Origin: a virus
Reading direction: 5' to 3' (one strand)
Virus record (IMG/VR): IMGVR_UViG_3300031576_000088
Coordinates: 1-46,706 of that record
Length of the DNA stretch: 46,706 nucleotides
Shown: one piece after another, positions 1 to 46,706 of the stretch
Numbering within the stretch: the stretch's first letter is position 1
Layout: every line of letters starts with the position of its first letter
Translations under genes and position numbers: made by a program
Notes under the pieces: generated by a model
The model's input: the letters and a program-made list of their open reading frames with translations, nothing else
Databases searched by the model: none
Told to the model about the DNA's origin: nothing

Positions 1-39
1 GGAGATAAATCTTCTTTTCTACCACAAGAACACTTACCT
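1..39. repeat. Terminal direct repeat, left copy (assembly overlap)
   Basis: The first 39 bases are identical to positions 46668-46706. Together with the reading frame that continues across the join, this indicates a circular or circularly permuted molecule of 46,667 bp. It is more likely an assembly overlap than a biological terminal repeat. Confidence 0.95.
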
Positions 40-44
40 CTCAT
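1..44 (-). CDS. Zinc-ribbon mini-protein, N-terminal part (gene spans the circular join)
   Basis: An ATG at 44-42 overlaps the stop of the gene at 41-250 (ATGA). The frame runs through base 1 and continues on the other side of the join (46667 down to the TAG at 46583-46585), giving 42 codons without interruption. The protein starts MRGKCSCGRK and has two Cys pairs (C5-C7 and C19-C22), a small zinc-ribbon pattern, then a charged tail. The remainder is annotated at 46583-46706. Function is unknown. Confidence 0.75.
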   Translation of the reverse strand, partial: MRGKCSCGRKEDLS

Positions 45-250
45 CTCATATCTCCTTTATTGCATTTATTATGTTGTACTTCTTTTCGTCTATCATTACA
101 TACTCTACAATTACAACTTTTGGTAAGTAAAGTGTTATTTGATTCCAAGTTTTTCTCTCCATTCCCAATATTCTTTGCCTTCTTCCATAATCTTTTTCGT
201 TCAATTACTTCGGCCTGCTTCAGTATTTGATTCTCTTGTTTTTGATTCAT
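41..250 (-). CDS. Small basic Cys-containing protein
   Basis: A 69-aa protein with a Lys/Glu-rich N-terminal half that should form a helix or coiled coil, and a C-terminal CNCRVC...HNKC pattern that could bind one zinc ion. Start and stop overlap both neighbours by ATGA, which fits a translationally coupled early operon. No family was recognised. Confidence 0.65.
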   Translation of the reverse strand: MNQKQENQILKQAEVIERKRLWKKAKNIGNGEKNLESNNTLLTKSCNCRVCNDRRKEVQHNKCNKGDMR

Positions 251-555
251 TTGCGTGTAATCCTTAAAACAAATTTCTTTGGCTTTTTGGCCTTGTTAGT
301 GATAAATTCTCTGAGCTTGAACTGATCAGTAACGTCTATCTCAAATGTAATAGCAAGCCACTTTATAGGCCACATTGCCTTTTTTTGCGTACCGATTATT
401 CCGCAGGGAACAGAGATTGATTTTTTCAAACTAATCCTCCAAGGCTCCTCTTTCTGGAGTTGCTTCTTTGCAATCGCAGTTTTGTTCCATGCAAGGAACT
501 GACATAATATTATGATCAGTATGATACCACATTCCATGAAACATTGTAATATCAT
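247..555 (-). CDS. Hypothetical protein with N-terminal hydrophobic segment
   Basis: A 102-aa ORF. The N-terminus (GIILIIILCQFLAW) is one predicted membrane segment, followed by a basic soluble domain of about 75 residues. Two starts are possible, ATG at 555 or ATG at 537 just before the hydrophobic stretch. It begins 25 nt after the zinc-ribbon gene at 580 and overlaps the next gene by ATGA. Role unknown; possibly membrane-anchored. Confidence 0.55.
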   Translation of the reverse strand: MILQCFMECGIILIIILCQFLAWNKTAIAKKQLQKEEPWRISLKKSISVPCGIIGTQKKAMWPIKWLAITFEIDVTDQFKLREFITNKAKKPKKFVLRITRK

Positions 556-579
556 GATGGCAGCTCTGGCACTTGGAGT

Positions 580-717
580 CTATGTCCACAGAACGCCTCC
601 GCATTTTTTTCCATCCTGTCTAGCTATGTGCGTGTGAGGCTTGTTTGCAGAAAAGGGAGGAATCAAGACTACATCTTCATGGCACACTGGACATTTAAGA
701 TTTAGTATTGGATTCAT
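580..717 (-). CDS. Zinc-ribbon mini-protein (45 aa)
   Basis: An ATG at 717-715 overlaps the TGA of the upstream gene, and the frame stops at TAG 582-580. The product begins MNPILNLKCPVCHEDVV and carries one CPVC knuckle plus a later Cys39 and two His, consistent with a single zinc site. Support is the start overlap and the motif; function is unknown. Confidence 0.6.
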   Translation of the reverse strand: MNPILNLKCPVCHEDVVLIPPFSANKPHTHIARQDGKKCGGVLWT

Positions 718-992
718 TGGTTCATCCTCTGTTTGTTTTGCCATTTCAGAAATGCCCTCTTTGCATTCTGTTTCTGCACTATTTGCTTATGAAAATCGCA
801 GTATTTTCTTTTCTTAGTCTTTTGGCTAATATCATTTAACTTCTCCTCACACTGAAAGCCATGAGGACAGACAAACTCACAGGGCCATTCGTTGTGTTGT
901 GGAACTGGAGTCTGAATCTTTCTTGATCGTATAGTTAGCATCCATGGATAGTACGCCTGCTGAGAGTTTTGATTGAAATAGTTATGTCTCAA
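714..992 (-). CDS. Cys/His-rich small protein
   Basis: A 92-aa protein. Cys residues in the middle (PCEFVCPHGFQCEE) plus CDFH around residue 65 suggest a zinc-binding core, followed by a basic Lys/Gln-rich tail. The tail could contact nucleic acid, which is inference only. It overlaps the upstream zinc ribbon by 4 nt. No named family was recognised. Confidence 0.65.
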   Translation of the reverse strand: MRHNYFNQNSQQAYYPWMLTIRSRKIQTPVPQHNEWPCEFVCPHGFQCEEKLNDISQKTKKRKYCDFHKQIVQKQNAKRAFLKWQNKQRMNQ

Positions 993-1174
993 GATTCAGT
1001 CCTTCCACAGTTTAAACAAGTAGTGACATACAGGTTCCTTTTTGTCTCCATCCTCACAGAGACTCTTCTTCCATCCTTGAAAGTTGAGATTCTAAGGAGA
1101 GTGCTAGTTACTTGGAGTTCTGTGCTGTTGCAAGTCGGACAGGTAATCCACTTACCTGTATAGGTTCCTCTCAT
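989..1174 (-). CDS. Zinc-ribbon protein (61 aa)
   Basis: Two CxxC knuckles about 40 residues apart (CPTC near the N-terminus, CLNC near the C-terminus) frame a beta-rich segment, a classic zinc ribbon of the kind in archaeal transcription or RNA-binding proteins. The ATG at 1174 overlaps the upstream stop (TGATG); a TTG one codon earlier is also possible. Basic residues between the knuckles fit nucleic-acid binding. Confidence 0.75.
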   Translation of the reverse strand: MRGTYTGKWITCPTCNSTELQVTSTLLRISTFKDGRRVSVRMETKRNLYVTTCLNCGRTES

Positions 1175-1428
1175 CAAGATCCGTGCTTCTTATTGTATTC
1201 AGTAAGCTCTTCTTGTGTAATAACTCTCTCTGCCCACTTCAAGAATTTCTCAACATCAACAACAGGCCTTCGTTGGCCCATCTTCACTGTATCTCCATCA
1301 TATTGAACCTGTGTCTTGTCAGAGCTAAGATAAACTATCTGTCGGTCATTATTGCTAAAAGCAGACTCCAAGTGTCGTTTAGCTCTATACCACTTACCGA
1401 CTACAAGATCATCTTTTGTTAATCCCAA
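1174..1428 (-). CDS. Hypothetical small SH3-like protein
   Basis: I place the start at TTG 1428-1426 because AGGAG lies 7 nt upstream and the start overlaps the end of the preceding small gene. A longer GTG-initiated version (to 1464) would overlap that gene by 46 nt. The 84-aa product has alternating beta segments (DLVVGKWYRAKR, QIVYLSSDKTQVQYDG) that look like an SH3-type barrel, then an amphipathic helix. The fold guess is weak; no function assigned. Confidence 0.65.
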   Translation of the reverse strand: MGLTKDDLVVGKWYRAKRHLESAFSNNDRQIVYLSSDKTQVQYDGDTVKMGQRRPVVDVEKFLKWAERVITQEELTEYNKKHGS

Positions 1429-1556
1429 TTTACAGCTCCTATAAAATACTTTAATGACTTGCACATGTTGACCTTCTCGGCTGGATGCGTGAACTCATGA
1501 GTTGCAAAGCATTCTGGATTTATGCAAAGGATAAAGAGCTCGTCTGTGTCTTTCAT
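1419..1556 (-). CDS. Cys/His mini-protein (45 aa)
   Basis: An ATG at 1556-1554 overlaps the TGA of the 239-aa gene upstream, and the frame closes at TAA 1421-1419. The product (MKDTDELFILCINPECFATH...) has C11, C16, several His and C32, a possible single zinc site. The next gene's TTG start sits inside its last codons, which supports coupled translation. Confidence 0.6.
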   Translation of the reverse strand: MKDTDELFILCINPECFATHEFTHPAEKVNMCKSLKYFIGAVNWD

Positions 1557-2272
1557 TTATTTAACCTCTCATATTCCTTCTCTAATTTGTCAAATAGTAT
1601 GTTAGCTTTGTTTTCACTCTCTTTGCTTGGACTAAAATAATAACTGCAAAGTAAATGTACTAATTGTTCTAATATTTCTAACTTCTTTTCTAATTTGATG
1701 TTTGGATTCTCTTTAAAGAGTTGAAGAAAATTATAACTTAAATGAGAGCCGTTTCCTGTAAACTCTGCAAAGTCGTGCATTGTAGTTCCAAATGCACTTG
1801 AATATTCCTGACCTATTTTATCATGTAAGACTTGAGAGATCCAAGTACATCTATCTCCAAAAAGTAAAATGTACTGACCTTTTTTTGTTCCATGTTTATA
1901 CAATGGAAATCCCTTAATGCTAGTATCAACTTTATAGAGTCTGTTTTCGCCTTTGCTTTCCCACAATTTATGTAGAATGTCCTTTATTGCATTTACAGTA
2001 ATCACTATGCTTGTCTGGTTTGCATTGTCACTAAAACCTACATCAAATAGGTGTTGCATCTTTTCACGTAATACACTGGCAATATCTTTTTTATTGATCG
2101 ATTCTAGGCTTTGGATAATTGGCTGAATGTGATTAATTATGAATCTTAGCTCATCATGTGTATATGGATAATCAACAGATGACCTTTTTTGATCAAGCAA
2201 GTCGATAGTTTTCCATTCATTGTATGCATCAATTTCTATTTGAGCTAGAATTGAATAATTATGACCTTTCAT
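1553..2272 (-). CDS. Hypothetical protein (239 aa)
   Basis: A soluble, mainly helical protein with no motif that I recognise. The middle carries a GQYILLFGDRCTWISQ stretch and a short Gly/Ser/His turn (FTGNGSHLSYN). Both ends overlap neighbours by ATGA. One of the larger early-region products, so it may have an enzymatic or host-takeover role, but nothing in the sequence shows which. Confidence 0.75.
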   Translation of the reverse strand: MKGHNYSILAQIEIDAYNEWKTIDLLDQKRSSVDYPYTHDELRFIINHIQPIIQSLESINKKDIASVLREKMQHLFDVGFSDNANQTSIVITVNAIKDILHKLWESKGENRLYKVDTSIKGFPLYKHGTKKGQYILLFGDRCTWISQVLHDKIGQEYSSAFGTTMHDFAEFTGNGSHLSYNFLQLFKENPNIKLEKKLEILEQLVHLLCSYYFSPSKESENKANILFDKLEKEYERLNK

Positions 2273-2721
2273 TTCCTTCCTCCAATCAATTTCCCAAGAG
2301 TTCCTTCCATGTCACAGAAGAAGCATGGCTCAGTATTAGAGTTGTAACCGTGTCTTTCGCAGAAATATTTCTTTTTTGCAGAGCCAAAAAATACTCTGTT
2401 TTGAAGTTGATGATGATACACCCATTCTCCTTTTTTGCCTTTAGAAATGCATTGTTTCTCTAAAAACTCATGACTGTTTGGGAATCGCCTAAGTTGCAAT
2501 CTTTGATGGCATGTTGAACAGGCTTCCTTAGTATCATACAAAATCACAAAGTCCTCTTCCCATGGAGAGCCAATCAATTCAGCTGGAATGTATGCCTCCT
2601 TAATTTTGTGTTTGTCTCTAAGATGTTCCTTGTAGTCTGTAACGATGATCATTCCCTTTTTGGGAGAAGAGCAGTTAAGGCACTCGTAACCAATTATTTT
2701 TAATTCAGTTAATTGTATCAA
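2269..2721 (-). CDS. Multi-zinc-finger protein
   Basis: A 150-aa protein with three metal sites visible in order: a C2H2-like finger at the N-terminus (CLNC...HLRDKH, residues 14-38), a CSTCH knuckle mid-protein, and a C-terminal FCERHG...CFFC cluster. Several treble-clef or C2H2 sites in one small protein suggest nucleic-acid or protein binding. It lies in a coupled operon with other Cys-rich proteins. No specific family recognised. Confidence 0.75.
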   Translation of the reverse strand: MIQLTELKIIGYECLNCSSPKKGMIIVTDYKEHLRDKHKIKEAYIPAELIGSPWEEDFVILYDTKEACSTCHQRLQLRRFPNSHEFLEKQCISKGKKGEWVYHHQLQNRVFFGSAKKKYFCERHGYNSNTEPCFFCDMEGTLGKLIGGRK

Positions 2722-3089
2722 GCATCATACTCCTTCTCAAAGGAATAGATTTCTTCGCAGACAGATCCTTTGTCTTTGAGACTTATTTGAATGCTGCCAG
2801 CTTTGTAATCTTTCATTATTTCATTCAAAATTTCTGTGTTTGTTTTTGAAATATGAAATACGTACGAACCACTGAAACTCCAGTCAATCTTATGAGTGTG
2901 TTTGATGAAAACAATCTCGCCTGTCCTTTCCTCATGTTCTTCATCTGCATAATGATAATATTTGAAAACTTGGAAAGACTTTGGAAATCTCTTATCAACT
3001 TGTTTTTGAATTTCTTTTGCTGCTTCTATTGCATTAGCTAATACTTTCTCCATTGCAGTCTTATAATCGGGATGAGTAAATTCTTCCAT
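2718..3089 (-). CDS. Hypothetical protein (123 aa)
   Basis: Start taken at the ATG that overlaps the upstream stop (TGATG); a TTG one codon earlier gives TTGA. The N-terminal third is a long helix (YKTAMEKVLANAIEAAKEIQ); the rest is beta-rich with many His and aromatic residues. No recognised domain. Position next to the SWIM protein suggests an early function. Confidence 0.7.
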   Translation of the reverse strand: MEEFTHPDYKTAMEKVLANAIEAAKEIQKQVDKRFPKSFQVFKYYHYADEEHEERTGEIVFIKHTHKIDWSFSGSYVFHISKTNTEILNEIMKDYKAGSIQISLKDKGSVCEEIYSFEKEYDA

Positions 3090-3418
3090 CAATGCAACCT
3101 CTCCGTTTCAATCAATCCGTTTTCAATCGGCAGCTGTGGCTCGTTTGCCTTGGCCCTTGCAGCCACAAGATGCTTGCAAATCCTCTGTCGAATCTGATTG
3201 TCTGGACACTCGCACGTATCAGGCAAAATGAAATGATATTCCTTTGTTCCATCGCTTGACTTTACTACTCCAGTGTTAGGAGTCGTAAAAGTGACGTTGC
3301 TCATCATGTCATAGCCTTTGAGGATTCTTTTGGCCTGCATTGAGACTTGGCCCATCGGATCTTTTGGTTGATGAGAAACTTTCTTTTTTGATTCAGCAAA
3401 AATAGGGGAAGAGGCCAT
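3089..3418 (-). CDS. SWIM zinc-finger protein
   Basis: A 109-aa protein whose C-terminal half holds a SWIM motif: C69-x-C71 then C81-x-H83 (CEC...CKH) after a short beta region. SWIM domains bind zinc and mediate DNA or protein contacts in archaeal, bacterial and viral proteins. Here the domain is almost the entire protein, so it may be an adaptor for a replication or recombination partner; that role is inference. It abuts the 223-aa gene upstream by one base. Confidence 0.8.
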   Translation of the reverse strand: MASSPIFAESKKKVSHQPKDPMGQVSMQAKRILKGYDMMSNVTFTTPNTGVVKSSDGTKEYHFILPDTCECPDNQIRQRICKHLVAARAKANEPQLPIENGLIETERLH

Positions 3419-4089
3419 TACAGCACGGCCTCCAATGTGGACTGACTTGATTCTGGCTCATCCTCCTTGTCATAGACTGTTCCCTGATGATCCTTGTCGT
3501 CATCGGAAACAACTATTGGAGTGATGTTTCGCTTTGCTAGCTCGGCCATTGCCTCAGTGTTCTTGCTCTGGCTTTCGGTTATGATTTTTTCAATTCGTGT
3601 GACATGGAACCCATAGAAGAGAGCTGGAACCTCTTTTACTTCGCCTTGTTTTCCATCTACTGCTTCTGTCGTTACTCTGCCTGCCTTTCTGTGTCCTAGC
3701 AGTACAAAGTCTCCAAGCTTCAAGTCCTTTGGCACATGTGGGATTCGTTTTGAAACTCCCATTGCCTTTGCTTCTACAATGAAAGTTTCTGGAGTGTAGA
3801 ATTTGCTACCTACCCACATCAGGCCGACTTTTTCAGGAGCCTTCTCAGGGAAGCAAATCTCACAGATGCCGAGATGATGGCAATCTGCGTCTCCCTTGCA
3901 GCTGTCCTTGAAGAAGTGTTTTGCATCGATCCAAGAAAATCCCAGTGTTGGTTTTATTCCTTGGTTGCATGTTGGACAGACATCAACGATGTATGGCAGC
4001 CTGTCACAAGCAACGGCCATTCCCTCTCCAACGAGGTACAGGCCTCCTACTTTGCGATAACCGCAGCCACGTTTTTGTTCTTTAGCCAT
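3418..4089 (-). CDS. Conserved viral protein with GCGYRK...GLYLV motif and zinc knuckles
   Basis: A 223-aa protein. The N-terminus (GCGYRKVGGLYLVGEG) resembles a family I have seen in archaeal and phage genomes without known function. It is followed by a CPTC knuckle and a Cys/His cluster (CKGDADCHHLGICEIC, near residue 75), then a stretch with FYTPETFIVEAKAMGVSKRI. The C-terminus is acidic and disordered. Several zinc sites and an acidic tail suggest a protein-nucleic acid role. The start overlaps the stop of the 38-aa gene upstream (TAATG). Confidence 0.8.
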   Translation of the reverse strand: MAKEQKRGCGYRKVGGLYLVGEGMAVACDRLPYIVDVCPTCNQGIKPTLGFSWIDAKHFFKDSCKGDADCHHLGICEICFPEKAPEKVGLMWVGSKFYTPETFIVEAKAMGVSKRIPHVPKDLKLGDFVLLGHRKAGRVTTEAVDGKQGEVKEVPALFYGFHVTRIEKIITESQSKNTEAMAELAKRNITPIVVSDDDKDHQGTVYDKEDEPESSQSTLEAVL

Positions 4090-4205
4090 TAGTGTAGTTC
4101 CTCACACACAAATCTGAATCCAGTTTGTAGATATGGATTGTTTACAAGACGAAATATCTTATCTTTGTTGCATTCAGGACAGTGTTGAATTTTGATTGTT
4201 TCCAT
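4089..4205 (-). CDS. Zinc-knuckle mini-protein (38 aa), first gene of an early operon
   Basis: ATG at 4205-4203, stop TAA overlapping the next ATG. The product begins METIKIQHCPECNKDKIF: one CPEC knuckle and a later single Cys34. A TATA box (TTATATAG, centre about 4229) lies 24 nt before the ATG, so the transcript would be nearly leaderless and this would be its first gene. Confidence 0.6.
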   Translation of the reverse strand: METIKIQHCPECNKDKIFRLVNNPYLQTGFRFVCEELH

Positions 4206-4225
4206 GCCTTAACCACGGCATATTG

Positions 4226-4259
4226 CTATATAATTGTTATGTGTAACTATGGTTAGTTA
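4226..4259 (-). promoter_or_regulatory. Early promoter with inverted-repeat operator
   Basis: On the minus strand a TATA box TTATATAG (4226-4233) is preceded by TAACTA-ACCA-TAGTTA (4244-4259), a 6-bp inverted repeat. The 12-mer TAACTAACCATA and the 10-mer TAATTGTTAT also occur at the promoter of the RHH gene at 10 kb, so both may be controlled by that regulator. Confidence 0.6.
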
Positions 4260-4263
4260 TTGT

Positions 4264-4968
4264 TTAGCGTAGTTTGTAGTTCTTCTTATAGACGGCATAG
4301 TAGGAAAGTACACGCTGCGGATGAATCATCTTGGCCCCCATACCTGCACGTATCCCACGGTAGCCAGTTCTGACGCATCTATGAAATTCTGACTTGTGGT
4401 TGAACCTGTTCTCATAGGCCAAGTCCATGTAAGTAGTAACTGGAATCTCGTATCCTTTCTCGTACCTGTCGGAAATTTTTACAATCAATCCGTTTCGTGA
4501 AACTCGGTTGAACTCTTTCCAAGTCTGGAAGAAATAAGCCTCTGGAGGAATCCAGCCAGTTTGCAGGCCACGGAAATAAAAGGGCCTGTCAGGAGTCTTG
4601 TGCTTCTTGATTCCAAACTCTTCTATGCCAGAAGTTGCTTTCATGAAAGGAACGTCAACAAAAATTAAATCAACGGAATTGTCCTGAAAAGGCAGCTTGC
4701 GAAAGTCAGCTTGAACATCTATCTTTGCCTCCTCTGATGCATCCAGAAAAATTACATTCCAAGCCTTCTGCCCTGTCTCAAGAGTTGTGCCATAGATTGT
4801 CTGAGGATGCCAGCATTTTCTATTTCCAGCTGTAACGTCTAGGATTGTTTTTCCTGCATCCCAATACCATTCCAAGATTCTTTTTAGAACATGATCTAAG
4901 GGCTTCATGTAAATCAAATCCTTATCTGGAGATGTGTCTCCTTTGGTAACAAAAAGATTGGTTTCCAT
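4264..4968 (-). CDS. SAM-dependent methyltransferase (DNA methyltransferase-like)
   Basis: A 234-aa Rossmann-type methyltransferase. Motif I is ILDVTAGNRKCW (residues 43-54), an acidic motif II follows (FLDAS), and the catalytic motif IV reads DLIFVDVPF, a variant of the (D/N)PPF loop of amino-methyltransferases with Val replacing the first Pro. A C-terminal HPQRVLSYYAVYKK strand is typical of compact phage and archaeal enzymes of this type. The likely substrate is viral DNA (protection from host restriction), but RNA or protein cannot be excluded. Confidence 0.8.
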   Translation of the reverse strand: METNLFVTKGDTSPDKDLIYMKPLDHVLKRILEWYWDAGKTILDVTAGNRKCWHPQTIYGTTLETGQKAWNVIFLDASEEAKIDVQADFRKLPFQDNSVDLIFVDVPFMKATSGIEEFGIKKHKTPDRPFYFRGLQTGWIPPEAYFFQTWKEFNRVSRNGLIVKISDRYEKGYEIPVTTYMDLAYENRFNHKSEFHRCVRTGYRGIRAGMGAKMIHPQRVLSYYAVYKKNYKLR

Positions 4969-5270
4969 TAATTCATCACAACATTTGCTATTTTTAAATC
5001 AGTTATCTTGTCTCCGAAGAAATCATGATCCTTTCTCGGAGAAAAGTGATAGACAGGTTCAATGTATCTCCAACTGATCAAACCATTATAATATTCGTGA
5101 TAAATATCCCATGCTCCAAACAATGTATCAATCTTCTTTTTACGAACATATTTGACATATTCGATAGCTTCTTCTAACGTAGAAAAGTTTCCCCAACACA
5201 TGAAAGGAATATTGAGATTCTTTATGTCCAAATCAAAATAAGTAACTGCAATAAAACAATCGTTGCTCAA
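4968..5270 (-). CDS. Hypothetical protein (100 aa)
   Basis: A small mixed alpha/beta protein rich in Tyr, Trp and Asp with no recognised motif. It sits between PCNA and the methyltransferase and overlaps PCNA by ATGA, so it is co-expressed with replication functions. A STLEEAIEYVKYVRKKKI helix is the most regular feature. Function unknown. Confidence 0.7.
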   Translation of the reverse strand: MSNDCFIAVTYFDLDIKNLNIPFMCWGNFSTLEEAIEYVKYVRKKKIDTLFGAWDIYHEYYNGLISWRYIEPVYHFSPRKDHDFFGDKITDLKIANVVMN

Positions 5271-6001
5271 TTCTTTATCATAGGAGCCAAAAAGTAAGTC
5301 ATCTCTCCTATCGCTGGCAGATTCATCTTCAGTACGATTGGCATGTCTGAATCAAACTCAACTTGTAGCGTATCAATGAAGTTGATGACAGATGAGAGAG
5401 TTGTAGATAGATATTCTATGCTATATTGAGATACTGCATCCTGTGGATAGCCAGTTCCAAATAGAACTGCTCCTTTGTGGTTGTCGTCATGGCCATGGAA
5501 GCTCAAGGCTCCATTTGTTATATCACAAAAGATTCCAACGCTAACAATCTTCAAATCTTCTAGGATTTCCTTAAAGTCTCTTGGAGGCATTGAAAAGTTG
5601 GCCTTGAGCTCAACTCTCAGTTTGGGAGGAACCTCTACGTCTTGAGCATGAATCAGACTCATCTCATATTCTTTTTTACCTGAAGTGATTAGCAGCTTTC
5701 CATTTTCGCTTTTTGTGATCTGCATGTCTGCATCCTTTTCGAATCTGTTGACAATCTTTTCCAAGTCCTCTACTCTGTAACCAATCTCAATTTGTGTAGT
5801 CTCAGGATCAAGCTCAAAACTATATTCCTTGAATTTGTCCTTGGGCCAGAGAAAGTAAAGTCCTGCTGTACCTGATGCATCCTTTGTTTTGAAAAGTATT
5901 CCTTCTTGAGTAAGTGCAAAGACAGATTCATCTCGCATTGTTCTAGTGATTGCAATTATGGCCTTCCAGCCTTGAGCTGGGCCTGTTATTTTGAAATTCA
6001 T
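5267..6001 (-). CDS. pcn: DNA sliding clamp (PCNA)
   Basis: A 244-aa archaeal-type PCNA, close to the usual 245-250 residues. Two clamp domains are visible: the N-terminal domain with the MRDESVFALTQEGILFK region, and the C-terminal domain ending in the typical EMTYFLAPMIKN strand. The conserved EVPPKLRVEL segment opens the second domain. The protein would encircle DNA as a homotrimer and tether polymerase, ligase and nucleases. No DNA polymerase gene is seen, so the virus probably redirects host polymerase through its own clamp (inference). Confidence 0.93.
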   Translation of the reverse strand: MNFKITGPAQGWKAIIAITRTMRDESVFALTQEGILFKTKDASGTAGLYFLWPKDKFKEYSFELDPETTQIEIGYRVEDLEKIVNRFEKDADMQITKSENGKLLITSGKKEYEMSLIHAQDVEVPPKLRVELKANFSMPPRDFKEILEDLKIVSVGIFCDITNGALSFHGHDDNHKGAVLFGTGYPQDAVSQYSIEYLSTTLSSVINFIDTLQVEFDSDMPIVLKMNLPAIGEMTYFLAPMIKN

Positions 6002-6159
6002 TCTTCATCCTCATTGAAAAAGGCTAATGTTCTTTCATGCTCATGGTTGTTTATGCAAGTATAAATTATTCTCAGTCCAGTAAGAGTATTGTGCAATTCT
6101 AATTTTTTTGCTTGTACGTCAGAATTGCATTTGTCACAGTAAACAACAATTTCTGTCAA
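5998..6159 (-). CDS. Zinc-binding mini-protein (53 aa)
   Basis: TTG start at 6159-6157 overlaps the upstream stop (TTGA), with GGAG about 9 nt upstream; the TGA overlaps the PCNA ATG. The product contains YCDKCNSD and, 25 residues on, YTCINNHEHE, giving a C2-C-H zinc site. Coupled to PCNA, it might be a clamp-associated factor, but only by position. Confidence 0.65.
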   Translation of the reverse strand: MTEIVVYCDKCNSDVQAKKLELHNTLTGLRIIYTCINNHEHERTLAFFNEDEE

Positions 6160-6512
6160 AATATCAGACTCCGTTGCTGTGGAGCAAGTTCCTTCTTTCT
6201 CATCTCAATTAACTGTGCTAGTCCGTTAAGCTGAGTAGGAGAAAGCGTCTTAATCCAATCCATGTATTTCTCATCTTTTATCATCTGATTGAGTTCTTCA
6301 GTAAACTTAGGATCTGCCATTGCTTGCTTGTTCTTCTCAATAAAAAGACCTATGCTTGTAAGGCTCTTTATGGCATCAGTCCTATCAGAGAAAATCTTTT
6401 CCACTCCTTCAATTCTATGAGAAGAATTTCTGCACATGGAATCAATTTCTTTTAAAAATCCTATATTGACTCGCATTGAAATAGAGGTATTGTAAGAGTG
6501 TTCTTCAGCCAT
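6156..6512 (-). CDS. RHH-domain regulatory protein
   Basis: The N-terminal half (SISMRVNIGFLKEIDSMC, then SDRTDAIKSLTSIGLFI) has the strand-helix-helix pattern of ribbon-helix-helix DNA-binding proteins. A helical C-terminal region of about 60 residues follows and may oligomerise. A TTG at 6530 extends the ORF by 6 codons; I prefer ATG at 6512, which leaves only an 8-nt overlap with the upstream gene. Likely a transcription regulator of the early region. Confidence 0.7.
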   Translation of the reverse strand: MAEEHSYNTSISMRVNIGFLKEIDSMCRNSSHRIEGVEKIFSDRTDAIKSLTSIGLFIEKNKQAMADPKFTEELNQMIKDEKYMDWIKTLSPTQLNGLAQLIEMRKKELAPQQRSLIF

Positions 6513-6645
6513 TCTTTTTAACAACTCCAACTTGAATCAGAAAATTCTTGATTAATTCATTAATTTTAAATCCAATTTTAATACCGTGTTCGTCACAGTA
6601 TTTGGCCAGCTTCTCATAGTTCTCATCTTCTTCCCAAGATTTCAT
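6505..6645 (-). CDS. Hypothetical small helical protein (46 aa)
   Basis: ATG at 6645 overlaps the upstream TGA; stop at 6505. The product starts MKSWEEDENYEKLAKYCDEH and then reads GIKIGFKINELIKNFL, reminiscent of the helix pair of a small RHH or winged-helix protein. Too short to assign. Confidence 0.55.
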   Translation of the reverse strand: MKSWEEDENYEKLAKYCDEHGIKIGFKINELIKNFLIQVGVVKKNG

Positions 6646-6821
6646 CCATTAGTACACTCCGTTTTCGCTAACTTTGTCATTTCTTTAACATGATCTTTTG
6701 CTACATCTTCATCCATTGGAATTATAATTCTAATTCCAGAAGGAACAGATACAATCTCAATTTTATCAAAGCCATAGCCTTCTAACCACATACATAATGC
6801 AGGAGTAAATCTAGGATTCAA
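6642..6821 (-). CDS. Hypothetical small protein (59 aa)
   Basis: TTG start at 6821, 26 nt below a TATA box, so a leaderless transcript is likely. The frame ends by ATGA overlap with the next gene. An amphipathic helix is followed by a beta hairpin (KIEIVSVPSGIRIIIPMD) and a second helix, a compact beta-alpha arrangement. It heads an operon leading to the RHH protein and PCNA. No family recognised. Confidence 0.6.
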   Translation of the reverse strand: MNPRFTPALCMWLEGYGFDKIEIVSVPSGIRIIIPMDEDVAKDHVKEMTKLAKTECTNG

Positions 6822-6841
6822 TATATCTCAAGAAAAGTATT

Positions 6842-6853
6842 GATAAATAAATA
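6842..6853 (-). promoter_or_regulatory. TATA box of the PCNA operon
   Basis: Minus-strand TATTTATTTATC centred about 26 nt upstream of the TTG at 6821, the usual spacing for an archaeal leaderless promoter. It drives the gene set 6821 to about 4264. Confidence 0.55.
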
Positions 6854-6942
6854 TTGATGTTAACAAAGTTACACCCATCATCAACAGATAGAGACACCCA
6901 CACTTCTACTGTAGATCACTAACTAACTAAGCTTCAATTCGT

Positions 6943-6982
6943 GTATGTATTACGTATTACGTACGTCATACGTATGTCATAC
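6943..6982. promoter_or_regulatory. TACGTA cluster in the main early intergenic region
   Basis: Three TACGTA palindromes (6951, 6958, 6969) lie within 24 bp, including the perfect 10-bp palindrome CATACGTATG. The cluster lies about 90 bp upstream of the PCNA-operon TATA box in a gap of about 210 bp that otherwise has no gene. Related palindromes occur at 35.52 and 45.03 kb, so this is either a regulator-binding array or part of a replication origin. Confidence 0.5.
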
Positions 6983-6997
6983 AAAAAAACAAAAAGG
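6981..6997 (-). terminator. T-run terminator after the zinc gene at 7035
   Basis: On the minus strand two T-runs (TTTTTGTTTTTTTG) follow the end of the upstream operon by about 40 nt. Oligo-T without a strong stem is a sufficient archaeal terminator. Confidence 0.55.
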
Positions 6998-7034
6998 TAC
7001 CGAAATGATTCTGGAGTGGAAATGAAGGGGTGTC

Positions 7035-7289
7035 TTAGAATAAGAGCTGTTGGCCTGTAGTTACTTCAGGAGGAACCTCTCCTAACTCAATTCTCTTGTG
7101 AATGCAAGGACAGTTCCATGGGATAGCAGCTTGACATTTGATGCAATAGTATTTTCTGTATCTATGCTTGTGTAATACGTTTCCAACTCCTCCAACTTCC
7201 CATAAAATATTTTGTCCAGTACCTTGATGTACCGTAATTTCTACTTGTTTTGTGCAGAAAGTTTCTGGACAAGCTCGGCCTTTGACCAA
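7035..7289 (-). CDS. Zinc-ribbon protein (84 aa)
   Basis: Cys pairs at CPETFC near the N-terminus and YCIKC plus CPCIH in the second half suggest one or two zinc sites. A basic HKHRYRKYYC segment could contact nucleic acid. It is the last gene of the operon that runs from about 10.2 kb and is followed by T-runs. Function unknown. Confidence 0.7.
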   Translation of the reverse strand: MVKGRACPETFCTKQVEITVHQGTGQNILWEVGGVGNVLHKHRYRKYYCIKCQAAIPWNCPCIHKRIELGEVPPEVTTGQQLLF

Positions 7290-7291
7290 CT

Positions 7292-7792
7292 TTAGCCTCC
7301 TACAGCTGGGGATAATGCCCTCAATCCCAGCTTGGATTCGAGTGTTTCCACAAGTGCAGCATCATCTTTCTTCATGTCCTCTGTAGTTAAGACAACCAAT
7401 CTTTTATTCTCTTCTGTATATCCTCCAAGTTTGTAGTTTGTATTACGATCTGTAGTTTGCTTTGACTCTGTAATTTTATCAAAGAAGCCATGCTCAAGGC
7501 CGTCTATTTCTATGATTCGCTGCACAACATCAGCCTTGATGAACAGATCAATGCTGTTTACTTCATGCGTCATGAACAAGTTAGAATCTTCAGAAAAGGT
7601 AGTAATTATGATTTGGTTTGACTCTTTGTTTCTTGCATAGATGTACTGATCAACCATTCCCAAGGCGTTGATCTTGAAATGCTTGTGAAGAAGATTTACA
7701 ATCCTGTATTTTTTATCCAAGTCACTAGCTTGAGTCATTCCTTTTCTGGCCTGATGAATGTAGGCTCGTTTATTGGTTAGATTGTCATTCAT
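7292..7792 (-). CDS. PD-(D/E)XK-like endonuclease domain protein
   Basis: A 166-aa protein. The core IKADVVQRIIEIDGLEH (residues 86-101) followed by TDRNTNYKLGGY and a VVLTTEDM strand matches the layout of DUF559/Vsr-like members of the PD-(D/E)XK nuclease fold, with D88, E95 and D97 as candidate metal ligands. Such enzymes cut or repair DNA; here recombination, resolution or host-DNA degradation are possible. The assignment rests on motif layout only. Confidence 0.55.
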   Translation of the reverse strand: MNDNLTNKRAYIHQARKGMTQASDLDKKYRIVNLLHKHFKINALGMVDQYIYARNKESNQIIITTFSEDSNLFMTHEVNSIDLFIKADVVQRIIEIDGLEHGFFDKITESKQTTDRNTNYKLGGYTEENKRLVVLTTEDMKKDDAALVETLESKLGLRALSPAVGG

Positions 7793-8193
7793 ACACTTGT
7801 CTTTTGTCTATAGATTGAAATGGAATCTTTTACTCTGTTTTCTAATTTAATGACAGTTCTTTCAAATGCATCAAGAATTTCAGAATCATTACAAGATAAG
7901 AGATAGCAAACGGTCAAAATAGTTATTATCCCATCACTACACTCTTCTAAAAATCCACGTTTCCACTCTTCTGAAAGTGTGTCTCCATACTTGTTATTTT
8001 TATTTCGTAGCATATCCCATATCTCGCTGATTTCAGCATGGCAATGAGCTATCTGTTCAAATGGAGTCCATATCCAACCCTGAGATTTATAAAATTCATG
8101 TACTTTTCTGGAACGTTCCAATAAATCAATTAATTTCAAGCCGTCTTTTGCAGCAAGAAGAGCTTTTTTGTGTTCTTCTGTTGAATATTCCAT
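7789..8193 (-). CDS. MazG-like NTP pyrophosphohydrolase
   Basis: Start set at ATG 8193, just after the stop of the preceding small gene; an upstream ATG at 8241 would overlap that gene by 46 nt. The 134-aa protein has the all-alpha NTP pyrophosphatase signature ExxE-26-ExxD: E54-I-S-E57 and E84-C-S-D87. Members hydrolyse (d)NTPs to monophosphates, for nucleotide-pool cleaning or alarmone control. This may be relevant to the RelA/SpoT-domain protein elsewhere in this genome. Confidence 0.75.
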   Translation of the reverse strand: MEYSTEEHKKALLAAKDGLKLIDLLERSRKVHEFYKSQGWIWTPFEQIAHCHAEISEIWDMLRNKNNKYGDTLSEEWKRGFLEECSDGIITILTVCYLLSCNDSEILDAFERTVIKLENRVKDSISIYRQKTSV

Positions 8194-8195
8194 TT

Positions 8196-8369
8196 CTAAA
8201 CCTGTGTCATGTGAATCGTCTCTTGCTCTATCTTCATGCATTCCTTGGTTATCTTAGCTGCTTGCACAGCTGGAAATCGGCCAAGGACAAATTTGTATTT
8301 TCCCCTTTGAATGTAAACCTCGTACTTTTTGTTCCTGTCATCTCGTTTCTTTGATTTCTTTTTCTTCAA
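8196..8369 (-). CDS. Small basic protein (57 aa)
   Basis: TTG start overlaps the upstream stop (TTGA); stop 2 nt before the MazG-like ATG. The N-terminus is extremely Lys/Arg-rich (KKKKSKKRDDRNKK), followed by a beta hairpin and helix (YEVYIQRGKYKFVLGRF, VQAAKITKECMK), which loosely recalls small DNA-binding integrase-arm or AP2-like domains. Nucleic-acid binding is likely from charge. Confidence 0.6.
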   Translation of the reverse strand: MKKKKSKKRDDRNKKYEVYIQRGKYKFVLGRFPAVQAAKITKECMKIEQETIHMTQV

Positions 8370-8593
8370 ATGTGTTTCATCTCAGGCTGCAATCTGCTTG
8401 GGAATCCAATCTTAGTAAGAAAAGCTTCAATGGCAGACATTACATCTTGGATAATTTGTTTCCTAATTTTTCCTTCCATATACATGAGATACAGCTTACT
8501 CAAACCTGAGATTGTAGCTTCAACTCGCATTATCAAATTGATGCTTTCATCAACACTTTGATGAATATCTTTACTTGTGAGTATTTTCTCCAT
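8366..8593 (-). CDS. Hypothetical helical protein (75 aa)
   Basis: All-helical, with heptad-like hydrophobic spacing over residues 15-65, so probably oligomeric. It overlaps the gene upstream by 23 nt and the next by TTGA. No motif recognised. Confidence 0.6.
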   Translation of the reverse strand: MEKILTSKDIHQSVDESINLIMRVEATISGLSKLYLMYMEGKIRKQIIQDVMSAIEAFLTKIGFPSRLQPEMKHI

Positions 8594-8846
8594 ATCCCTT
8601 CACCTGTGAAACGTCAATAATTTCTCCTGTGTCCTGATAAATTACAAACTTCTTTGGATCGTATCCGCATTTTTCAACTGCTGCAAAAATCATATTGAAC
8701 ATTTCCTGAATCATGCTTCGCTGTTCCATATTTGCGTTCTCTTTATTGAAAGTAACTGGATAGCCTGCTAGCTTGAGCTTGGCCATCTGCTGACGAATCT
8801 TTTCCAAATCTTCAGCTGCAATGTAAATTCCTGTAGAAAGAGGCAT
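8571..8846 (-). CDS. Hypothetical protein (91 aa)
   Basis: Contains two amphipathic helices (DLEKIRQQMAKLKLAGY and SMIQEMFNMIFAAVEKCGY) and a short C-terminal beta element (FVIYQDTGEIIDV). No family recognised. It starts 4 nt after the previous gene ends. Confidence 0.65.
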   Translation of the reverse strand: MPLSTGIYIAAEDLEKIRQQMAKLKLAGYPVTFNKENANMEQRSMIQEMFNMIFAAVEKCGYDPKKFVIYQDTGEIIDVSQVKGYGENTHK

Positions 8847-8850
8847 ATTA

Positions 8851-9180
8851 TCAAGTTCTGTAGATGTTATCTACGAGTACATCACGAAGTTTCATTGCAT
8901 TTGCCAGATTTAGCTTTGCAGAGTGAAAATCTTCTAGCCTATCCTCTGATACTTCAAGCTTTACAATTATTCTGTAATAATCTGCGTCTTTTTTTATCTC
9001 TTCCATAACTGTTACTTTTTTAGACTCTGTACGTTTTGACACTAAACAATCTCTAATAGATAATGCCTCTGTCAACAAAACAGCTCTGGAGTGTATATAA
9101 TCGTCATTCGTAAGATAAATTTTTACAATATATTTTTGACCATGTGCCTCGATTCTACAGTTGCTTGTATTGATTATCAT
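8851..9180 (-). CDS. Protein with an internally duplicated beta-alpha unit
   Basis: ATG at 9180 overlaps the upstream TGA; an ATG at 9195 exists but overlaps more. The 109-aa product shows a tandem duplication: YIVKIYLTNDDYIHSRAVLL...SIRDCLV and YRIIVKLEVSEDRLEDFHSA...KLRDVLV. Each half is a beta hairpin plus helix, so it would fold as a pseudo-dimer. Function unknown. Confidence 0.7.
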   Translation of the reverse strand: MIINTSNCRIEAHGQKYIVKIYLTNDDYIHSRAVLLTEALSIRDCLVSKRTESKKVTVMEEIKKDADYYRIIVKLEVSEDRLEDFHSAKLNLANAMKLRDVLVDNIYRT

Positions 9181-9548
9181 TTCGTATTGGCCCAAACTAA
9201 CGGAATGTAATCAACAAGTGCCTGCTCTGGAATGTTCTTGAATTTCTTTTGCATGTATGCAATGAAAGCCTCACAGTTTGTTTCTCTGTCGGCAGCAGTA
9301 ATCGGCTTGTATGTTCTGCCTGAACCTTTCTCCTTTAATTTGAATATCTCCTTGTAGCCAAAATACTTGTTAATTTTTACTAGCTCATCATAGACTGCAT
9401 TTCTCTCTTCAAAGGTTTTTGTCTTGTCAAAGAAAATGTCTCCAAGAGTCTTGCGTCTGACCTGCAAATTGTCTATTGTAATTTTGGCCTGCTTTTCCTT
9501 TGGAACCTTGAGAATTTCATCAAGGCCTGCAAAGTGATCAGGGAGCAT
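9177..9548 (-). CDS. Hypothetical protein (123 aa)
   Basis: A basic, mostly helical protein with no recognised motif (KTLGDIFFDKTKTFEERNAV, then KINKYFGYKEIFKLK). GGAGG lies 9 nt upstream of its ATG, one of the best Shine-Dalgarno sites in the window, so it is probably well translated. Confidence 0.7.
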   Translation of the reverse strand: MLPDHFAGLDEILKVPKEKQAKITIDNLQVRRKTLGDIFFDKTKTFEERNAVYDELVKINKYFGYKEIFKLKEKGSGRTYKPITAADRETNCEAFIAYMQKKFKNIPEQALVDYIPLVWANTK

Positions 9549-9705
9549 TTTTCTCTTCCTCCGTAATTACTATTCTCACGCTTTGCACTCCACACTTTTT
9601 CTTGCATTGGCCGTTTACTACTCTTAGAGTTGGATAGAAATTATTTTTTGGTTCTTCCTGTTCAAACATCTCTCCTCCGCAGTTAGGACATTGAAACTCT
9701 CCCAT
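9538..9705 (-). CDS. Zinc-ribbon mini-protein (55 aa)
   Basis: Starts at ATG 9705, 1 nt after the HNH gene stop, and ends at TGA 9538 inside the next gene's first codons. CPNCGGEM near the N-terminus and CKKKCG at residues 34-39 form a four-Cys ribbon. Coupled to an HNH nuclease and RHH regulator. Confidence 0.65.
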   Translation of the reverse strand: MGEFQCPNCGGEMFEQEEPKNNFYPTLRVVNGQCKKKCGVQSVRIVITEEEKNAP

Positions 9706-9706
9706 C

Positions 9707-10036
9707 TCAGTTCTTTCTCCAATGCGTTTTTTTTACTATTTGAAAAGGAGTATTAGTAATTAATTCTAAACTTTTAACTTTATCAAAAAACCATTGATGT
9801 GTTTTGTTCAATGATTTTAGATGAGATTCTAGTGTATGTCCAATAGAAAGATATTCCACTCCAACATGGCAGCTATGACATAAGGTAATTAGATTATTAG
9901 GATCATCACTTCCTCCAAATCGAAGAGGAGTTTTATGATGAACTATCAGATACTCAGAGATTTCACATATCTGACATTTATTTCCATCACGGTTTTTGAT
10001 AGAAATTCTTAACTGTTGGCCAATTTGGAATTGCAT
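9707..10036 (-). CDS. HNH endonuclease
   Basis: A 109-aa protein with a complete HNH motif: C21xxC24, catalytic H33-H34 (IVHHKTPLRFGG), N48 (NNLITLC) and C53-H-x-C56-H. The four Cys bind a structural zinc and the beta-beta-alpha metal site hydrolyses DNA. Small free-standing HNH proteins act as homing, nicking or packaging-associated nucleases; this one lies in the early region, away from the terminase genes. The start overlaps the stop of the RHH gene (TAATG). Confidence 0.85.
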   Translation of the reverse strand: MQFQIGQQLRISIKNRDGNKCQICEISEYLIVHHKTPLRFGGSDDPNNLITLCHSCHVGVEYLSIGHTLESHLKSLNKTHQWFFDKVKSLELITNTPFQIVKKTHWRKN

Positions 10037-10161
10037 TACTTCTCTAATCCTGCCTGTTTTAACAGTCTAATAAGAAATTCGTCATAAGTCTCATCTTTTC
10101 TAGCGTATCTTTTCAGTTTTTTTACTGTTGTATCCTGAATCTGAATAGTAGTCTTGACCAT
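10036..10161 (-). CDS. RHH transcription regulator (41 aa)
   Basis: ATG at 10161, stop overlapping the HNH start. The sequence KTTIQIQDTTVKKLKRYA followed by ETYDEFLIRLLKQAG is a textbook archaeal ribbon-helix-helix protein: one beta strand and two helices, active as a dimer that inserts the strand pair in the DNA major groove. Its own promoter holds a TAAC/GTTA inverted motif shared with the 4.2-kb promoter, so autoregulation is likely. Confidence 0.8.
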   Translation of the reverse strand: MVKTTIQIQDTTVKKLKRYARKDETYDEFLIRLLKQAGLEK

Positions 10162-10189
10162 AACTAACCATAATTGTTATATTATTTAA
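10159..10189 (-). promoter_or_regulatory. Promoter and putative operator of the RHH-HNH operon
   Basis: Minus-strand TTAAATAATATA (10178-10189) lies about 23 nt above the ATG. TAACTAACCATA (10161-10172) and TAATTGTTAT overlap the start region and recur at 4.2 kb. Confidence 0.6.
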
Positions 10190-10195
10190 GATTGG

Positions 10196-10504
10196 CTATT
10201 GGCCTACTGCTGGAGGCTCTACAACGGCTTCAACAGGTTTGTGATTACCTTCAAGAATCTGCTTTAGTGCAGCATTCTCTTTTTTAAGCATCTCATTTTC
10301 CTCAGAAACTCTTTCTGCCTGCTGATCTAGCTTGTATAAGAGCTCAATAACTCCTCCAAAGGCCTGATCAAATGCCTCCTTTCTCATGGAGTCAACTATT
10401 CCCATGGTTCCAGCAAACTTTGTTTTCAGGCCTGTGAGATATTGCTGAAGAGCCTTGTTCTCTGCATCAGCAATTAATTTGCTAGTTTTTTCTGCACTAG
10501 CCAA
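10196..10504 (-). CDS. Coiled-coil protein at the end of the tail operon
   Basis: A 102-aa protein with a TTG start overlapping the upstream stop by 8 nt. Residues 55-85 form a strong coiled coil (QQAERVSEENEMLKKENAAL), followed by a Pro/Val-rich tail. Being last in the structural operon, it may be a tail-fibre assembly factor or minor virion protein; this is positional inference. Confidence 0.65.
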   Translation of the reverse strand: MASAEKTSKLIADAENKALQQYLTGLKTKFAGTMGIVDSMRKEAFDQAFGGVIELLYKLDQQAERVSEENEMLKKENAALKQILEGNHKPVEAVVEPPAVGQ

Positions 10505-10796
10505 GCTTATCTACCTCTTTTTTCAGTTCTACATGTTTGGTTTTAATACTGTCAAAAGTATCATTAATTTCTTTTTCTGTCATCTCACTTTCTATGATTG
10601 GGAATCTTGGTATTTCATCAGGATCTATAGGACAAATCGTTCGTAGGTTGTTGACAATTATTCTGGCTTCAGTCCATTTTTGATATAGCTTGGCTGCCGT
10701 CTCTTCAGCCTTTTTGATTTCATCTTCTATATCTTCTCTGGCCACAGGATAGTATTCTGTGGAATAGTTAAAAAGATTCTTATTAGTTGTTTTCAA
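10497..10796 (-). CDS. Helical protein following the tail fibre
   Basis: The longest frame (to 10847) overlaps the fibre gene by 65 nt; a TTG at 10796 reduces this to 14 nt and is preferred, without a clear Shine-Dalgarno. The 99-aa product has two long amphipathic helices (EDIEDEIKKAEETAAKLY and a C-terminal EMTEKEINDTFDSIK coil). Possible fibre chaperone or structural coil, unassigned. Confidence 0.6.
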   Translation of the reverse strand: MKTTNKNLFNYSTEYYPVAREDIEDEIKKAEETAAKLYQKWTEARIIVNNLRTICPIDPDEIPRFPIIESEMTEKEINDTFDSIKTKHVELKKEVDKLG

Positions 10797-12675
10797 GCAA
10801 CTTGATTCTTGCATCCATATTTCGAACTGCTCCAAGCAGCATGGCAATGACGGAGTTCATGACTATTCCCTCTCCTCTTACTGCCTCTGGACACATCTGC
10901 TTGAGTGCGTCTGCATCAAATCCCATGAAAGTTGTATCTCTAAAGTCCTTCTCTTTTGCTTTGTCCTTGAACTCTGGAAATTTGGTAATATCCCACTTGA
11001 ATTTGATTGGCTTCAAAGCCTTGCAAATTTGCAGACAATAGGCCTCATCCATGTCTTGTATATCCTTCTTGAATTTGGTAAATGACGTATTGATTGTTCC
11101 AATTACTGCAAAGACTTCGGCCCATCTGTTAGCTGAACGGCCAAGGTTTGACTGTCCATCTACAGGAAAGAAATCATCAGTTGCCCAATCATAGGTTATT
11201 CTATCTGAAAAGTTGTCATTGAATACGATTGTATCCCCTGTTCCAGTGACTCGCAACAAAACTTTGGAGTCTGATCTGAGAATGCTTGTTGTTGCTAAAG
11301 TAAGAAGCTGCGTTCCTCCCCTGATGAATGCTGCACTCTGAGTCGAACCAAAAGTAAATGAAAACTCACCTGCACTATCATTGATTATCATGTTAGGATC
11401 TGACATTGCGATAGCTCCAACATCTACTATTGAAAAAGCATTCATGTCTATTGCAGTAGCCATGATCATTCCAAGCGAATCAATCCTCATTTGCTGCACA
11501 CCATTGAGAAGCCATTCGAATATGTCTCCAGTTGGAATCAAAAAGTGCATCCCTGAAGTATCCGATAAGATACTTTGGCCAGCCTCGTTGAATAAAATAT
11601 CGTTTAGCTCGTTTAAGCTCTTGTTGTTCATGTCAATGTTTCCAGAAAGGAACCTGTACTGCTCTATTCCGTTGATGTAAATCTGGAAGTTTTCTCCTGT
11701 TGGAACGTCAAGCCTGACTCCTCCAATGCCAGCATTTCCAAACAACACCCTGTTAGCATCAACAAATTCAATTCCTTTGAGATTCAAAGCAGAGCTGTTC
11801 AAAGTCATCTGAGTGATTCCATTTACTAGCCAATCAAACACATCTCCAGTTGGAACCAAGGAATGCAAGCCAGAAGTGTCAGAAAGAATGCTTTGACCAG
11901 CTTCATTGAACAGAATGTCATTTAGTCCAGAGATTGATTGGCCCAAAAAGTCCATGGAACCAACAGCCATTCTATACTTTGCAATCGCATTAATCAGAAA
12001 GCTATGAGTCTCTCCAGTGGGAACATCATAATTAATTCCAGTTGCAGCAATTCCGTTTATGATTCTAGTAAGTGCCGTATCAAATGCAATATAGTCCAGA
12101 TTGTCAAGGCCCTTTTGCTGCATGTTCTTTGTAACATCAATCGTGATGGCTGACCAAAGCGTACTTCCTCCAGCTGAGCCGACAAGCTGCAAGATGAACA
12201 TGCCTCCTCCTGTTCCCTGATCTGCAAAGAATTGAAGGATAGCAAACTGATGATCATTGATAGTAACATCAGTGTCTATGTTGATGTTGCCAGTTGTATT
12301 GTCCAAAGTTGTAGGCTTTTTTAGAATGAGATTCTTCCCAACGACAGGCCTTATTGAGATAATTTGGCCATTCTTTATGACTCCATCAATGAAGTGTAAG
12401 TTGATTGGAGTAGCAGCTCCATCTACAACAAGAGCAGAACTTTGTAGGATGACATGATTCCTTGCAGCTCCATCAGTTGTGTAGTTTACAGTCTGTGGAT
12501 CCCATGCCTCAAGGCCAAGCTGAGCTCCTTGAGGCAAATCTCTAGCTCCCATCCCAAAGCCACTTTGATCAACCTGATTTCCTACAGGAGTATATCTTGC
12601 AAGATTCCGTACTACTCCAAGTTGTGTTCTAAGCTTTCGATTTCTTTGCTCTTCGGATGGAGCTTCGTATGCCAT
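10783..12675 (-). CDS. Tail fibre with C-terminal S74 intramolecular chaperone
   Basis: A 630-aa fibre. The N-terminal 100 residues probably attach to the tail. The centre has repeated beta units: LNDILFNEAGQSILSDTSG occurs twice, each followed by a PTGD-F-W-NG block, and a third diverged copy begins VLFGNAGIGG. The last 100 residues form a peptidase S74 (endosialidase-type) chaperone: SFTKFKKDIQDMDEAYC with the candidate autocleavage Ser, then MGFDADALKQMCPEAV and a terminal coiled coil. It should trimerise and self-process. Receptor-binding role inferred. Confidence 0.88.
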   Translation of the reverse strand: MAYEAPSEEQRNRKLRTQLGVVRNLARYTPVGNQVDQSGFGMGARDLPQGAQLGLEAWDPQTVNYTTDGAARNHVILQSSALVVDGAATPINLHFIDGVIKNGQIISIRPVVGKNLILKKPTTLDNTTGNINIDTDVTINDHQFAILQFFADQGTGGGMFILQLVGSAGGSTLWSAITIDVTKNMQQKGLDNLDYIAFDTALTRIINGIAATGINYDVPTGETHSFLINAIAKYRMAVGSMDFLGQSISGLNDILFNEAGQSILSDTSGLHSLVPTGDVFDWLVNGITQMTLNSSALNLKGIEFVDANRVLFGNAGIGGVRLDVPTGENFQIYINGIEQYRFLSGNIDMNNKSLNELNDILFNEAGQSILSDTSGMHFLIPTGDIFEWLLNGVQQMRIDSLGMIMATAIDMNAFSIVDVGAIAMSDPNMIINDSAGEFSFTFGSTQSAAFIRGGTQLLTLATTSILRSDSKVLLRVTGTGDTIVFNDNFSDRITYDWATDDFFPVDGQSNLGRSANRWAEVFAVIGTINTSFTKFKKDIQDMDEAYCLQICKALKPIKFKWDITKFPEFKDKAKEKDFRDTTFMGFDADALKQMCPEAVRGEGIVMNSVIAMLLGAVRNMDARIKLLENN

Positions 12676-12680
12676 TAAAA

Positions 12681-12792
12681 TTCCCCCATGGGGAATAGCA
12701 TACTATGTCTGGCCCTAAGATAGTATGCTATACGGAACCTATCATAGCATACTAAGCAGGAGAGTTTATGGCCATAAGATAGTATGCTATGG
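12681..12792. repeat. Palindromic intergenic element, copy 1
   Basis: Between the 922-aa tail gene and the fibre gene: a TTCCCC-CAT-GGGGAA hairpin, then TAGCATACTA/TAGTATGCTA inverted repeats twice. The second unit (CATAGCATACTAAGCAGGA ... TGGCC ... AAGATAGTATGCTAT) is almost identical to the 36.8-kb copy, and the first unit matches the 27.8-kb copy. The stop codon of the 922-aa gene lies inside it. Confidence 0.8.
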
Positions 12793-15555
12793 AGTTGCAA
12801 ACTTCCTCACTCCTAATGGTTCAATGAAATATCCATCATCATCAATGATATGTTTTACTTCTGCACAAACCAAATCCATGTTTCCAGTTGGTACTCTTGG
12901 CCCTTGGGCCTTGAACTTGAGTCCGAACTTGAGTCTAACATCTCCAGCTGCTCTCATGTGCCAAAACTGAGGGAAGAAAGAAAGTCTTGCTTCAAAGGCC
13001 TGAGAACGAGTTTTTCCATTGAGATAATCAGTCTCAGTTTCGAGATGCTCTATTTGTGTTCGTGGATTTGTAACCTCGGCATCGTCTGAGTTTACAATAA
13101 GTTCCTTTTCAAAATACAATTCATCTAATGAAATCTTGGAATGATGAATCAAAGAGTTTGCCTTCTGTGGCTTTCTGTCTGCAAAAAGAGCTTGGACAGC
13201 AGGATCAGCAATGATATTCCACCAATTAGCTAGGCCCTGTTGGATAAATTGTGTGGCCTGATCATACCAAGCGTTTTGAGCTCCCATGTAATAGCCTGTT
13301 GTTGTATCAGTGTAAGGACTAGCCATCATTATTCCCCATCCCTTGATAAATCTCCAATCAAACTCTACTCCAGTGTATTCCTTTTCACGCAAAAGGAAAT
13401 CCCATGGAATAGTAAAGCCTAAAAGTTTTGGCAGCTCGTCTCCTCTACCAAAAAATAACTGCTTTGGAGCAAGTTCTCCAAATGGTATTCGAACAGATTC
13501 GTACTGATTGTTTCTTCTGATTTTGAAATTAGTGTAGTAAGTTCTATCAAACTTGTCAATAGCCCAAAATATCATTGGAATTTCTGCAATGCCAGTAACA
13601 GGGCCAGAGTCATCAGTTGATGTAAACAATCCAACTTTGACTTTAAATCTAATACCTGAGATTCTTCCCATGTCCTCAGAATCTTTTCCTCTATTCCAGC
13701 CAATGAGTCCTTTTCTATTTTGATTGTAATTGTTTGTATCAAGTGTTCCCATTGCAGTATTTGATAAACCGTCTCCTTGGCTTCCGTATTCATGACCAAC
13801 TCGGCCATGTGGATTAGGCACTCTTGGATATGGAAACCAAAAGTTAAGCCAAGCTCCTCTTGAGCTATCGTTCTTGAGGTTGCCTCCAAGAGTAGGGCCT
13901 ATCCAAATGAATGTAGCTTCGATTGCCCTATTTGGAATCCCTGTTGCTCCAGTTGCAAGCCCCAAGTTCTGACAGATATGAAATGGGGAGGCCTTGTTAA
14001 AGTTGATTTCACTTACTCCATCAATTCCCCAAACTACTACCCAAGCAGAGCCACTCCATCTAAGCACTTGGCCCTTCTCCAAATTGTTAACCATGTCTCC
14101 TGTCGTTGGAGCATTTGAAAATTTCCAGCTAGCAGTAGCTTTGTCATACTCAGCTACTCGGTTTGAATTTCCAACAAATACTCCAGTTGGGGCAGTTCCA
14201 ACGAGAAATCTTTGTCTGTCAAAAAGTTCGTCTGCTCCTAAGACTCCCACAGATGGAGGAGGAGAGTTTGTAATTCGTGTAACCTCTTTTATGGAAAGAG
14301 TTTGAAATGGATTTGTAGGATCTATTCTGCTGGCTGGATCATAAAGTGCTTTTACTATATTCCAATCTACAAAATATCCTGCATATCCAACAGGATTAAA
14401 ACCAAGAGCAGAAGCTAGATTTGCCTGCCAATCATCCAGCGAGCTTGTCCATGGAGAAGTATCAATAAAAGCTGCACTAGCTGGATTGGTTGAAAAGTCC
14501 TCACTCCAATGTGTAGCGTCTGATTCTGGAGGAGTTGCGGTAGGGCCAACAGCCAAAATGCATTTGAAAAATCTCAATCTCTTGTTAGGATCAGGATCAG
14601 TAAGAAAGCTTCGCTTGACCAAATCACCTACAACATAAGCAGTTGCAGAACTCCATTCTAGCCTTAGCTTTGCATGTTCCCAATTACTAGCAAATTCTGC
14701 ATGTTGTCTTGGCAGGCTGCCAGATTTTGCATCGCAAATCAGAATACAATTATTTTTGAATCTTACATTGTCAGTCACAACAGTTTTGTCTTGTTCAGAT
14801 GCAGGAGGAGTAACAGAGAGAGGATTAATTATGACTCCAGAATCTACAAGGCCGAACTCGTCAGCTGTTAGATTCATCTGCAAATTAAAAGTAGGATCAG
14901 GATCGTAATCAAAATAAAAGTCTTTGAATGTTCCTCCCACAACTGAAGGATTGGCCAGCCTTTCAATTACCTCAGCTAGTAGGTCATGCGTATATGTCGG
15001 CTCGAATGGAATCCAGTTCTGTTTTAGAGACTCGTTATCAGGAAGATTTATGCTAAGTGGATTGATTGGAGGCCCATTCCCACGGTTGCCGTTATAGTCT
15101 GTAATTCTATTGTTAAAGACAGTTTTTGGAGGCAAAAAAAGATATGATTCTGCTGCTGCATGTTCCTTGACTACATATTGCAAGCCAAGAAGCGAGACTG
15201 TCAAAAGCTCACCTAATACTTCATCATCCTCGATTGTTGGCTCTCCTATCATTCCTCTGAAGGTTTTTCCGATGTTTGCTCCCTGATTAATCTGAAACTC
15301 TATAAGGTATTTTGTCTTGGCCAGCTCATCAACAAGTATCGGAGCAGAACGGATGAAGGTTCCCAAGTTATCAATCTTGAAAGTGATTCTTGCATTGTTG
15401 GTTTTTGAAACTCCAACGTTTGTCCATTCTGCACGTTTGAACAATTCCGACAGATCTCCATTGACAATAGGCCCTTCAGTGACAAGAGCATTGGCTCGCA
15501 AAATCTGAGTCTTGTCAAGCAACAAAATCTGTCTTGAATAAAATGGAAAGCTCAT
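12787..15555 (-). CDS. Large tail/baseplate protein (922 aa)
   Basis: The largest gene, directly upstream of the fibre. The N-terminal 180 residues (LLLDKTQILRANALVTEG, then a FQINQGANIGKTFRGMIGEP beta domain) look like a baseplate-hub or distal-tail base. The rest is a long beta-rich region with many aromatic residues and no catalytic motif. Its order (before the fibre, after small tail genes) fits a tail tip, hub or spike. The TAG stop falls within a palindromic element. Confidence 0.75.
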   Translation of the reverse strand: MSFPFYSRQILLLDKTQILRANALVTEGPIVNGDLSELFKRAEWTNVGVSKTNNARITFKIDNLGTFIRSAPILVDELAKTKYLIEFQINQGANIGKTFRGMIGEPTIEDDEVLGELLTVSLLGLQYVVKEHAAAESYLFLPPKTVFNNRITDYNGNRGNGPPINPLSINLPDNESLKQNWIPFEPTYTHDLLAEVIERLANPSVVGGTFKDFYFDYDPDPTFNLQMNLTADEFGLVDSGVIINPLSVTPPASEQDKTVVTDNVRFKNNCILICDAKSGSLPRQHAEFASNWEHAKLRLEWSSATAYVVGDLVKRSFLTDPDPNKRLRFFKCILAVGPTATPPESDATHWSEDFSTNPASAAFIDTSPWTSSLDDWQANLASALGFNPVGYAGYFVDWNIVKALYDPASRIDPTNPFQTLSIKEVTRITNSPPPSVGVLGADELFDRQRFLVGTAPTGVFVGNSNRVAEYDKATASWKFSNAPTTGDMVNNLEKGQVLRWSGSAWVVVWGIDGVSEINFNKASPFHICQNLGLATGATGIPNRAIEATFIWIGPTLGGNLKNDSSRGAWLNFWFPYPRVPNPHGRVGHEYGSQGDGLSNTAMGTLDTNNYNQNRKGLIGWNRGKDSEDMGRISGIRFKVKVGLFTSTDDSGPVTGIAEIPMIFWAIDKFDRTYYTNFKIRRNNQYESVRIPFGELAPKQLFFGRGDELPKLLGFTIPWDFLLREKEYTGVEFDWRFIKGWGIMMASPYTDTTTGYYMGAQNAWYDQATQFIQQGLANWWNIIADPAVQALFADRKPQKANSLIHHSKISLDELYFEKELIVNSDDAEVTNPRTQIEHLETETDYLNGKTRSQAFEARLSFFPQFWHMRAAGDVRLKFGLKFKAQGPRVPTGNMDLVCAEVKHIIDDDGYFIEPLGVRKFATP

Positions 15556-16061
15556 GTCGGAACTGGAATTGTTCCCCCGATGGAAAGCTTTACTTCAAAG
15601 TCATAAATCTCTCCTTTCTGTCCTAGTCTGCCAAATTCATAATAGTCAATAGTATATCCTATTGTTGGAGTAGGATCCAAGTTAAGTCTTACTGCATTTG
15701 GAGAAAAAAATCCAATGTGACCAAAGACATGAACCGTATCAATCTGAGAACGAATTGAAAACTCTTCCAGTTTTTTTATTTCAGTATCAGTTGACGTTTT
15801 GAAATTTCCTCTGATGATAAGATACGCTTCTCTCAATCCGTTTTCCTGTGTGCTTGTCTTTCTTGTACCGTTTGGATTTGGAGCTGAAATGTGCTTTATA
15901 TTGTTTTCATATCTTTTTCTGGAACCTTCAAGAAGTTTGTCAGGATAAACAAACTCAAGACATTGGAGTGGAGCATTTGCCAGCATCAATGCAGGAGTTG
16001 CAAAAGTCGGATTAGATGCTGGAGTGGCAGCTGTTCTATAATAAAGCATAGCATTAGCCAA
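15552..16061 (-). CDS. Tail protein (169 aa)
   Basis: Beta-rich protein with the motif GEIYDFEVKLSIGGTIPVPT at the C-terminus, typical of small baseplate or tail-tip proteins. It overlaps the 922-aa gene by ATGA and so is co-translated with it. No exact family recognised. Confidence 0.65.
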   Translation of the reverse strand: MANAMLYYRTAATPASNPTFATPALMLANAPLQCLEFVYPDKLLEGSRKRYENNIKHISAPNPNGTRKTSTQENGLREAYLIIRGNFKTSTDTEIKKLEEFSIRSQIDTVHVFGHIGFFSPNAVRLNLDPTPTIGYTIDYYEFGRLGQKGEIYDFEVKLSIGGTIPVPT

Positions 16062-16063
16062 AT

Positions 16064-16780
16064 CTATTCACCCAAATGCAGCTGAATATATCGAATGTGG
16101 CCATCACGGAGAGTCCTTGTGTTTGAAACTTCAGGAGCTCGCTGCCTGAGCCTCTGGCCAGCATCAGAAGTAAAAAATACCTGCCCTGACCTTATTCTTA
16201 AAATTGTATCAAGCTGAGAAATTTCTTTAACCTGATCTAGAACAAGCTTTCTAACATCAAAAATGCCTCCAGCTCCAAACTGAGCTTTAAAGAGCTCAAA
16301 AACAGTCTGTGCAACTTCAACAGCAAAGAATACGATAGCAGCAGGGCCAGCAATTTTTAAAATTTGTGGAAGCTTTGCTGCAATCCATGCAGTAGGATTC
16401 TGAATAAGGCTGAGGCCTTCTCTTGTAACTTTTCTAGCTTCAATAAACGGATTATGTCTAGCAAACTTTGGAACCCTTGGGTTCTTAATCTTCTGCTCCT
16501 GCTGAAATTTTGTAAGTGGAGCTAGTCCAGTTGCAACTCCTCCTCCAAACAAAAATTCTCCTCTTGGTATTCTAGTTTCAAACCCAGCTGGAAGAGCTCG
16601 TCTAGACCTTTCAGTAAAACTAATTGGAGAACGTGAGCCTGTGAGCTGACGTTGCAAAGCCTTGAACTCCTTTGCTATCTTCTTGGCCTTCTTTACCTTG
16701 TCCTGCTCTCTTTGTAATACATCTTCGTTAATTACTCGTAAGTCTATCTCTTCATTGATTTCTCTTTCAGGACTAGACAT
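16064..16780 (-). CDS. Tail protein with central hydrophobic helices (possible short tape measure)
   Basis: A 238-aa protein: a basic helical N-terminus (REQDKVKKAKKIAKEFKALQ), a Gly/Pro-rich linker, then a hydrophobic pair of helices (ILKIAGPAAIVFFAVEVAQ, residues 145-163) and a C-terminal mixed domain. The gene sits where a tape-measure gene normally lies, between tail tube-type genes and baseplate genes, but is far shorter than usual. Either a very short tape measure or a membrane-penetration protein. Confidence 0.55.
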   Translation of the reverse strand: MSSPEREINEEIDLRVINEDVLQREQDKVKKAKKIAKEFKALQRQLTGSRSPISFTERSRRALPAGFETRIPRGEFLFGGGVATGLAPLTKFQQEQKIKNPRVPKFARHNPFIEARKVTREGLSLIQNPTAWIAAKLPQILKIAGPAAIVFFAVEVAQTVFELFKAQFGAGGIFDVRKLVLDQVKEISQLDTILRIRSGQVFFTSDAGQRLRQRAPEVSNTRTLRDGHIRYIQLHLGE

Positions 16781-16805
16781 TGTATTTCAATCATTCTTCT
16801 TGTTT

Positions 16806-17318
16806 TTATGCTTTGAGAATTGAATCTATCCACTTTTTAGTTTCCTCATCTAACCTACGCTGCACAGCTGGCCTCTTCTCTCTGATCGTATCCTCGATGA
16901 ACTTCTTGCCTACATACTTTGGGATATGAACCTTTTCGGCAAAAATTCTTGTACCGAGTTTATCAATCCAACTCAGAGCCTTTTTGTAGAGTGCCTTTAC
17001 ATCGTAGGCCTTTCTTCCCTTCTCAATGAAAACGGCCACTGGAAAGCCAGTGTCAGATATGTATGTTGAACGCACAAAGAAGAGAACATGCTTGGCCCTG
17101 ATTCCCTCTGCTATTACTTTCTTGTCTAAAAATGTGGTTTGAATTACTTTCTTGGAAATGTTTGCAGCTTCCATCTTGCGATGAATCTCGTCAATTATCT
17201 CTTCTTCAATCAATCTAGTTGTTGTAAAAACTACAAAGCCAGAATACTGAAGCTTGATCTGAGCTAGCTTTATCTCAGTATCATCAAGTAGTTTCTCTGA
17301 GGAGATTTGTAAAGGCAA
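16806..17318 (-). CDS. HK97 gp10-like tail completion/connector protein (candidate)
   Basis: A 170-aa protein with a TTG start preceded by GGAAGA. After N-terminal helices, FPVAVFIEKGRKAYDVKALY resembles the GTxxHxI/xK segment of HK97 gp10-type proteins, and the C-terminus is a basic helix. These cap the tail or join it to the head. The gene order supports this; the sequence match is only approximate. Its start overlaps the previous gene by 35 nt. Confidence 0.5.
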   Translation of the reverse strand: MPLQISSEKLLDDTEIKLAQIKLQYSGFVVFTTTRLIEEEIIDEIHRKMEAANISKKVIQTTFLDKKVIAEGIRAKHVLFFVRSTYISDTGFPVAVFIEKGRKAYDVKALYKKALSWIDKLGTRIFAEKVHIPKYVGKKFIEDTIREKRPAVQRRLDEETKKWIDSILKA

Positions 17319-17769
17319 TTATTCTTCCTGAGATTGGAGCAGTTATTACTCCTCCAGCTTCTCTTGCAATTCCAATTCTTTGTATGTCAAGAGTAACACG
17401 AAGATTGACAAAAGAAGGTGAGGCAGCTTTTGTCTTAAACTTTCCAACAAAAGTTCCTGTAACCCTGTTTTTCAGGATTTCTTTTTGATGGATGAAATAG
17501 GATAGAGTCTTTGTGTTTGTTGGAGGAGTTACAGTGTCAGCCTCATCAGCTGTAAGAATAATATCCATCTCAAAAGTGTGATTCTGGCCGTTACGAATCA
17601 ATGCAAGGGTTCCAGAGTCGTCATATCTGTCCTCATCCAGCCAATCAAATAATGTATTTAAAGTCTGTAATGAACGAAAACGGTAAAAGTTAGAACCTTC
17701 TTGCAGCTGCAAGAATCCGTCAAAGCCCTCTGCCCTGTCTGCAATTTGGTTAATGTCAAAGTCAACCAT
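17284..17769 (-). CDS. Putative tail tube protein
   Basis: A 161-aa beta-rich protein with DDSGTLALIRNGQNHTFEMD and NLRVTLDIQRIGIA strands, the layout of a small tail tube or baseplate tube protein. Size and place (after the terminator-like gene, before gp10-like and the hydrophobic protein) fit. No diagnostic motif; moderate inference. Confidence 0.5.
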   Translation of the reverse strand: MVDFDINQIADRAEGFDGFLQLQEGSNFYRFRSLQTLNTLFDWLDEDRYDDSGTLALIRNGQNHTFEMDIILTADEADTVTPPTNTKTLSYFIHQKEILKNRVTGTFVGKFKTKAASPSFVNLRVTLDIQRIGIAREAGGVITAPISGRIIAFTNLLRETT

Positions 17770-17801
17770 TAGTTTTCAAGCTCCTTGGTAATACAAAAAC
17801 A

Positions 17802-18569
17802 TTATCCAGAAACAATTTCCAGCTGAAGTATCACTGTTTTTAGTCCGTCATATCGCACATTATATCTCTGTCTTACTGGAATTACTGTCATGGCCCTTGG
17901 AGTGCTTCCTTCCGTTAAAGTTGCAGCAATCTCATTTTTTGCTACAATAGCTGCCTGAACTGCATCAAATGCAGCTTTCACATATTCATATTCAAGGAAC
18001 TTTGATCCAACGTTATCTTCTGGAACAACCTTGGAGTTTCCAGAGTCGTCAGACGGCCTCATATAGTTCCTGCCCTCATCGCCAGTTTCAGCTAAAATTT
18101 GAAGTGTCTGTGCAGCAATGGATAAAGTCATCTGAGCTCCAATCAATCCTACTCCTGTGACTGATGTAATTTCGTTGGCAGTTACAAGGAGAAATGTTTC
18201 AATGTGTCTGACAGGATCAGGCTTGTCCTCGTTCTGGCTCCAGTTGAAAATTTCTCTGAATATTTTGGTTCCTGCAAGCTGTGCATTATCAAGAGTTGTT
18301 CTGATTATATCCTGAATTGTTTTTACAGTTGCAATCTCTGCTGTTGCGGTTCCTGCAATTCTAAAATAAAGGATCACACGAAAAGTTTGAGATGTGTCTT
18401 TGATTTTGTAATCTTTAGCTATTACTTCAGGAACTTCATTTGTAATGTCAACTCTTGGATAAATCTGCCTCCCTTTTGGGGGAATGTTATCAAAGATTCG
18501 AAGTGTCACTGGATAAGGAGAGCTTGGAGTATCCAGCAGAGCTTTGATTTGTGCGTTAGTTAGAACCAT
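17802..18569 (-). CDS. Tail/neck structural protein (255 aa)
   Basis: N-terminal region TNAQIKALLDTPSSPYPV with FRVILYFRIAG and ATVKTIQDIIRTTLDN resembles a tail-terminator type alpha/beta fold. The C-terminal half has an Ala-rich helix (YVKAAFDAVQAAIVAKNEIA) and ends in a beta strand. Best guess is a tail terminator or tail completion protein; the family is not certain. Confidence 0.5.
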   Translation of the reverse strand: MVLTNAQIKALLDTPSSPYPVTLRIFDNIPPKGRQIYPRVDITNEVPEVIAKDYKIKDTSQTFRVILYFRIAGTATAEIATVKTIQDIIRTTLDNAQLAGTKIFREIFNWSQNEDKPDPVRHIETFLLVTANEITSVTGVGLIGAQMTLSIAAQTLQILAETGDEGRNYMRPSDDSGNSKVVPEDNVGSKFLEYEYVKAAFDAVQAAIVAKNEIAATLTEGSTPRAMTVIPVRQRYNVRYDGLKTVILQLEIVSG

Positions 18570-18580
18570 TTAGCTCAGTG

Positions 18581-18751
18581 TTAATGATGGACTAAAATAC
18601 TTAAACGTCTTGATGGAATGATTGCACGAAGAAGCTTCTCTATTTCCTTGGAACGGTTTATTTCATCGCCTGCTGTATTGCAGGAATAATCAATGTCATC
18701 TAACAGTTCGTCATCTAAAGAGATAGAAAGTACATGACGGTTCTGGCCCAT
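18581..18751 (-). CDS. RHH DNA-binding protein inside the tail operon (56 aa)
   Basis: ATG at 18751, TAA at 18581. HVLSISLDDELLDDIDYSC followed by INRSKEIEKLLRAII is a ribbon-helix-helix domain. It lies 2 nt after the 200-aa gene and 11 nt before the next. A regulator embedded in the structural operon would be made late and could shut off early genes. Confidence 0.75.
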   Translation of the reverse strand: MGQNRHVLSISLDDELLDDIDYSCNTAGDEINRSKEIEKLLRAIIPSRRLSILVHH

Positions 18752-18753
18752 GC

Positions 18754-19356
18754 CTAAACCTCAGCCGATGGCTTTACTTTGGCTAGTCCGTGCTTCTCTT
18801 TCTGGAACAGCGAGTCAGACGATTGTTCAAGCTTGGCCAAGTCTGCTACTGTATGCTCGAAAAAGTCATTCTTATTTTCCATTAGTACAATTCTGGCTCC
18901 ATGATTGTAAACAAAATAGAGTCTTGTTGTGGTATTGAAAATCGTACCAATAAGAGTTTCATATTTTTTTGCAATGTCTTTGTCACCTGCTTTGTGCAGA
19001 TACTTGTAAGTCTTTTGTCCGACTTGAGTTGTAACACTCTCGTATCTGCCCTTGTCAGGATTCCAGATTTCTTCCAAAACTTCATCAGCTTGATCAGGAA
19101 CCCTTTCTCCAAATTTGGGTTTCTTGGGATCTGTCTGAAACTTTTTTCCTTTGGAATAAACTATCTCACGGCCAATCCACAGCTCATCTTCTCTCTTGTT
19201 TCCATAGTCGTTGTCTCCGTATCTACGAACCAAAAATGCATAGAAAAACTCCCCATCGTCTTTGAGTTCCCTCCAAATTCTAAGAGCTCGCCAGCCTTTG
19301 CCCCAATCAAAATCTTTTGGGAGTGGTTGTATGTTCTCTTCAATCTGGAGTGGCAA
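18754..19356 (-). CDS. Hypothetical protein, first gene of the connector/tail operon
   Basis: A 200-aa protein with TTG start at 19356. Rich in charged and aromatic residues (WGKGWRALRIWRELKDDGEFFYAFLVRRYG), with a mixed alpha/beta character and a C-terminal helix. It follows the capsid terminator and a promoter palindrome, so it begins a new transcript. A head-tail joining role is plausible from position only. Confidence 0.65.
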   Translation of the reverse strand: MPLQIEENIQPLPKDFDWGKGWRALRIWRELKDDGEFFYAFLVRRYGDNDYGNKREDELWIGREIVYSKGKKFQTDPKKPKFGERVPDQADEVLEEIWNPDKGRYESVTTQVGQKTYKYLHKAGDKDIAKKYETLIGTIFNTTTRLYFVYNHGARIVLMENKNDFFEHTVADLAKLEQSSDSLFQKEKHGLAKVKPSAEV

Positions 19357-19367
19357 TAGATACTCAA

Positions 19368-19387
19368 TTTATTAAACATTTAATAAA
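19368..19387 (-). promoter_or_regulatory. Late promoter palindrome (connector/tail operon)
   Basis: TTTATTAAACATTTAATAAA is a perfect 9-bp inverted repeat with a 2-bp spacer. The identical 20-mer occurs upstream of the small terminase gene at 42.5 kb. One arm can serve as the TATA box for the TTG at 19356. Confidence 0.6.
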
Positions 19388-19423
19388 CTTGTTGGTATGG
19401 AAAGTTTTCACTAACTGCTGAAT

Positions 19424-19438
19424 TAAAAAAAAGAAAAA
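19424..19438 (-). terminator. T-run terminator after the major capsid gene
   Basis: On the minus strand CCCCTTTTTCTTTTTTTTAA follows the capsid stop by about 12 nt. The strongest T-run in the window; it would separate capsid from tail transcripts. Confidence 0.7.
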
Positions 19439-19450
19439 GGGGAATTTGTT

Positions 19451-20632
19451 TTATGCTGGAGCTACTGGAGTTGTAGCTGCCGTTATTCTTCTGCCTGTGT
19501 TTAGATTGATGATTGCTGCTAAGTGGAAATCAAAGATTCCATATATTTCTGAGCCTGAGATTTCTTCTTTCTTGCTAGCTACCCTAGTTGGCCCTTGGAA
19601 TAATGCACAACAAGTCTCATCACCTACATCTAGTACATAGGCCACTCCCTGCGGAATGAAGTGATCCTGAACGAGTCCTACTCCTGCAAATCCCTTGATT
19701 GGCCTCAATGAAGGCTCCCAAGATGGATCTGGAGCTGGCTCAAACATGCCTTTTACATAGGAGTTTGATTCATAGTCTGTGTATGAAACTGAATGCATAC
19801 CCATTCTGTTGAACGTTCCTCCAATACCTGTAGCTTCGATGCTTGATGTGATAATTCTCGCTACGTCTTTCTTCGGGTTAATTGTAGAACGATCTGTGGA
19901 TGCCACGAAGCTTCCCCAATCGCCTAGAGCTGCTACGCTTGTCAGTCCTGTCTCTAATATCGAGACAATATCAAAGCTCGTACGCTGCTCTACCTTGGTA
20001 GATGCAACGGTAATCGAATCCTGCAATGGATTGTGGATATTCTTGAGCATTGCCTCTTCTGAGATTTCGAAGATTAGTCCGTACTTCTTGGCCTCAAAGT
20101 GAGCTCTGCTGTATCGAATTTCCTTCGGATATGGCAACTGTAGTTCTCCAATCTCAACCATACCACTGAGCTTTTTGAGAGTATCAATGTCTATGACCAA
20201 GTTTGGTATGCCAACTTCCTGAGCTAGATTCTTGGCTGCATACTTTCTCTCCTTGAGTCCGAATAATTTCGCAAACACGTTGAGAATGTTTACAGCTGAG
20301 CTTGTTGGACTTGTCAAAGCTCCCATCCTCTGCCTTCCTCCTGCAAGATATTCGTCTCTGAAGTTTAGATACGTTTGATGAAATTCTTCATCAATGTAAG
20401 GACTTCGAAGATTTAGCCCTGAAATGTCAAGGCCGTCTTTCTTTGCAGTTCGGATTGCGGAGATGTTAGCAAGTCGTATCTGTGGATCAAACACAGGGAA
20501 GAAGTAATCTTGGTTATTGAATCCGTAAGACGGTTCAGCTACACCTGCGTAAACTAGCTTATCATCTGGATTCAGCCAATATTGGTAGCCTGCATTAAGG
20601 CTTCCAAATGTCATTTCTTCTTTTACTTCCAT
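19451..20632 (-). CDS. Major capsid protein (HK97 fold)
   Basis: A 393-aa protein in the classic position: after scaffold and decoration genes and before a strong terminator. Sequence features of an HK97-type capsid include an N-terminal arm, a long helix (LNVFAKLFGLKERKYAAKNLAQ, given in part), a central YSRAHFEAKKYGLIFEISEE strand region and a C-terminal DFHLAAIINLNTGRR beta element that would form the A domain loop and rim. The overlap with the decoration gene is 2 nt apart. Confidence comes mainly from gene order and length. Confidence 0.85.
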   Translation of the reverse strand: MEVKEEMTFGSLNAGYQYWLNPDDKLVYAGVAEPSYGFNNQDYFFPVFDPQIRLANISAIRTAKKDGLDISGLNLRSPYIDEEFHQTYLNFRDEYLAGGRQRMGALTSPTSSAVNILNVFAKLFGLKERKYAAKNLAQEVGIPNLVIDIDTLKKLSGMVEIGELQLPYPKEIRYSRAHFEAKKYGLIFEISEEAMLKNIHNPLQDSITVASTKVEQRTSFDIVSILETGLTSVAALGDWGSFVASTDRSTINPKKDVARIITSSIEATGIGGTFNRMGMHSVSYTDYESNSYVKGMFEPAPDPSWEPSLRPIKGFAGVGLVQDHFIPQGVAYVLDVGDETCCALFQGPTRVASKKEEISGSEIYGIFDFHLAAIINLNTGRRITAATTPVAPA

Positions 20633-20634
20633 GT

Positions 20635-21141
20635 CTATGTCCTATCCATTAACTTTATAGCAACAACATCATTTGCAACAGCTGCTCGCAAAGGCTTATC
20701 ACCTGCACTTAGAGTTTCAGCGAATGGAGTTGTAGCTGCTCTCGCAAAGATTGCTCCCTCAATTCCAACATACATTCCTACGATCAAGTCAGGATCATCA
20801 ACGGCAGTAACAAATTTCATTACCTTTGCTGTTGTAGCTGACACTTTCACATAGTCGTAGGGATTGAGTGCGTCTGTTGTTGAAACAGTTCCAATCTGTC
20901 CTCCTCCAATTACTCCAATGTTTTTATCACCAGCTGCTCCTCCTGAGTTATCAACTGATTCGATTGCAATAAGTGGAGCTAGTTTTGCACTGTTTGCTTG
21001 AGTTGCTTTCTTTACAAATCCAACGTCAGCGATACAAAGATCGCCTTTGACAATATTCTCATTGTTTTCAGGTAGATACTGAACCATTGGAGGAATGCTC
21101 AGTGTCATTCCAACTACCCATACTTGATATGGATTGGACAT
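20635..21141 (-). CDS. Capsid decoration/stabilisation protein
   Basis: A 168-aa Gly/Ala/Val-rich beta protein (KGDLCIADVGFVKKAT, YDYVKVSATTAKVMKFV, GMYVGIEGAIFARAA), resembling DUF2190-type decoration proteins that sit on HK97 capsids. Located directly before the capsid gene. Confidence 0.75.
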   Translation of the reverse strand: MSNPYQVWVVGMTLSIPPMVQYLPENNENIVKGDLCIADVGFVKKATQANSAKLAPLIAIESVDNSGGAAGDKNIGVIGGGQIGTVSTTDALNPYDYVKVSATTAKVMKFVTAVDDPDLIVGMYVGIEGAIFARAATTPFAETLSAGDKPLRAAVANDVVAIKLMDRT

Positions 21142-21143
21142 TT

Positions 21144-21800
21144 CTAAATATCAGTCAAATCAGCTTGTGTTCCCATGCTTGCGGAACGCTGACCTGCTCC
21201 TCCCTCCTCTTTGAATATTGTCGTCTTTTCTGGACTGTGTACTATGTTGTCTCGTCTTGATGCAATTCTAGTCTGATTTATGGACTTGATGCCATCAAGC
21301 TTTGCTTGCAAAATTTGTAAAGAGTCCTTGCTTTGCATGATTTCGTTGTACTTGGCCTGTCTTTGTGACAGTGGGAAGTAACTTGCAAAATCATTGGCAA
21401 GTTTTTCTTTATCTTCTTTTGCAAACCTTTCTTTGAGACTTGCAACTTCTTCTCTTAGCTTATCAGTTTCAGAAACAGCTTTCTTGGAACCTTTTTCTCC
21501 TTTGTCTCCAGCAGCTATCATTTCGTCTGGCTCTGGAGCTTCAGGGTTTTCAGGTTCTTCAGGTTCTCCTTCTGTGGCAGGAACGCCTTCGGCCACTTCT
21601 TGAATTTTATTTTGTACCATTCCCAAGTTCTCAGAAACTCCTTGCAGAATTTCTTTTACTTGATCTGGCCCAAGAGTGCCTCCTCCGTTCATGTCCATGT
21701 CCTGAGCTAATTTCTGAATCTCACTAGCATATTTTGAGATTACATCTTTTGCAGATAGAAGTTTTGTTTTCAGTGATGCATTGTTTTGTTGTTTACTCAT
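21144..21800 (-). CDS. Scaffolding protein
   Basis: A 218-aa, highly charged, mostly helical protein: an N-terminal helix pair, an acidic Pro/Glu-rich linker (EGEPEEPENPEAPEPDE), a coiled coil (SETDKLREEVASLKERFAKE) and a disordered C-terminus. This profile and the place just upstream of decoration and capsid genes are typical of a phage scaffold, which guides procapsid assembly and is then removed by the protease. Confidence 0.78.
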   Translation of the reverse strand: MSKQQNNASLKTKLLSAKDVISKYASEIQKLAQDMDMNGGGTLGPDQVKEILQGVSENLGMVQNKIQEVAEGVPATEGEPEEPENPEAPEPDEMIAAGDKGEKGSKKAVSETDKLREEVASLKERFAKEDKEKLANDFASYFPLSQRQAKYNEIMQSKDSLQILQAKLDGIKSINQTRIASRRDNIVHSPEKTTIFKEEGGAGQRSASMGTQADLTDI

Positions 21801-21827
21801 AGTTATTGAGATTTCTTTCTCTCTGTA

Positions 21828-21862
21828 TTATATAAGATGTAGGTTCAAATTTAATAAATTTG
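21828..21862 (-). promoter_or_regulatory. Capsid operon promoter with A/T palindrome
   Basis: TTATATAA (about 21828-21835) lies about 30 nt above the scaffold ATG. CAAATTTA-A-TAAATTTG (21846-21862), an 8-bp inverted repeat, sits just upstream of the TATA box, as at 34.8 and 37.5 kb. Confidence 0.6.
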
Positions 21863-22645
21863 TCAAACCTTCTTTTTTCTAATCTTTGATATTGTCTTTA
21901 TATTTTCCCTTCTCTTTAGTTTTGAGCTTCCAACGTTGGTATTTTTGACTCGGATCTTTGATATGGCCACGTTTGCCAGCCTGAGAATCTTTTTCCTTGT
22001 GGAGCTTGGCTGATAGAACCAAGGTCTGTAATCTGGCCCTCCCATGCCAAATGGCCTCAAGACTGCAACTTGCAAATCTTCTAGTATTGGAACAACTTCT
22101 GTAGCGAGACTACGAAAGGCTTGCTTGAACCTACTCAGATTTTCAGATATGCCTACTGATTCCAGAGACAAGGATCGTATTGCTATTTTTACTTTGTTAA
22201 GCGACTCTGATACTGGAACAGTCTCAGTAACTAGACTCCTAAATACTGACTTGAGGCGAGTAAGAGATTCTCCTACAGGAACCGTTTCTGTTGGCACAGT
22301 TCTTATGCTAGTTTTTCGTCTGGCCAGTGATTCAGAAATAGCAACTACTTCGGTTGCAAGACTCTTGAAGCTAGTTTTCAGCCTAGACAGAGTTTCGGAG
22401 ATTGATACAGTCTCAGCTGTTAAAGTCCTGAATGAGAATTTGGTACGAGCTAAAGTTTCTGATACTGAGACAGTTTCCGTAGCTAAGCTTCTAATTATAA
22501 GTTGGCCTCCTATTGCCTTGATTTCGATTGGAAGCTTTCCAGAGCCAGCAGTATCTTTATTTGTAAATGCTTTCTCTATTCCATAACGGTTGAATTGAAA
22601 GTGCTGTGTATCATCAAACTGCTTTTGATCTTCAGAGCCATCCAT
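21863..22645 (-). CDS. Virion-associated protein with seven 21-residue repeats
   Basis: A 260-aa protein. Residues 52-192 are about seven tandem copies of a 21-residue unit (RSLATETVSVSETLARTKFSF). The C-terminus is Lys/Arg-rich with an aromatic turn (DYRPWFYQPSS). The ETVSISETL-type unit resembles repeats in Nitrososphaerota surface proteins and recurs in the 30-kb protein. A fibrous or surface-adhesive virion function is plausible; no catalytic residues seen. Confidence 0.8.
   Translation of the reverse strand: MDGSEDQKQFDDTQHFQFNRYGIEKAFTNKDTAGSGKLPIEIKAIGGQLIIRSLATETVSVSETLARTKFSFRTLTAETVSISETLSRLKTSFKSLATEVVAISESLARRKTSIRTVPTETVPVGESLTRLKSVFRSLVTETVPVSESLNKVKIAIRSLSLESVGISENLSRFKQAFRSLATEVVPILEDLQVAVLRPFGMGGPDYRPWFYQPSSTRKKILRLANVAISKIRVKNTNVGSSKLKRRENIKTISKIRKKKV
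22070..22492 (-). repeat. Tandem coding repeats, 63-bp period
   Basis: Seven units of 63 bp encoding the 21-residue ETVSxSExL repeat of the surrounding gene. DNA identity between copies is moderate while residues are conserved, indicating selection on protein sequence. Confidence 0.75.
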
Positions 22646-23476
22646 CTATTCCCACACTACATGAATATTTCCATACCACAAACCTGTTGAAGTACCGTTT
22701 GGAACATGAATTGTTGACAAACAAGCAGAATCAATTTTTTGTGGTAGATTGGAAGTTTGTAACACCAAATCCCTTTCATTATATCTTGCAGCCTCATAAG
22801 ATACAACTGCGAGTCTTTTTAATAACATGACTCCAAAGTTTCCTGCTGTTAGTGTTGATGCGGATAGGGTTAGAGATTGAATTGATCTAGCTCCCCTGTC
22901 TCCTGCTTGTAATGGAAGCAGCTGTACTTGATCAGCTGTTGGAGCTAATGCCCCTCCTCCATATCCTCCTGTCCAAAAAGCTACTGATGTTGTGGTTCTT
23001 CCAGCTGTTCCGTCTTGATTTGTATATGACACTGTTACGTTAGATGCTGTTGTACCTGTTGCAGTCCAGCAAATCAAAGCTATCAGCAAATCTTCGCCTG
23101 TTGTGTATCTTGTTAGTGCCAAAGAATTGATTGTCTGAGCTGTAATTACTGTTCCACTCAGTCCAGAATTAAACCAACACACATCAACAAGCCAAGACGT
23201 TCCTTGTGTTGCTCCTCCCACTCCATATTTCAAAAAATAGGCTGTATTTGCTGTAACACCATTTGCCATATAGATAGCTCCTGTTGTATCTCGTGTTGGA
23301 ACTGTTCCACTTCCTGTTGCTGGAACTGCCCCTGCTGCTGGAGTGCCAGCTCCTCTCCAAGTAAATACAGGAACACCAGCTGCATCAGCAGTTTGTGAAC
23401 CTTTGAAGATTGATCTGTGATCCTGTTTCCCAGCTGTCAGAGCTGCGATTATTGCATCATAGTTAGTGAAGGCCAA
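22646..23476 (-). CDS. Beta-rich virion protein (276 aa)
   Basis: A Gly/Ala/Thr-rich protein with a low-charge core (GVTANTAYFLKYGVGGATQG, then SVAFWTGGYGGGALAP) of the sort found in minor capsid or fibre proteins. The C-terminus ends in a GLWYGNIHVVWE strand. TTG start, overlapping the previous gene by 14 nt. No specific family. Confidence 0.65.
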   Translation of the reverse strand: MAFTNYDAIIAALTAGKQDHRSIFKGSQTADAAGVPVFTWRGAGTPAAGAVPATGSGTVPTRDTTGAIYMANGVTANTAYFLKYGVGGATQGTSWLVDVCWFNSGLSGTVITAQTINSLALTRYTTGEDLLIALICWTATGTTASNVTVSYTNQDGTAGRTTTSVAFWTGGYGGGALAPTADQVQLLPLQAGDRGARSIQSLTLSASTLTAGNFGVMLLKRLAVVSYEAARYNERDLVLQTSNLPQKIDSACLSTIHVPNGTSTGLWYGNIHVVWE

Positions 23477-23771
23477 GCTTTACTCCCTGACTTCTTTCTC
23501 TGTTTCGGATCTCGAGAGATTGTCTGTCGCATTCTATGTCAAAGTTCTTTAAAATTTGGGGATTGACTCCCTGCCTGATTGCCCCTTCTGTATCAATGTG
23601 TAGCTGATAGATCATCGCCTTTCGAAAGGCCCATGCTGAGATATTATTTTTTATCATCCACATTCTGATTTCGTTTATCTTTCCGCAACACTCATCAAAG
23701 TCTTTTTGATCTTTGAGTTGTGGAAGGCTTTTGATAATACCGAGAAGTTCGGTATTTACATCACGCATCAT
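23463..23771 (-). CDS. Small helical protein (102 aa)
   Basis: Helices LLGIIKSLPQLKDQKDFDE and MWMIKNNISAWAFRKAMIYQ, with a basic C-terminus. It sits between minor virion genes; similar short helical proteins near the capsid operon often act as chaperones or connectors, but no family is recognised. Confidence 0.65.
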   Translation of the reverse strand: MMRDVNTELLGIIKSLPQLKDQKDFDECCGKINEIRMWMIKNNISAWAFRKAMIYQLHIDTEGAIRQGVNPQILKNFDIECDRQSLEIRNRERSQGVKLGLH

Positions 23772-23956
23772 CTAAATTCCTCATGTAATACAAATACATG
23801 AACTAATCTAAAATTTGTGTATAATGGTTCTTCTATCATTTCATTAAACCTTTGATCTGCTTCTTCTTTCGTTTCATATCTGCTATCAACAATCCAGCTA
23901 TCTATACGTTGGACTCTTTTCAAACAAGTAAAATATTCAAAAGAGTCCTGTGTAAT
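23768..23956 (-). CDS. Small protein with uncertain non-ATG start (62 aa)
   Basis: A coding-like frame ends at TGA overlapping the next ATG. It has no ATG/GTG/TTG before residue 18; the 5' part is open only from an ATT at 23956, or a TTG further in (47 aa). The protein pattern (DSWIVDSRYETKEEADQRF) is clearly protein-like with a beta-alpha-beta look. Real but start uncertain. Confidence 0.5.
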   Translation of the reverse strand: MTQDSFEYFTCLKRVQRIDSWIVDSRYETKEEADQRFNEMIEEPLYTNFRLVHVFVLHEEFR

Positions 23957-23966
23957 TTCTCTTCAC

Positions 23967-24452
23967 TTAACCTATGTTAATTGTCCACGTAACACGAAGC
24001 TGATCCCCACTGGCCAGAGTTCCAGATCCAGTTCCAAAGTTGGCCTCATGTGTCATGATTCCACTGATAGGAGGAGTAGTTGCATTGAAAAGAGCAGAAG
24101 CTTTGACATCAGTAAACGAGCCAGTAGCAGTAAATGTGTTCTGGATTGTGGTTGAGTTTGTATCGTTTGTATGAGTGATAGTATCAGCTGAAGCTCGAGC
24201 TAGACCATTAACTATGATTTCTCCAACAAGCGAAGTGTCACTAGTTAGAGGAGTAAACGTTGACTCAGTAAGTGCAACAACATTGGCTCCCCTTGTTCCA
24301 GCTGCAACATTAGTAAGACACTGAGCATGATAAAAGTCACGGCCATCCAGAGTTAGAAGATTGTAAATAAGTGCAACTTTCTTCCAAGGGCCATAGATTC
24401 CGATTGGGTATAGAGAACGCTTTTCTACTTTTACGATTCCGAGAGTTTTCAT
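23967..24452 (-). CDS. Beta-sandwich virion protein, paralogue A
   Basis: A 161-aa protein, start at the ATG overlapping the zinc-finger stop. Its core (NVAAGTRGANVVALTESTF, GEIIVNGLARASADTITHT, FTATGSFTDVKASALFNA) matches closely the 34-kb protein (NTAAGTRGAGFIAVSADA, GEITVGGLARADASTKTHT). Both end GTLASGD-TWT. It is thus one of a duplicated pair, likely an exposed capsid or fibre protein. Confidence 0.75.
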   Translation of the reverse strand: MKTLGIVKVEKRSLYPIGIYGPWKKVALIYNLLTLDGRDFYHAQCLTNVAAGTRGANVVALTESTFTPLTSDTSLVGEIIVNGLARASADTITHTNDTNSTTIQNTFTATGSFTDVKASALFNATTPPISGIMTHEANFGTGSGTLASGDQLRVTWTINIG

Positions 24453-24670
24453 TTTGAATGCTCCTTGCATTTTACATTAGGTACTTGGCCCACATTTACA
24501 TACGGAAGATTTTGATATTCTACAGGCTTGTGGCAGACTGAACAGGGAGCTCTTCCAGAAATCGTATGCTTTGTTTCATGACAATGCTTGTTCCACTTGT
24601 CAGTATCGGCAGTTGTAAACTTGTGACTATAGCACACATAGTCTCCTCCTTCGATTTCCAGATCAACCAA
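24449..24670 (-). CDS. Zinc-finger protein A of duplicated pair
   Basis: A 73-aa protein with TTG start. A C2H2-type finger (YVCYSHKF...KHCHETKH) is followed by CSVCH and VKCKEH. The gene precedes virion paralogue A exactly as the finger protein at 34.5 kb precedes paralogue B, so the two genes were duplicated as a unit. Possibly an assembly chaperone or packaged zinc protein. Confidence 0.7.
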   Translation of the reverse strand: MVDLEIEGGDYVCYSHKFTTADTDKWNKHCHETKHTISGRAPCSVCHKPVEYQNLPYVNVGQVPNVKCKEHSK

Positions 24671-25784
24671 TTACTGCATCAAATCCCCATTCTTCGTTTA
24701 ACGGTTCAATTCTTCCTTCAGCTGGAGTAAAGTTGACAAGAACCTTTGCGACCTTTTGAGAAGAAATCTTTTCCGTATCGATTGCAACTTTCAAGTCAGA
24801 GTCTTTTGAGTACGGAAATAATGCAACAGGGCTTCGAGTGATGTTCTTTACATAGAAGGTTGCAACTTTTAATTTGCCTGCATCAGTAACGTTGTAATCA
24901 AGAATCACGTTTCCGTTTTTTGTTTTTGGAGCTGGCTTTGTGCAAAGAGGATCAAGATAGTAAGCAATAGGACTGACCTTGTTTGCTGCTACTTGCTTGA
25001 AGTATTTAATTTCTGGCATCTTCCTCTTTTTGTGTTTTACTGTAAACTGTGCAAGATTTAGTATCTGAGTGTCTGACAAGTCTTGTGACATCGTGGTTGC
25101 AAGTTTAAAGTTTGCAAGTTTTATTTTTCCAATCAGGCTATTAATTCTGCATGGAGTTATCTTGCTTACAGCTCCAAGGCTTGCAGTCTTAAGGTGATGC
25201 TCACAACTCTCATACGGCCCATCGCATGTAGCCTTTAGAATTGCGATGTTTCCGTATGCAGGCCTTTGATCAAGTCCTGCCAGATGCAAGCCAAACCATT
25301 TTGTAATCTGTCCATCACGTTCATGTGGATTAACTTTGTAAATCGCAGGAGAGCAAAACGGAGGCCATGGAACATTTGCGTACTCTGCTCTCTTTGTAAC
25401 ATCGGCCCTCCAAACGTCTCCTTTCTCATACACCTTTCGAATGTCAGCTATTGCAAACTTTTCCTGAAACTTTTTGATCAGCCCAATATCATTAACATTG
25501 AAGCTTCCTTTTGGAGCAATTCCCAATACGTCAAAATGCTCTGTTGATGGATGATCGTAGATTTTGCCATAAGGCGAACCAGCTATATACTCGCTTGATG
25601 TGATAACAAAAGGCTGCCCAACAAAGGTATGAATGTTTTTTGGAACTGACTCTCCAGTGACTCCCCATCCTCGGCCGTTCACTTCGTCTCCAGCCAGAAG
25701 GAAGTATGTTGCATGTTGAGCTGATTGTACCTCCAGAGAGGCCAATCTAATAAGAGACTGCATTGAGGGATCGAAGCCCTCCAA
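24663..25784 (-). CDS. Capsid maturation (prohead) protease candidate
   Basis: A 373-aa protein with TTG start. Residues 58-85 (PFVITSSEY...YDHPSTEHFD) and 139-178 with CSPAIYK and WFGLHLAGLDQRPAYGN match the pattern of phage capsid proteases, in which a His (H78), a Ser (S145) and the HLALxDxPAYG segment (here H167 onward) build the active site region. A second, Ig-like C-terminal region (residues 245-373) is unusual. Upstream of the scaffold and capsid genes, as expected. Catalytic residues are inferred. Confidence 0.6.
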   Translation of the reverse strand: MEGFDPSMQSLIRLASLEVQSAQHATYFLLAGDEVNGRGWGVTGESVPKNIHTFVGQPFVITSSEYIAGSPYGKIYDHPSTEHFDVLGIAPKGSFNVNDIGLIKKFQEKFAIADIRKVYEKGDVWRADVTKRAEYANVPWPPFCSPAIYKVNPHERDGQITKWFGLHLAGLDQRPAYGNIAILKATCDGPYESCEHHLKTASLGAVSKITPCRINSLIGKIKLANFKLATTMSQDLSDTQILNLAQFTVKHKKRKMPEIKYFKQVAANKVSPIAYYLDPLCTKPAPKTKNGNVILDYNVTDAGKLKVATFYVKNITRSPVALFPYSKDSDLKVAIDTEKISSQKVAKVLVNFTPAEGRIEPLNEEWGFDAVIG

Positions 25785-25789
25785 ACTAA

Positions 25790-25936
25790 TTATGCTTTTT
25801 GCCTAGGTTTGTTCCAGTAAGGTGATCGGCATTTTGCACAAGTTATGGGTTCCTTGTTCTTGCTAGTCCATGACTTGTGACAACGGCCACAAGTATGAAG
25901 GAATATGCCTTCAGCTATTTTCTTTGTGTACTCCAT
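25790..25936 (-). CDS. Zinc-ribbon protein (48 aa)
   Basis: Start chosen at ATG 25936, with GGAG 7 nt upstream; a TTG/ATG further up (25975) would overlap the previous gene more. The product has CGRC and CAKC knuckles separated by 14 residues, a small zinc ribbon (CGRCHKSWTSK...CAKCRSPYW). Confidence 0.7.
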   Translation of the reverse strand: MEYTKKIAEGIFLHTCGRCHKSWTSKNKEPITCAKCRSPYWNKPRQKA

Positions 25937-26015
25937 GAGCAAACTCCATGTGTATGTCCATAAATTCCTCGTCAATTATCATCTTGCACTTACTGCAAAG
26001 TTTTCTAATTTTCAT
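25911..26015 (-). CDS. Zinc-knuckle mini-protein (34 aa)
   Basis: ATG at 26015 overlaps the upstream TGA; TGA at 25911 lies in the next gene's first codons. MKIRKLCSKCKMIIDEEFMD gives one CSKC knuckle with later His residues. Very small; supported by start overlap and motif. Confidence 0.5.
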   Translation of the reverse strand: MKIRKLCSKCKMIIDEEFMDIHMEFAHGVHKENS

Positions 26016-26143
26016 TGTATCAAGGCCTTCTTTGGCAGTCCTTTCTTTCCTGCTTCCTTCAGTTTCAAGTCTATCAATGCAAGCTCAATGTAGTAGTCAA
26101 TGTTATAATTCTTGACTACAGAAAAGTTGTTTGATTTTTTCAT
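26012..26143 (-). CDS. Small basic protein (43 aa)
   Basis: ATGA overlaps at both ends. One helix (YYIELALIDLKLKEAGKKG) with a basic C-terminus. No family recognised; the operon context supports expression. Confidence 0.5.
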   Translation of the reverse strand: MKKSNNFSVVKNYNIDYYIELALIDLKLKEAGKKGLPKKALIQ

Positions 26144-26244
26144 CCCCAACAACTCCATCCGCATTCCTGACAGACAAGATGATCTCCCCCAATTCCAGAC
26201 TCTAGAATGATCATTGGTTTGTCAGTGTCGCAAGCTTCACACAC
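26140..26244 (-). CDS. Zinc-ribbon mini-protein (34 aa)
   Basis: GTG start at 26244 with a near-perfect GGAGGTGA Shine-Dalgarno 6 nt upstream, overlapping the DUF3560 stop. CEAC at the N-terminus and CQEC 20 residues on form a minimal ribbon (VCEACDTDKPM...VCQECGWSCWG). Confidence 0.65.
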   Translation of the reverse strand: MCEACDTDKPMIILESGIGGDHLVCQECGWSCWG

Positions 26245-26938
26245 TAGCTTTCACCTCCGATACAATATCCTTGGCTAGTTGAATGCTCCAGCTGTTGACC
26301 ATTCGCTGCCAAGCCTTGTTAAATGGACTCCAATGGAATCCGTTCTGTTTTAGTTTTGCAATTATTTCTGGACTAGGCTTTGCTGGAAATATCAGTTTAA
26401 CCCTGTTCTCTTCCTTGTCCACTACAAGCTTCACTCCATTGATTACTTCGTTGAGTTCTGGAATTGCTGCCTTTGCTTCAAGCTCTTTGATTCGTTCCTT
26501 TACCCTTCGCATGTTTCCACTAAGATTAGAAAGCTCCCATCCCTGATGAGGCCTTGATTTTATCTCTTCTCGTTCCTTTTCCATGCATACGAGCTTGTCT
26601 TTGAGTTTCTGTACTGCTTCTGGATCATCCGAGCTTATCGCATGTGGATTCTCAAGATTACTTATCCTGTTAGCATAATGATCTACAATTTCAATCTCCT
26701 TCATTCCTTTCCGCATCGCATTATCTATTCGTTCCAAGTCTCGCCTGTGATGCTTTTCTGAGTGATGGCCTACAAGAATTGGCTGACCGAAAGGAATTGC
26801 ATCTCCAATATCGTGAGCTCGCTTGAAGGCTGCCTCTTTTTCAGCCTCATGTTTTACAAGAAGTTCTTTTGCACGTTCAAGTTTCCGTGCTTGCTTCTCT
26901 TCGTAATAGTTCATTTCTACCTTAACTATACATTCCAT
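26237..26938 (-). CDS. DUF3560 family protein
   Basis: A 233-aa protein carrying the DUF3560 hallmarks: ERAKELL near the N-terminus, GQPILVGHHSEKHHRRDLER (residues 51-70) and a long coiled coil, then the C-terminal NGFHWSPFNKAWQRM segment common in these and related polyvalent proteins. DUF3560 occurs on phages, plasmids and conjugative elements; function is unproven, with anti-defence or DNA-transfer roles suggested. ATG 26938 or 26914 both have TATA boxes at correct distance. It is transcribed divergently from the LPD29-like gene. Confidence 0.82.
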   Translation of the reverse strand: MECIVKVEMNYYEEKQARKLERAKELLVKHEAEKEAAFKRAHDIGDAIPFGQPILVGHHSEKHHRRDLERIDNAMRKGMKEIEIVDHYANRISNLENPHAISSDDPEAVQKLKDKLVCMEKEREEIKSRPHQGWELSNLSGNMRRVKERIKELEAKAAIPELNEVINGVKLVVDKEENRVKLIFPAKPSPEIIAKLKQNGFHWSPFNKAWQRMVNSWSIQLAKDIVSEVKASV

Positions 26939-26939
26939 G

Positions 26940-27000
26940 TATATAACAATATTCTATATAGTAACAATAGTATATACACCCAATGTATATATCCAACCGT
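26940..27000. promoter_or_regulatory. Divergent promoter region
   Basis: About 80 bp between DUF3560 (minus) and the plus-strand operon hold five GTATAT/CTATAT-type boxes. TATATAT at 26986-26992 is about 30 nt above the plus ATG at 27019; CTATATAG at 26954-26961 is about 20 nt above the minus ATG at 26938. Shared control of both genes is likely. Confidence 0.65.
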
Positions 27001-27018
27001 TGTATAGTTACAGCTGCA

Positions 27019-27159
27019 ATGAAAGCGAAAATCAAAGAACTTGAACTGGATGGAGAAATCTATCACGTTCTGGAACTAGAAAAGCCTCAGTTGTTTGAGG
27101 GAGATTACTTCCCTGCTGGAATGATTGAGGGCCAAGTTATAGGAGGCTTCAATAATTGA
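27019..27159 (+). CDS. Small protein, first gene of plus-strand operon (46 aa)
   Basis: ATG at 27019, TGA at 27157-27159 overlapping the next TTG. Beta-rich acidic mini-protein (KIKELELDGEIYHVLELEK) ending with GGFNN. AGGAGG within its end serves as Shine-Dalgarno for the next gene. Function unknown. Confidence 0.65.
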   Translation: MKAKIKELELDGEIYHVLELEKPQLFEGDYFPAGMIEGQVIGGFNN

Positions 27160-27620
27160 GTCTCTTTGACAAGGCAAAAGAAAAAGCACTCAAGGCCATC
27201 AATAAAGAGATAGCAGTTCGTTTGGCAAAAGGAAAGTCAGTCAGCTACGATCTTGAGGACAAAGCCAAGATTGAAGCTTTGCAGAACTTCCCTGACAGTG
27301 AATCCAAGTCTGTCATCTATAGTCTTGATGTGAAATTCAAAGCCATATTTTTGAAGGCACAACTGAAAAAAGAATTTCCAAAAGCAGACGTGAAGGCACG
27401 AATTGAACGCTACAGTGGAGGCTCGGCTATTGATGCATGGATAGTCGGAGAAGTTGACGAAAAGAAAGCCTCAGAAATAGGACAGTTCTACAGCGATGAC
27501 AAGGGCCACAGTGATCCGCAAAGCGATTACTTCGCCTATGACAACTACGTTCATGTGATGTGCAAGGATGGAGGAGTCATGAACAGCATTGTCCAAATCA
27601 TAGGAAAGGAGATGCCATGA
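27156..27620 (+). CDS. LPD29-like (large polyvalent protein-associated domain) protein
   Basis: A 154-aa protein. KAQLKKEFPKADVKARIERY followed by SGGSAIDAWIVGEVDEK and a helix-strand end resembles LPD29, a domain found in large polyvalent proteins of phages and conjugative elements (the FPxVKxxxRxxRYSGGSSI pattern). Here it is free-standing and paired with DUF3560, another polyvalent-protein component. TTG start with AGGAGG 8 nt upstream. Early action against host defences is a reasonable inference. Confidence 0.68.
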   Translation: MSLFDKAKEKALKAINKEIAVRLAKGKSVSYDLEDKAKIEALQNFPDSESKSVIYSLDVKFKAIFLKAQLKKEFPKADVKARIERYSGGSAIDAWIVGEVDEKKASEIGQFYSDDKGHSDPQSDYFAYDNYVHVMCKDGGVMNSIVQIIGKEMP

Positions 27621-27790
27621 AACAAATAATTGACAACATCTTTGATGTGTGTTCTCTTGAACATGCAAATGGCTATTGGGTAGCAAAACGATCACGATTG
27701 TTTCATTCGGCAGCAGTCAATGAAGGAGATATGCTCCCCATGGAAGATTTCAATAAGGTTCCTATTGTAGAATGGGAACCAAAACCTTAA
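27617..27790 (+). CDS. Small protein, last gene of plus-strand operon (57 aa)
   Basis: ATG at 27617 overlaps the LPD29-like stop (ATGA). An acidic mini-protein (MKQIIDNIFDVCSLEHANGY then WVAKRSRLFHSAAVNEGD) that may bind its operon partner. An ATG at 27560 opens the frame further but lies inside the previous gene. A T-run follows at once. Confidence 0.65.
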   Translation: MKQIIDNIFDVCSLEHANGYWVAKRSRLFHSAAVNEGDMLPMEDFNKVPIVEWEPKP

Positions 27791-27799
27791 TTTTTTTTA
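27789..27799 (+). terminator. T-run terminator of the plus-strand operon
   Basis: Eight T residues immediately after the last stop codon, followed by a copy of the palindromic element. Marks the convergent junction with the minus-strand genes. Confidence 0.65.
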
Positions 27800-27822
27800 A
27801 ACAATTATGCAGCTCTTGGACC

Positions 27823-27906
27823 AACATAGCATACTATTCTGGCCCTACGATAGCATTCTATGCAGGACAACGGAACCACTGGAAGATAGCATACTATGAC
27901 GCAGGA
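27823..27906. repeat. Palindromic intergenic element, copy 2
   Basis: Two half-units: ATAGCATACTAT...CTGGCCCTACGATAGCATTCTAT, close to the 12.7-kb first unit, then a further ATAGCATACTATG. It covers the convergent junction and supplies the TAG stop of the 63-aa gene. Confidence 0.7.
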
Positions 27907-28085
27907 AGGATTATGGCATCGTCTGTGTTTGATTTCTTCCACTCTGCCAAGGCCTTGTTTGCCTCAGTTGCATCCGTAAAATGTTTGATGAAGTAGAGCT
28001 GCTCTCCCTGTAGTTCAAAGTCATCAATCCCCACAAGATCAAAGCCTTCTGTTGGAGTATGCTCCAGCCTGTCCTTCATCATCAA
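27894..28085 (-). CDS. Small protein downstream of RelA/SpoT-domain gene (63 aa)
   Basis: ATG at 28085 overlaps the RelA/SpoT gene stop, so the two are translationally coupled. The acidic product has a FDLVGIDDFELQGEQLYFIK beta region and an Ala-rich helix (ATEANKALAEWKK). Tight coupling to a potentially toxic enzyme makes it a candidate immunity protein, without sequence proof. Its stop lies within the palindromic element. Confidence 0.65.
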   Translation of the reverse strand: MMMKDRLEHTPTEGFDLVGIDDFELQGEQLYFIKHFTDATEANKALAEWKKSNTDDAIILPAS

Positions 28086-29443
28086 CTCAAGTCCAGACAG
28101 CCTCCAATTACCTCCATAATTTTCTCAGGACAGTCAGGCTTTTGAACGTTTGTCTTGCCTGTATCTAGCGAATAGAAATATTCCGAGAGATGAGCTGCAT
28201 ACTCGTAGGCCTCGGTAATTGAAGATCCTAGCTGCTTGATGGCCTTGTCTGGCATCTTGTAAATCTTATCATGGACATAGGCAGCCCATGTATCCTGATT
28301 CTTTGTTCTCACTTGCAGCTCGCTTACTGCTCCTGTTTCCTTGTCCTTGATCAGAAAGTGATGGCTTCGATAGCCTGCCTTTGGATTGTCAATGTAATTG
28401 TCCTCTTCTGTTACATTGTAATTGCCTTTCTTGATCTTGGCAACTGCATCCTTTACTGAGTCAATTCCTCCAGAAGTAACAACTCTCAGGCCAGAAACAT
28501 CGGTTAACTTGTCAACTGATGGATAGTCTTTGGGTTTTCGGCCTACCTTTTCAACCATATTGTGTATAGTCTTGACACGGCCAGACACTTCCAAGGCATC
28601 AGGAAAGTCCTGTCTCAGATCTCCAAGCAGCTTGTTTACAACTGAATTATGCTGCTGCTGTATTTGTCTGGCTTTTCCAACTTGCTCTCTAACAAACTTG
28701 GAATTAAGATGTGTATATTTTGTTGTGACATTTGAAACTATTTCGTCATCTTCAGCTTTTTTTTTGTCTAATTCTTCTAGTCTTTTCATGTTTTCTGCAT
28801 GACTTGGCTTCTGTATTTGTTTAGTAGGCTTGTCTCGCATCTCTCTTTCATCGTCTGGAAAGATGTTTTCTTTCTTTTGTAACTTTTCTAATATCTCACT
28901 CTGCACTTTGATTGGAAGATTATTGAATGGTTCAGCCTTGAATCTATCTACAAGTATTCCTTTTTGTGGAAAAATCTCCTTCAGTATTTTCTCTTTTTCA
29001 CCTTTATCCAGCTTATTGTATGCATGGCCAGTTTCATGTTCTGGCTGCTTGTCTTTTGTCATTGACTCTCCGCATTCCTTGCAAGTAAATTCTCCAGACT
29101 CATCCCTTGGATGCTCTTCTTCCTTGAACTCTGCTGCTGTCAGGAGTTTCAGATTGGCCAGCCGAATGTTGCTTCTGATTGCTGCAACCTTCTGACCTAT
29201 TGAAAGCTGGCCGTGTTCACTCTGCATTTTATGCTGAAGAATGTCTGTCTCTTTTGAAACTGTAGCCTTCTTGATCTTTTGTATTTTCACATAGAGTCTT
29301 GCAGCTGATAGAACCATGTCCAAGTCAGAGCCGTATTTGTTTTTGATGTAGTGTGCTAGTGCATAGGGATTGTCAACCTTGTCAGGATGACGCTTCAACC
29401 CTTTTACAAGCTCTTCATAGGATTTGCTTGTACTTTTTTTCAC
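28082..29443 (-). CDS. RelA/SpoT-like nucleotidyltransferase domain protein with C2H2 zinc finger
   Basis: A 453-aa multidomain protein. Residues 20-60 hold a DNPYALAHYIKNKYG segment common in phage head-cluster proteins; 110-120 is a HPRDESGEFT motif typical of phage minor head proteins; 121-140 is a C2H2 finger (C121, C124, H136, H140). Residues 285-395 match the RelA/SpoT synthetase core: R289-V-K291, D315 in LTDVSGLRVV, GYRSHH (357-362), ELQVRT (375-380) and a W/H helix. All key acidic and basic positions are kept. It should transfer pyrophosphate to a nucleotide or tRNA. Virion packaging is inference. Confidence 0.82.
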   Translation of the reverse strand: MKKSTSKSYEELVKGLKRHPDKVDNPYALAHYIKNKYGSDLDMVLSAARLYVKIQKIKKATVSKETDILQHKMQSEHGQLSIGQKVAAIRSNIRLANLKLLTAAEFKEEEHPRDESGEFTCKECGESMTKDKQPEHETGHAYNKLDKGEKEKILKEIFPQKGILVDRFKAEPFNNLPIKVQSEILEKLQKKENIFPDDEREMRDKPTKQIQKPSHAENMKRLEELDKKKAEDDEIVSNVTTKYTHLNSKFVREQVGKARQIQQQHNSVVNKLLGDLRQDFPDALEVSGRVKTIHNMVEKVGRKPKDYPSVDKLTDVSGLRVVTSGGIDSVKDAVAKIKKGNYNVTEEDNYIDNPKAGYRSHHFLIKDKETGAVSELQVRTKNQDTWAAYVHDKIYKMPDKAIKQLGSSITEAYEYAAHLSEYFYSLDTGKTNVQKPDCPEKIMEVIGGCLDLS

Positions 29444-29802
29444 TATGGGTTAGGCCCCTGCTTTGGTTTTACTTTCATCGTCAACGGTTCCCAAGTTCTT
29501 CTTACCAAACTTCCAGCCACGTTGTATAGCATGATTTGCACGTAATAGTCTCCTGTTGCTGGAATGTCCACACTATTAATTGACCAACGAACAGTGAAAT
29601 CATTTAGTAAACTTAGCACAACTGTTTTATCTGGAGTTGCAAAAGTGTCTGTCTTGTTGATAAACAACTTGGCCAGAGTGATTCCCTTTCCTGCAAAACT
29701 TATTTTTTGTGGCTTGCTGTACTGATCAGGCGAAGTCCTGTCATAGATTACTGTGTCATAGAAATCTCCCTTCTCATCTTCAACTAACTCATAGTTTGCC
29801 AT
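29443..29802 (-). CDS. Baseplate upper-protein-like (BppU N-terminal) beta protein
   Basis: A 119-aa protein with the pattern LSLLNDFTVRWSINSVDI-PATGDYYVQIMLYNVAGS-RRTWEP that is typical of BppU-like N-terminal domains found in phage tails. It starts with TAATG overlap after the repeat protein. Possibly an adaptor anchoring the repeat protein to the virion. Confidence 0.65.
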   Translation of the reverse strand: MANYELVEDEKGDFYDTVIYDRTSPDQYSKPQKISFAGKGITLAKLFINKTDTFATPDKTVVLSLLNDFTVRWSINSVDIPATGDYYVQIMLYNVAGSLVRRTWEPLTMKVKPKQGPNP

Positions 29803-30521
29803 TACACTACTTCTCCAGAAGTGCTACGCCTTCCTACAAATGCTTCGGTTATACGTTTTGCTATGTAAGCTGAAGTTTTTTTGATTCTTTTGAGAGTTGC
29901 TGAAACTGCATCAACGGATAGAATGTCCGAGATTGGAATACTTTCAACCAATGTTCGTAATGCCCCGACTGTTCTTTGTAGCTGATCAGAGATTGTTATT
30001 ACTGGCTCTATCAAGGCCCTGATTGCATCCATTTTTCTAGCAAGTACATCTGAAAGAGGAATGTTTTCCGTTAGAGTTCTTGATGCATCTAGCTTGGTTT
30101 GCAGTTGATCAGAGATTGGAATGTTTTCTGGCAGAGTACGGTTTGCTGCAACTGTTCTAGCAAGACTGTCTGAAACTGGCAGAGTCTCAGGTAAAGCTCT
30201 TGTTGCAGCAAGAGTTCTAGTCAGCGTTCCAGAAAGGTTGAGTGTCTCATCAAACTGTCGGATAGCCCCCTGAACTCTGGCCAATGAGTCTGTAATACGT
30301 ATTGCGGGTTGATTCTGTATATCAAATTGATTGGCATCCCCATAGATCAAGTCATCAAAGATTTGTGCAAAGCCTTCCAAAATGGTTCTTGATGCGTCTA
30401 GCTTACGAGCCAGAACATCAGATATGGGTAGAGTTTCTGTAAGAGTTCTGTCATAACCAATTTTAATATCAAACTGATCCGAGTCTCCAAAGATTACATT
30501 GTCAAAGATGTTTGTAGTCAA
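29802..30521 (-). CDS. Second repeat virion protein (ISDxLxR repeats)
   Basis: A 239-aa protein with about eight copies of a 20-21 residue unit (RTLPENIPISDQLQTKLDAS), related to those of the 22-kb protein. Two copies of an FDxxIxGDxxQFDI insert (residues 6-20 and 55-69) break the array. The C-terminus is basic. Same class as thaumarchaeal surface repeats; likely a fibre or adhesive virion element. Confidence 0.8.
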   Translation of the reverse strand: MTTNIFDNVIFGDSDQFDIKIGYDRTLTETLPISDVLARKLDASRTILEGFAQIFDDLIYGDANQFDIQNQPAIRITDSLARVQGAIRQFDETLNLSGTLTRTLAATRALPETLPVSDSLARTVAANRTLPENIPISDQLQTKLDASRTLTENIPLSDVLARKMDAIRALIEPVITISDQLQRTVGALRTLVESIPISDILSVDAVSATLKRIKKTSAYIAKRITEAFVGRRSTSGEVV

Positions 30522-30531
30522 GCTATTCTAG

Positions 30532-30750
30532 CTAGACTTTTTTTCCAGCTAGTTCAGGAAATTCAGCTTCTAATAATGCTTGTTGTGTAGGTGTAAGTGT
30601 AATACCAATTTCTATGATTTCTACCTTTGTGCGATCATCATCTCTTGGTTTGAAAGTTATTGGTATTCCTTCTAATCCTTGAGCTTTTACCCAAGCAAAG
30701 AATCTTTTTTCAGCTAGTTGAACCACAGATATATTTTCGTACTTTGTCAT
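30532..30750 (-). CDS. Small protein (72 aa)
   Basis: ATG at 30750 overlaps the previous stop (ATGA). Beta-alpha layout (ITFKPRDDDRTKVEIIEIGI) then a C-terminal LTPTQQALLEAEFPELAG helix, as in tail-fibre or virion accessory proteins. Unassigned. Confidence 0.65.
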   Translation of the reverse strand: MTKYENISVVQLAEKRFFAWVKAQGLEGIPITFKPRDDDRTKVEIIEIGITLTPTQQALLEAEFPELAGKKV

Positions 30751-30998
30751 TGGCATATTACTAATCTCTTACAAACATTACATACTGTATAAAGTTTTTT
30801 GTCTTTTGTCTGAACGAATCCCCATAAATTTGATTTATCTATTCTGTACGTTCCTGAACTCTTACAGGCAAAGCAAAACCATTTCCAGAGATGAACCCAA
30901 AGCCAACATCTCCAGCAATACATTCCTTTGTTATTTATCACGCCTGTTAGTGCTAGTCTGTGGCATCTATTGCATTGATGAATCTCTATTCCAAACAT
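30747..30998 (-). CDS. Double zinc-ribbon protein (83 aa)
   Basis: Four CxxC knuckles in order (CNRC, CWRC, CFAC, CNVC) give two zinc sites. Trp-rich between them (YCWRCWLWVHLWKWFCF). Located within the fibre cassette; such rubredoxin-like proteins may stabilise virion assembly or bind nucleic acid. Confidence 0.7.
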   Translation of the reverse strand: MFGIEIHQCNRCHRLALTGVINNKGMYCWRCWLWVHLWKWFCFACKSSGTYRIDKSNLWGFVQTKDKKLYTVCNVCKRLVICQ

Positions 30999-30999
30999 C

Positions 31000-31485
31000 T
31001 TAATCAGTTCCCAATGTTGTTAGATTTGTATCTGTTGCCAACTCATTTGCAGTATCTCCAAACTGTCTTACTTGATCAAATTGATCAGTTGTATTAACCC
31101 ATTTTGCTACAAACTCAATTCTCTCTGGAGCTGTAGCTGCTCCAGCTGCTCCCAAAGCCACATTATGAGCTATTATAAGTTTTTCTTGTGTGCCGATATT
31201 AATTATATCAAAGATAGTGAAGTGTTCTGTATTACTAGATCGTACATTCATTATATTATCCTGTGTTACAGCAGTAGTATCAGCAGCTCCATTTGTAGAA
31301 CTTCTTCTACAATAGTTAGTTCCAGCATCTATTGTTGTTTTGCCAAGTCTGTACTTTAAGGTGTTTAATGTTGTGCCTATTCTATGTGCAAGTATTTGAC
31401 AAAGCTTCTTTGCTGTTGTGATGCTGTTATCTTGTGAGGTTGCAGCTCCTGTTAATGTGTCAGATGCTAGTTTTTGCCATGCCAT
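31000..31485 (-). CDS. Single-copy beta-domain virion protein
   Basis: A 161-aa protein consisting of one copy of a domain that occurs twice in the next gene: W-x-L-A start, KLCQILAHRIG, GTNYCRRSSTNGAADTTAV, EKLIIAHNVALGAAG, and RIEFVAKWVNTTDQ. A jelly-roll-like surface domain is likely. It is a paralogue of each half of the 408-aa protein. Confidence 0.72.
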   Translation of the reverse strand: MAWQKLASDTLTGAATSQDNSITTAKKLCQILAHRIGTTLNTLKYRLGKTTIDAGTNYCRRSSTNGAADTTAVTQDNIMNVRSSNTEHFTIFDIINIGTQEKLIIAHNVALGAAGAATAPERIEFVAKWVNTTDQFDQVRQFGDTANELATDTNLTTLGTD

Positions 31486-31488
31486 TTC

Positions 31489-32715
31489 TTAATCACTTCC
31501 ATAAACTTTGAGAATCGAACCAGCTGCATATCCTCCAGCATCCGTATTATCCAAATCTACTTCTGTTATTTGTGCTGCTGTATTGGCCCATTTCAATGCT
31601 GTCTCACGTCTATCTGGAGCTGTTCCTGAACCAACTGTATCAAAAGAAACACATTCCCCAATACCAAGTTTTTCGTTGGCAGACCTGTTTATCAGAAACA
31701 AGTTTATGAATTGATTTTTAGCTGCACTATTAGAAATTAATGCAAATGCTTGACTTACACTTGGCGAATCAGCTCCACCGTTAACCTGATGTCTGAATGC
31801 ATAGTTTGCTGCAACATCATTGTTGAAAGTAAGATTGGCTCTGTTAGCAGCTCCAGCTCCTATTATATGAGCTTGAATCCATAAGTATTTTTTAGCTGTA
31901 ATTGTTCCACTAGATATTTGATCTGCCTCAGCTCCAAGTTCTACACTTGCCAACTCTGTCCAAAAGTTATCTGTATGAACGTCTGCTTTATCCCATCCAA
32001 GAACAACCAGTTCAGAGTTTACAGCATAATCTCCAGCTCCTAAATTAACAAGATCAATTCTGTTTATTGCATCAACTGTATTTGCCCATTTTGAGGCATG
32101 TTCTCGTCTATCAGGTACGTTTGCTGCTCCTGCCGTATTTCTAAACATAGAGTGTCCTTGATGTAATTTTTCTTTTGTTGCCATATTTGATAGAAAACCA
32201 TTTAAGAATAGATCGTTGGCTTGACTTGAAGGACTTGAAATAAAAAATGTAGCAGATGCATTGGTTGTATCTGCTCCACCATTAGTTTGTTCTCTATATG
32301 CATAGTTAGTTCCTGTATCATTATTCAGTCTGACTTCTGCTTCTATTACGCCTCCAGTTGCTAGAGCATGTCCTAAAATCATATAATATCTTTTATTTGC
32401 TAAACTTGCAACTGATATGGTATCTCCTGCAACTCCGAGTGTTGTTCTTCCTAATTCTTTCCATCCACCAACAGGGCCAGCTACAGCAAATGATAGAAAT
32501 GGATTATTCCCTAGAAAATGAGTATGAGTGGGTTGTTTTAATTTAGGAAAATGCTTGACTACTTTCTCAAACCATTGTTTATAATCTAACTTTGCTGTCG
32601 GAGAATATGGCCTAGCAAAACCTCTTGAACCAAAATCATAGCCCCCAACAGATGCTTGCACAGTCTTAGATTTTTTATAAAGTTCTTGTGGAGTTTCCAT
32701 GAGAAGCTGATTCAT
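31489..32715 (-). CDS. Virion protein with two copies of the beta domain
   Basis: A 408-aa protein. Residues about 80-240 and 245-408 are repeats of the same domain (GTNYAYREQTNGGADTTNAS and AANYAFRHQVNGGADSPSVS; EKLHQGHSMFRNTAGAANVP and EKLGIGECVSFDTVGSGTAP). An N-terminal extension with DYKQWFEKVVKHFPKLKQPT precedes them. The triple occurrence in two genes indicates tandem expansion of a receptor-exposed domain. Confidence 0.75.
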   Translation of the reverse strand: MNQLLMETPQELYKKSKTVQASVGGYDFGSRGFARPYSPTAKLDYKQWFEKVVKHFPKLKQPTHTHFLGNNPFLSFAVAGPVGGWKELGRTTLGVAGDTISVASLANKRYYMILGHALATGGVIEAEVRLNNDTGTNYAYREQTNGGADTTNASATFFISSPSSQANDLFLNGFLSNMATKEKLHQGHSMFRNTAGAANVPDRREHASKWANTVDAINRIDLVNLGAGDYAVNSELVVLGWDKADVHTDNFWTELASVELGAEADQISSGTITAKKYLWIQAHIIGAGAANRANLTFNNDVAANYAFRHQVNGGADSPSVSQAFALISNSAAKNQFINLFLINRSANEKLGIGECVSFDTVGSGTAPDRRETALKWANTAAQITEVDLDNTDAGGYAAGSILKVYGSD

Positions 32716-32727
32716 TTAAAATATCTC

Positions 32728-33933
32728 CTACGTTCTATAGAACTGCAACACAAGTTTGGCTCCCTTTGCAGCTGCTCCAGAATCCAATGTATCAACCTTA
32801 AATTCTATTTTGTCTCCCTGAGCAAATGATGTGGGATTAGTTGTGAGAACAGAAGAGCTTCCAGTGTTTGCTGCAGCTGCAACCTGTGGCTTTGTTGAAT
32901 AAATTGTAGTTCCAGCTTTGAGTACATCCATTATGAAAGCCGAGGTAACTGGAGCAACTGTTACTATTGCATAAGTGACTCCTACAATCTTTAAAGCAAA
33001 AGGAGCATAAATTGTATATTTGACTCCTACAGTTGGGGGAGTTGACTCGTCTGTAATTGTTATTAGCATTGTTTCGATTGTTCCCTTGATGACTCCTGTT
33101 CCCTTTGGAACAAATAAAATTCCAACGTTCGCATCTCCTCCTGTGGCCTGAATTTCTGGATCCAAGCCAGTTGCATTGTTCTTAACTGAGATTTCGTTTA
33201 CGGCAGATGCAACCTTTAAGAATCTTAGATATTCGTTTCCAGAGTCATCATCAATGGAACCTGTATCAACAAATCTAGGCCTCGTTAATGTCTTGTTGGA
33301 TAGAACTTCAACAAGGGCCAGAGTAGCAAGCTGTGATGTAGCATTTGGGAAAGTAAGTGTAGAAGCAAGTGGATTAGCAAACAAAAGTGTAACTGCAACA
33401 GCAGTCGCAATTCCAGAAAGTGAAAGATCAACAATCTTTGTCGGATCCGTAGGATCAGCAAATTTCTTCCTGAGAAGAGTAGAAGTTGAAACCCTATCAA
33501 TGGATTCAGGAGAGACGTATTCATACCAATCTGTGCCAATACGCAAAAGAGCCATTGGCTTTTTCTGATCAATAATCTTGTTAACTGCTCCAATAAGAAA
33601 GATGTTGGCTCCTCCGAAATTATGCCGAACTGTAATTGTATCTCCAGTTCTGGCATAAAGAATTAGCTCATCTCCTTCAAGAGTGTTAGTGTTTGTTATA
33701 CTGTCTAAATCATCAACTGTTCCTGTCTCAGCAGCTACCGTAACTTTTGAATCTGTTGGAACTAAGGCTCCAGTTAAAATTGCAGTTGTTGGATTGGTAG
33801 CTTCATAACCAAAAAACCCTACACGCACTAAATCATCATTCCACTCATCCTTTGAAACTTGCTTGGAAGGATCGTCTGCTCCAGTTACAACAGCAACATG
33901 ACGGCCCCATCCTTTACCTGAAGCTCTTGGCAT
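32728..33933 (-). CDS. Fibre-like virion protein
   Basis: A 401-aa protein. The N-terminus (SGKGWGRHVAVVTGADDP) and middle LVEVLSNKTLTRPRFVDTGS are motifs of phage tail or head fibres, where 'SNKTL' repeats are common. The C-terminal 120 residues (KYTIYAPFALKIVGVTYAIV, ending KLVLQFYRT) form a C1q/TNF-like jelly roll that usually binds a receptor. Intact and beta-rich. Confidence 0.75.
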   Translation of the reverse strand: MPRASGKGWGRHVAVVTGADDPSKQVSKDEWNDDLVRVGFFGYEATNPTTAILTGALVPTDSKVTVAAETGTVDDLDSITNTNTLEGDELILYARTGDTITVRHNFGGANIFLIGAVNKIIDQKKPMALLRIGTDWYEYVSPESIDRVSTSTLLRKKFADPTDPTKIVDLSLSGIATAVAVTLLFANPLASTLTFPNATSQLATLALVEVLSNKTLTRPRFVDTGSIDDDSGNEYLRFLKVASAVNEISVKNNATGLDPEIQATGGDANVGILFVPKGTGVIKGTIETMLITITDESTPPTVGVKYTIYAPFALKIVGVTYAIVTVAPVTSAFIMDVLKAGTTIYSTKPQVAAAANTGSSSVLTTNPTSFAQGDKIEFKVDTLDSGAAAKGAKLVLQFYRT

Positions 33934-33938
33934 TTAGC

Positions 33939-34529
33939 TTAACCTGCCGTCAATGTCCATGTGATTGTTAGCGTATCACCTGAAGCAAGTGTACCAACAT
34001 CTGTAGTAAATGCAGCAGCATGTGGCATCTGTCCAGCTGGAGGAGGGCCAGCTGCATTAAAGAGAGCTGACTTGTGCAAGTTAGTGAAAAGTTGAGTTGC
34101 AGTAAAGACATGCTGTATTGTTGATACGTTTGTTCCAGCTGTATGAGTCTTGGTTGATGCGTCAGCTCTTGCCAGTCCTCCTACCGTGATTTCACCCACA
34201 AGAGTTGTATCGCCTACAGCTGGATTAACTGCATCGGCTGATACTGCAATGAATCCAGCTCCTCTTGTGCCAGCAGCAGTATTTGTATAAAGTTGTTGAT
34301 GAACCCAATCACGACCAGCTGTCGGAACTAGGTTCGGTTGAAATTTTGCAAAATATTCGAATGCAGGCTGGAACTGTGCAATTACTCTCTCGTCTGGCCT
34401 GCCCTTGTTGACAACAACAGTGAGATAGCCCTTGATTGCAAGTCCTTCATGCAAAGCTCTAAACTTTGCAATTTCAGCTCGCACATTATCGTCAAGTAAA
34501 ACTTCTCCGAGAAAGTCAGCGTCTATCAT
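33939..34529 (-). CDS. Beta-sandwich virion protein, paralogue B
   Basis: A 196-aa protein whose last 130 residues match paralogue A at 24 kb, including TAAGTRGAGF, GEITVGGLARADAS, GTLASGDTLTITWT. The N-terminal 60 residues (FLGEVLLDDNVRAEIAKF) are different. Preceded by its zinc-finger partner, as in the A pair. Confidence 0.75.
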   Translation of the reverse strand: MIDADFLGEVLLDDNVRAEIAKFRALHEGLAIKGYLTVVVNKGRPDERVIAQFQPAFEYFAKFQPNLVPTAGRDWVHQQLYTNTAAGTRGAGFIAVSADAVNPAVGDTTLVGEITVGGLARADASTKTHTAGTNVSTIQHVFTATQLFTNLHKSALFNAAGPPPAGQMPHAAAFTTDVGTLASGDTLTITWTLTAG

Positions 34530-34786
34530 TTTTTTATTTTCCCTTCTTCTTTCAGTCTTTCAATCAAAACTTTGTCTGCCTTGTCCTGACATTCTTTGCA
34601 CATTGGCTCAATTACCAATGATTTAGCTGGAAGCAAAGCTTTGATAGAACGGTTTTCAATCTTAGTTCCGCAATCCTTACAGGTTGAACCTGATATATCA
34701 TAATTATGTGCTAGTTCTCTTTCATGCTCATAAAATTCCACTGGAGAAGTAGTTGTAAAATTATGCTCTGCACATTCAAACGGCAT
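34526..34786 (-). CDS. Zinc-finger protein B of duplicated pair
   Basis: An 86-aa protein: a C2H2-like finger (CAEHNFTTTS...HERELAH), a CKDC knuckle and CKEC, then a Lys-rich helix. It overlaps paralogue B by ATGA and starts a transcript with TATA at 34808-34816. Same order as the pair at 24 kb, with longer C-terminus. Confidence 0.7.
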   Translation of the reverse strand: MPFECAEHNFTTTSPVEFYEHERELAHNYDISGSTCKDCGTKIENRSIKALLPAKSLVIEPMCKECQDKADKVLIERLKEEGKIKK

Positions 34787-34807
34787 TTAATTTTTGTTCG
34801 TGCGAGA

Positions 34808-34840
34808 TTATTTAAGGCTGTCTTTGAAATTTATTAAATT
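34808..34840 (-). promoter_or_regulatory. Late promoter with TTTATTAAA palindrome
   Basis: Minus TTAAATAATC (centre about 34812) is 26 nt above ATG 34786; AAATTTATTAAATT (34827-34840) lies immediately upstream of it. Confidence 0.6.
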
Positions 34841-34842
34841 AG

Positions 34843-35481
34843 TTAGTTCCAGTTTTTTCTTCGTCTGCTAATTAAATTCTGTATTCTAGTAAACCAATCG
34901 CCTTCCCACTGTCTGACTCCATATTTTAACTGGATTCTCTGGCTGTCTATTGTTGTAGGCATGATTGTTCCGTTATAATATGGGTACATCAAGTCATTTG
35001 GCTGATCCGAGTGAACCGATCCGAGTAAGTGACCTGTCTCATGGCCAGCTGTCTGATTTCCGTTGTAGGTTTTTCGCATGATTGTTACTCCATCTTCAGG
35101 CCTGACATACGGCTGGCCGAGGCCATCAACACTCCAAATCTTGTCATCGTTGAATCTGAGAACACCTTGATAGCTAGTCTTTGGAAAACCTGCATAAGCT
35201 AGAATGCCAGAGTCTTTGCCAAAGTAAGAGTCCTCTGCTGCTGGAACCCATTCAATCCTGATGTCTGGATCTTCTGAAGCCTTTACATACTTCAAGACAA
35301 GTGGAATGTAAAGCTCCCAAGATGTCATTGCAAGGTTGATTATCTTTCTCTCTATTGCGTCTCCTGCAATGTCCTCGGTTCCACGCAAGACGGAATATGT
35401 AACGATAGTCCTATCCCACTTGTTAGGAATTTCTGCAATCTGTAGATTTGTGGCCTGCGTCATGGGATAGTAATTGGCCAT
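34843..35481 (-). CDS. Matrixin-type zinc metalloprotease
   Basis: A metzincin with the motif HETGHLLGSVH and a downstream Met-turn (DLMYP); the Met lies 8 residues after the third His. Upstream, GVLRFNDDKIW matches the calcium/zinc site before the active helix in matrix metalloproteases. I take ATG 35481 (212 aa) as start; a TTG at 35520 adds 13 residues. Probably cleaves a host surface or virion protein. No signal peptide is evident in the short form. Neighbouring membrane proteins suggest a role in exit. Confidence 0.85.
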   Translation of the reverse strand: MANYYPMTQATNLQIAEIPNKWDRTIVTYSVLRGTEDIAGDAIERKIINLAMTSWELYIPLVLKYVKASEDPDIRIEWVPAAEDSYFGKDSGILAYAGFPKTSYQGVLRFNDDKIWSVDGLGQPYVRPEDGVTIMRKTYNGNQTAGHETGHLLGSVHSDQPNDLMYPYYNGTIMPTTIDSQRIQLKYGVRQWEGDWFTRIQNLISRRRKNWN

Positions 35482-35518
35482 CTCCAATTCCAAGTCTCTA
35501 ATAAAACAAATCTCTTGC

Positions 35519-35528
35519 AATACGTATT
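35519..35528. promoter_or_regulatory. TACGTA palindrome before the metalloprotease
   Basis: AATACGTATT, a perfect 10-bp palindrome about 40 bp upstream of ATG 35481 and at the TTG start option. Same core as the 6.95-kb cluster and the 45.03-kb site. Confidence 0.5.
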
Positions 35529-35565
35529 ACAAAACTTGGGAAAATAAAAAGGATTTGGATAGCTT

Positions 35566-36231
35566 TTATGCTATGCCAAAGTCAGATTTCCAGAGCAAGC
35601 CTTCAGCAATAGCCCTGTCACGTTTGGCTATCTCAGCTGCAAGTTGGTTAGAAACTCTTGCAACTTCCCTGTCAAAGAATGCAGCCATCAGAGTTTTAAA
35701 TTCTGGATTTGTCAGCTTTGATAGATAAGACTCTTTCTCAGCCTTTGTATCCTGCAAGTCTTTTGTTAGGTAAGCTATTCTTGCCTGAATCTCATTGACA
35801 GTATTCTTGACTCCCCATTCTCCAGAGCCAGCTCCTTTTGCTCGTCTAGAAAATTCTATTTCAGCTGGAGTGTGAGTTCTTGCTCTCTGTCTTATGATCA
35901 AGTCTGTTGAACCAATGGCTGCGAGAAATACCATTACATACATGAAGATATTAACTTCAGTTTGCGTGGCTGCTGCCCCAACTGCCAAGGCCACAGATGA
36001 GATTGAAGATGTTACCACTCTATCAAAGAATTTCCTTGAGGAGAACTCTTCCCCACTTTTAGAAAATCCCTGATATGCAGAAGTCACTCCTGCCAAGATT
36101 CCAACTATCACAATAGCAAGCTGCTCATTGGAAGTGAATTGGATTTCCATTCCTGTTTCTTGTGCATAGGCCATCGAACTAGCTGGAACAATAGCAATGA
36201 CACAAATCAACAGCATTTGTAGTTTCTTCAT
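35566..36231 (-). CDS. Membrane protein with signal peptide (possible holin or exit factor)
   Basis: A 221-aa protein. Residues 1-23 (MKKLQMLLICVIAIVPASSM) form a signal peptide with AYAQ cleavage site; hydrophobic segments follow at 38-53 (LAIVIVGILAGVTSAY), 75-90 and 95-112. The C-terminal half is a helical, charged domain (IQARIAYLTKDLQDTKAEKE). Three or more membrane segments with a cytoplasmic coil, next to a protease: an exit or lysis function is suspected. Confidence 0.7.
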   Translation of the reverse strand: MKKLQMLLICVIAIVPASSMAYAQETGMEIQFTSNEQLAIVIVGILAGVTSAYQGFSKSGEEFSSRKFFDRVVTSSISSVALAVGAAATQTEVNIFMYVMVFLAAIGSTDLIIRQRARTHTPAEIEFSRRAKGAGSGEWGVKNTVNEIQARIAYLTKDLQDTKAEKESYLSKLTNPEFKTLMAAFFDREVARVSNQLAAEIAKRDRAIAEGLLWKSDFGIA

Positions 36232-36257
36232 TGCAGAGAGTTAACTGGAGATGTATT

Positions 36258-36638
36258 TTAGGTTAACTGTATAATCCTAAGACTCTTTTTGACAATTTTT
36301 GGATTCCAAGAGAATTTGCAGTCAAAGCAGTACCATTTATGCTCGTTTGTCTTTTCGTTATAATGTTCTTTCTCGTAGTCATGCCACTTACCTGTTACTG
36401 GATCATGCAAGTGAGATGACGTCATACGTATTATGTTGCGAGATTCACACTTTTTGCATTTAATGGGTTCGAGAACAATCGTCTGGCATTCTGGACAAAT
36501 CCAGCAATGAGGGAGGTACTTCTGGCCATGGCTGCCCTCCTTGCCAGTAATAGACTTGCGTATGTAAAGTCTCGACATGGATTGCACATAGCCAGTGTGC
36601 TTGTCCGAGTTTGGACAATGACGATCGTTCCTTGTCAC
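36258..36638 (-). CDS. Multi-zinc-ribbon protein (126 aa)
   Basis: GTG start. CWICPEC and CKKC form one ribbon near residues 45-68, and YCFDCKFSW another knuckle near the end; His-rich linker (SSHLHDPVTGKWHDYEKEH). Likely nucleic-acid or protein binding. Located just before the exit module. Confidence 0.65.
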   Translation of the reverse strand: MTRNDRHCPNSDKHTGYVQSMSRLYIRKSITGKEGSHGQKYLPHCWICPECQTIVLEPIKCKKCESRNIIRMTSSHLHDPVTGKWHDYEKEHYNEKTNEHKWYCFDCKFSWNPKIVKKSLRIIQLT

Positions 36639-36639
36639 A

Positions 36640-36777
36640 TCAAAATGCAGTACCTTTTAGAATGGACTGATTGGAAATTGATTGACCGCATTTTGGACAA
36701 GTATAAGCATCTAAACCCTCATCATATTTCATATTCACTTCACAGTCAGGACAGTGTTGCATTTGATAACATTGCAT
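36640..36777 (-). CDS. Zinc-ribbon mini-protein (45 aa)
   Basis: ATG at 36777, TGA at 36640-36642, with the next GTG directly after. CPDC and CPKC knuckles 18 residues apart (QHCPDCEVNMKY, YTCPKCGQS) form a standard ribbon. An inner ATG is possible. Confidence 0.65.
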   Translation of the reverse strand: MQCYQMQHCPDCEVNMKYDEGLDAYTCPKCGQSISNQSILKGTAF

Positions 36778-36795
36778 ATCTAGGCCGTATCCCAT

Positions 36796-36897
36796 ACATA
36801 GAATGCTATCGAATGTACTTTATAAAGCATTCTATCATAGCATACTAAGCAGGATAGTTACATGGCCAGAAGATAGTATGCTATCTCCCATGGGAGG
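36796..36897. repeat. Palindromic intergenic element, copy 3
   Basis: TAGAATGCTATCG ... AAGCATTCTATCAT, then CATAGCATACTAAGCAGGA ... CATGGCCAGAAGATAGTATGCTAT and the CTCCCATGGGAG palindrome. The latter resembles the TTCCCC-CAT-GGGGAA hairpin at 12.68 kb. Fills the gap between two genes. Confidence 0.8.
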
Positions 36898-36912
36898 GCT
36901 TCGATCCCTCGA

Positions 36913-37026
36913 TCAGTATTTTAAAAAGCAGTCTAGCACTTTTTGTTTAGTGGAAGGTTTTTCCTGTTTTGTCTCTTCTTTCTCTGACTGTTCTTCACTT
37001 TGGTTTTTTTCGTTTTGCGTACTCAT
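36913..37026 (-). CDS. Small charged protein (37 aa)
   Basis: ATG at 37026 overlaps the end of the previous gene by 32 nt; stop 36913. Highly acidic/polar N-terminus (MSTQNEKNQSEEQSEKEETK) then a short hydrophobic end. Low support; it may be the tail of a read-through product or a real small gene. Confidence 0.4.
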   Translation of the reverse strand: MSTQNEKNQSEEQSEKEETKQEKPSTKQKVLDCFLKY

Positions 37027-37192
37027 CCATCAACACTCCAAATTGTATTATTGCTAACACAAGGCCTCCAAATAAACTTTGTAGTAGCTTCATTCCTAAA
37101 TCTTGATCTGTTAAAGAGACAGCAGCAAAACCCGAACCCACGCCTGTAGTAAATTTGGCCAGTACCTTTGCCATCTTGTATTTCCAAGTCAA
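36995..37192 (-). CDS. Small membrane protein (65 aa), holin-like
   Basis: TTG start overlaps the previous stop; an internal ATG is 6 codons later. A Gly/Ala segment with moderate hydrophobicity (FTTGVGSGFAAVSLTDQDLG) and a clear membrane helix (LLQSLFGGLVLAIIQFGVLM), ending in KRKKPK. Two membrane-associated segments and a basic tail resemble class II holins; location agrees. Confidence 0.6.
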   Translation of the reverse strand: MTWKYKMAKVLAKFTTGVGSGFAAVSLTDQDLGMKLLQSLFGGLVLAIIQFGVLMDEYAKRKKPK

Positions 37193-37476
37193 GGATGAGT
37201 CCTCTTGTATTCTTCAAATTCGCCTAGCAGTCTTGCGTTTTGTTGCTCCTGTTCACGCATTCTATCTCGAAGATTATCTATATCTAACCTAGCATCTGCA
37301 ATTTCTGCAATAATATCATCTACTTGTTTTTGGACAAAGTTATTGAATTTTTCAAGCGTATCATCAATTTCAGTTCTAACATCTGTACTGTTATATGCAC
37401 TTGCTCCTCCAAGAATTAATGCAACAATCATGACATACTGTGAGATGTTTCTACCATTCTTGTTATTTGCTGCCAT
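37189..37476 (-). CDS. Single-pass membrane protein with coiled coil
   Basis: A 95-aa protein: one N-terminal membrane helix (YVMIVALILGGASAYN) followed by a long coiled coil (IADARLDIDNLRDRMREQEQ). This topology is reminiscent of spanin-like or holin-regulating proteins of tailed viruses. Followed by the 65-aa holin-like protein with overlap. Confidence 0.65.
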   Translation of the reverse strand: MAANNKNGRNISQYVMIVALILGGASAYNSTDVRTEIDDTLEKFNNFVQKQVDDIIAEIADARLDIDNLRDRMREQEQQNARLLGEFEEYKRTHP

Positions 37477-37493
37477 AAGAGAACAGCTTACTA

Positions 37494-37529
37494 GAAGATT
37501 TTAAGAGTTGTTGTGAAATTTATTAAATT
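37494..37529 (-). promoter_or_regulatory. Promoter of the membrane/exit operon
   Basis: Minus TTAAAATC about 23 nt above ATG 37476; AAATTTATTAAATTT (37516-37530) upstream. The palindrome is adjacent to the end of the portal gene. Confidence 0.6.
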
Positions 37530-39097
37530 TACTTCCAGCTCTTATCTGTAGATTCAGAGCCATCCCACTTGACGTTGAAGCTAACTTTATCCAAGCTTGG
37601 CTTTGGCTTCCACATTGATGATTTCTTTGCCTTTTGTGGCCTCCAGCTGGGATTTACTTTCTTCCATGTACTAAGAGATGGATCAACGTCTCCTCCTTCC
37701 GTCTCATGCTCCTTGACAAATCTCTTAAGGCCAAGCTTTTCTATGATTCCTTCCTTTGTCAAAATTCCTTGATGGCCCAAGTCTTTGAGGATATTCCAGT
37801 ATGCAGGATCAATCGTCAAGGAAATCTCTGGCTTGTTGAAGTGATGATAAATCCTGATTGGGCATTTCTTAGGATCGTCAACTTCATCAGGCTCTATACC
37901 AAAGAGTATTGCAAGTATCCTGTCATAGAATTGTTTTTCAATTATTGTTTCAATGATTGTCTGCTCTGGCTTGATTTCAGTTTCCAAAAATGCGTCAATC
38001 TCTTCTCGGTTTGCATTGCCTCCTAGTCTGCCAGCCTTTCCTTTTGCCAGCATAAAAGGAGGAATGTTGTAAAACCCAGCTACCGCATCAATGCATTCAT
38101 TCTGGATTGATACAACTCCAGCAATGTCTCCAGCGTTCTGAGGATTTGGAAGAACCTCAACTGATTGAGTTACTGCAATATCTTTTCCAAGCGAGTTGTT
38201 TCGCTTTTGTAAAAAGTCATCCAAAACTTTTTGCGGATTCTTGAAATCTCGAGCTGGGATTGTAATTCTAAAAACTGTAGGCTTGTGCCAAGTGTACTCA
38301 GCAGCCTGTCGAAAGTCCTGTGCATAAATTATTAAAAGCGTCTTTCCAATGTCCTCAATCGCATCAATCATACTACGGCCATAGTGGTCAGCAAAGAGTT
38401 CCAAGTTGTAAGAGTTCTCCAGATAGATTGCACGACATGCATCAAGCCTTCCTCCGTTTGTAATCAGTCCGACAACTTCAACAGCTTCCAAGGCTCCAGA
38501 GCCACGGTTGATCAAAGGCCTTCTTGTAAACTCTGGCCTGATTACTCTCATTGCCTGTGGCATCTGATATTCTTTAGTATCTTCGTCTCTTGTCTCTGGA
38601 AATATACCGATTACACATCGGCCCTGCTCTCGCATGTAAAGATAGGCGTTGAAGGTTAGCGATTCAAGTTCAAGTGTATCTCCCATCTTGTCAATGTAAG
38701 CTTTGATTGCATTTGGAGTAACGTCTTTGTCAAAAAACGGAACATAAATTTTTTGTCGTCTCCATCCTCTCAAAACTGATTCTTTCAGCTCCTTGTCAAC
38801 TCTTGGATAAGCTTCAGTGGTATAGCCTTGGCCAGTTACCAATTTTTGAATTATAACATTTGCACGTAAAACCCAGCTGAGCTTTGTCATTATGGCCCTA
38901 AACGTTGCTCGTTGTGTTGGCCTGTAAGGATCAACTGCTGGATAAATTAAGAGTCCTCCAAGTGGCCTCATCTTTTTTGGCATGGCATATTTTCCTCCAC
39001 TTTGTCTAGGATCAGATTTGTTCCAAGTTCCTACATCAAGAGCTCTTTGTGTTCTAGGAACTGCAACCCATGCAGGAGCCTCTTTCCATTTGGCCAA
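37529..39097 (-). CDS. Portal protein
   Basis: A 522-aa protein immediately after the terminase nuclease. The N-terminal half has the alpha/beta body (TLELESLTFNAYLYMREQGR), and the C-terminal half carries the diagnostic stem/crown signatures: AVAGFYNIPPFMLAKGKAGR with the IPP motif, GNANREEIDAFLETEIKPEQ and IIETIIEKQF. It would form the dodecameric DNA channel at one capsid vertex and dock the terminase. TTG start with a TATA-like element about 30 nt upstream. Basic C-terminus. Confidence 0.9.
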   Translation of the reverse strand: MAKWKEAPAWVAVPRTQRALDVGTWNKSDPRQSGGKYAMPKKMRPLGGLLIYPAVDPYRPTQRATFRAIMTKLSWVLRANVIIQKLVTGQGYTTEAYPRVDKELKESVLRGWRRQKIYVPFFDKDVTPNAIKAYIDKMGDTLELESLTFNAYLYMREQGRCVIGIFPETRDEDTKEYQMPQAMRVIRPEFTRRPLINRGSGALEAVEVVGLITNGGRLDACRAIYLENSYNLELFADHYGRSMIDAIEDIGKTLLIIYAQDFRQAAEYTWHKPTVFRITIPARDFKNPQKVLDDFLQKRNNSLGKDIAVTQSVEVLPNPQNAGDIAGVVSIQNECIDAVAGFYNIPPFMLAKGKAGRLGGNANREEIDAFLETEIKPEQTIIETIIEKQFYDRILAILFGIEPDEVDDPKKCPIRIYHHFNKPEISLTIDPAYWNILKDLGHQGILTKEGIIEKLGLKRFVKEHETEGGDVDPSLSTWKKVNPSWRPQKAKKSSMWKPKPSLDKVSFNVKWDGSESTDKSWK

Positions 39098-39131
39098 CTA
39101 TATTTGAACCAGCTTTAAGATATTTAACATT

Positions 39132-39866
39132 TCAGATTTGCATGATTTGACTGTCAAAGCCCATCATCTGATCTATCATTGCATCAACATCGGGAGTCTC
39201 TGGCTGTAATCCAATTCTTCTAATTATTGGTTCAACGGCCCCCACAACATACGGAAGAGCAACATAGCAAGCAAAACCCAAGGCCCAAAACCTGTCGTCA
39301 TGTCTATTAACAGGATGCTTGTAAGTTTCATTGCCTGCCTGTGAAATCAAAACTTCTTGCTCTTCAATCTGCCTGACAAGCTCCGACTCCTTTCCTATGA
39401 AGAGTCTTTTTGTTTCAAACAAACCTCTGATAATTTTAACAATATCTATTTTCATTGTCATTGTCGGATTGATTGGTTCCATCGCAAGGCCACTAAGATC
39501 GAAGAACTCGCTTGCTGCATCACCTACTCCCAATCTATCAAAGCCTAGCTTCTCCCATGGATAATGCTCATAGACTTTGTTAGTGTCAGCTGCAACCACA
39601 CGATACTTGACATGTGGCCAGAGTGCAAATGCTTCTTCACGCAAATACGGAACCTCAACTCTTGGCTCGTTATGCAGTCTCAGAACTTCAAGTGCAGAGT
39701 GATCTACTCGCTTGGCCATATCAAGGCCAGCAAATCTCAAGATTGGTTTTTGTTCTACTGGCTCAGTTGGTTTAGTTCCTTTTACAACTTCAGGCTTTTG
39801 AAATGGAGCTACAGGAATCTCTTCTACATAATCAGCCTGTGGAGAGTAGTTATCAAAGAGACTCAT
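39132..39866 (-). CDS. Terminase large subunit, nuclease domain (separate gene)
   Basis: A 244-aa protein equal to the C-terminal RNase H-fold nuclease of a large terminase. Key acids: D49 in FAGLDMAKRVDHSALEVL, D94 in VAADTNKVYEHY and D190-D191 in NRHDDRFWALGFACYVAL. A Pro/Lys-rich linker fills residues 15-42. Start at ATG 39866, overlapping the preceding small gene; a longer frame to 40001 exists but is less likely. It cuts the concatemer during packaging. The ATPase is encoded 1.1 kb upstream. Confidence 0.85.
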   Translation of the reverse strand: MSLFDNYSPQADYVEEIPVAPFQKPEVVKGTKPTEPVEQKPILRFAGLDMAKRVDHSALEVLRLHNEPRVEVPYLREEAFALWPHVKYRVVAADTNKVYEHYPWEKLGFDRLGVGDAASEFFDLSGLAMEPINPTMTMKIDIVKIIRGLFETKRLFIGKESELVRQIEEQEVLISQAGNETYKHPVNRHDDRFWALGFACYVALPYVVGAVEPIIRRIGLQPETPDVDAMIDQMMGFDSQIMQI

Positions 39867-40027
39867 TTCTTTCCGCAATATCCTACCATTGTATCTGAAT
39901 GAAAAACATAGATTCTGTTTGTGGTTTCTGGCAAGTCTGGAGTTGTAGTTGCTATATTCAAATGAAAGTGGCCAAGGCATTGATTGAGTCTGTTCAAGCA
40001 TTCATAAGTTAAATCTGAGTCATTCAT
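39863..40027 (-). CDS. Small protein between terminase domains (54 aa)
   Basis: ATG 40027 and TGA 39863 overlap neighbours by ATGA. Coding-like pattern (DLTYECLNRLNQCLGHFHLN, then IYVFHSDTMVGYCGKK) with three Cys and two His. Position between the two terminase parts suggests a packaging accessory protein, unproven. Confidence 0.6.
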   Translation of the reverse strand: MNDSDLTYECLNRLNQCLGHFHLNIATTTPDLPETTNRIYVFHSDTMVGYCGKK

Positions 40028-40236
40028 TTTCTATTTTTAATCCATGCAACAGCTTTTTCATGTGCGTCATACTTGGCCAAAATTCCCAATATAAATTCAT
40101 AAGTGGTAATTCCACGTTTCAAAGATTCCTGTTCAACCCATTCAAAGTCAGCTATCATATCAAACTTTATCTTGTCTAATGCCATGTCATCACACATATC
40201 TCGAAAGTCTATGTACTTGTCATCATCAATGTTCAT
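40024..40236 (-). CDS. Small acidic protein between terminase domains (70 aa)
   Basis: Acidic N-terminus (MNIDDDKYIDFRDMCDDMAL) and a helical C-terminal half (GITTYEFILGILAKYDAHEK). No recognised family. Coupled by ATGA to both neighbours. Confidence 0.65.
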   Translation of the reverse strand: MNIDDDKYIDFRDMCDDMALDKIKFDMIADFEWVEQESLKRGITTYEFILGILAKYDAHEKAVAWIKNRK

Positions 40237-40415
40237 AAATTATCCTCTGGAAAGTTTACAATCTTTACTACTTTGCATTGAATGGGATCTTTCTTTGAGT
40301 TTATTTCTATGACCTGAAAGCGTTCCTTCTTCCAGAGAAAGCTTGCTCCAAGGTGAGGGTTCATCTCGTCAGTTTCTAAAATTACCTTGTCGTTCAATAG
40401 ATACTGAGTTTTCAT
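40233..40415 (-). CDS. Small SH3/KOW-like protein (60 aa)
   Basis: Beta pattern LLNDKVILETDEMNPHLG...RFQVIEINSK...QCKVVKIVNF, like other small beta-barrel proteins in this genome. Overlaps neighbours by ATGA. Unassigned. Confidence 0.65.
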   Translation of the reverse strand: MKTQYLLNDKVILETDEMNPHLGASFLWKKERFQVIEINSKKDPIQCKVVKIVNFPEDNL

Positions 40416-40552
40416 ATTATCAGCTCAATTTTTTGTTTTGGGTATTTCCTCCCAAGTGCAACAAGCCACTTGATTTTGCATTTTATACAACATGGTTTAG
40501 GAGGCCTGTTCTCATTAAAAAGCAACCCAAGAAAGTAATCTGCCTCTGTCAT
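40412..40552 (-). CDS. Small Cys-containing protein (46 aa)
   Basis: ATG 40552 overlaps the previous stop, and a TATA-like TATATAG is 26 nt upstream. CCIKC knuckle in the middle, then a basic segment (KWLVALGRKYPKQK). A longer frame to 40609 lacks support. Confidence 0.6.
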   Translation of the reverse strand: MTEADYFLGLLFNENRPPKPCCIKCKIKWLVALGRKYPKQKIELII

Positions 40553-40755
40553 CTGGAGATAGTATTTTTTGGAACTATATAACGGTTGTAGAAAACAGAA
40601 AACCTCCAAAAGCTAAAACAAATCCACTTCCTGTTATTATGAGTCCAAGTGTCAAAGTACCAATCGCTGTCATTATACCAAGTGAGCTTCAATGTAGTGA
40701 CTTTGTTGATCTGTATTACAAGCTGAGTAGCATTCTCATAATGTTCCAGTGACAT
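40549..40755 (-). CDS. Small protein (68 aa) between terminase domains
   Basis: ATG 40755 follows the upstream stop by 3 nt and the end overlaps the next ATG, supporting a real gene. The N-terminal half reads naturally (YENATQLVIQINKVTTLKLT); the C-terminal half is Trp/Asn/Phe-rich. An alternative nested frame (40575-40673) encodes a 32-aa hydrophobic peptide; one of the two may be spurious. Confidence 0.5.
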   Translation of the reverse strand: MSLEHYENATQLVIQINKVTTLKLTWYNDSDWYFDTWTHNNRKWICFSFWRFSVFYNRYIVPKNTISR

Positions 40756-40758
40756 ACA

Positions 40759-40926
40759 TCACATAGGAGAATGTTCCACAAAAGGCTTACTTCTAAAATA
40801 TCTGAAGTTCTGTGCCTCATCTATGGCCCTGTGGACAGGTTCAAAGCAACGGCATTCTTCATAAGTACAAAGTTTCTTAAAATGTATTCTACGACAGATT
40901 GTAGCAATAGTATGAATAGAAGGCAT
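40759..40926 (-). CDS. Cys-rich mini-protein following the terminase ATPase (55 aa)
   Basis: ATG 40926 overlaps the ATPase stop (TGATG). Four Cys and three His (ATICRRIHFKKLCTYEECRC) could bind zinc; very basic. Possibly a packaging cofactor replacing part of the missing fused domain; inference. Confidence 0.6.
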   Translation of the reverse strand: MPSIHTIATICRRIHFKKLCTYEECRCFEPVHRAIDEAQNFRYFRSKPFVEHSPM

Positions 40927-41984
40927 CAGTCTCGATAATCTTCATAGCCTAATAGCGTTTTTGTTAAATCTATTGGTTGCAACTTGTCATCTTCTATAGC
41001 TTTAATCTCATCGGCAGGAATTGCAGCTCGCTTTGTTGTTGTGAACTTGCAGCAATACTCCTGTTCAAAGTCAACTCTCGGATCACGTTTCTGTTGTTCA
41101 ACATAGACTTCTGATAAGACTCCAGCCTTGACAGCTATTTCATAATTAACTTCAAGAGTATGATAATGATTCTTGCCAACTATTGCATCGGCCCAAATAT
41201 CATAATAAAAACCACGCTTTCCGTTTGGAGTGGATTCAAAAACCAAGTCTCCATCTGGCCTGTTTGCCAAGTTTGGAGTCAAAGCGTTGTAAATTGGATA
41301 ATCGTCAGTGGCTCCAGAGTGTGCAGCCTCGGACATGAATATGCTAATCACATCATCAGGGCCACGAAAGGCCTGAGCCTTGCCAGACTTGGAAGCTGCA
41401 AAACAAAAAGCTCTTGTTCCATTATAAAATTCTACAATAGGCTGAGGAGATCGTACATATCTGTAAATCAGATCTCCGTATTTCCAATGTCTGCCATCCT
41501 TGTCAGTGATTCCATTTTCAAAGAGCTCGTCAAACCTGTCAAGTATTTCCATAGCAATGACAAGCTCGTTTCCTGCAACAATCATCACGTCATGGCCAGC
41601 GTATCTTTTGAAAACCTGCCTTGCAATTCCTCTGATTCTGCCATCTGTAAAGCCTCCCTTACGAGTCTTGTTTACCACTTCACTGTGATACTTCTCAACA
41701 TCAAATTCGTATTCGATAAGGTGATCTACCTGTCTGACTCTTTTGTTTAAAATTCTGGAGATTGGATTGCCAAGATTTTCATTAAAGGCACGTACTGCTT
41801 TTGCGTATTCGCCTCTCCATGTATCTAATTTTTTTACCTCTGGAAAGTATTTGTTATCTAGTTTTGGAAAGTCTCGCTTGTCTGCTGCTGTAATTCTATT
41901 AATCTTTTCTTGATGCTCCTGAGTTTTTTGTTTGAAGAGTGCCTCAATTTGTTTTAGTGCTTCAAGAGACAACTGGCTTCTCAA
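40926..41984 (-). CDS. Terminase large subunit, ATPase domain (separate gene)
   Basis: A 352-aa protein equal to the N-terminal ATPase of a large terminase. Walker A variant K106-TRKGGFT113, an adenine-binding region before it, Walker B VISIFMSEAAHSG (212-224) where Ser218 replaces the usual Asp while the catalytic Glu219 is kept, and the coupling motif STPNGKRGFYYDIW (251-264). It ends shortly after the ATPase core, without a nuclease domain; that domain is encoded at 39132-39866. TTG start, overlapping the small terminase gene by 23 nt. Confidence 0.88.
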   Translation of the reverse strand: MRSQLSLEALKQIEALFKQKTQEHQEKINRITAADKRDFPKLDNKYFPEVKKLDTWRGEYAKAVRAFNENLGNPISRILNKRVRQVDHLIEYEFDVEKYHSEVVNKTRKGGFTDGRIRGIARQVFKRYAGHDVMIVAGNELVIAMEILDRFDELFENGITDKDGRHWKYGDLIYRYVRSPQPIVEFYNGTRAFCFAASKSGKAQAFRGPDDVISIFMSEAAHSGATDDYPIYNALTPNLANRPDGDLVFESTPNGKRGFYYDIWADAIVGKNHYHTLEVNYEIAVKAGVLSEVYVEQQKRDPRVDFEQEYCCKFTTTKRAAIPADEIKAIEDDKLQPIDLTKTLLGYEDYRD

Positions 41985-42486
41985 CTACCATGATTTTCAG
42001 TTTCTCATCTGCCTCAGCTAGTTTGTGAGCAATATATACTTCCAGACTGTCTTGTAATGTTGGCTGCATCTCTATCCTTGCCTTCTTGTCATACAAGTCA
42101 GTAAGCATCTGATTGACTCTGGCATACTGGCCAGTTGCAAAGATTCCTTGCTTTTCATCATCTAATGATTCGTCAAGCCTATCCAACGCCTTATGAAATC
42201 TCTCAATGCATTTATCAAATGAAATCACTACACGCTTCTTTGCTGCAAGTTGTATCTCGCTAAAATCAGTATTGATGATATGAGCCTGAGTCCACTTTTC
42301 AAATCTATCGTTTACTGTGTGCCACTCATGCTTTGTTTCTAATGAAGTAAATTCTACACTATACCCTTTCTGGAAGTATGGCCAGAGTTCAGCATCTATC
42401 TTCTTAGATTCTTTCTTTGGAGGCCTTCCTCCTGCATGTTTTGATTTATTCTTAGACTCGGTAGTTTTCGGTAGTTTCTTCTTCAA
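41962..42486 (-). CDS. Small terminase subunit candidate
   Basis: A 174-aa protein directly before the ATPase. The N-terminus is a basic GGRPPKK AT-hook-like tail, followed by a helical region (SVEFTSLETKHEWHTVNDRF) that could be a helix-turn-helix and a C-terminal coiled coil (EVYIAHKLAEADEKLKIM). Small terminases recognise the packaging site on DNA; gene order supports this. TTG start. Promoter palindrome and a strong hairpin lie upstream. Confidence 0.68.
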   Translation of the reverse strand: MKKKLPKTTESKNKSKHAGGRPPKKESKKIDAELWPYFQKGYSVEFTSLETKHEWHTVNDRFEKWTQAHIINTDFSEIQLAAKKRVVISFDKCIERFHKALDRLDESLDDEKQGIFATGQYARVNQMLTDLYDKKARIEMQPTLQDSLEVYIAHKLAEADEKLKIMVVEKPVVS

Positions 42487-42508
42487 GTGACATTATAGCA
42501 TTCTATCA

Positions 42509-42528
42509 TTTATTAAACATTTAATAAA
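42509..42528 (-). promoter_or_regulatory. Packaging operon promoter palindrome
   Basis: TTTATTAAACATTTAATAAA, identical to the 19.37-kb site; the arm TTTAATAAA lies about 26 nt above the TTG at 42486 and can be the TATA box. Between it and the start is TAGCATTCTATCAT, shared with the 36.8-kb palindromic element. Confidence 0.6.
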
Positions 42529-42575
42529 ATTAGGTTGACTGTAATGGGATAGAAAGATTGAGTTGTAATACAAGA

Positions 42576-42612
42576 CTCTGGCCGATGGAGCAATCACGAA
42601 CCATGGCCAGAG
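42576..42612. other. 12-bp hairpin upstream of the small terminase (packaging-site candidate)
   Basis: CTCTGGCC-G-ATGG / 12-nt loop / CCAT-GGCCAGAG forms a 12-bp stem with one bulged G. It sits in a 170-bp gap between the small terminase operon and the preceding membrane protein gene. Confidence 0.5.
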
Positions 42613-42655
42613 AAGATAGTTCCTAACGAACAGGTGTAATACGGAATAATGCTAC

Positions 42656-43018
42656 TTATTCTTTATCCTTGTTCTCTGGAGCATCTTTGGACTTTGCTAG
42701 CTTTCCTTTTATATCATCTAACTGGAACTGCAAGGATGCTACCTGAGACTGGAGGTTTATGATGTCGTTGTCATGCTGCGTCTTGGTTACATAATTGGAC
42801 AGGTCTATTGTTTGTTGAAGTGTAGGAGCTGATTGGATTGGTTTCTTTTTATGGGAGGCATTTGCATCCTGTAATACAAATGATACTGCCATCAATGAGA
42901 TTACGATGAGAACTAAAATAAGGCCTGTTATCAGGAACTTGTGCTGCATGGTTATTATGATATAGTAAATTCTTTTAAAGATTCTCATATAGGACTCCTT
43001 TGTTTCCAGTCCAGACAT
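42656..43018 (-). CDS. Membrane-anchored coiled-coil protein
   Basis: A 120-aa protein. A strong membrane helix (FLITGLILVLIVISLMAVSF, residues 28-47) is followed by a polar region and a coiled coil (NDIINLQSQVASLQFQLDD) with Lys/Asp-rich end. The true start may be the ATG at residue 11 or 24. Topology is similar to spanins; it may take part in exit. Isolated from other genes on both sides. Confidence 0.65.
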   Translation of the reverse strand: MSGLETKESYMRIFKRIYYIIITMQHKFLITGLILVLIVISLMAVSFVLQDANASHKKKPIQSAPTLQQTIDLSNYVTKTQHDNDIINLQSQVASLQFQLDDIKGKLAKSKDAPENKDKE

Positions 43019-43152
43019 GAATTGCCTAGCTCCTCATCTCTCCGTAGGAATTTGGAACATGACTTATCCCTTTCAAGATTCAGTACAAGTAAGCCCTACG
43101 GCCCTCAGACACTAGGCACTTTTGAATAAAGTATGGCAGTTAATTAGATTTC
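43019..43152. other. 134-bp intergenic region without a supported gene
   Basis: Contains a weak minus-strand frame rich in Arg/Glu without ATG, GTG or TTG start. No repeat or promoter clearly recognised. Confidence 0.4.
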
Positions 43153-43491
43153 TTATTGTAGAGTGATTTTTGTTCTGTTGCCTGTCTTTTGAAAGATGGC
43201 CTTTTCAATTTCTTTCTCATAGTTATGGACTTCCCTTTCCATGGAATCAGCTATTGCTGCATCGTAATCGTCTCTTGTGATGATTCCCTTGTCAATCAGT
43301 AGCATTACCAAGGCTCCGTGATCTGACATGGCAGTATTTACTCCAACTCTCAAGTGCTTTGGGCCAGTGTCAGGATCGATTGCATCGTCAGCCGTCTGTG
43401 CCTCTGGATGGGTATAGTTCATCATCATTTTTACACCTGACTGCATTGCGTGAGCTGCTATCAAATATCTGTCTGTGTCTTGTTGTGTCAT
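43153..43491 (-). CDS. Conserved phage-type protein (112 aa)
   Basis: A soluble helical protein with DRYLIAAHAMQSGVKMMMNY and PKHLRVGVNTAMSDHGALV, a style seen in phage proteins of unknown function. Gene lies between virion genes. Role unknown. Confidence 0.65.
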   Translation of the reverse strand: MTQQDTDRYLIAAHAMQSGVKMMMNYTHPEAQTADDAIDPDTGPKHLRVGVNTAMSDHGALVMLLIDKGIITRDDYDAAIADSMEREVHNYEKEIEKAIFQKTGNRTKITLQ

Positions 43492-43650
43492 TTTAAATCT
43501 CTATCCCGATTTCATCGGAAGGCAGAATCCTCATGGGATAGTTGTTCAATAGTGACGGATGCTGTGCTTCTTGCAGGAGGCACATTTCACAGAGCCGTAT
43601 AATGCTGCTATAATAGCATAGAATACTATGCAGGATAAAAGAATTTCTGT
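43492..43650. other. Intergenic region with hairpin and palindrome
   Basis: Holds CTATCCC...GGGATAG (7-bp stem, with a smaller CCGAT-TTC-ATCGG inside) near 43500-43540. Two short minus-strand frames were seen: one with CASC knuckle and hydrophobic N-terminus but no ATG, and one of 30 codons from ATG; neither is well supported. Confidence 0.4.
43603..43636. repeat. Palindromic intergenic element, copy 4 (partial)
   Basis: ATAGCATAGAATACTATGCAGGA shares the TAGCATA...TACTATGCAGGA core of other copies. Only one unit present. Confidence 0.55.
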
Positions 43651-44079
43651 TTAGGGAACTATAACGTACTCGTCAACAATTAGTTTTGGAGCTCCGTAAT
43701 TGTCTCCAGCCTGTAGGTTTGTTGTAACACTTCGGACTCTATAGCCAGCTGGAAGCTCAAAGCCCAAAGGCAGGATAAAGTAATGAACTGTAGCTGTATC
43801 TGCTGGCAGAACTCCGAACCTGTTAGCTTGTAGCGTTCTTGTTTGTGATGCTGTAATAACCGTTCTATCAGTAAGTCTCAGAATTTCGTTTGTGCCATCG
43901 TCTATAATGATTTCGGGTGTACGGCTAGCAACCGTAGCATCTGCCACAAATGCAACCGCAATGGCAATAAGATTCCAGATTTTTCCAGCTGGAATTGTTT
44001 CAGAAAATTCTGCTCCTGCTGCTGGATCTGAGCCAGTAACAGTTTTCCTTGCATTCTCTTTACTTATGGGAGGAGCCAT
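43651..44079 (-). CDS. Beta-sandwich virion protein (142 aa)
   Basis: Beta-rich protein with the pattern AEFSETIPAGKIWNLIAIAV, VHYFILPLGFELPAGYRVRS, typical of small decorating or adaptor virion proteins. It follows a 96-aa gene with 3-nt spacing. No specific family. Confidence 0.65.
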   Translation of the reverse strand: MAPPISKENARKTVTGSDPAAGAEFSETIPAGKIWNLIAIAVAFVADATVASRTPEIIIDDGTNEILRLTDRTVITASQTRTLQANRFGVLPADTATVHYFILPLGFELPAGYRVRSVTTNLQAGDNYGAPKLIVDEYVIVP

Positions 44080-44082
44080 TTC

Positions 44083-44373
44083 TTACTGTGGAGTCTCAGA
44101 TGGTTGAGGGATTTCTTCAGTTTCTTTAGTTGGTTCTTCTTTCTTTTTCTCAACCTTTTTATGATTAGTCCAACAGGCCACTTTCTTTCCATCCGCATTT
44201 TCCAGTCTATCGTCTTTATTCTGAACAGAGTTGACATGTTTTGTGTTTCGGTTTTTGACATACTCTAAATTCAAAATTGGTTTGCCTTTTTCTGGAAGAA
44301 AGATTTGTTGAACCTTTGCATCATACTTGTTGCCCCATCCATCTATGTAAGTCACTTCATCGCCTATTTCCAT
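44083..44373 (-). CDS. SH3-like small protein with charged tail (96 aa)
   Basis: N-terminal barrel-like strands (IGDEVTYIDGWGNKYDAKVQ, PILNLEYVKN) and a disordered Lys/Glu/Pro tail. TATA-like ATTTTAATAATT 25 nt above ATG. Unassigned. Confidence 0.65.
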   Translation of the reverse strand: MEIGDEVTYIDGWGNKYDAKVQQIFLPEKGKPILNLEYVKNRNTKHVNSVQNKDDRLENADGKKVACWTNHKKVEKKKEEPTKETEEIPQPSETPQ

Positions 44374-44397
44374 GACTATCCCAAGAAATCCTAATTA

Positions 44398-44706
44398 TTA
44401 AAATATTGTGTTAATTAGTTTATACTCAACAGGATCGCCTAAATCATTGTCTGTCTCTGGCTGGCTTGGATCCACGATTTCAACGTATATCTTTCTGGCT
44501 GAAGTGATTGGAATCTCTATCGGCACTCCAAGAGGAGGATCTACACGAATGATTTTGTACTGTCTTGAATCTCCCCTGATTTCGATAAAGTCTCCAATGA
44601 AAGGGCCAAGCTGTTCTGGAGCAGGCATCCACTTTGTTAGGAACTGAGGAGACGAGCCTTCAAGATAGACTTCATACTGATAATTAGTTTCTGAAAGAGA
44701 GCTCAT
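44398..44706 (-). CDS. Putative head-tail connector (102 aa)
   Basis: ATG 44706 overlaps the preceding stop (ATGA). Beta-rich protein (YQYEVYLEGSSPQFLTKW, FIEIRGDSRQYKIIRVDPP) similar in layout to head-closure proteins. Inference from order and fold. Confidence 0.5.
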   Translation of the reverse strand: MSSLSETNYQYEVYLEGSSPQFLTKWMPAPEQLGPFIGDFIEIRGDSRQYKIIRVDPPLGVPIEIPITSARKIYVEIVDPSQPETDNDLGDPVEYKLINTIF

Positions 44707-45020
44707 CGTGTCACGGCTGCTGGATTCTGAAAGTGGAAAGTCTTGTCTCGCTGCACTTTTTCTTTGAACTCCTTCCAAAGCTTGTCATCGTTGTTTTGCT
44801 TGAACCAATAGAAGGCCTCATAGCCTTCTGTGGCCAGAGCCTTGAACCACTCTGGCATACTTTCAAATGGCAACGTATCGCCTAGAACATAAATAAACTC
44901 GGAACCCAAATAGCTGTCAACCTGATTGGCTGCATCTTCAAGCTTTGCGTTGTCTGTAGTGATTCCAGTAAGATCAAGCTGGCTCTTGGCTTTCTCCATG
45001 TCTCCGTAAGTATCTCCCAT
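44703..45020 (-). CDS. Putative head-tail adaptor (105 aa)
   Basis: Helical protein with KLEDAANQVDSYLGSEFIYV and MPEWFKALATEGYEAFYWFK, as in gp6-like connector or adaptor proteins. First gene of a transcript: TATA-like CATAAAAAC about 30 nt upstream, with TACGTA palindrome just before the ATG. Assignment weak. Confidence 0.5.
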   Translation of the reverse strand: MGDTYGDMEKAKSQLDLTGITTDNAKLEDAANQVDSYLGSEFIYVLGDTLPFESMPEWFKALATEGYEAFYWFKQNNDDKLWKEFKEKVQRDKTFHFQNPAAVTR

Positions 45021-45024
45021 TGTG

Positions 45025-45038
45025 TAATACGTATGACA
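45025..45038. promoter_or_regulatory. TACGTA palindrome at a late promoter
   Basis: TAATACGTATGA is placed 5-18 nt above ATG 45020, so a bound protein would block transcription start. Confidence 0.5.
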
Positions 45039-45136
45039 GTCTAGTTTTTATGTATTCTTGTTGAAGTTAGTTTGCTACATTGCAAGACATTGTATGCGTG
45101 TTGAAATCTGACCTGTTGGTTTGACAGGGATGATGA

Positions 45137-45304
45137 TTAATTAAAAGGACTGATTCTATTTTGATTACTTTTGCCATCTTTACAGGGATGATCTGTTACA
45201 CAACAAATGCAAATTGGAGTCTTGCAAATAAGACACTTTTTTACACTTAGCTCGTCTCCTACGTAGCCACAGCATTTGCATTCGATTTCGTTTAGCCCCA
45301 ACAT
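45137..45304 (-). CDS. B-box/RING-like zinc protein (55 aa)
   Basis: Start ATG 45304 inside the end of the previous gene (others at 45310, 45319 possible). CKCCGYVGDELSVKKCLICK and ICICCVTDHPC give eight Cys/His ligands, a cross-brace or treble-clef double zinc site. Small basic C-terminus. Confidence 0.7.
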   Translation of the reverse strand: MLGLNEIECKCCGYVGDELSVKKCLICKTPICICCVTDHPCKDGKSNQNRISPFN

Positions 45305-45516
45305 CTGCATTCCACACACTTGATGATTCCAATCTTTTCCTCCAAGAATGCCAATGTGTTTCTGAGAATGGAAGATTTATGACATTCACAATCACAAGCT
45401 GGAGGCTCTATTCCATCTGGAACATTTATTGGTTCAGGATTTGAACCTGTAAAGTTAAGATTTGAATGAGGTTTATCGGCTGTACTTTCATTCTGTAAAA
45501 AGGTTGCAGCTGGCAT
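45292..45516 (-). CDS. Cys-cluster protein (74 aa)
   Basis: ATG 45516 overlaps the previous stop; GTG at 45531 with GGAG is an alternative. The CDCECH motif and C-terminal KCVECRC frame a helix (ILRNTLAFLEEKIGI). Zinc binding likely. Confidence 0.65.
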   Translation of the reverse strand: MPAATFLQNESTADKPHSNLNFTGSNPEPINVPDGIEPPACDCECHKSSILRNTLAFLEEKIGIIKCVECRCWG

Positions 45517-45620
45517 CAGCGATTTTTCCACTTCTCCTTACATGGTACACAGATATTACCCTCAAGTAAATATGATTTCACTTTACAAAACTTACAAATA
45601 CCTATTGCTGATTCCGTCAT
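45516..45620 (-). CDS. Zinc-ribbon mini-protein (34 aa)
   Basis: ATG 45620 overlaps the upstream TGA. CKFC and CVPC knuckles 15 residues apart (GICKFCKVKSYLLEGNICVP), a minimal ribbon. Confidence 0.65.
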   Translation of the reverse strand: MTESAIGICKFCKVKSYLLEGNICVPCKEKWKNR

Positions 45621-46054
45621 GACTTACTCGCTATGATAAATTCCTCAATAGCCAGCTGCTTGAAAGACTGCTGCTCCAATACTGTCAGAGTAGTTGGGCC
45701 ATACTTGTCCATATCCTGCTCTTTCCAATATCTGAAAGATCGGGTGATGGATTCTGCAATGTCAAGGCTATAATAAATATCATTAGTGAGAACCTGAAGT
45801 CTTGGATTCCAGCCATTCACGTACTGCCACCATGCAAAAATTATTTCCTGATTGTTAAAGTTACGAAAGAATCTCACGTTAAGAAGAATCCATTGCATCT
45901 TGTCAATGATTGTTTCAAATCCCTTGAAATACTTGTCAATGTCTGATGGAGCAAGGCCAGCCTCCACATAGCCCAAGCAGCTACAGCTTGCAGTCTTGCA
46001 GACACAAGGATAAACGTCATCATGTAGATGATCAGCTCCACACCTACAAGGCAA
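45617..46054 (-). CDS. Zinc-finger protein with helical domain (145 aa)
   Basis: TTG 46054 is preferred: GGAG about 9 nt upstream and 11-nt overlap; the longest frame would overlap by 65 nt. LPCRCGADHLHDDVYPCVCK and ASCSC supply several ligands at the N-terminus. A helical C-terminal domain follows with many aromatics (FNNQEIIFAWWQYVNGW). Function unknown. Confidence 0.7.
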   Translation of the reverse strand: MPCRCGADHLHDDVYPCVCKTASCSCLGYVEAGLAPSDIDKYFKGFETIIDKMQWILLNVRFFRNFNNQEIIFAWWQYVNGWNPRLQVLTNDIYYSLDIAESITRSFRYWKEQDMDKYGPTTLTVLEQQSFKQLAIEEFIIASKS

Positions 46055-46283
46055 TTTCTTTCTCTCCGTTTCTCTTGTCTCTAATCTCTCCATCCATGAT
46101 TGAAACATCTACTAAATGGGGATTAAGCTTGTACTTTTTGCAAATCTTTTTGAACATGTCCTTATACTTTGAAAAAAGAGATTGGATTTCATGAGCTGGT
46201 TTTTCTTGGCCTCTGGCAACTGCAACAGCCTTCCATAATTCAAAGAGCTTGTCATACTCCTGCTTTTCTAGCTTGACTTTCAT
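46044..46283 (-). CDS. Small helical protein (79 aa)
   Basis: Highly charged helices (KQEYDKLFELWKAVAVARGQ, SKYKDMFKKICKKYKLNP). ATGA overlap with the coiled-coil gene. Unassigned. Confidence 0.65.
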   Translation of the reverse strand: MKVKLEKQEYDKLFELWKAVAVARGQEKPAHEIQSLFSKYKDMFKKICKKYKLNPHLVDVSIMDGEIRDKRNGEKEIAL

Positions 46284-46423
46284 TTTTCCTCATTTCTGTT
46301 ATTATGTTGTAATTCTTGTACTTGTTTTTCAAGTTCGTTTATCTTATCTATCATTTTATTAATTCTAAGTCCAAGACCAGCACAGTCTGACCTTGAATAT
46401 GGATTTGGTATCTTTTCTAACAT
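46280..46423 (-). CDS. Coiled-coil mini-protein (47 aa)
   Basis: ATG 46423, TGA overlapping the next gene. A heptad helix (RINKMIDKINELEKQVQELQ) fills the C-terminal half. Probably an oligomerising factor. Confidence 0.6.
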   Translation of the reverse strand: MLEKIPNPYSRSDCAGLGLRINKMIDKINELEKQVQELQHNNRNEEK

Positions 46424-46438
46424 TGTATCACTAAAGTA

Positions 46439-46582
46439 TTAATCAATGATTTCCACGTTTCCATCGACTTGGTCATATTCTTCCCAAGCACAACTTACGC
46501 ATAGGTTAACAACTCTATTGTTGATTTCTGCCTTACCAACTGCTTTGTTCATACAATATCTACCATAGTAATAGCACTTCAT
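46439..46582 (-). CDS. Zinc-ribbon mini-protein (47 aa)
   Basis: ATG 46582 follows the junction-spanning gene stop directly. C3-x6-C10 and CVSC 18 residues later give a four-Cys site, with a Tyr-rich start (MKCYYYGRYC) and acidic end. Confidence 0.6.
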   Translation of the reverse strand: MKCYYYGRYCMNKAVGKAEINNRVVNLCVSCAWEEYDQVDGNVEIID

Positions 46583-46706
46583 CTATTTCTGAACCTCACT
46601 TTGTTCTCTTTCCTTTATTCTTTGATTACCATCATATATTATTTGACACATTAAACAAAGTTTGAATGGAGATAAATCTTCTTTTCTACCACAAGAACAC
46701 TTACCT
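46583..46706 (-). CDS. Zinc-ribbon mini-protein, C-terminal part (gene spans the circular join)
   Basis: Continuation of the gene that begins at 44 of the window; the stop TAG is at 46583-46585. The frame is open over the join (129 bp, 42 residues), which shows that the two ends belong together. Confidence 0.75.
   Translation of the reverse strand, partial: GKCSCGRKEDLSPFKLCLMCQIIYDGNQRIKEREQSEVQK
46668..46706. repeat. Terminal direct repeat, right copy
   Basis: Identical to positions 1-39; see left copy. Confidence 0.95.

What the first reader, a model, noticed from the sequence alone, without database searches (positions are those of the whole stretch)
28082..29443. RelA/SpoT-domain protein in the virion cassette of an archaeal tailed virus
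The C-terminal region keeps the (p)ppGpp-synthetase core: RVK, the Asp of DVSGLR, GYRSHH and ELQVRT. It is fused to a HPRDESGEFT motif typical of phage head proteins and to a C2H2 finger. Archaea generally lack stringent-response enzymes, so a packaged or early alarmone synthetase or tRNA-pyrophosphorylating toxin would be unusual. It could be injected to arrest translation or exclude rivals.
Basis: partly seen in the sequence, partly recalled or inferred. Interest (0 to 1): 0.9.

Follow-up and report, generated by a model that had tools for sequence, protein, structure and literature searches.

The report
Archaeal virus alarmone-synthetase effector with partner
A tailed virus of archaea carries, among its head genes, an apparently intact enzyme domain of the kind bacteria use to make the alarm nucleotide (p)ppGpp, and next to it a small unnamed protein found so far only beside such domains, which looks like a delivered growth-arrest weapon with its own antidote.

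Summary
The 453-aa ORF at 28082-29443 (-) has a real RelA/SpoT synthetase domain (PF04607, E=1.8e-17). AlphaFold models it at pLDDT ~90-97 and it matches small alarmone synthetases (RelP, RelQ). All synthetase motifs are intact. The C2H2 finger and HPRDESGEF motif are real. The latter belongs to a recurrent [WF]xExxHPRDExG[RK]F segment of phage portal, head and polyvalent proteins carrying enzymatic cargo. The virus encodes PCNA, so the host is archaeal.
It is not the first case: thaumarchaeal provirus Nvie-Pro1 has a homologue, already annotated "Rel_Spo-like". Bacterial phages carry MuF/polyvalent RelA/SpoT fusions (Apk2).
New here: the overlapping next gene (27894-28085) founds an unnamed ~60-80-aa family. 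It follows 9 of 11 relatives of this domain, in archaeal and apparently bacterial viruses, and occurs nowhere else I looked: 0 of 9 other RelA/SpoT loci, 0 of 79 other head loci. One relative also has a (p)ppGpp-hydrolase-type HD gene between domain and partner, echoing Apk2 toxin-inhibitor-hydrolase cassettes.
Best reading: a head-associated, probably injected alarmone-synthetase effector with a cognate neutraliser. Packaging, product and neutralisation are inferred.

The parts
28082..29443 (-). 453-aa head-module protein with C-terminal RelA/SpoT synthetase (RSH) domain
28253..28582 (-). RelA_SpoT (PF04607) domain, residues 288-397, all synthetase motifs intact
29276..29443 (-). N-terminal NPYALA segment (residues 1-56), shared with L007 (54% identity over 48 aa); low-confidence fold
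29087..29134 (-). AEFKEEEHPRDESGEF linker-type motif (residues 104-119) of head/polyvalent proteins
29024..29083 (-). C2H2 zinc finger C121-x2-C124-x11-H136-x3-H140, conserved in L007
27894..28085 (-). Partner gene, 61-63 aa, overlaps the RSH stop codon by 1-4 nt; member of an unnamed family found only next to these RSH domains; predicted neutraliser
29443..29802 (-). Upstream gene overlapping the RSH start by 1 nt; homologue precedes RSH in L007
29802..30521 (-). Next upstream gene, repeat-rich, syntenic in L007
24663..25784 (-). Predicted prohead-protease/scaffold-like protein; its homologue (66% identity over 227 aa) is fused to the RSH domain in L007
   Evidence: the protease assignment is inference
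37529..39097 (-). Portal-like protein (weak hits), marks the head module
19451..20632 (-). Major head protein-like (phrog_1650, E=0.0012)
5267..6001 (-). PCNA sliding clamp, indicates an archaeal host

Best explanation
The gene encodes a virion-head-associated effector whose C-terminal domain is an active small alarmone synthetase, most likely making (p)ppGpp-type nucleotides from ATP and GTP/GDP. The head-side N-terminal half (NPYALA segment, HPRDE linker, C2H2 finger) holds it in or on the head or the packaged DNA, so that it enters the cell with the genome. There it would drain ATP/GTP and arrest growth-related processes in an archaeon without a stringent response. The small overlapping gene downstream encodes a cognate partner that keeps the synthetase inactive in the cell that makes the virions, and possibly in lysogens. 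Shown by sequence: the domain, intact motifs, fold, head context, and RSH-specific linkage of the partner. Inferred: catalysis and product, packaging and injection, neutralisation.
For: Domain and fold: (RelP 3.8e-9, RelQ 6.2e-9), with catalytic motifs invariant. Product type: syn3 is SxH (GYRSHH), the guanosine-type signature, not the GxN of the (p)ppApp synthetase Apk2 (PMC12226406); syn2 (GLR) and syn4 (VR) are also RelQ-like. Delivery: head-module position here and in Nvie-Pro1, directly after the portal. In relatives the same domain is fused to protease-like (L007), MuF-region/InPase (L011) or weak MuF (L013, L014), and SNF2/ddrB-ParB/zeta-toxin polyvalent chains (L010). The HPRDE segment marks head/polyvalent proteins carrying cargo. 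Partner: directly downstream in 9 of 11 distinct loci (one with an HD gene between). A partner-only search of 2.9 million viral contigs returned only loci that also carry this RSH. None at 9 other RSH loci and none in 79 other head/polyvalent loci, ~0.73 Mb. Each partner-bearing record has exactly one copy. L020 has two RSH genes, then an HD_4 hydrolase (1e-14), then the partner, paralleling Apk2-IapK-Aph1.
Against: No activity, interaction or virion data. The partner model has no significant PDB match and only weak viral matches to DUF2188/DUF1482-type small folds, so nothing links it to a known inhibitor. In L006, L017 and L009 the partner lies at the N-terminus of a longer protein, unusual for a simple immunity protein. 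L013 and L014, whose RSH is internal, lack it. The N-terminal 116 residues are poorly modelled. No MuF domain is detected in the window protein. The tree support uniting the family is modest (79/91).
Confidence: 0.58

Rival explanations
1. tRNA-targeting toxSAS: the domain pyrophosphorylates the 3' CCA end of tRNA (as FaRel2, PhRel2, CapRel do) and blocks translation; the partner is its antitoxin.
For: CapRel and FaRel2 are also matched. Archaeal translation would be a plain target. HD-type hydrolases are known to counter some toxSAS (recalled).
Against: RelQ/RelP match far better than CapRel or FaRel2 (1e-21 and ~1e-15 against ~1e-7). Syn motifs are of the nucleotide-synthetase type.
Confidence: 0.15
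2. Auxiliary metabolic gene: the enzyme is made during infection, is not packaged, and tunes the host by alarmone synthesis; the partner is a regulatory subunit.
For: No packaging data; in Nvie-Pro1 the RSH is a small separate protein.
Against: Head-gene location in the window, Nvie-Pro1, L006, L007 and L011, and fusion to head or polyvalent proteins in several relatives; HPRDE linker.
Confidence: 0.15
3. The RSH domain has become a structural or DNA-binding head component without catalysis; the small gene is a head-assembly factor.
For: Head context; C2H2 finger.
Against: All catalytic residues are conserved across very different architectures. The partner follows the RSH domain, not a head position.
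Confidence: 0.07
4. The partner is not a neutraliser but a chaperone, activator or loading factor for the RSH domain.
For: Some partners are fused to further domains (L006, L017).
Against: Small size, overlapping reading frames, and the arrangement in L020 with a hydrolase fit effector-immunity cassettes better.
Confidence: 0.25

Closest known systems
Nvie-Pro1-6 and -7 of the Nitrososphaera viennensis provirus (FR725450)
   Same: Same RSH domain (39% identity over 196 aa), same overlapping partner gene (45% over 60 aa), placed between portal and protease/MCP in an archaeal tailed provirus; the record already calls it Rel_Spo-like
   Different: No HPRDE motif or C2H2 finger; RSH is a 210-aa stand-alone protein; the partner was left as a hypothetical protein
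Apk2 (MuF-adenosine 3'-pyrophosphokinase) with IapK and Aph1, bacterial prophages (PMC12226406)
   Same: RSH-type toxin domain at the C-terminus of a head protein, followed by immunity genes
   Different: No MuF detected; syn3 SxH, not GxN; no HD hydrolase gene in the window; homology of the partner to IapK not tested; archaeal virus
Polyvalent proteins with RelA/SpoT domains (PMC5512222)
   Same: RelA/SpoT domain combined with other domains in a phage head-linked protein, proposed to be injected
   Different: That survey describes RelA/SpoT cases in bacterial (pro)phages and notes a paucity of polyvalent proteins in archaea; no partner family is mentioned in the passages read
Small alarmone synthetases RelQ/RelP (SAS1/SAS2)
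   Same: Fold and synthetase motifs
   Different: About 20-25% identity; extra C-terminal CP...GCL tail; fused to head-type segments; viral

Membership tests
RelA/SpoT synthetase domain (PF04607) | Profile match above the curated cut-off | tested here: met
   64 bits against 27
RelA/SpoT synthetase domain (PF04607) | Catalytic motifs (RxK, metal-binding Asp, GYRSxH, ExQxRT) | tested here: met
   R289, K291, D315, Y358, R359, H362, E375, Q377, T380
RelA/SpoT synthetase domain (PF04607) | Alarmone synthetase fold | tested here: met
   Foldseek to RelP 3.8e-9 and RelQ 6.2e-9, probability 1.00
RelA/SpoT synthetase domain (PF04607) | Pyrophosphate transfer from ATP | not testable with these tools
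   needs an enzyme assay
Apk2 (MuF-(p)ppApp synthetase) | N-terminal MuF domain | tested here: not met
   No Phage_Mu_F hit in the window protein; relatives L013/L014 have weak MuF hits
Apk2 (MuF-(p)ppApp synthetase) | GxN at syn3 (adenosine type) | tested here: not met
   GYRSHH has SxH (signature from PMC12226406)
Apk2 (MuF-(p)ppApp synthetase) | iapK and aph1 downstream | tested here: inconclusive
   Partner present, homology to IapK not tested; no HD_4 gene in the window, but one in L020
Polyvalent protein | Several functional domains in one viral polypeptide linked to head genes | tested here: met
   NPYALA segment, HPRDE linker, C2H2 finger and RSH in one chain; relatives are large multi-domain proteins
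Polyvalent protein | Delivered with the DNA | not testable with these tools
   needs virion proteomics
toxSAS toxin-antitoxin | Adjacent neutralising gene | tested here: inconclusive
   Linked partner gene; neutralisation untested

The most novel reading that the evidence does not exclude
A virion-borne alarmone weapon shared by viruses of archaea and bacteria: a distinct RSH clade, loaded into heads on interchangeable carrier proteins and usually controlled by a previously unrecognised small neutraliser family. It would impose a bacterial-type nucleotide alarm on archaea that do not use one.
Probability: 0.45. Interest if true: 0.82.

Novelty: new variant of a known kind. Interest (0 to 1): 0.66.

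Why it matters
Archaea mostly lack (p)ppGpp enzymes, and (p)ppGpp was not detected in Haloferax volcanii or Sulfolobus acidocaldarius (PMC3153485, PMC8646023). A virus-delivered synthetase would test directly what this nucleotide does to an archaeal cell. The linked small family is a concrete candidate for a new class of alarmone-synthetase inhibitor, conserved from archaeal to apparently bacterial viruses, and can be tested by simple co-expression. The HPRDE segment gives a handle for finding head-borne cargo enzymes in viral genomes.

Tried and rejected
(1) N/D at the RelQ N148 position as a sign of adenine specificity: rejected, because RelP/YwaC also has Asp there (alignment). (2) Partner as a general head-module protein: rejected, none in 79 other head/polyvalent loci. 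(3) Similar SAS hits in the phage collection (Listeria, Staphylococcus, faecal records) as relatives: at least several are host-type chromosomal SAS with NAD kinase or other housekeeping neighbours. (4) genome-contig scans with two RSH alignments found no relatives; the patterns were narrow, so this is weak evidence of absence. (5) Partner against Pfam, PHROGs, PDB sequences, PDB folds and plasmids: nothing significant. (6) Literature search for the HPRDE motif: no mention found. (7) A complex prediction of RSH with partner was not available here.

Full report
The ORF at 28082-29443 on the minus strand (453 aa) is intact. Its C-terminal domain is a genuine RelA/SpoT synthetase (PF04607, 64 bits, E=1.8e-17), related by sequence to solved small alarmone synthetases (E=3.5e-11). 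With a six-member family profile the best PDB matches are RelQ (1e-21) and RelP/YwaC; CapRel and FaRel2 come far behind at about 1e-7. AlphaFold models residues ~215-430 at pLDDT about 90-97, and Foldseek returns RelP and RelQ at 4-6e-9 with probability 1.00.

The N-terminal half is only partly understood. Residues 1-56 carry an NPYALA segment shared with the relative L007. Residues 104-119 are AEFKEEEHPRDESGEF, and residues 121-140 form a C2H2 finger with spacing conserved in L007. The 87 distinct in-frame hits share residues that the pattern did not ask for: W or F at -5 in 76 and E at -3 in 68. Of 47 ORFs then scanned, the commonest PHROGs are portals, minor head proteins and head maturation proteases, and Pfam adds NUDIX, ADP-ribosyltransferase, zeta toxin, topoisomerase IB, pyrophosphatase and PBECR nuclease domains. 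The motif therefore marks head proteins that carry enzymatic cargo, and L014 has several copies along and after its polyvalent chain. Whether it is a cleavage site, a linker or a packaging signal is unknown.

Host and context: the record is an IMG/VR virus contig. A PCNA-like clamp at 5267-6001 matches archaeal PCNA at 2.9e-11, although it falls just below the Pfam cut-off. The RSH gene sits between the portal-like gene and the protease-like and MCP-like genes. Its closest record in the phage collection is the N. viennensis provirus Nvie-Pro1, whose gene 6, directly after the portal, is already labelled Rel_Spo-like. In the closer relative L007 the RSH domain is fused behind a homologue of the window's separate protease-like protein (66% identity over 227 aa), with the same two genes upstream.

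The main new result is the partner. The gene directly downstream (27894-28085, overlapping the RSH stop by 1-4 nt) is homologous to Nvie-Pro1-7, which likewise overlaps and follows Nvie-Pro1-6. Searching viral contigs with the partner alone gave five confirmed loci, and every one also carries this RSH family immediately upstream. Searching with the RSH alone gave five further loci, of which three have the partner downstream. In total 9 of 11 distinct loci have it (window, Nvie-Pro1, L007, L006, L009/L010, L011, L016, L017, L020); the two without it (L013, L014) have an internal RSH. Each partner-bearing record holds exactly one copy. It is absent from nine loci with other RSH proteins and from 79 other head/polyvalent loci. 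The linkage is thus to this RSH domain, not to head modules in general.

In L020 two RSH genes are followed by an HD_4 hydrolase gene (E=1e-14) and then the partner, resembling Apk2, where the toxin is followed by the inhibitor IapK and the hydrolase Aph1 (PMC12226406). This analogy, with the overlapping reading frames and small size, is why I read the partner as a neutraliser. It is an inference: the AlphaFold model (pLDDT 87) shows a small beta-beta-alpha-beta fold with no significant structural match.

Mechanism: relatives place the same domain on different carriers, namely a protease-like protein, a MuF-region/InPase chain (L011; MuF recognised by eye from its C-terminal sequence), weak MuF proteins (L013, L014), a ParB-like protein (L006) and SNF2/ddrB-ParB/zeta-toxin polyvalent chains (L010). 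This fits delivery with the virion. The syn3 SxH, syn2 GLR and syn4 VR residues are guanosine-type and unlike the Apk2 signature, so (p)ppGpp is the favoured product. Archaea rarely carry RSH enzymes and (p)ppGpp was not detected in two model archaea (PMC3153485, PMC8646023), so a delivered synthetase would act on a cell without that regulation.

Known versus new: RelA/SpoT effectors in MuF and polyvalent proteins of bacterial phages are known (PMC5512222, PMC12226406, PMC12691689), and an archaeal provirus homologue was named in a GenBank record. The window protein fails two Apk2 criteria (MuF not detected, no GxN) and is not filed there. It is a new variant of head-borne RSH effectors: archaeal, with a zinc finger and HPRDE linker, and paired with a previously unnamed family. 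A tree groups the 12 family sequences apart from nine other RSH proteins with modest support (79/91). The bacterial hosts of the other contigs are inferred from gene content and base composition, not tested. Packaging, activity and neutralisation remain to be tested.

Noticed in passing
window 34843-35520 (-): Matrixin-type M10 metalloprotease (PF00413, E=6.8e-22) in the structural region, unusual in a tailed virus
   Followed up: no
window 39132-41984 (-): Large terminase appears split into an ATPase ORF (40926-41984) and a nuclease-like ORF (39132-40001), about 0.9 kb apart; intron, insertion or true split gene
   Followed up: no
window 26237-26938 (-): DUF3560 protein (E=6.6e-30) with primase-family similarity next to the RSH-partner pair; also present after the partner in L007
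   Followed up: partly
L003 2234-4738: Portal protein fused through an HPRDE-type motif to a topoisomerase IB domain (E=3.2e-16)
   Followed up: partly
L034-L113: Recurrent [WF]xExxHPRDExG[RK]F segment, often followed by Gly-rich sequence, in portal/head proteins carrying enzyme domains; no literature mention found
   Followed up: partly
L020 5629-8259: Two tandem RSH genes, an HD_4 hydrolase and the partner in one cluster of a 171-kb virus contig
   Followed up: yes
A7, C-terminal columns: Family-specific C-terminal tail with two conserved cysteines (P-x-C-P ... C), absent in Nvie-Pro1; possibly the partner-binding site
   Followed up: no
window 10783-12675 (-): Tail-fibre protein with a borderline Peptidase_S74 intramolecular chaperone hit
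   Followed up: no
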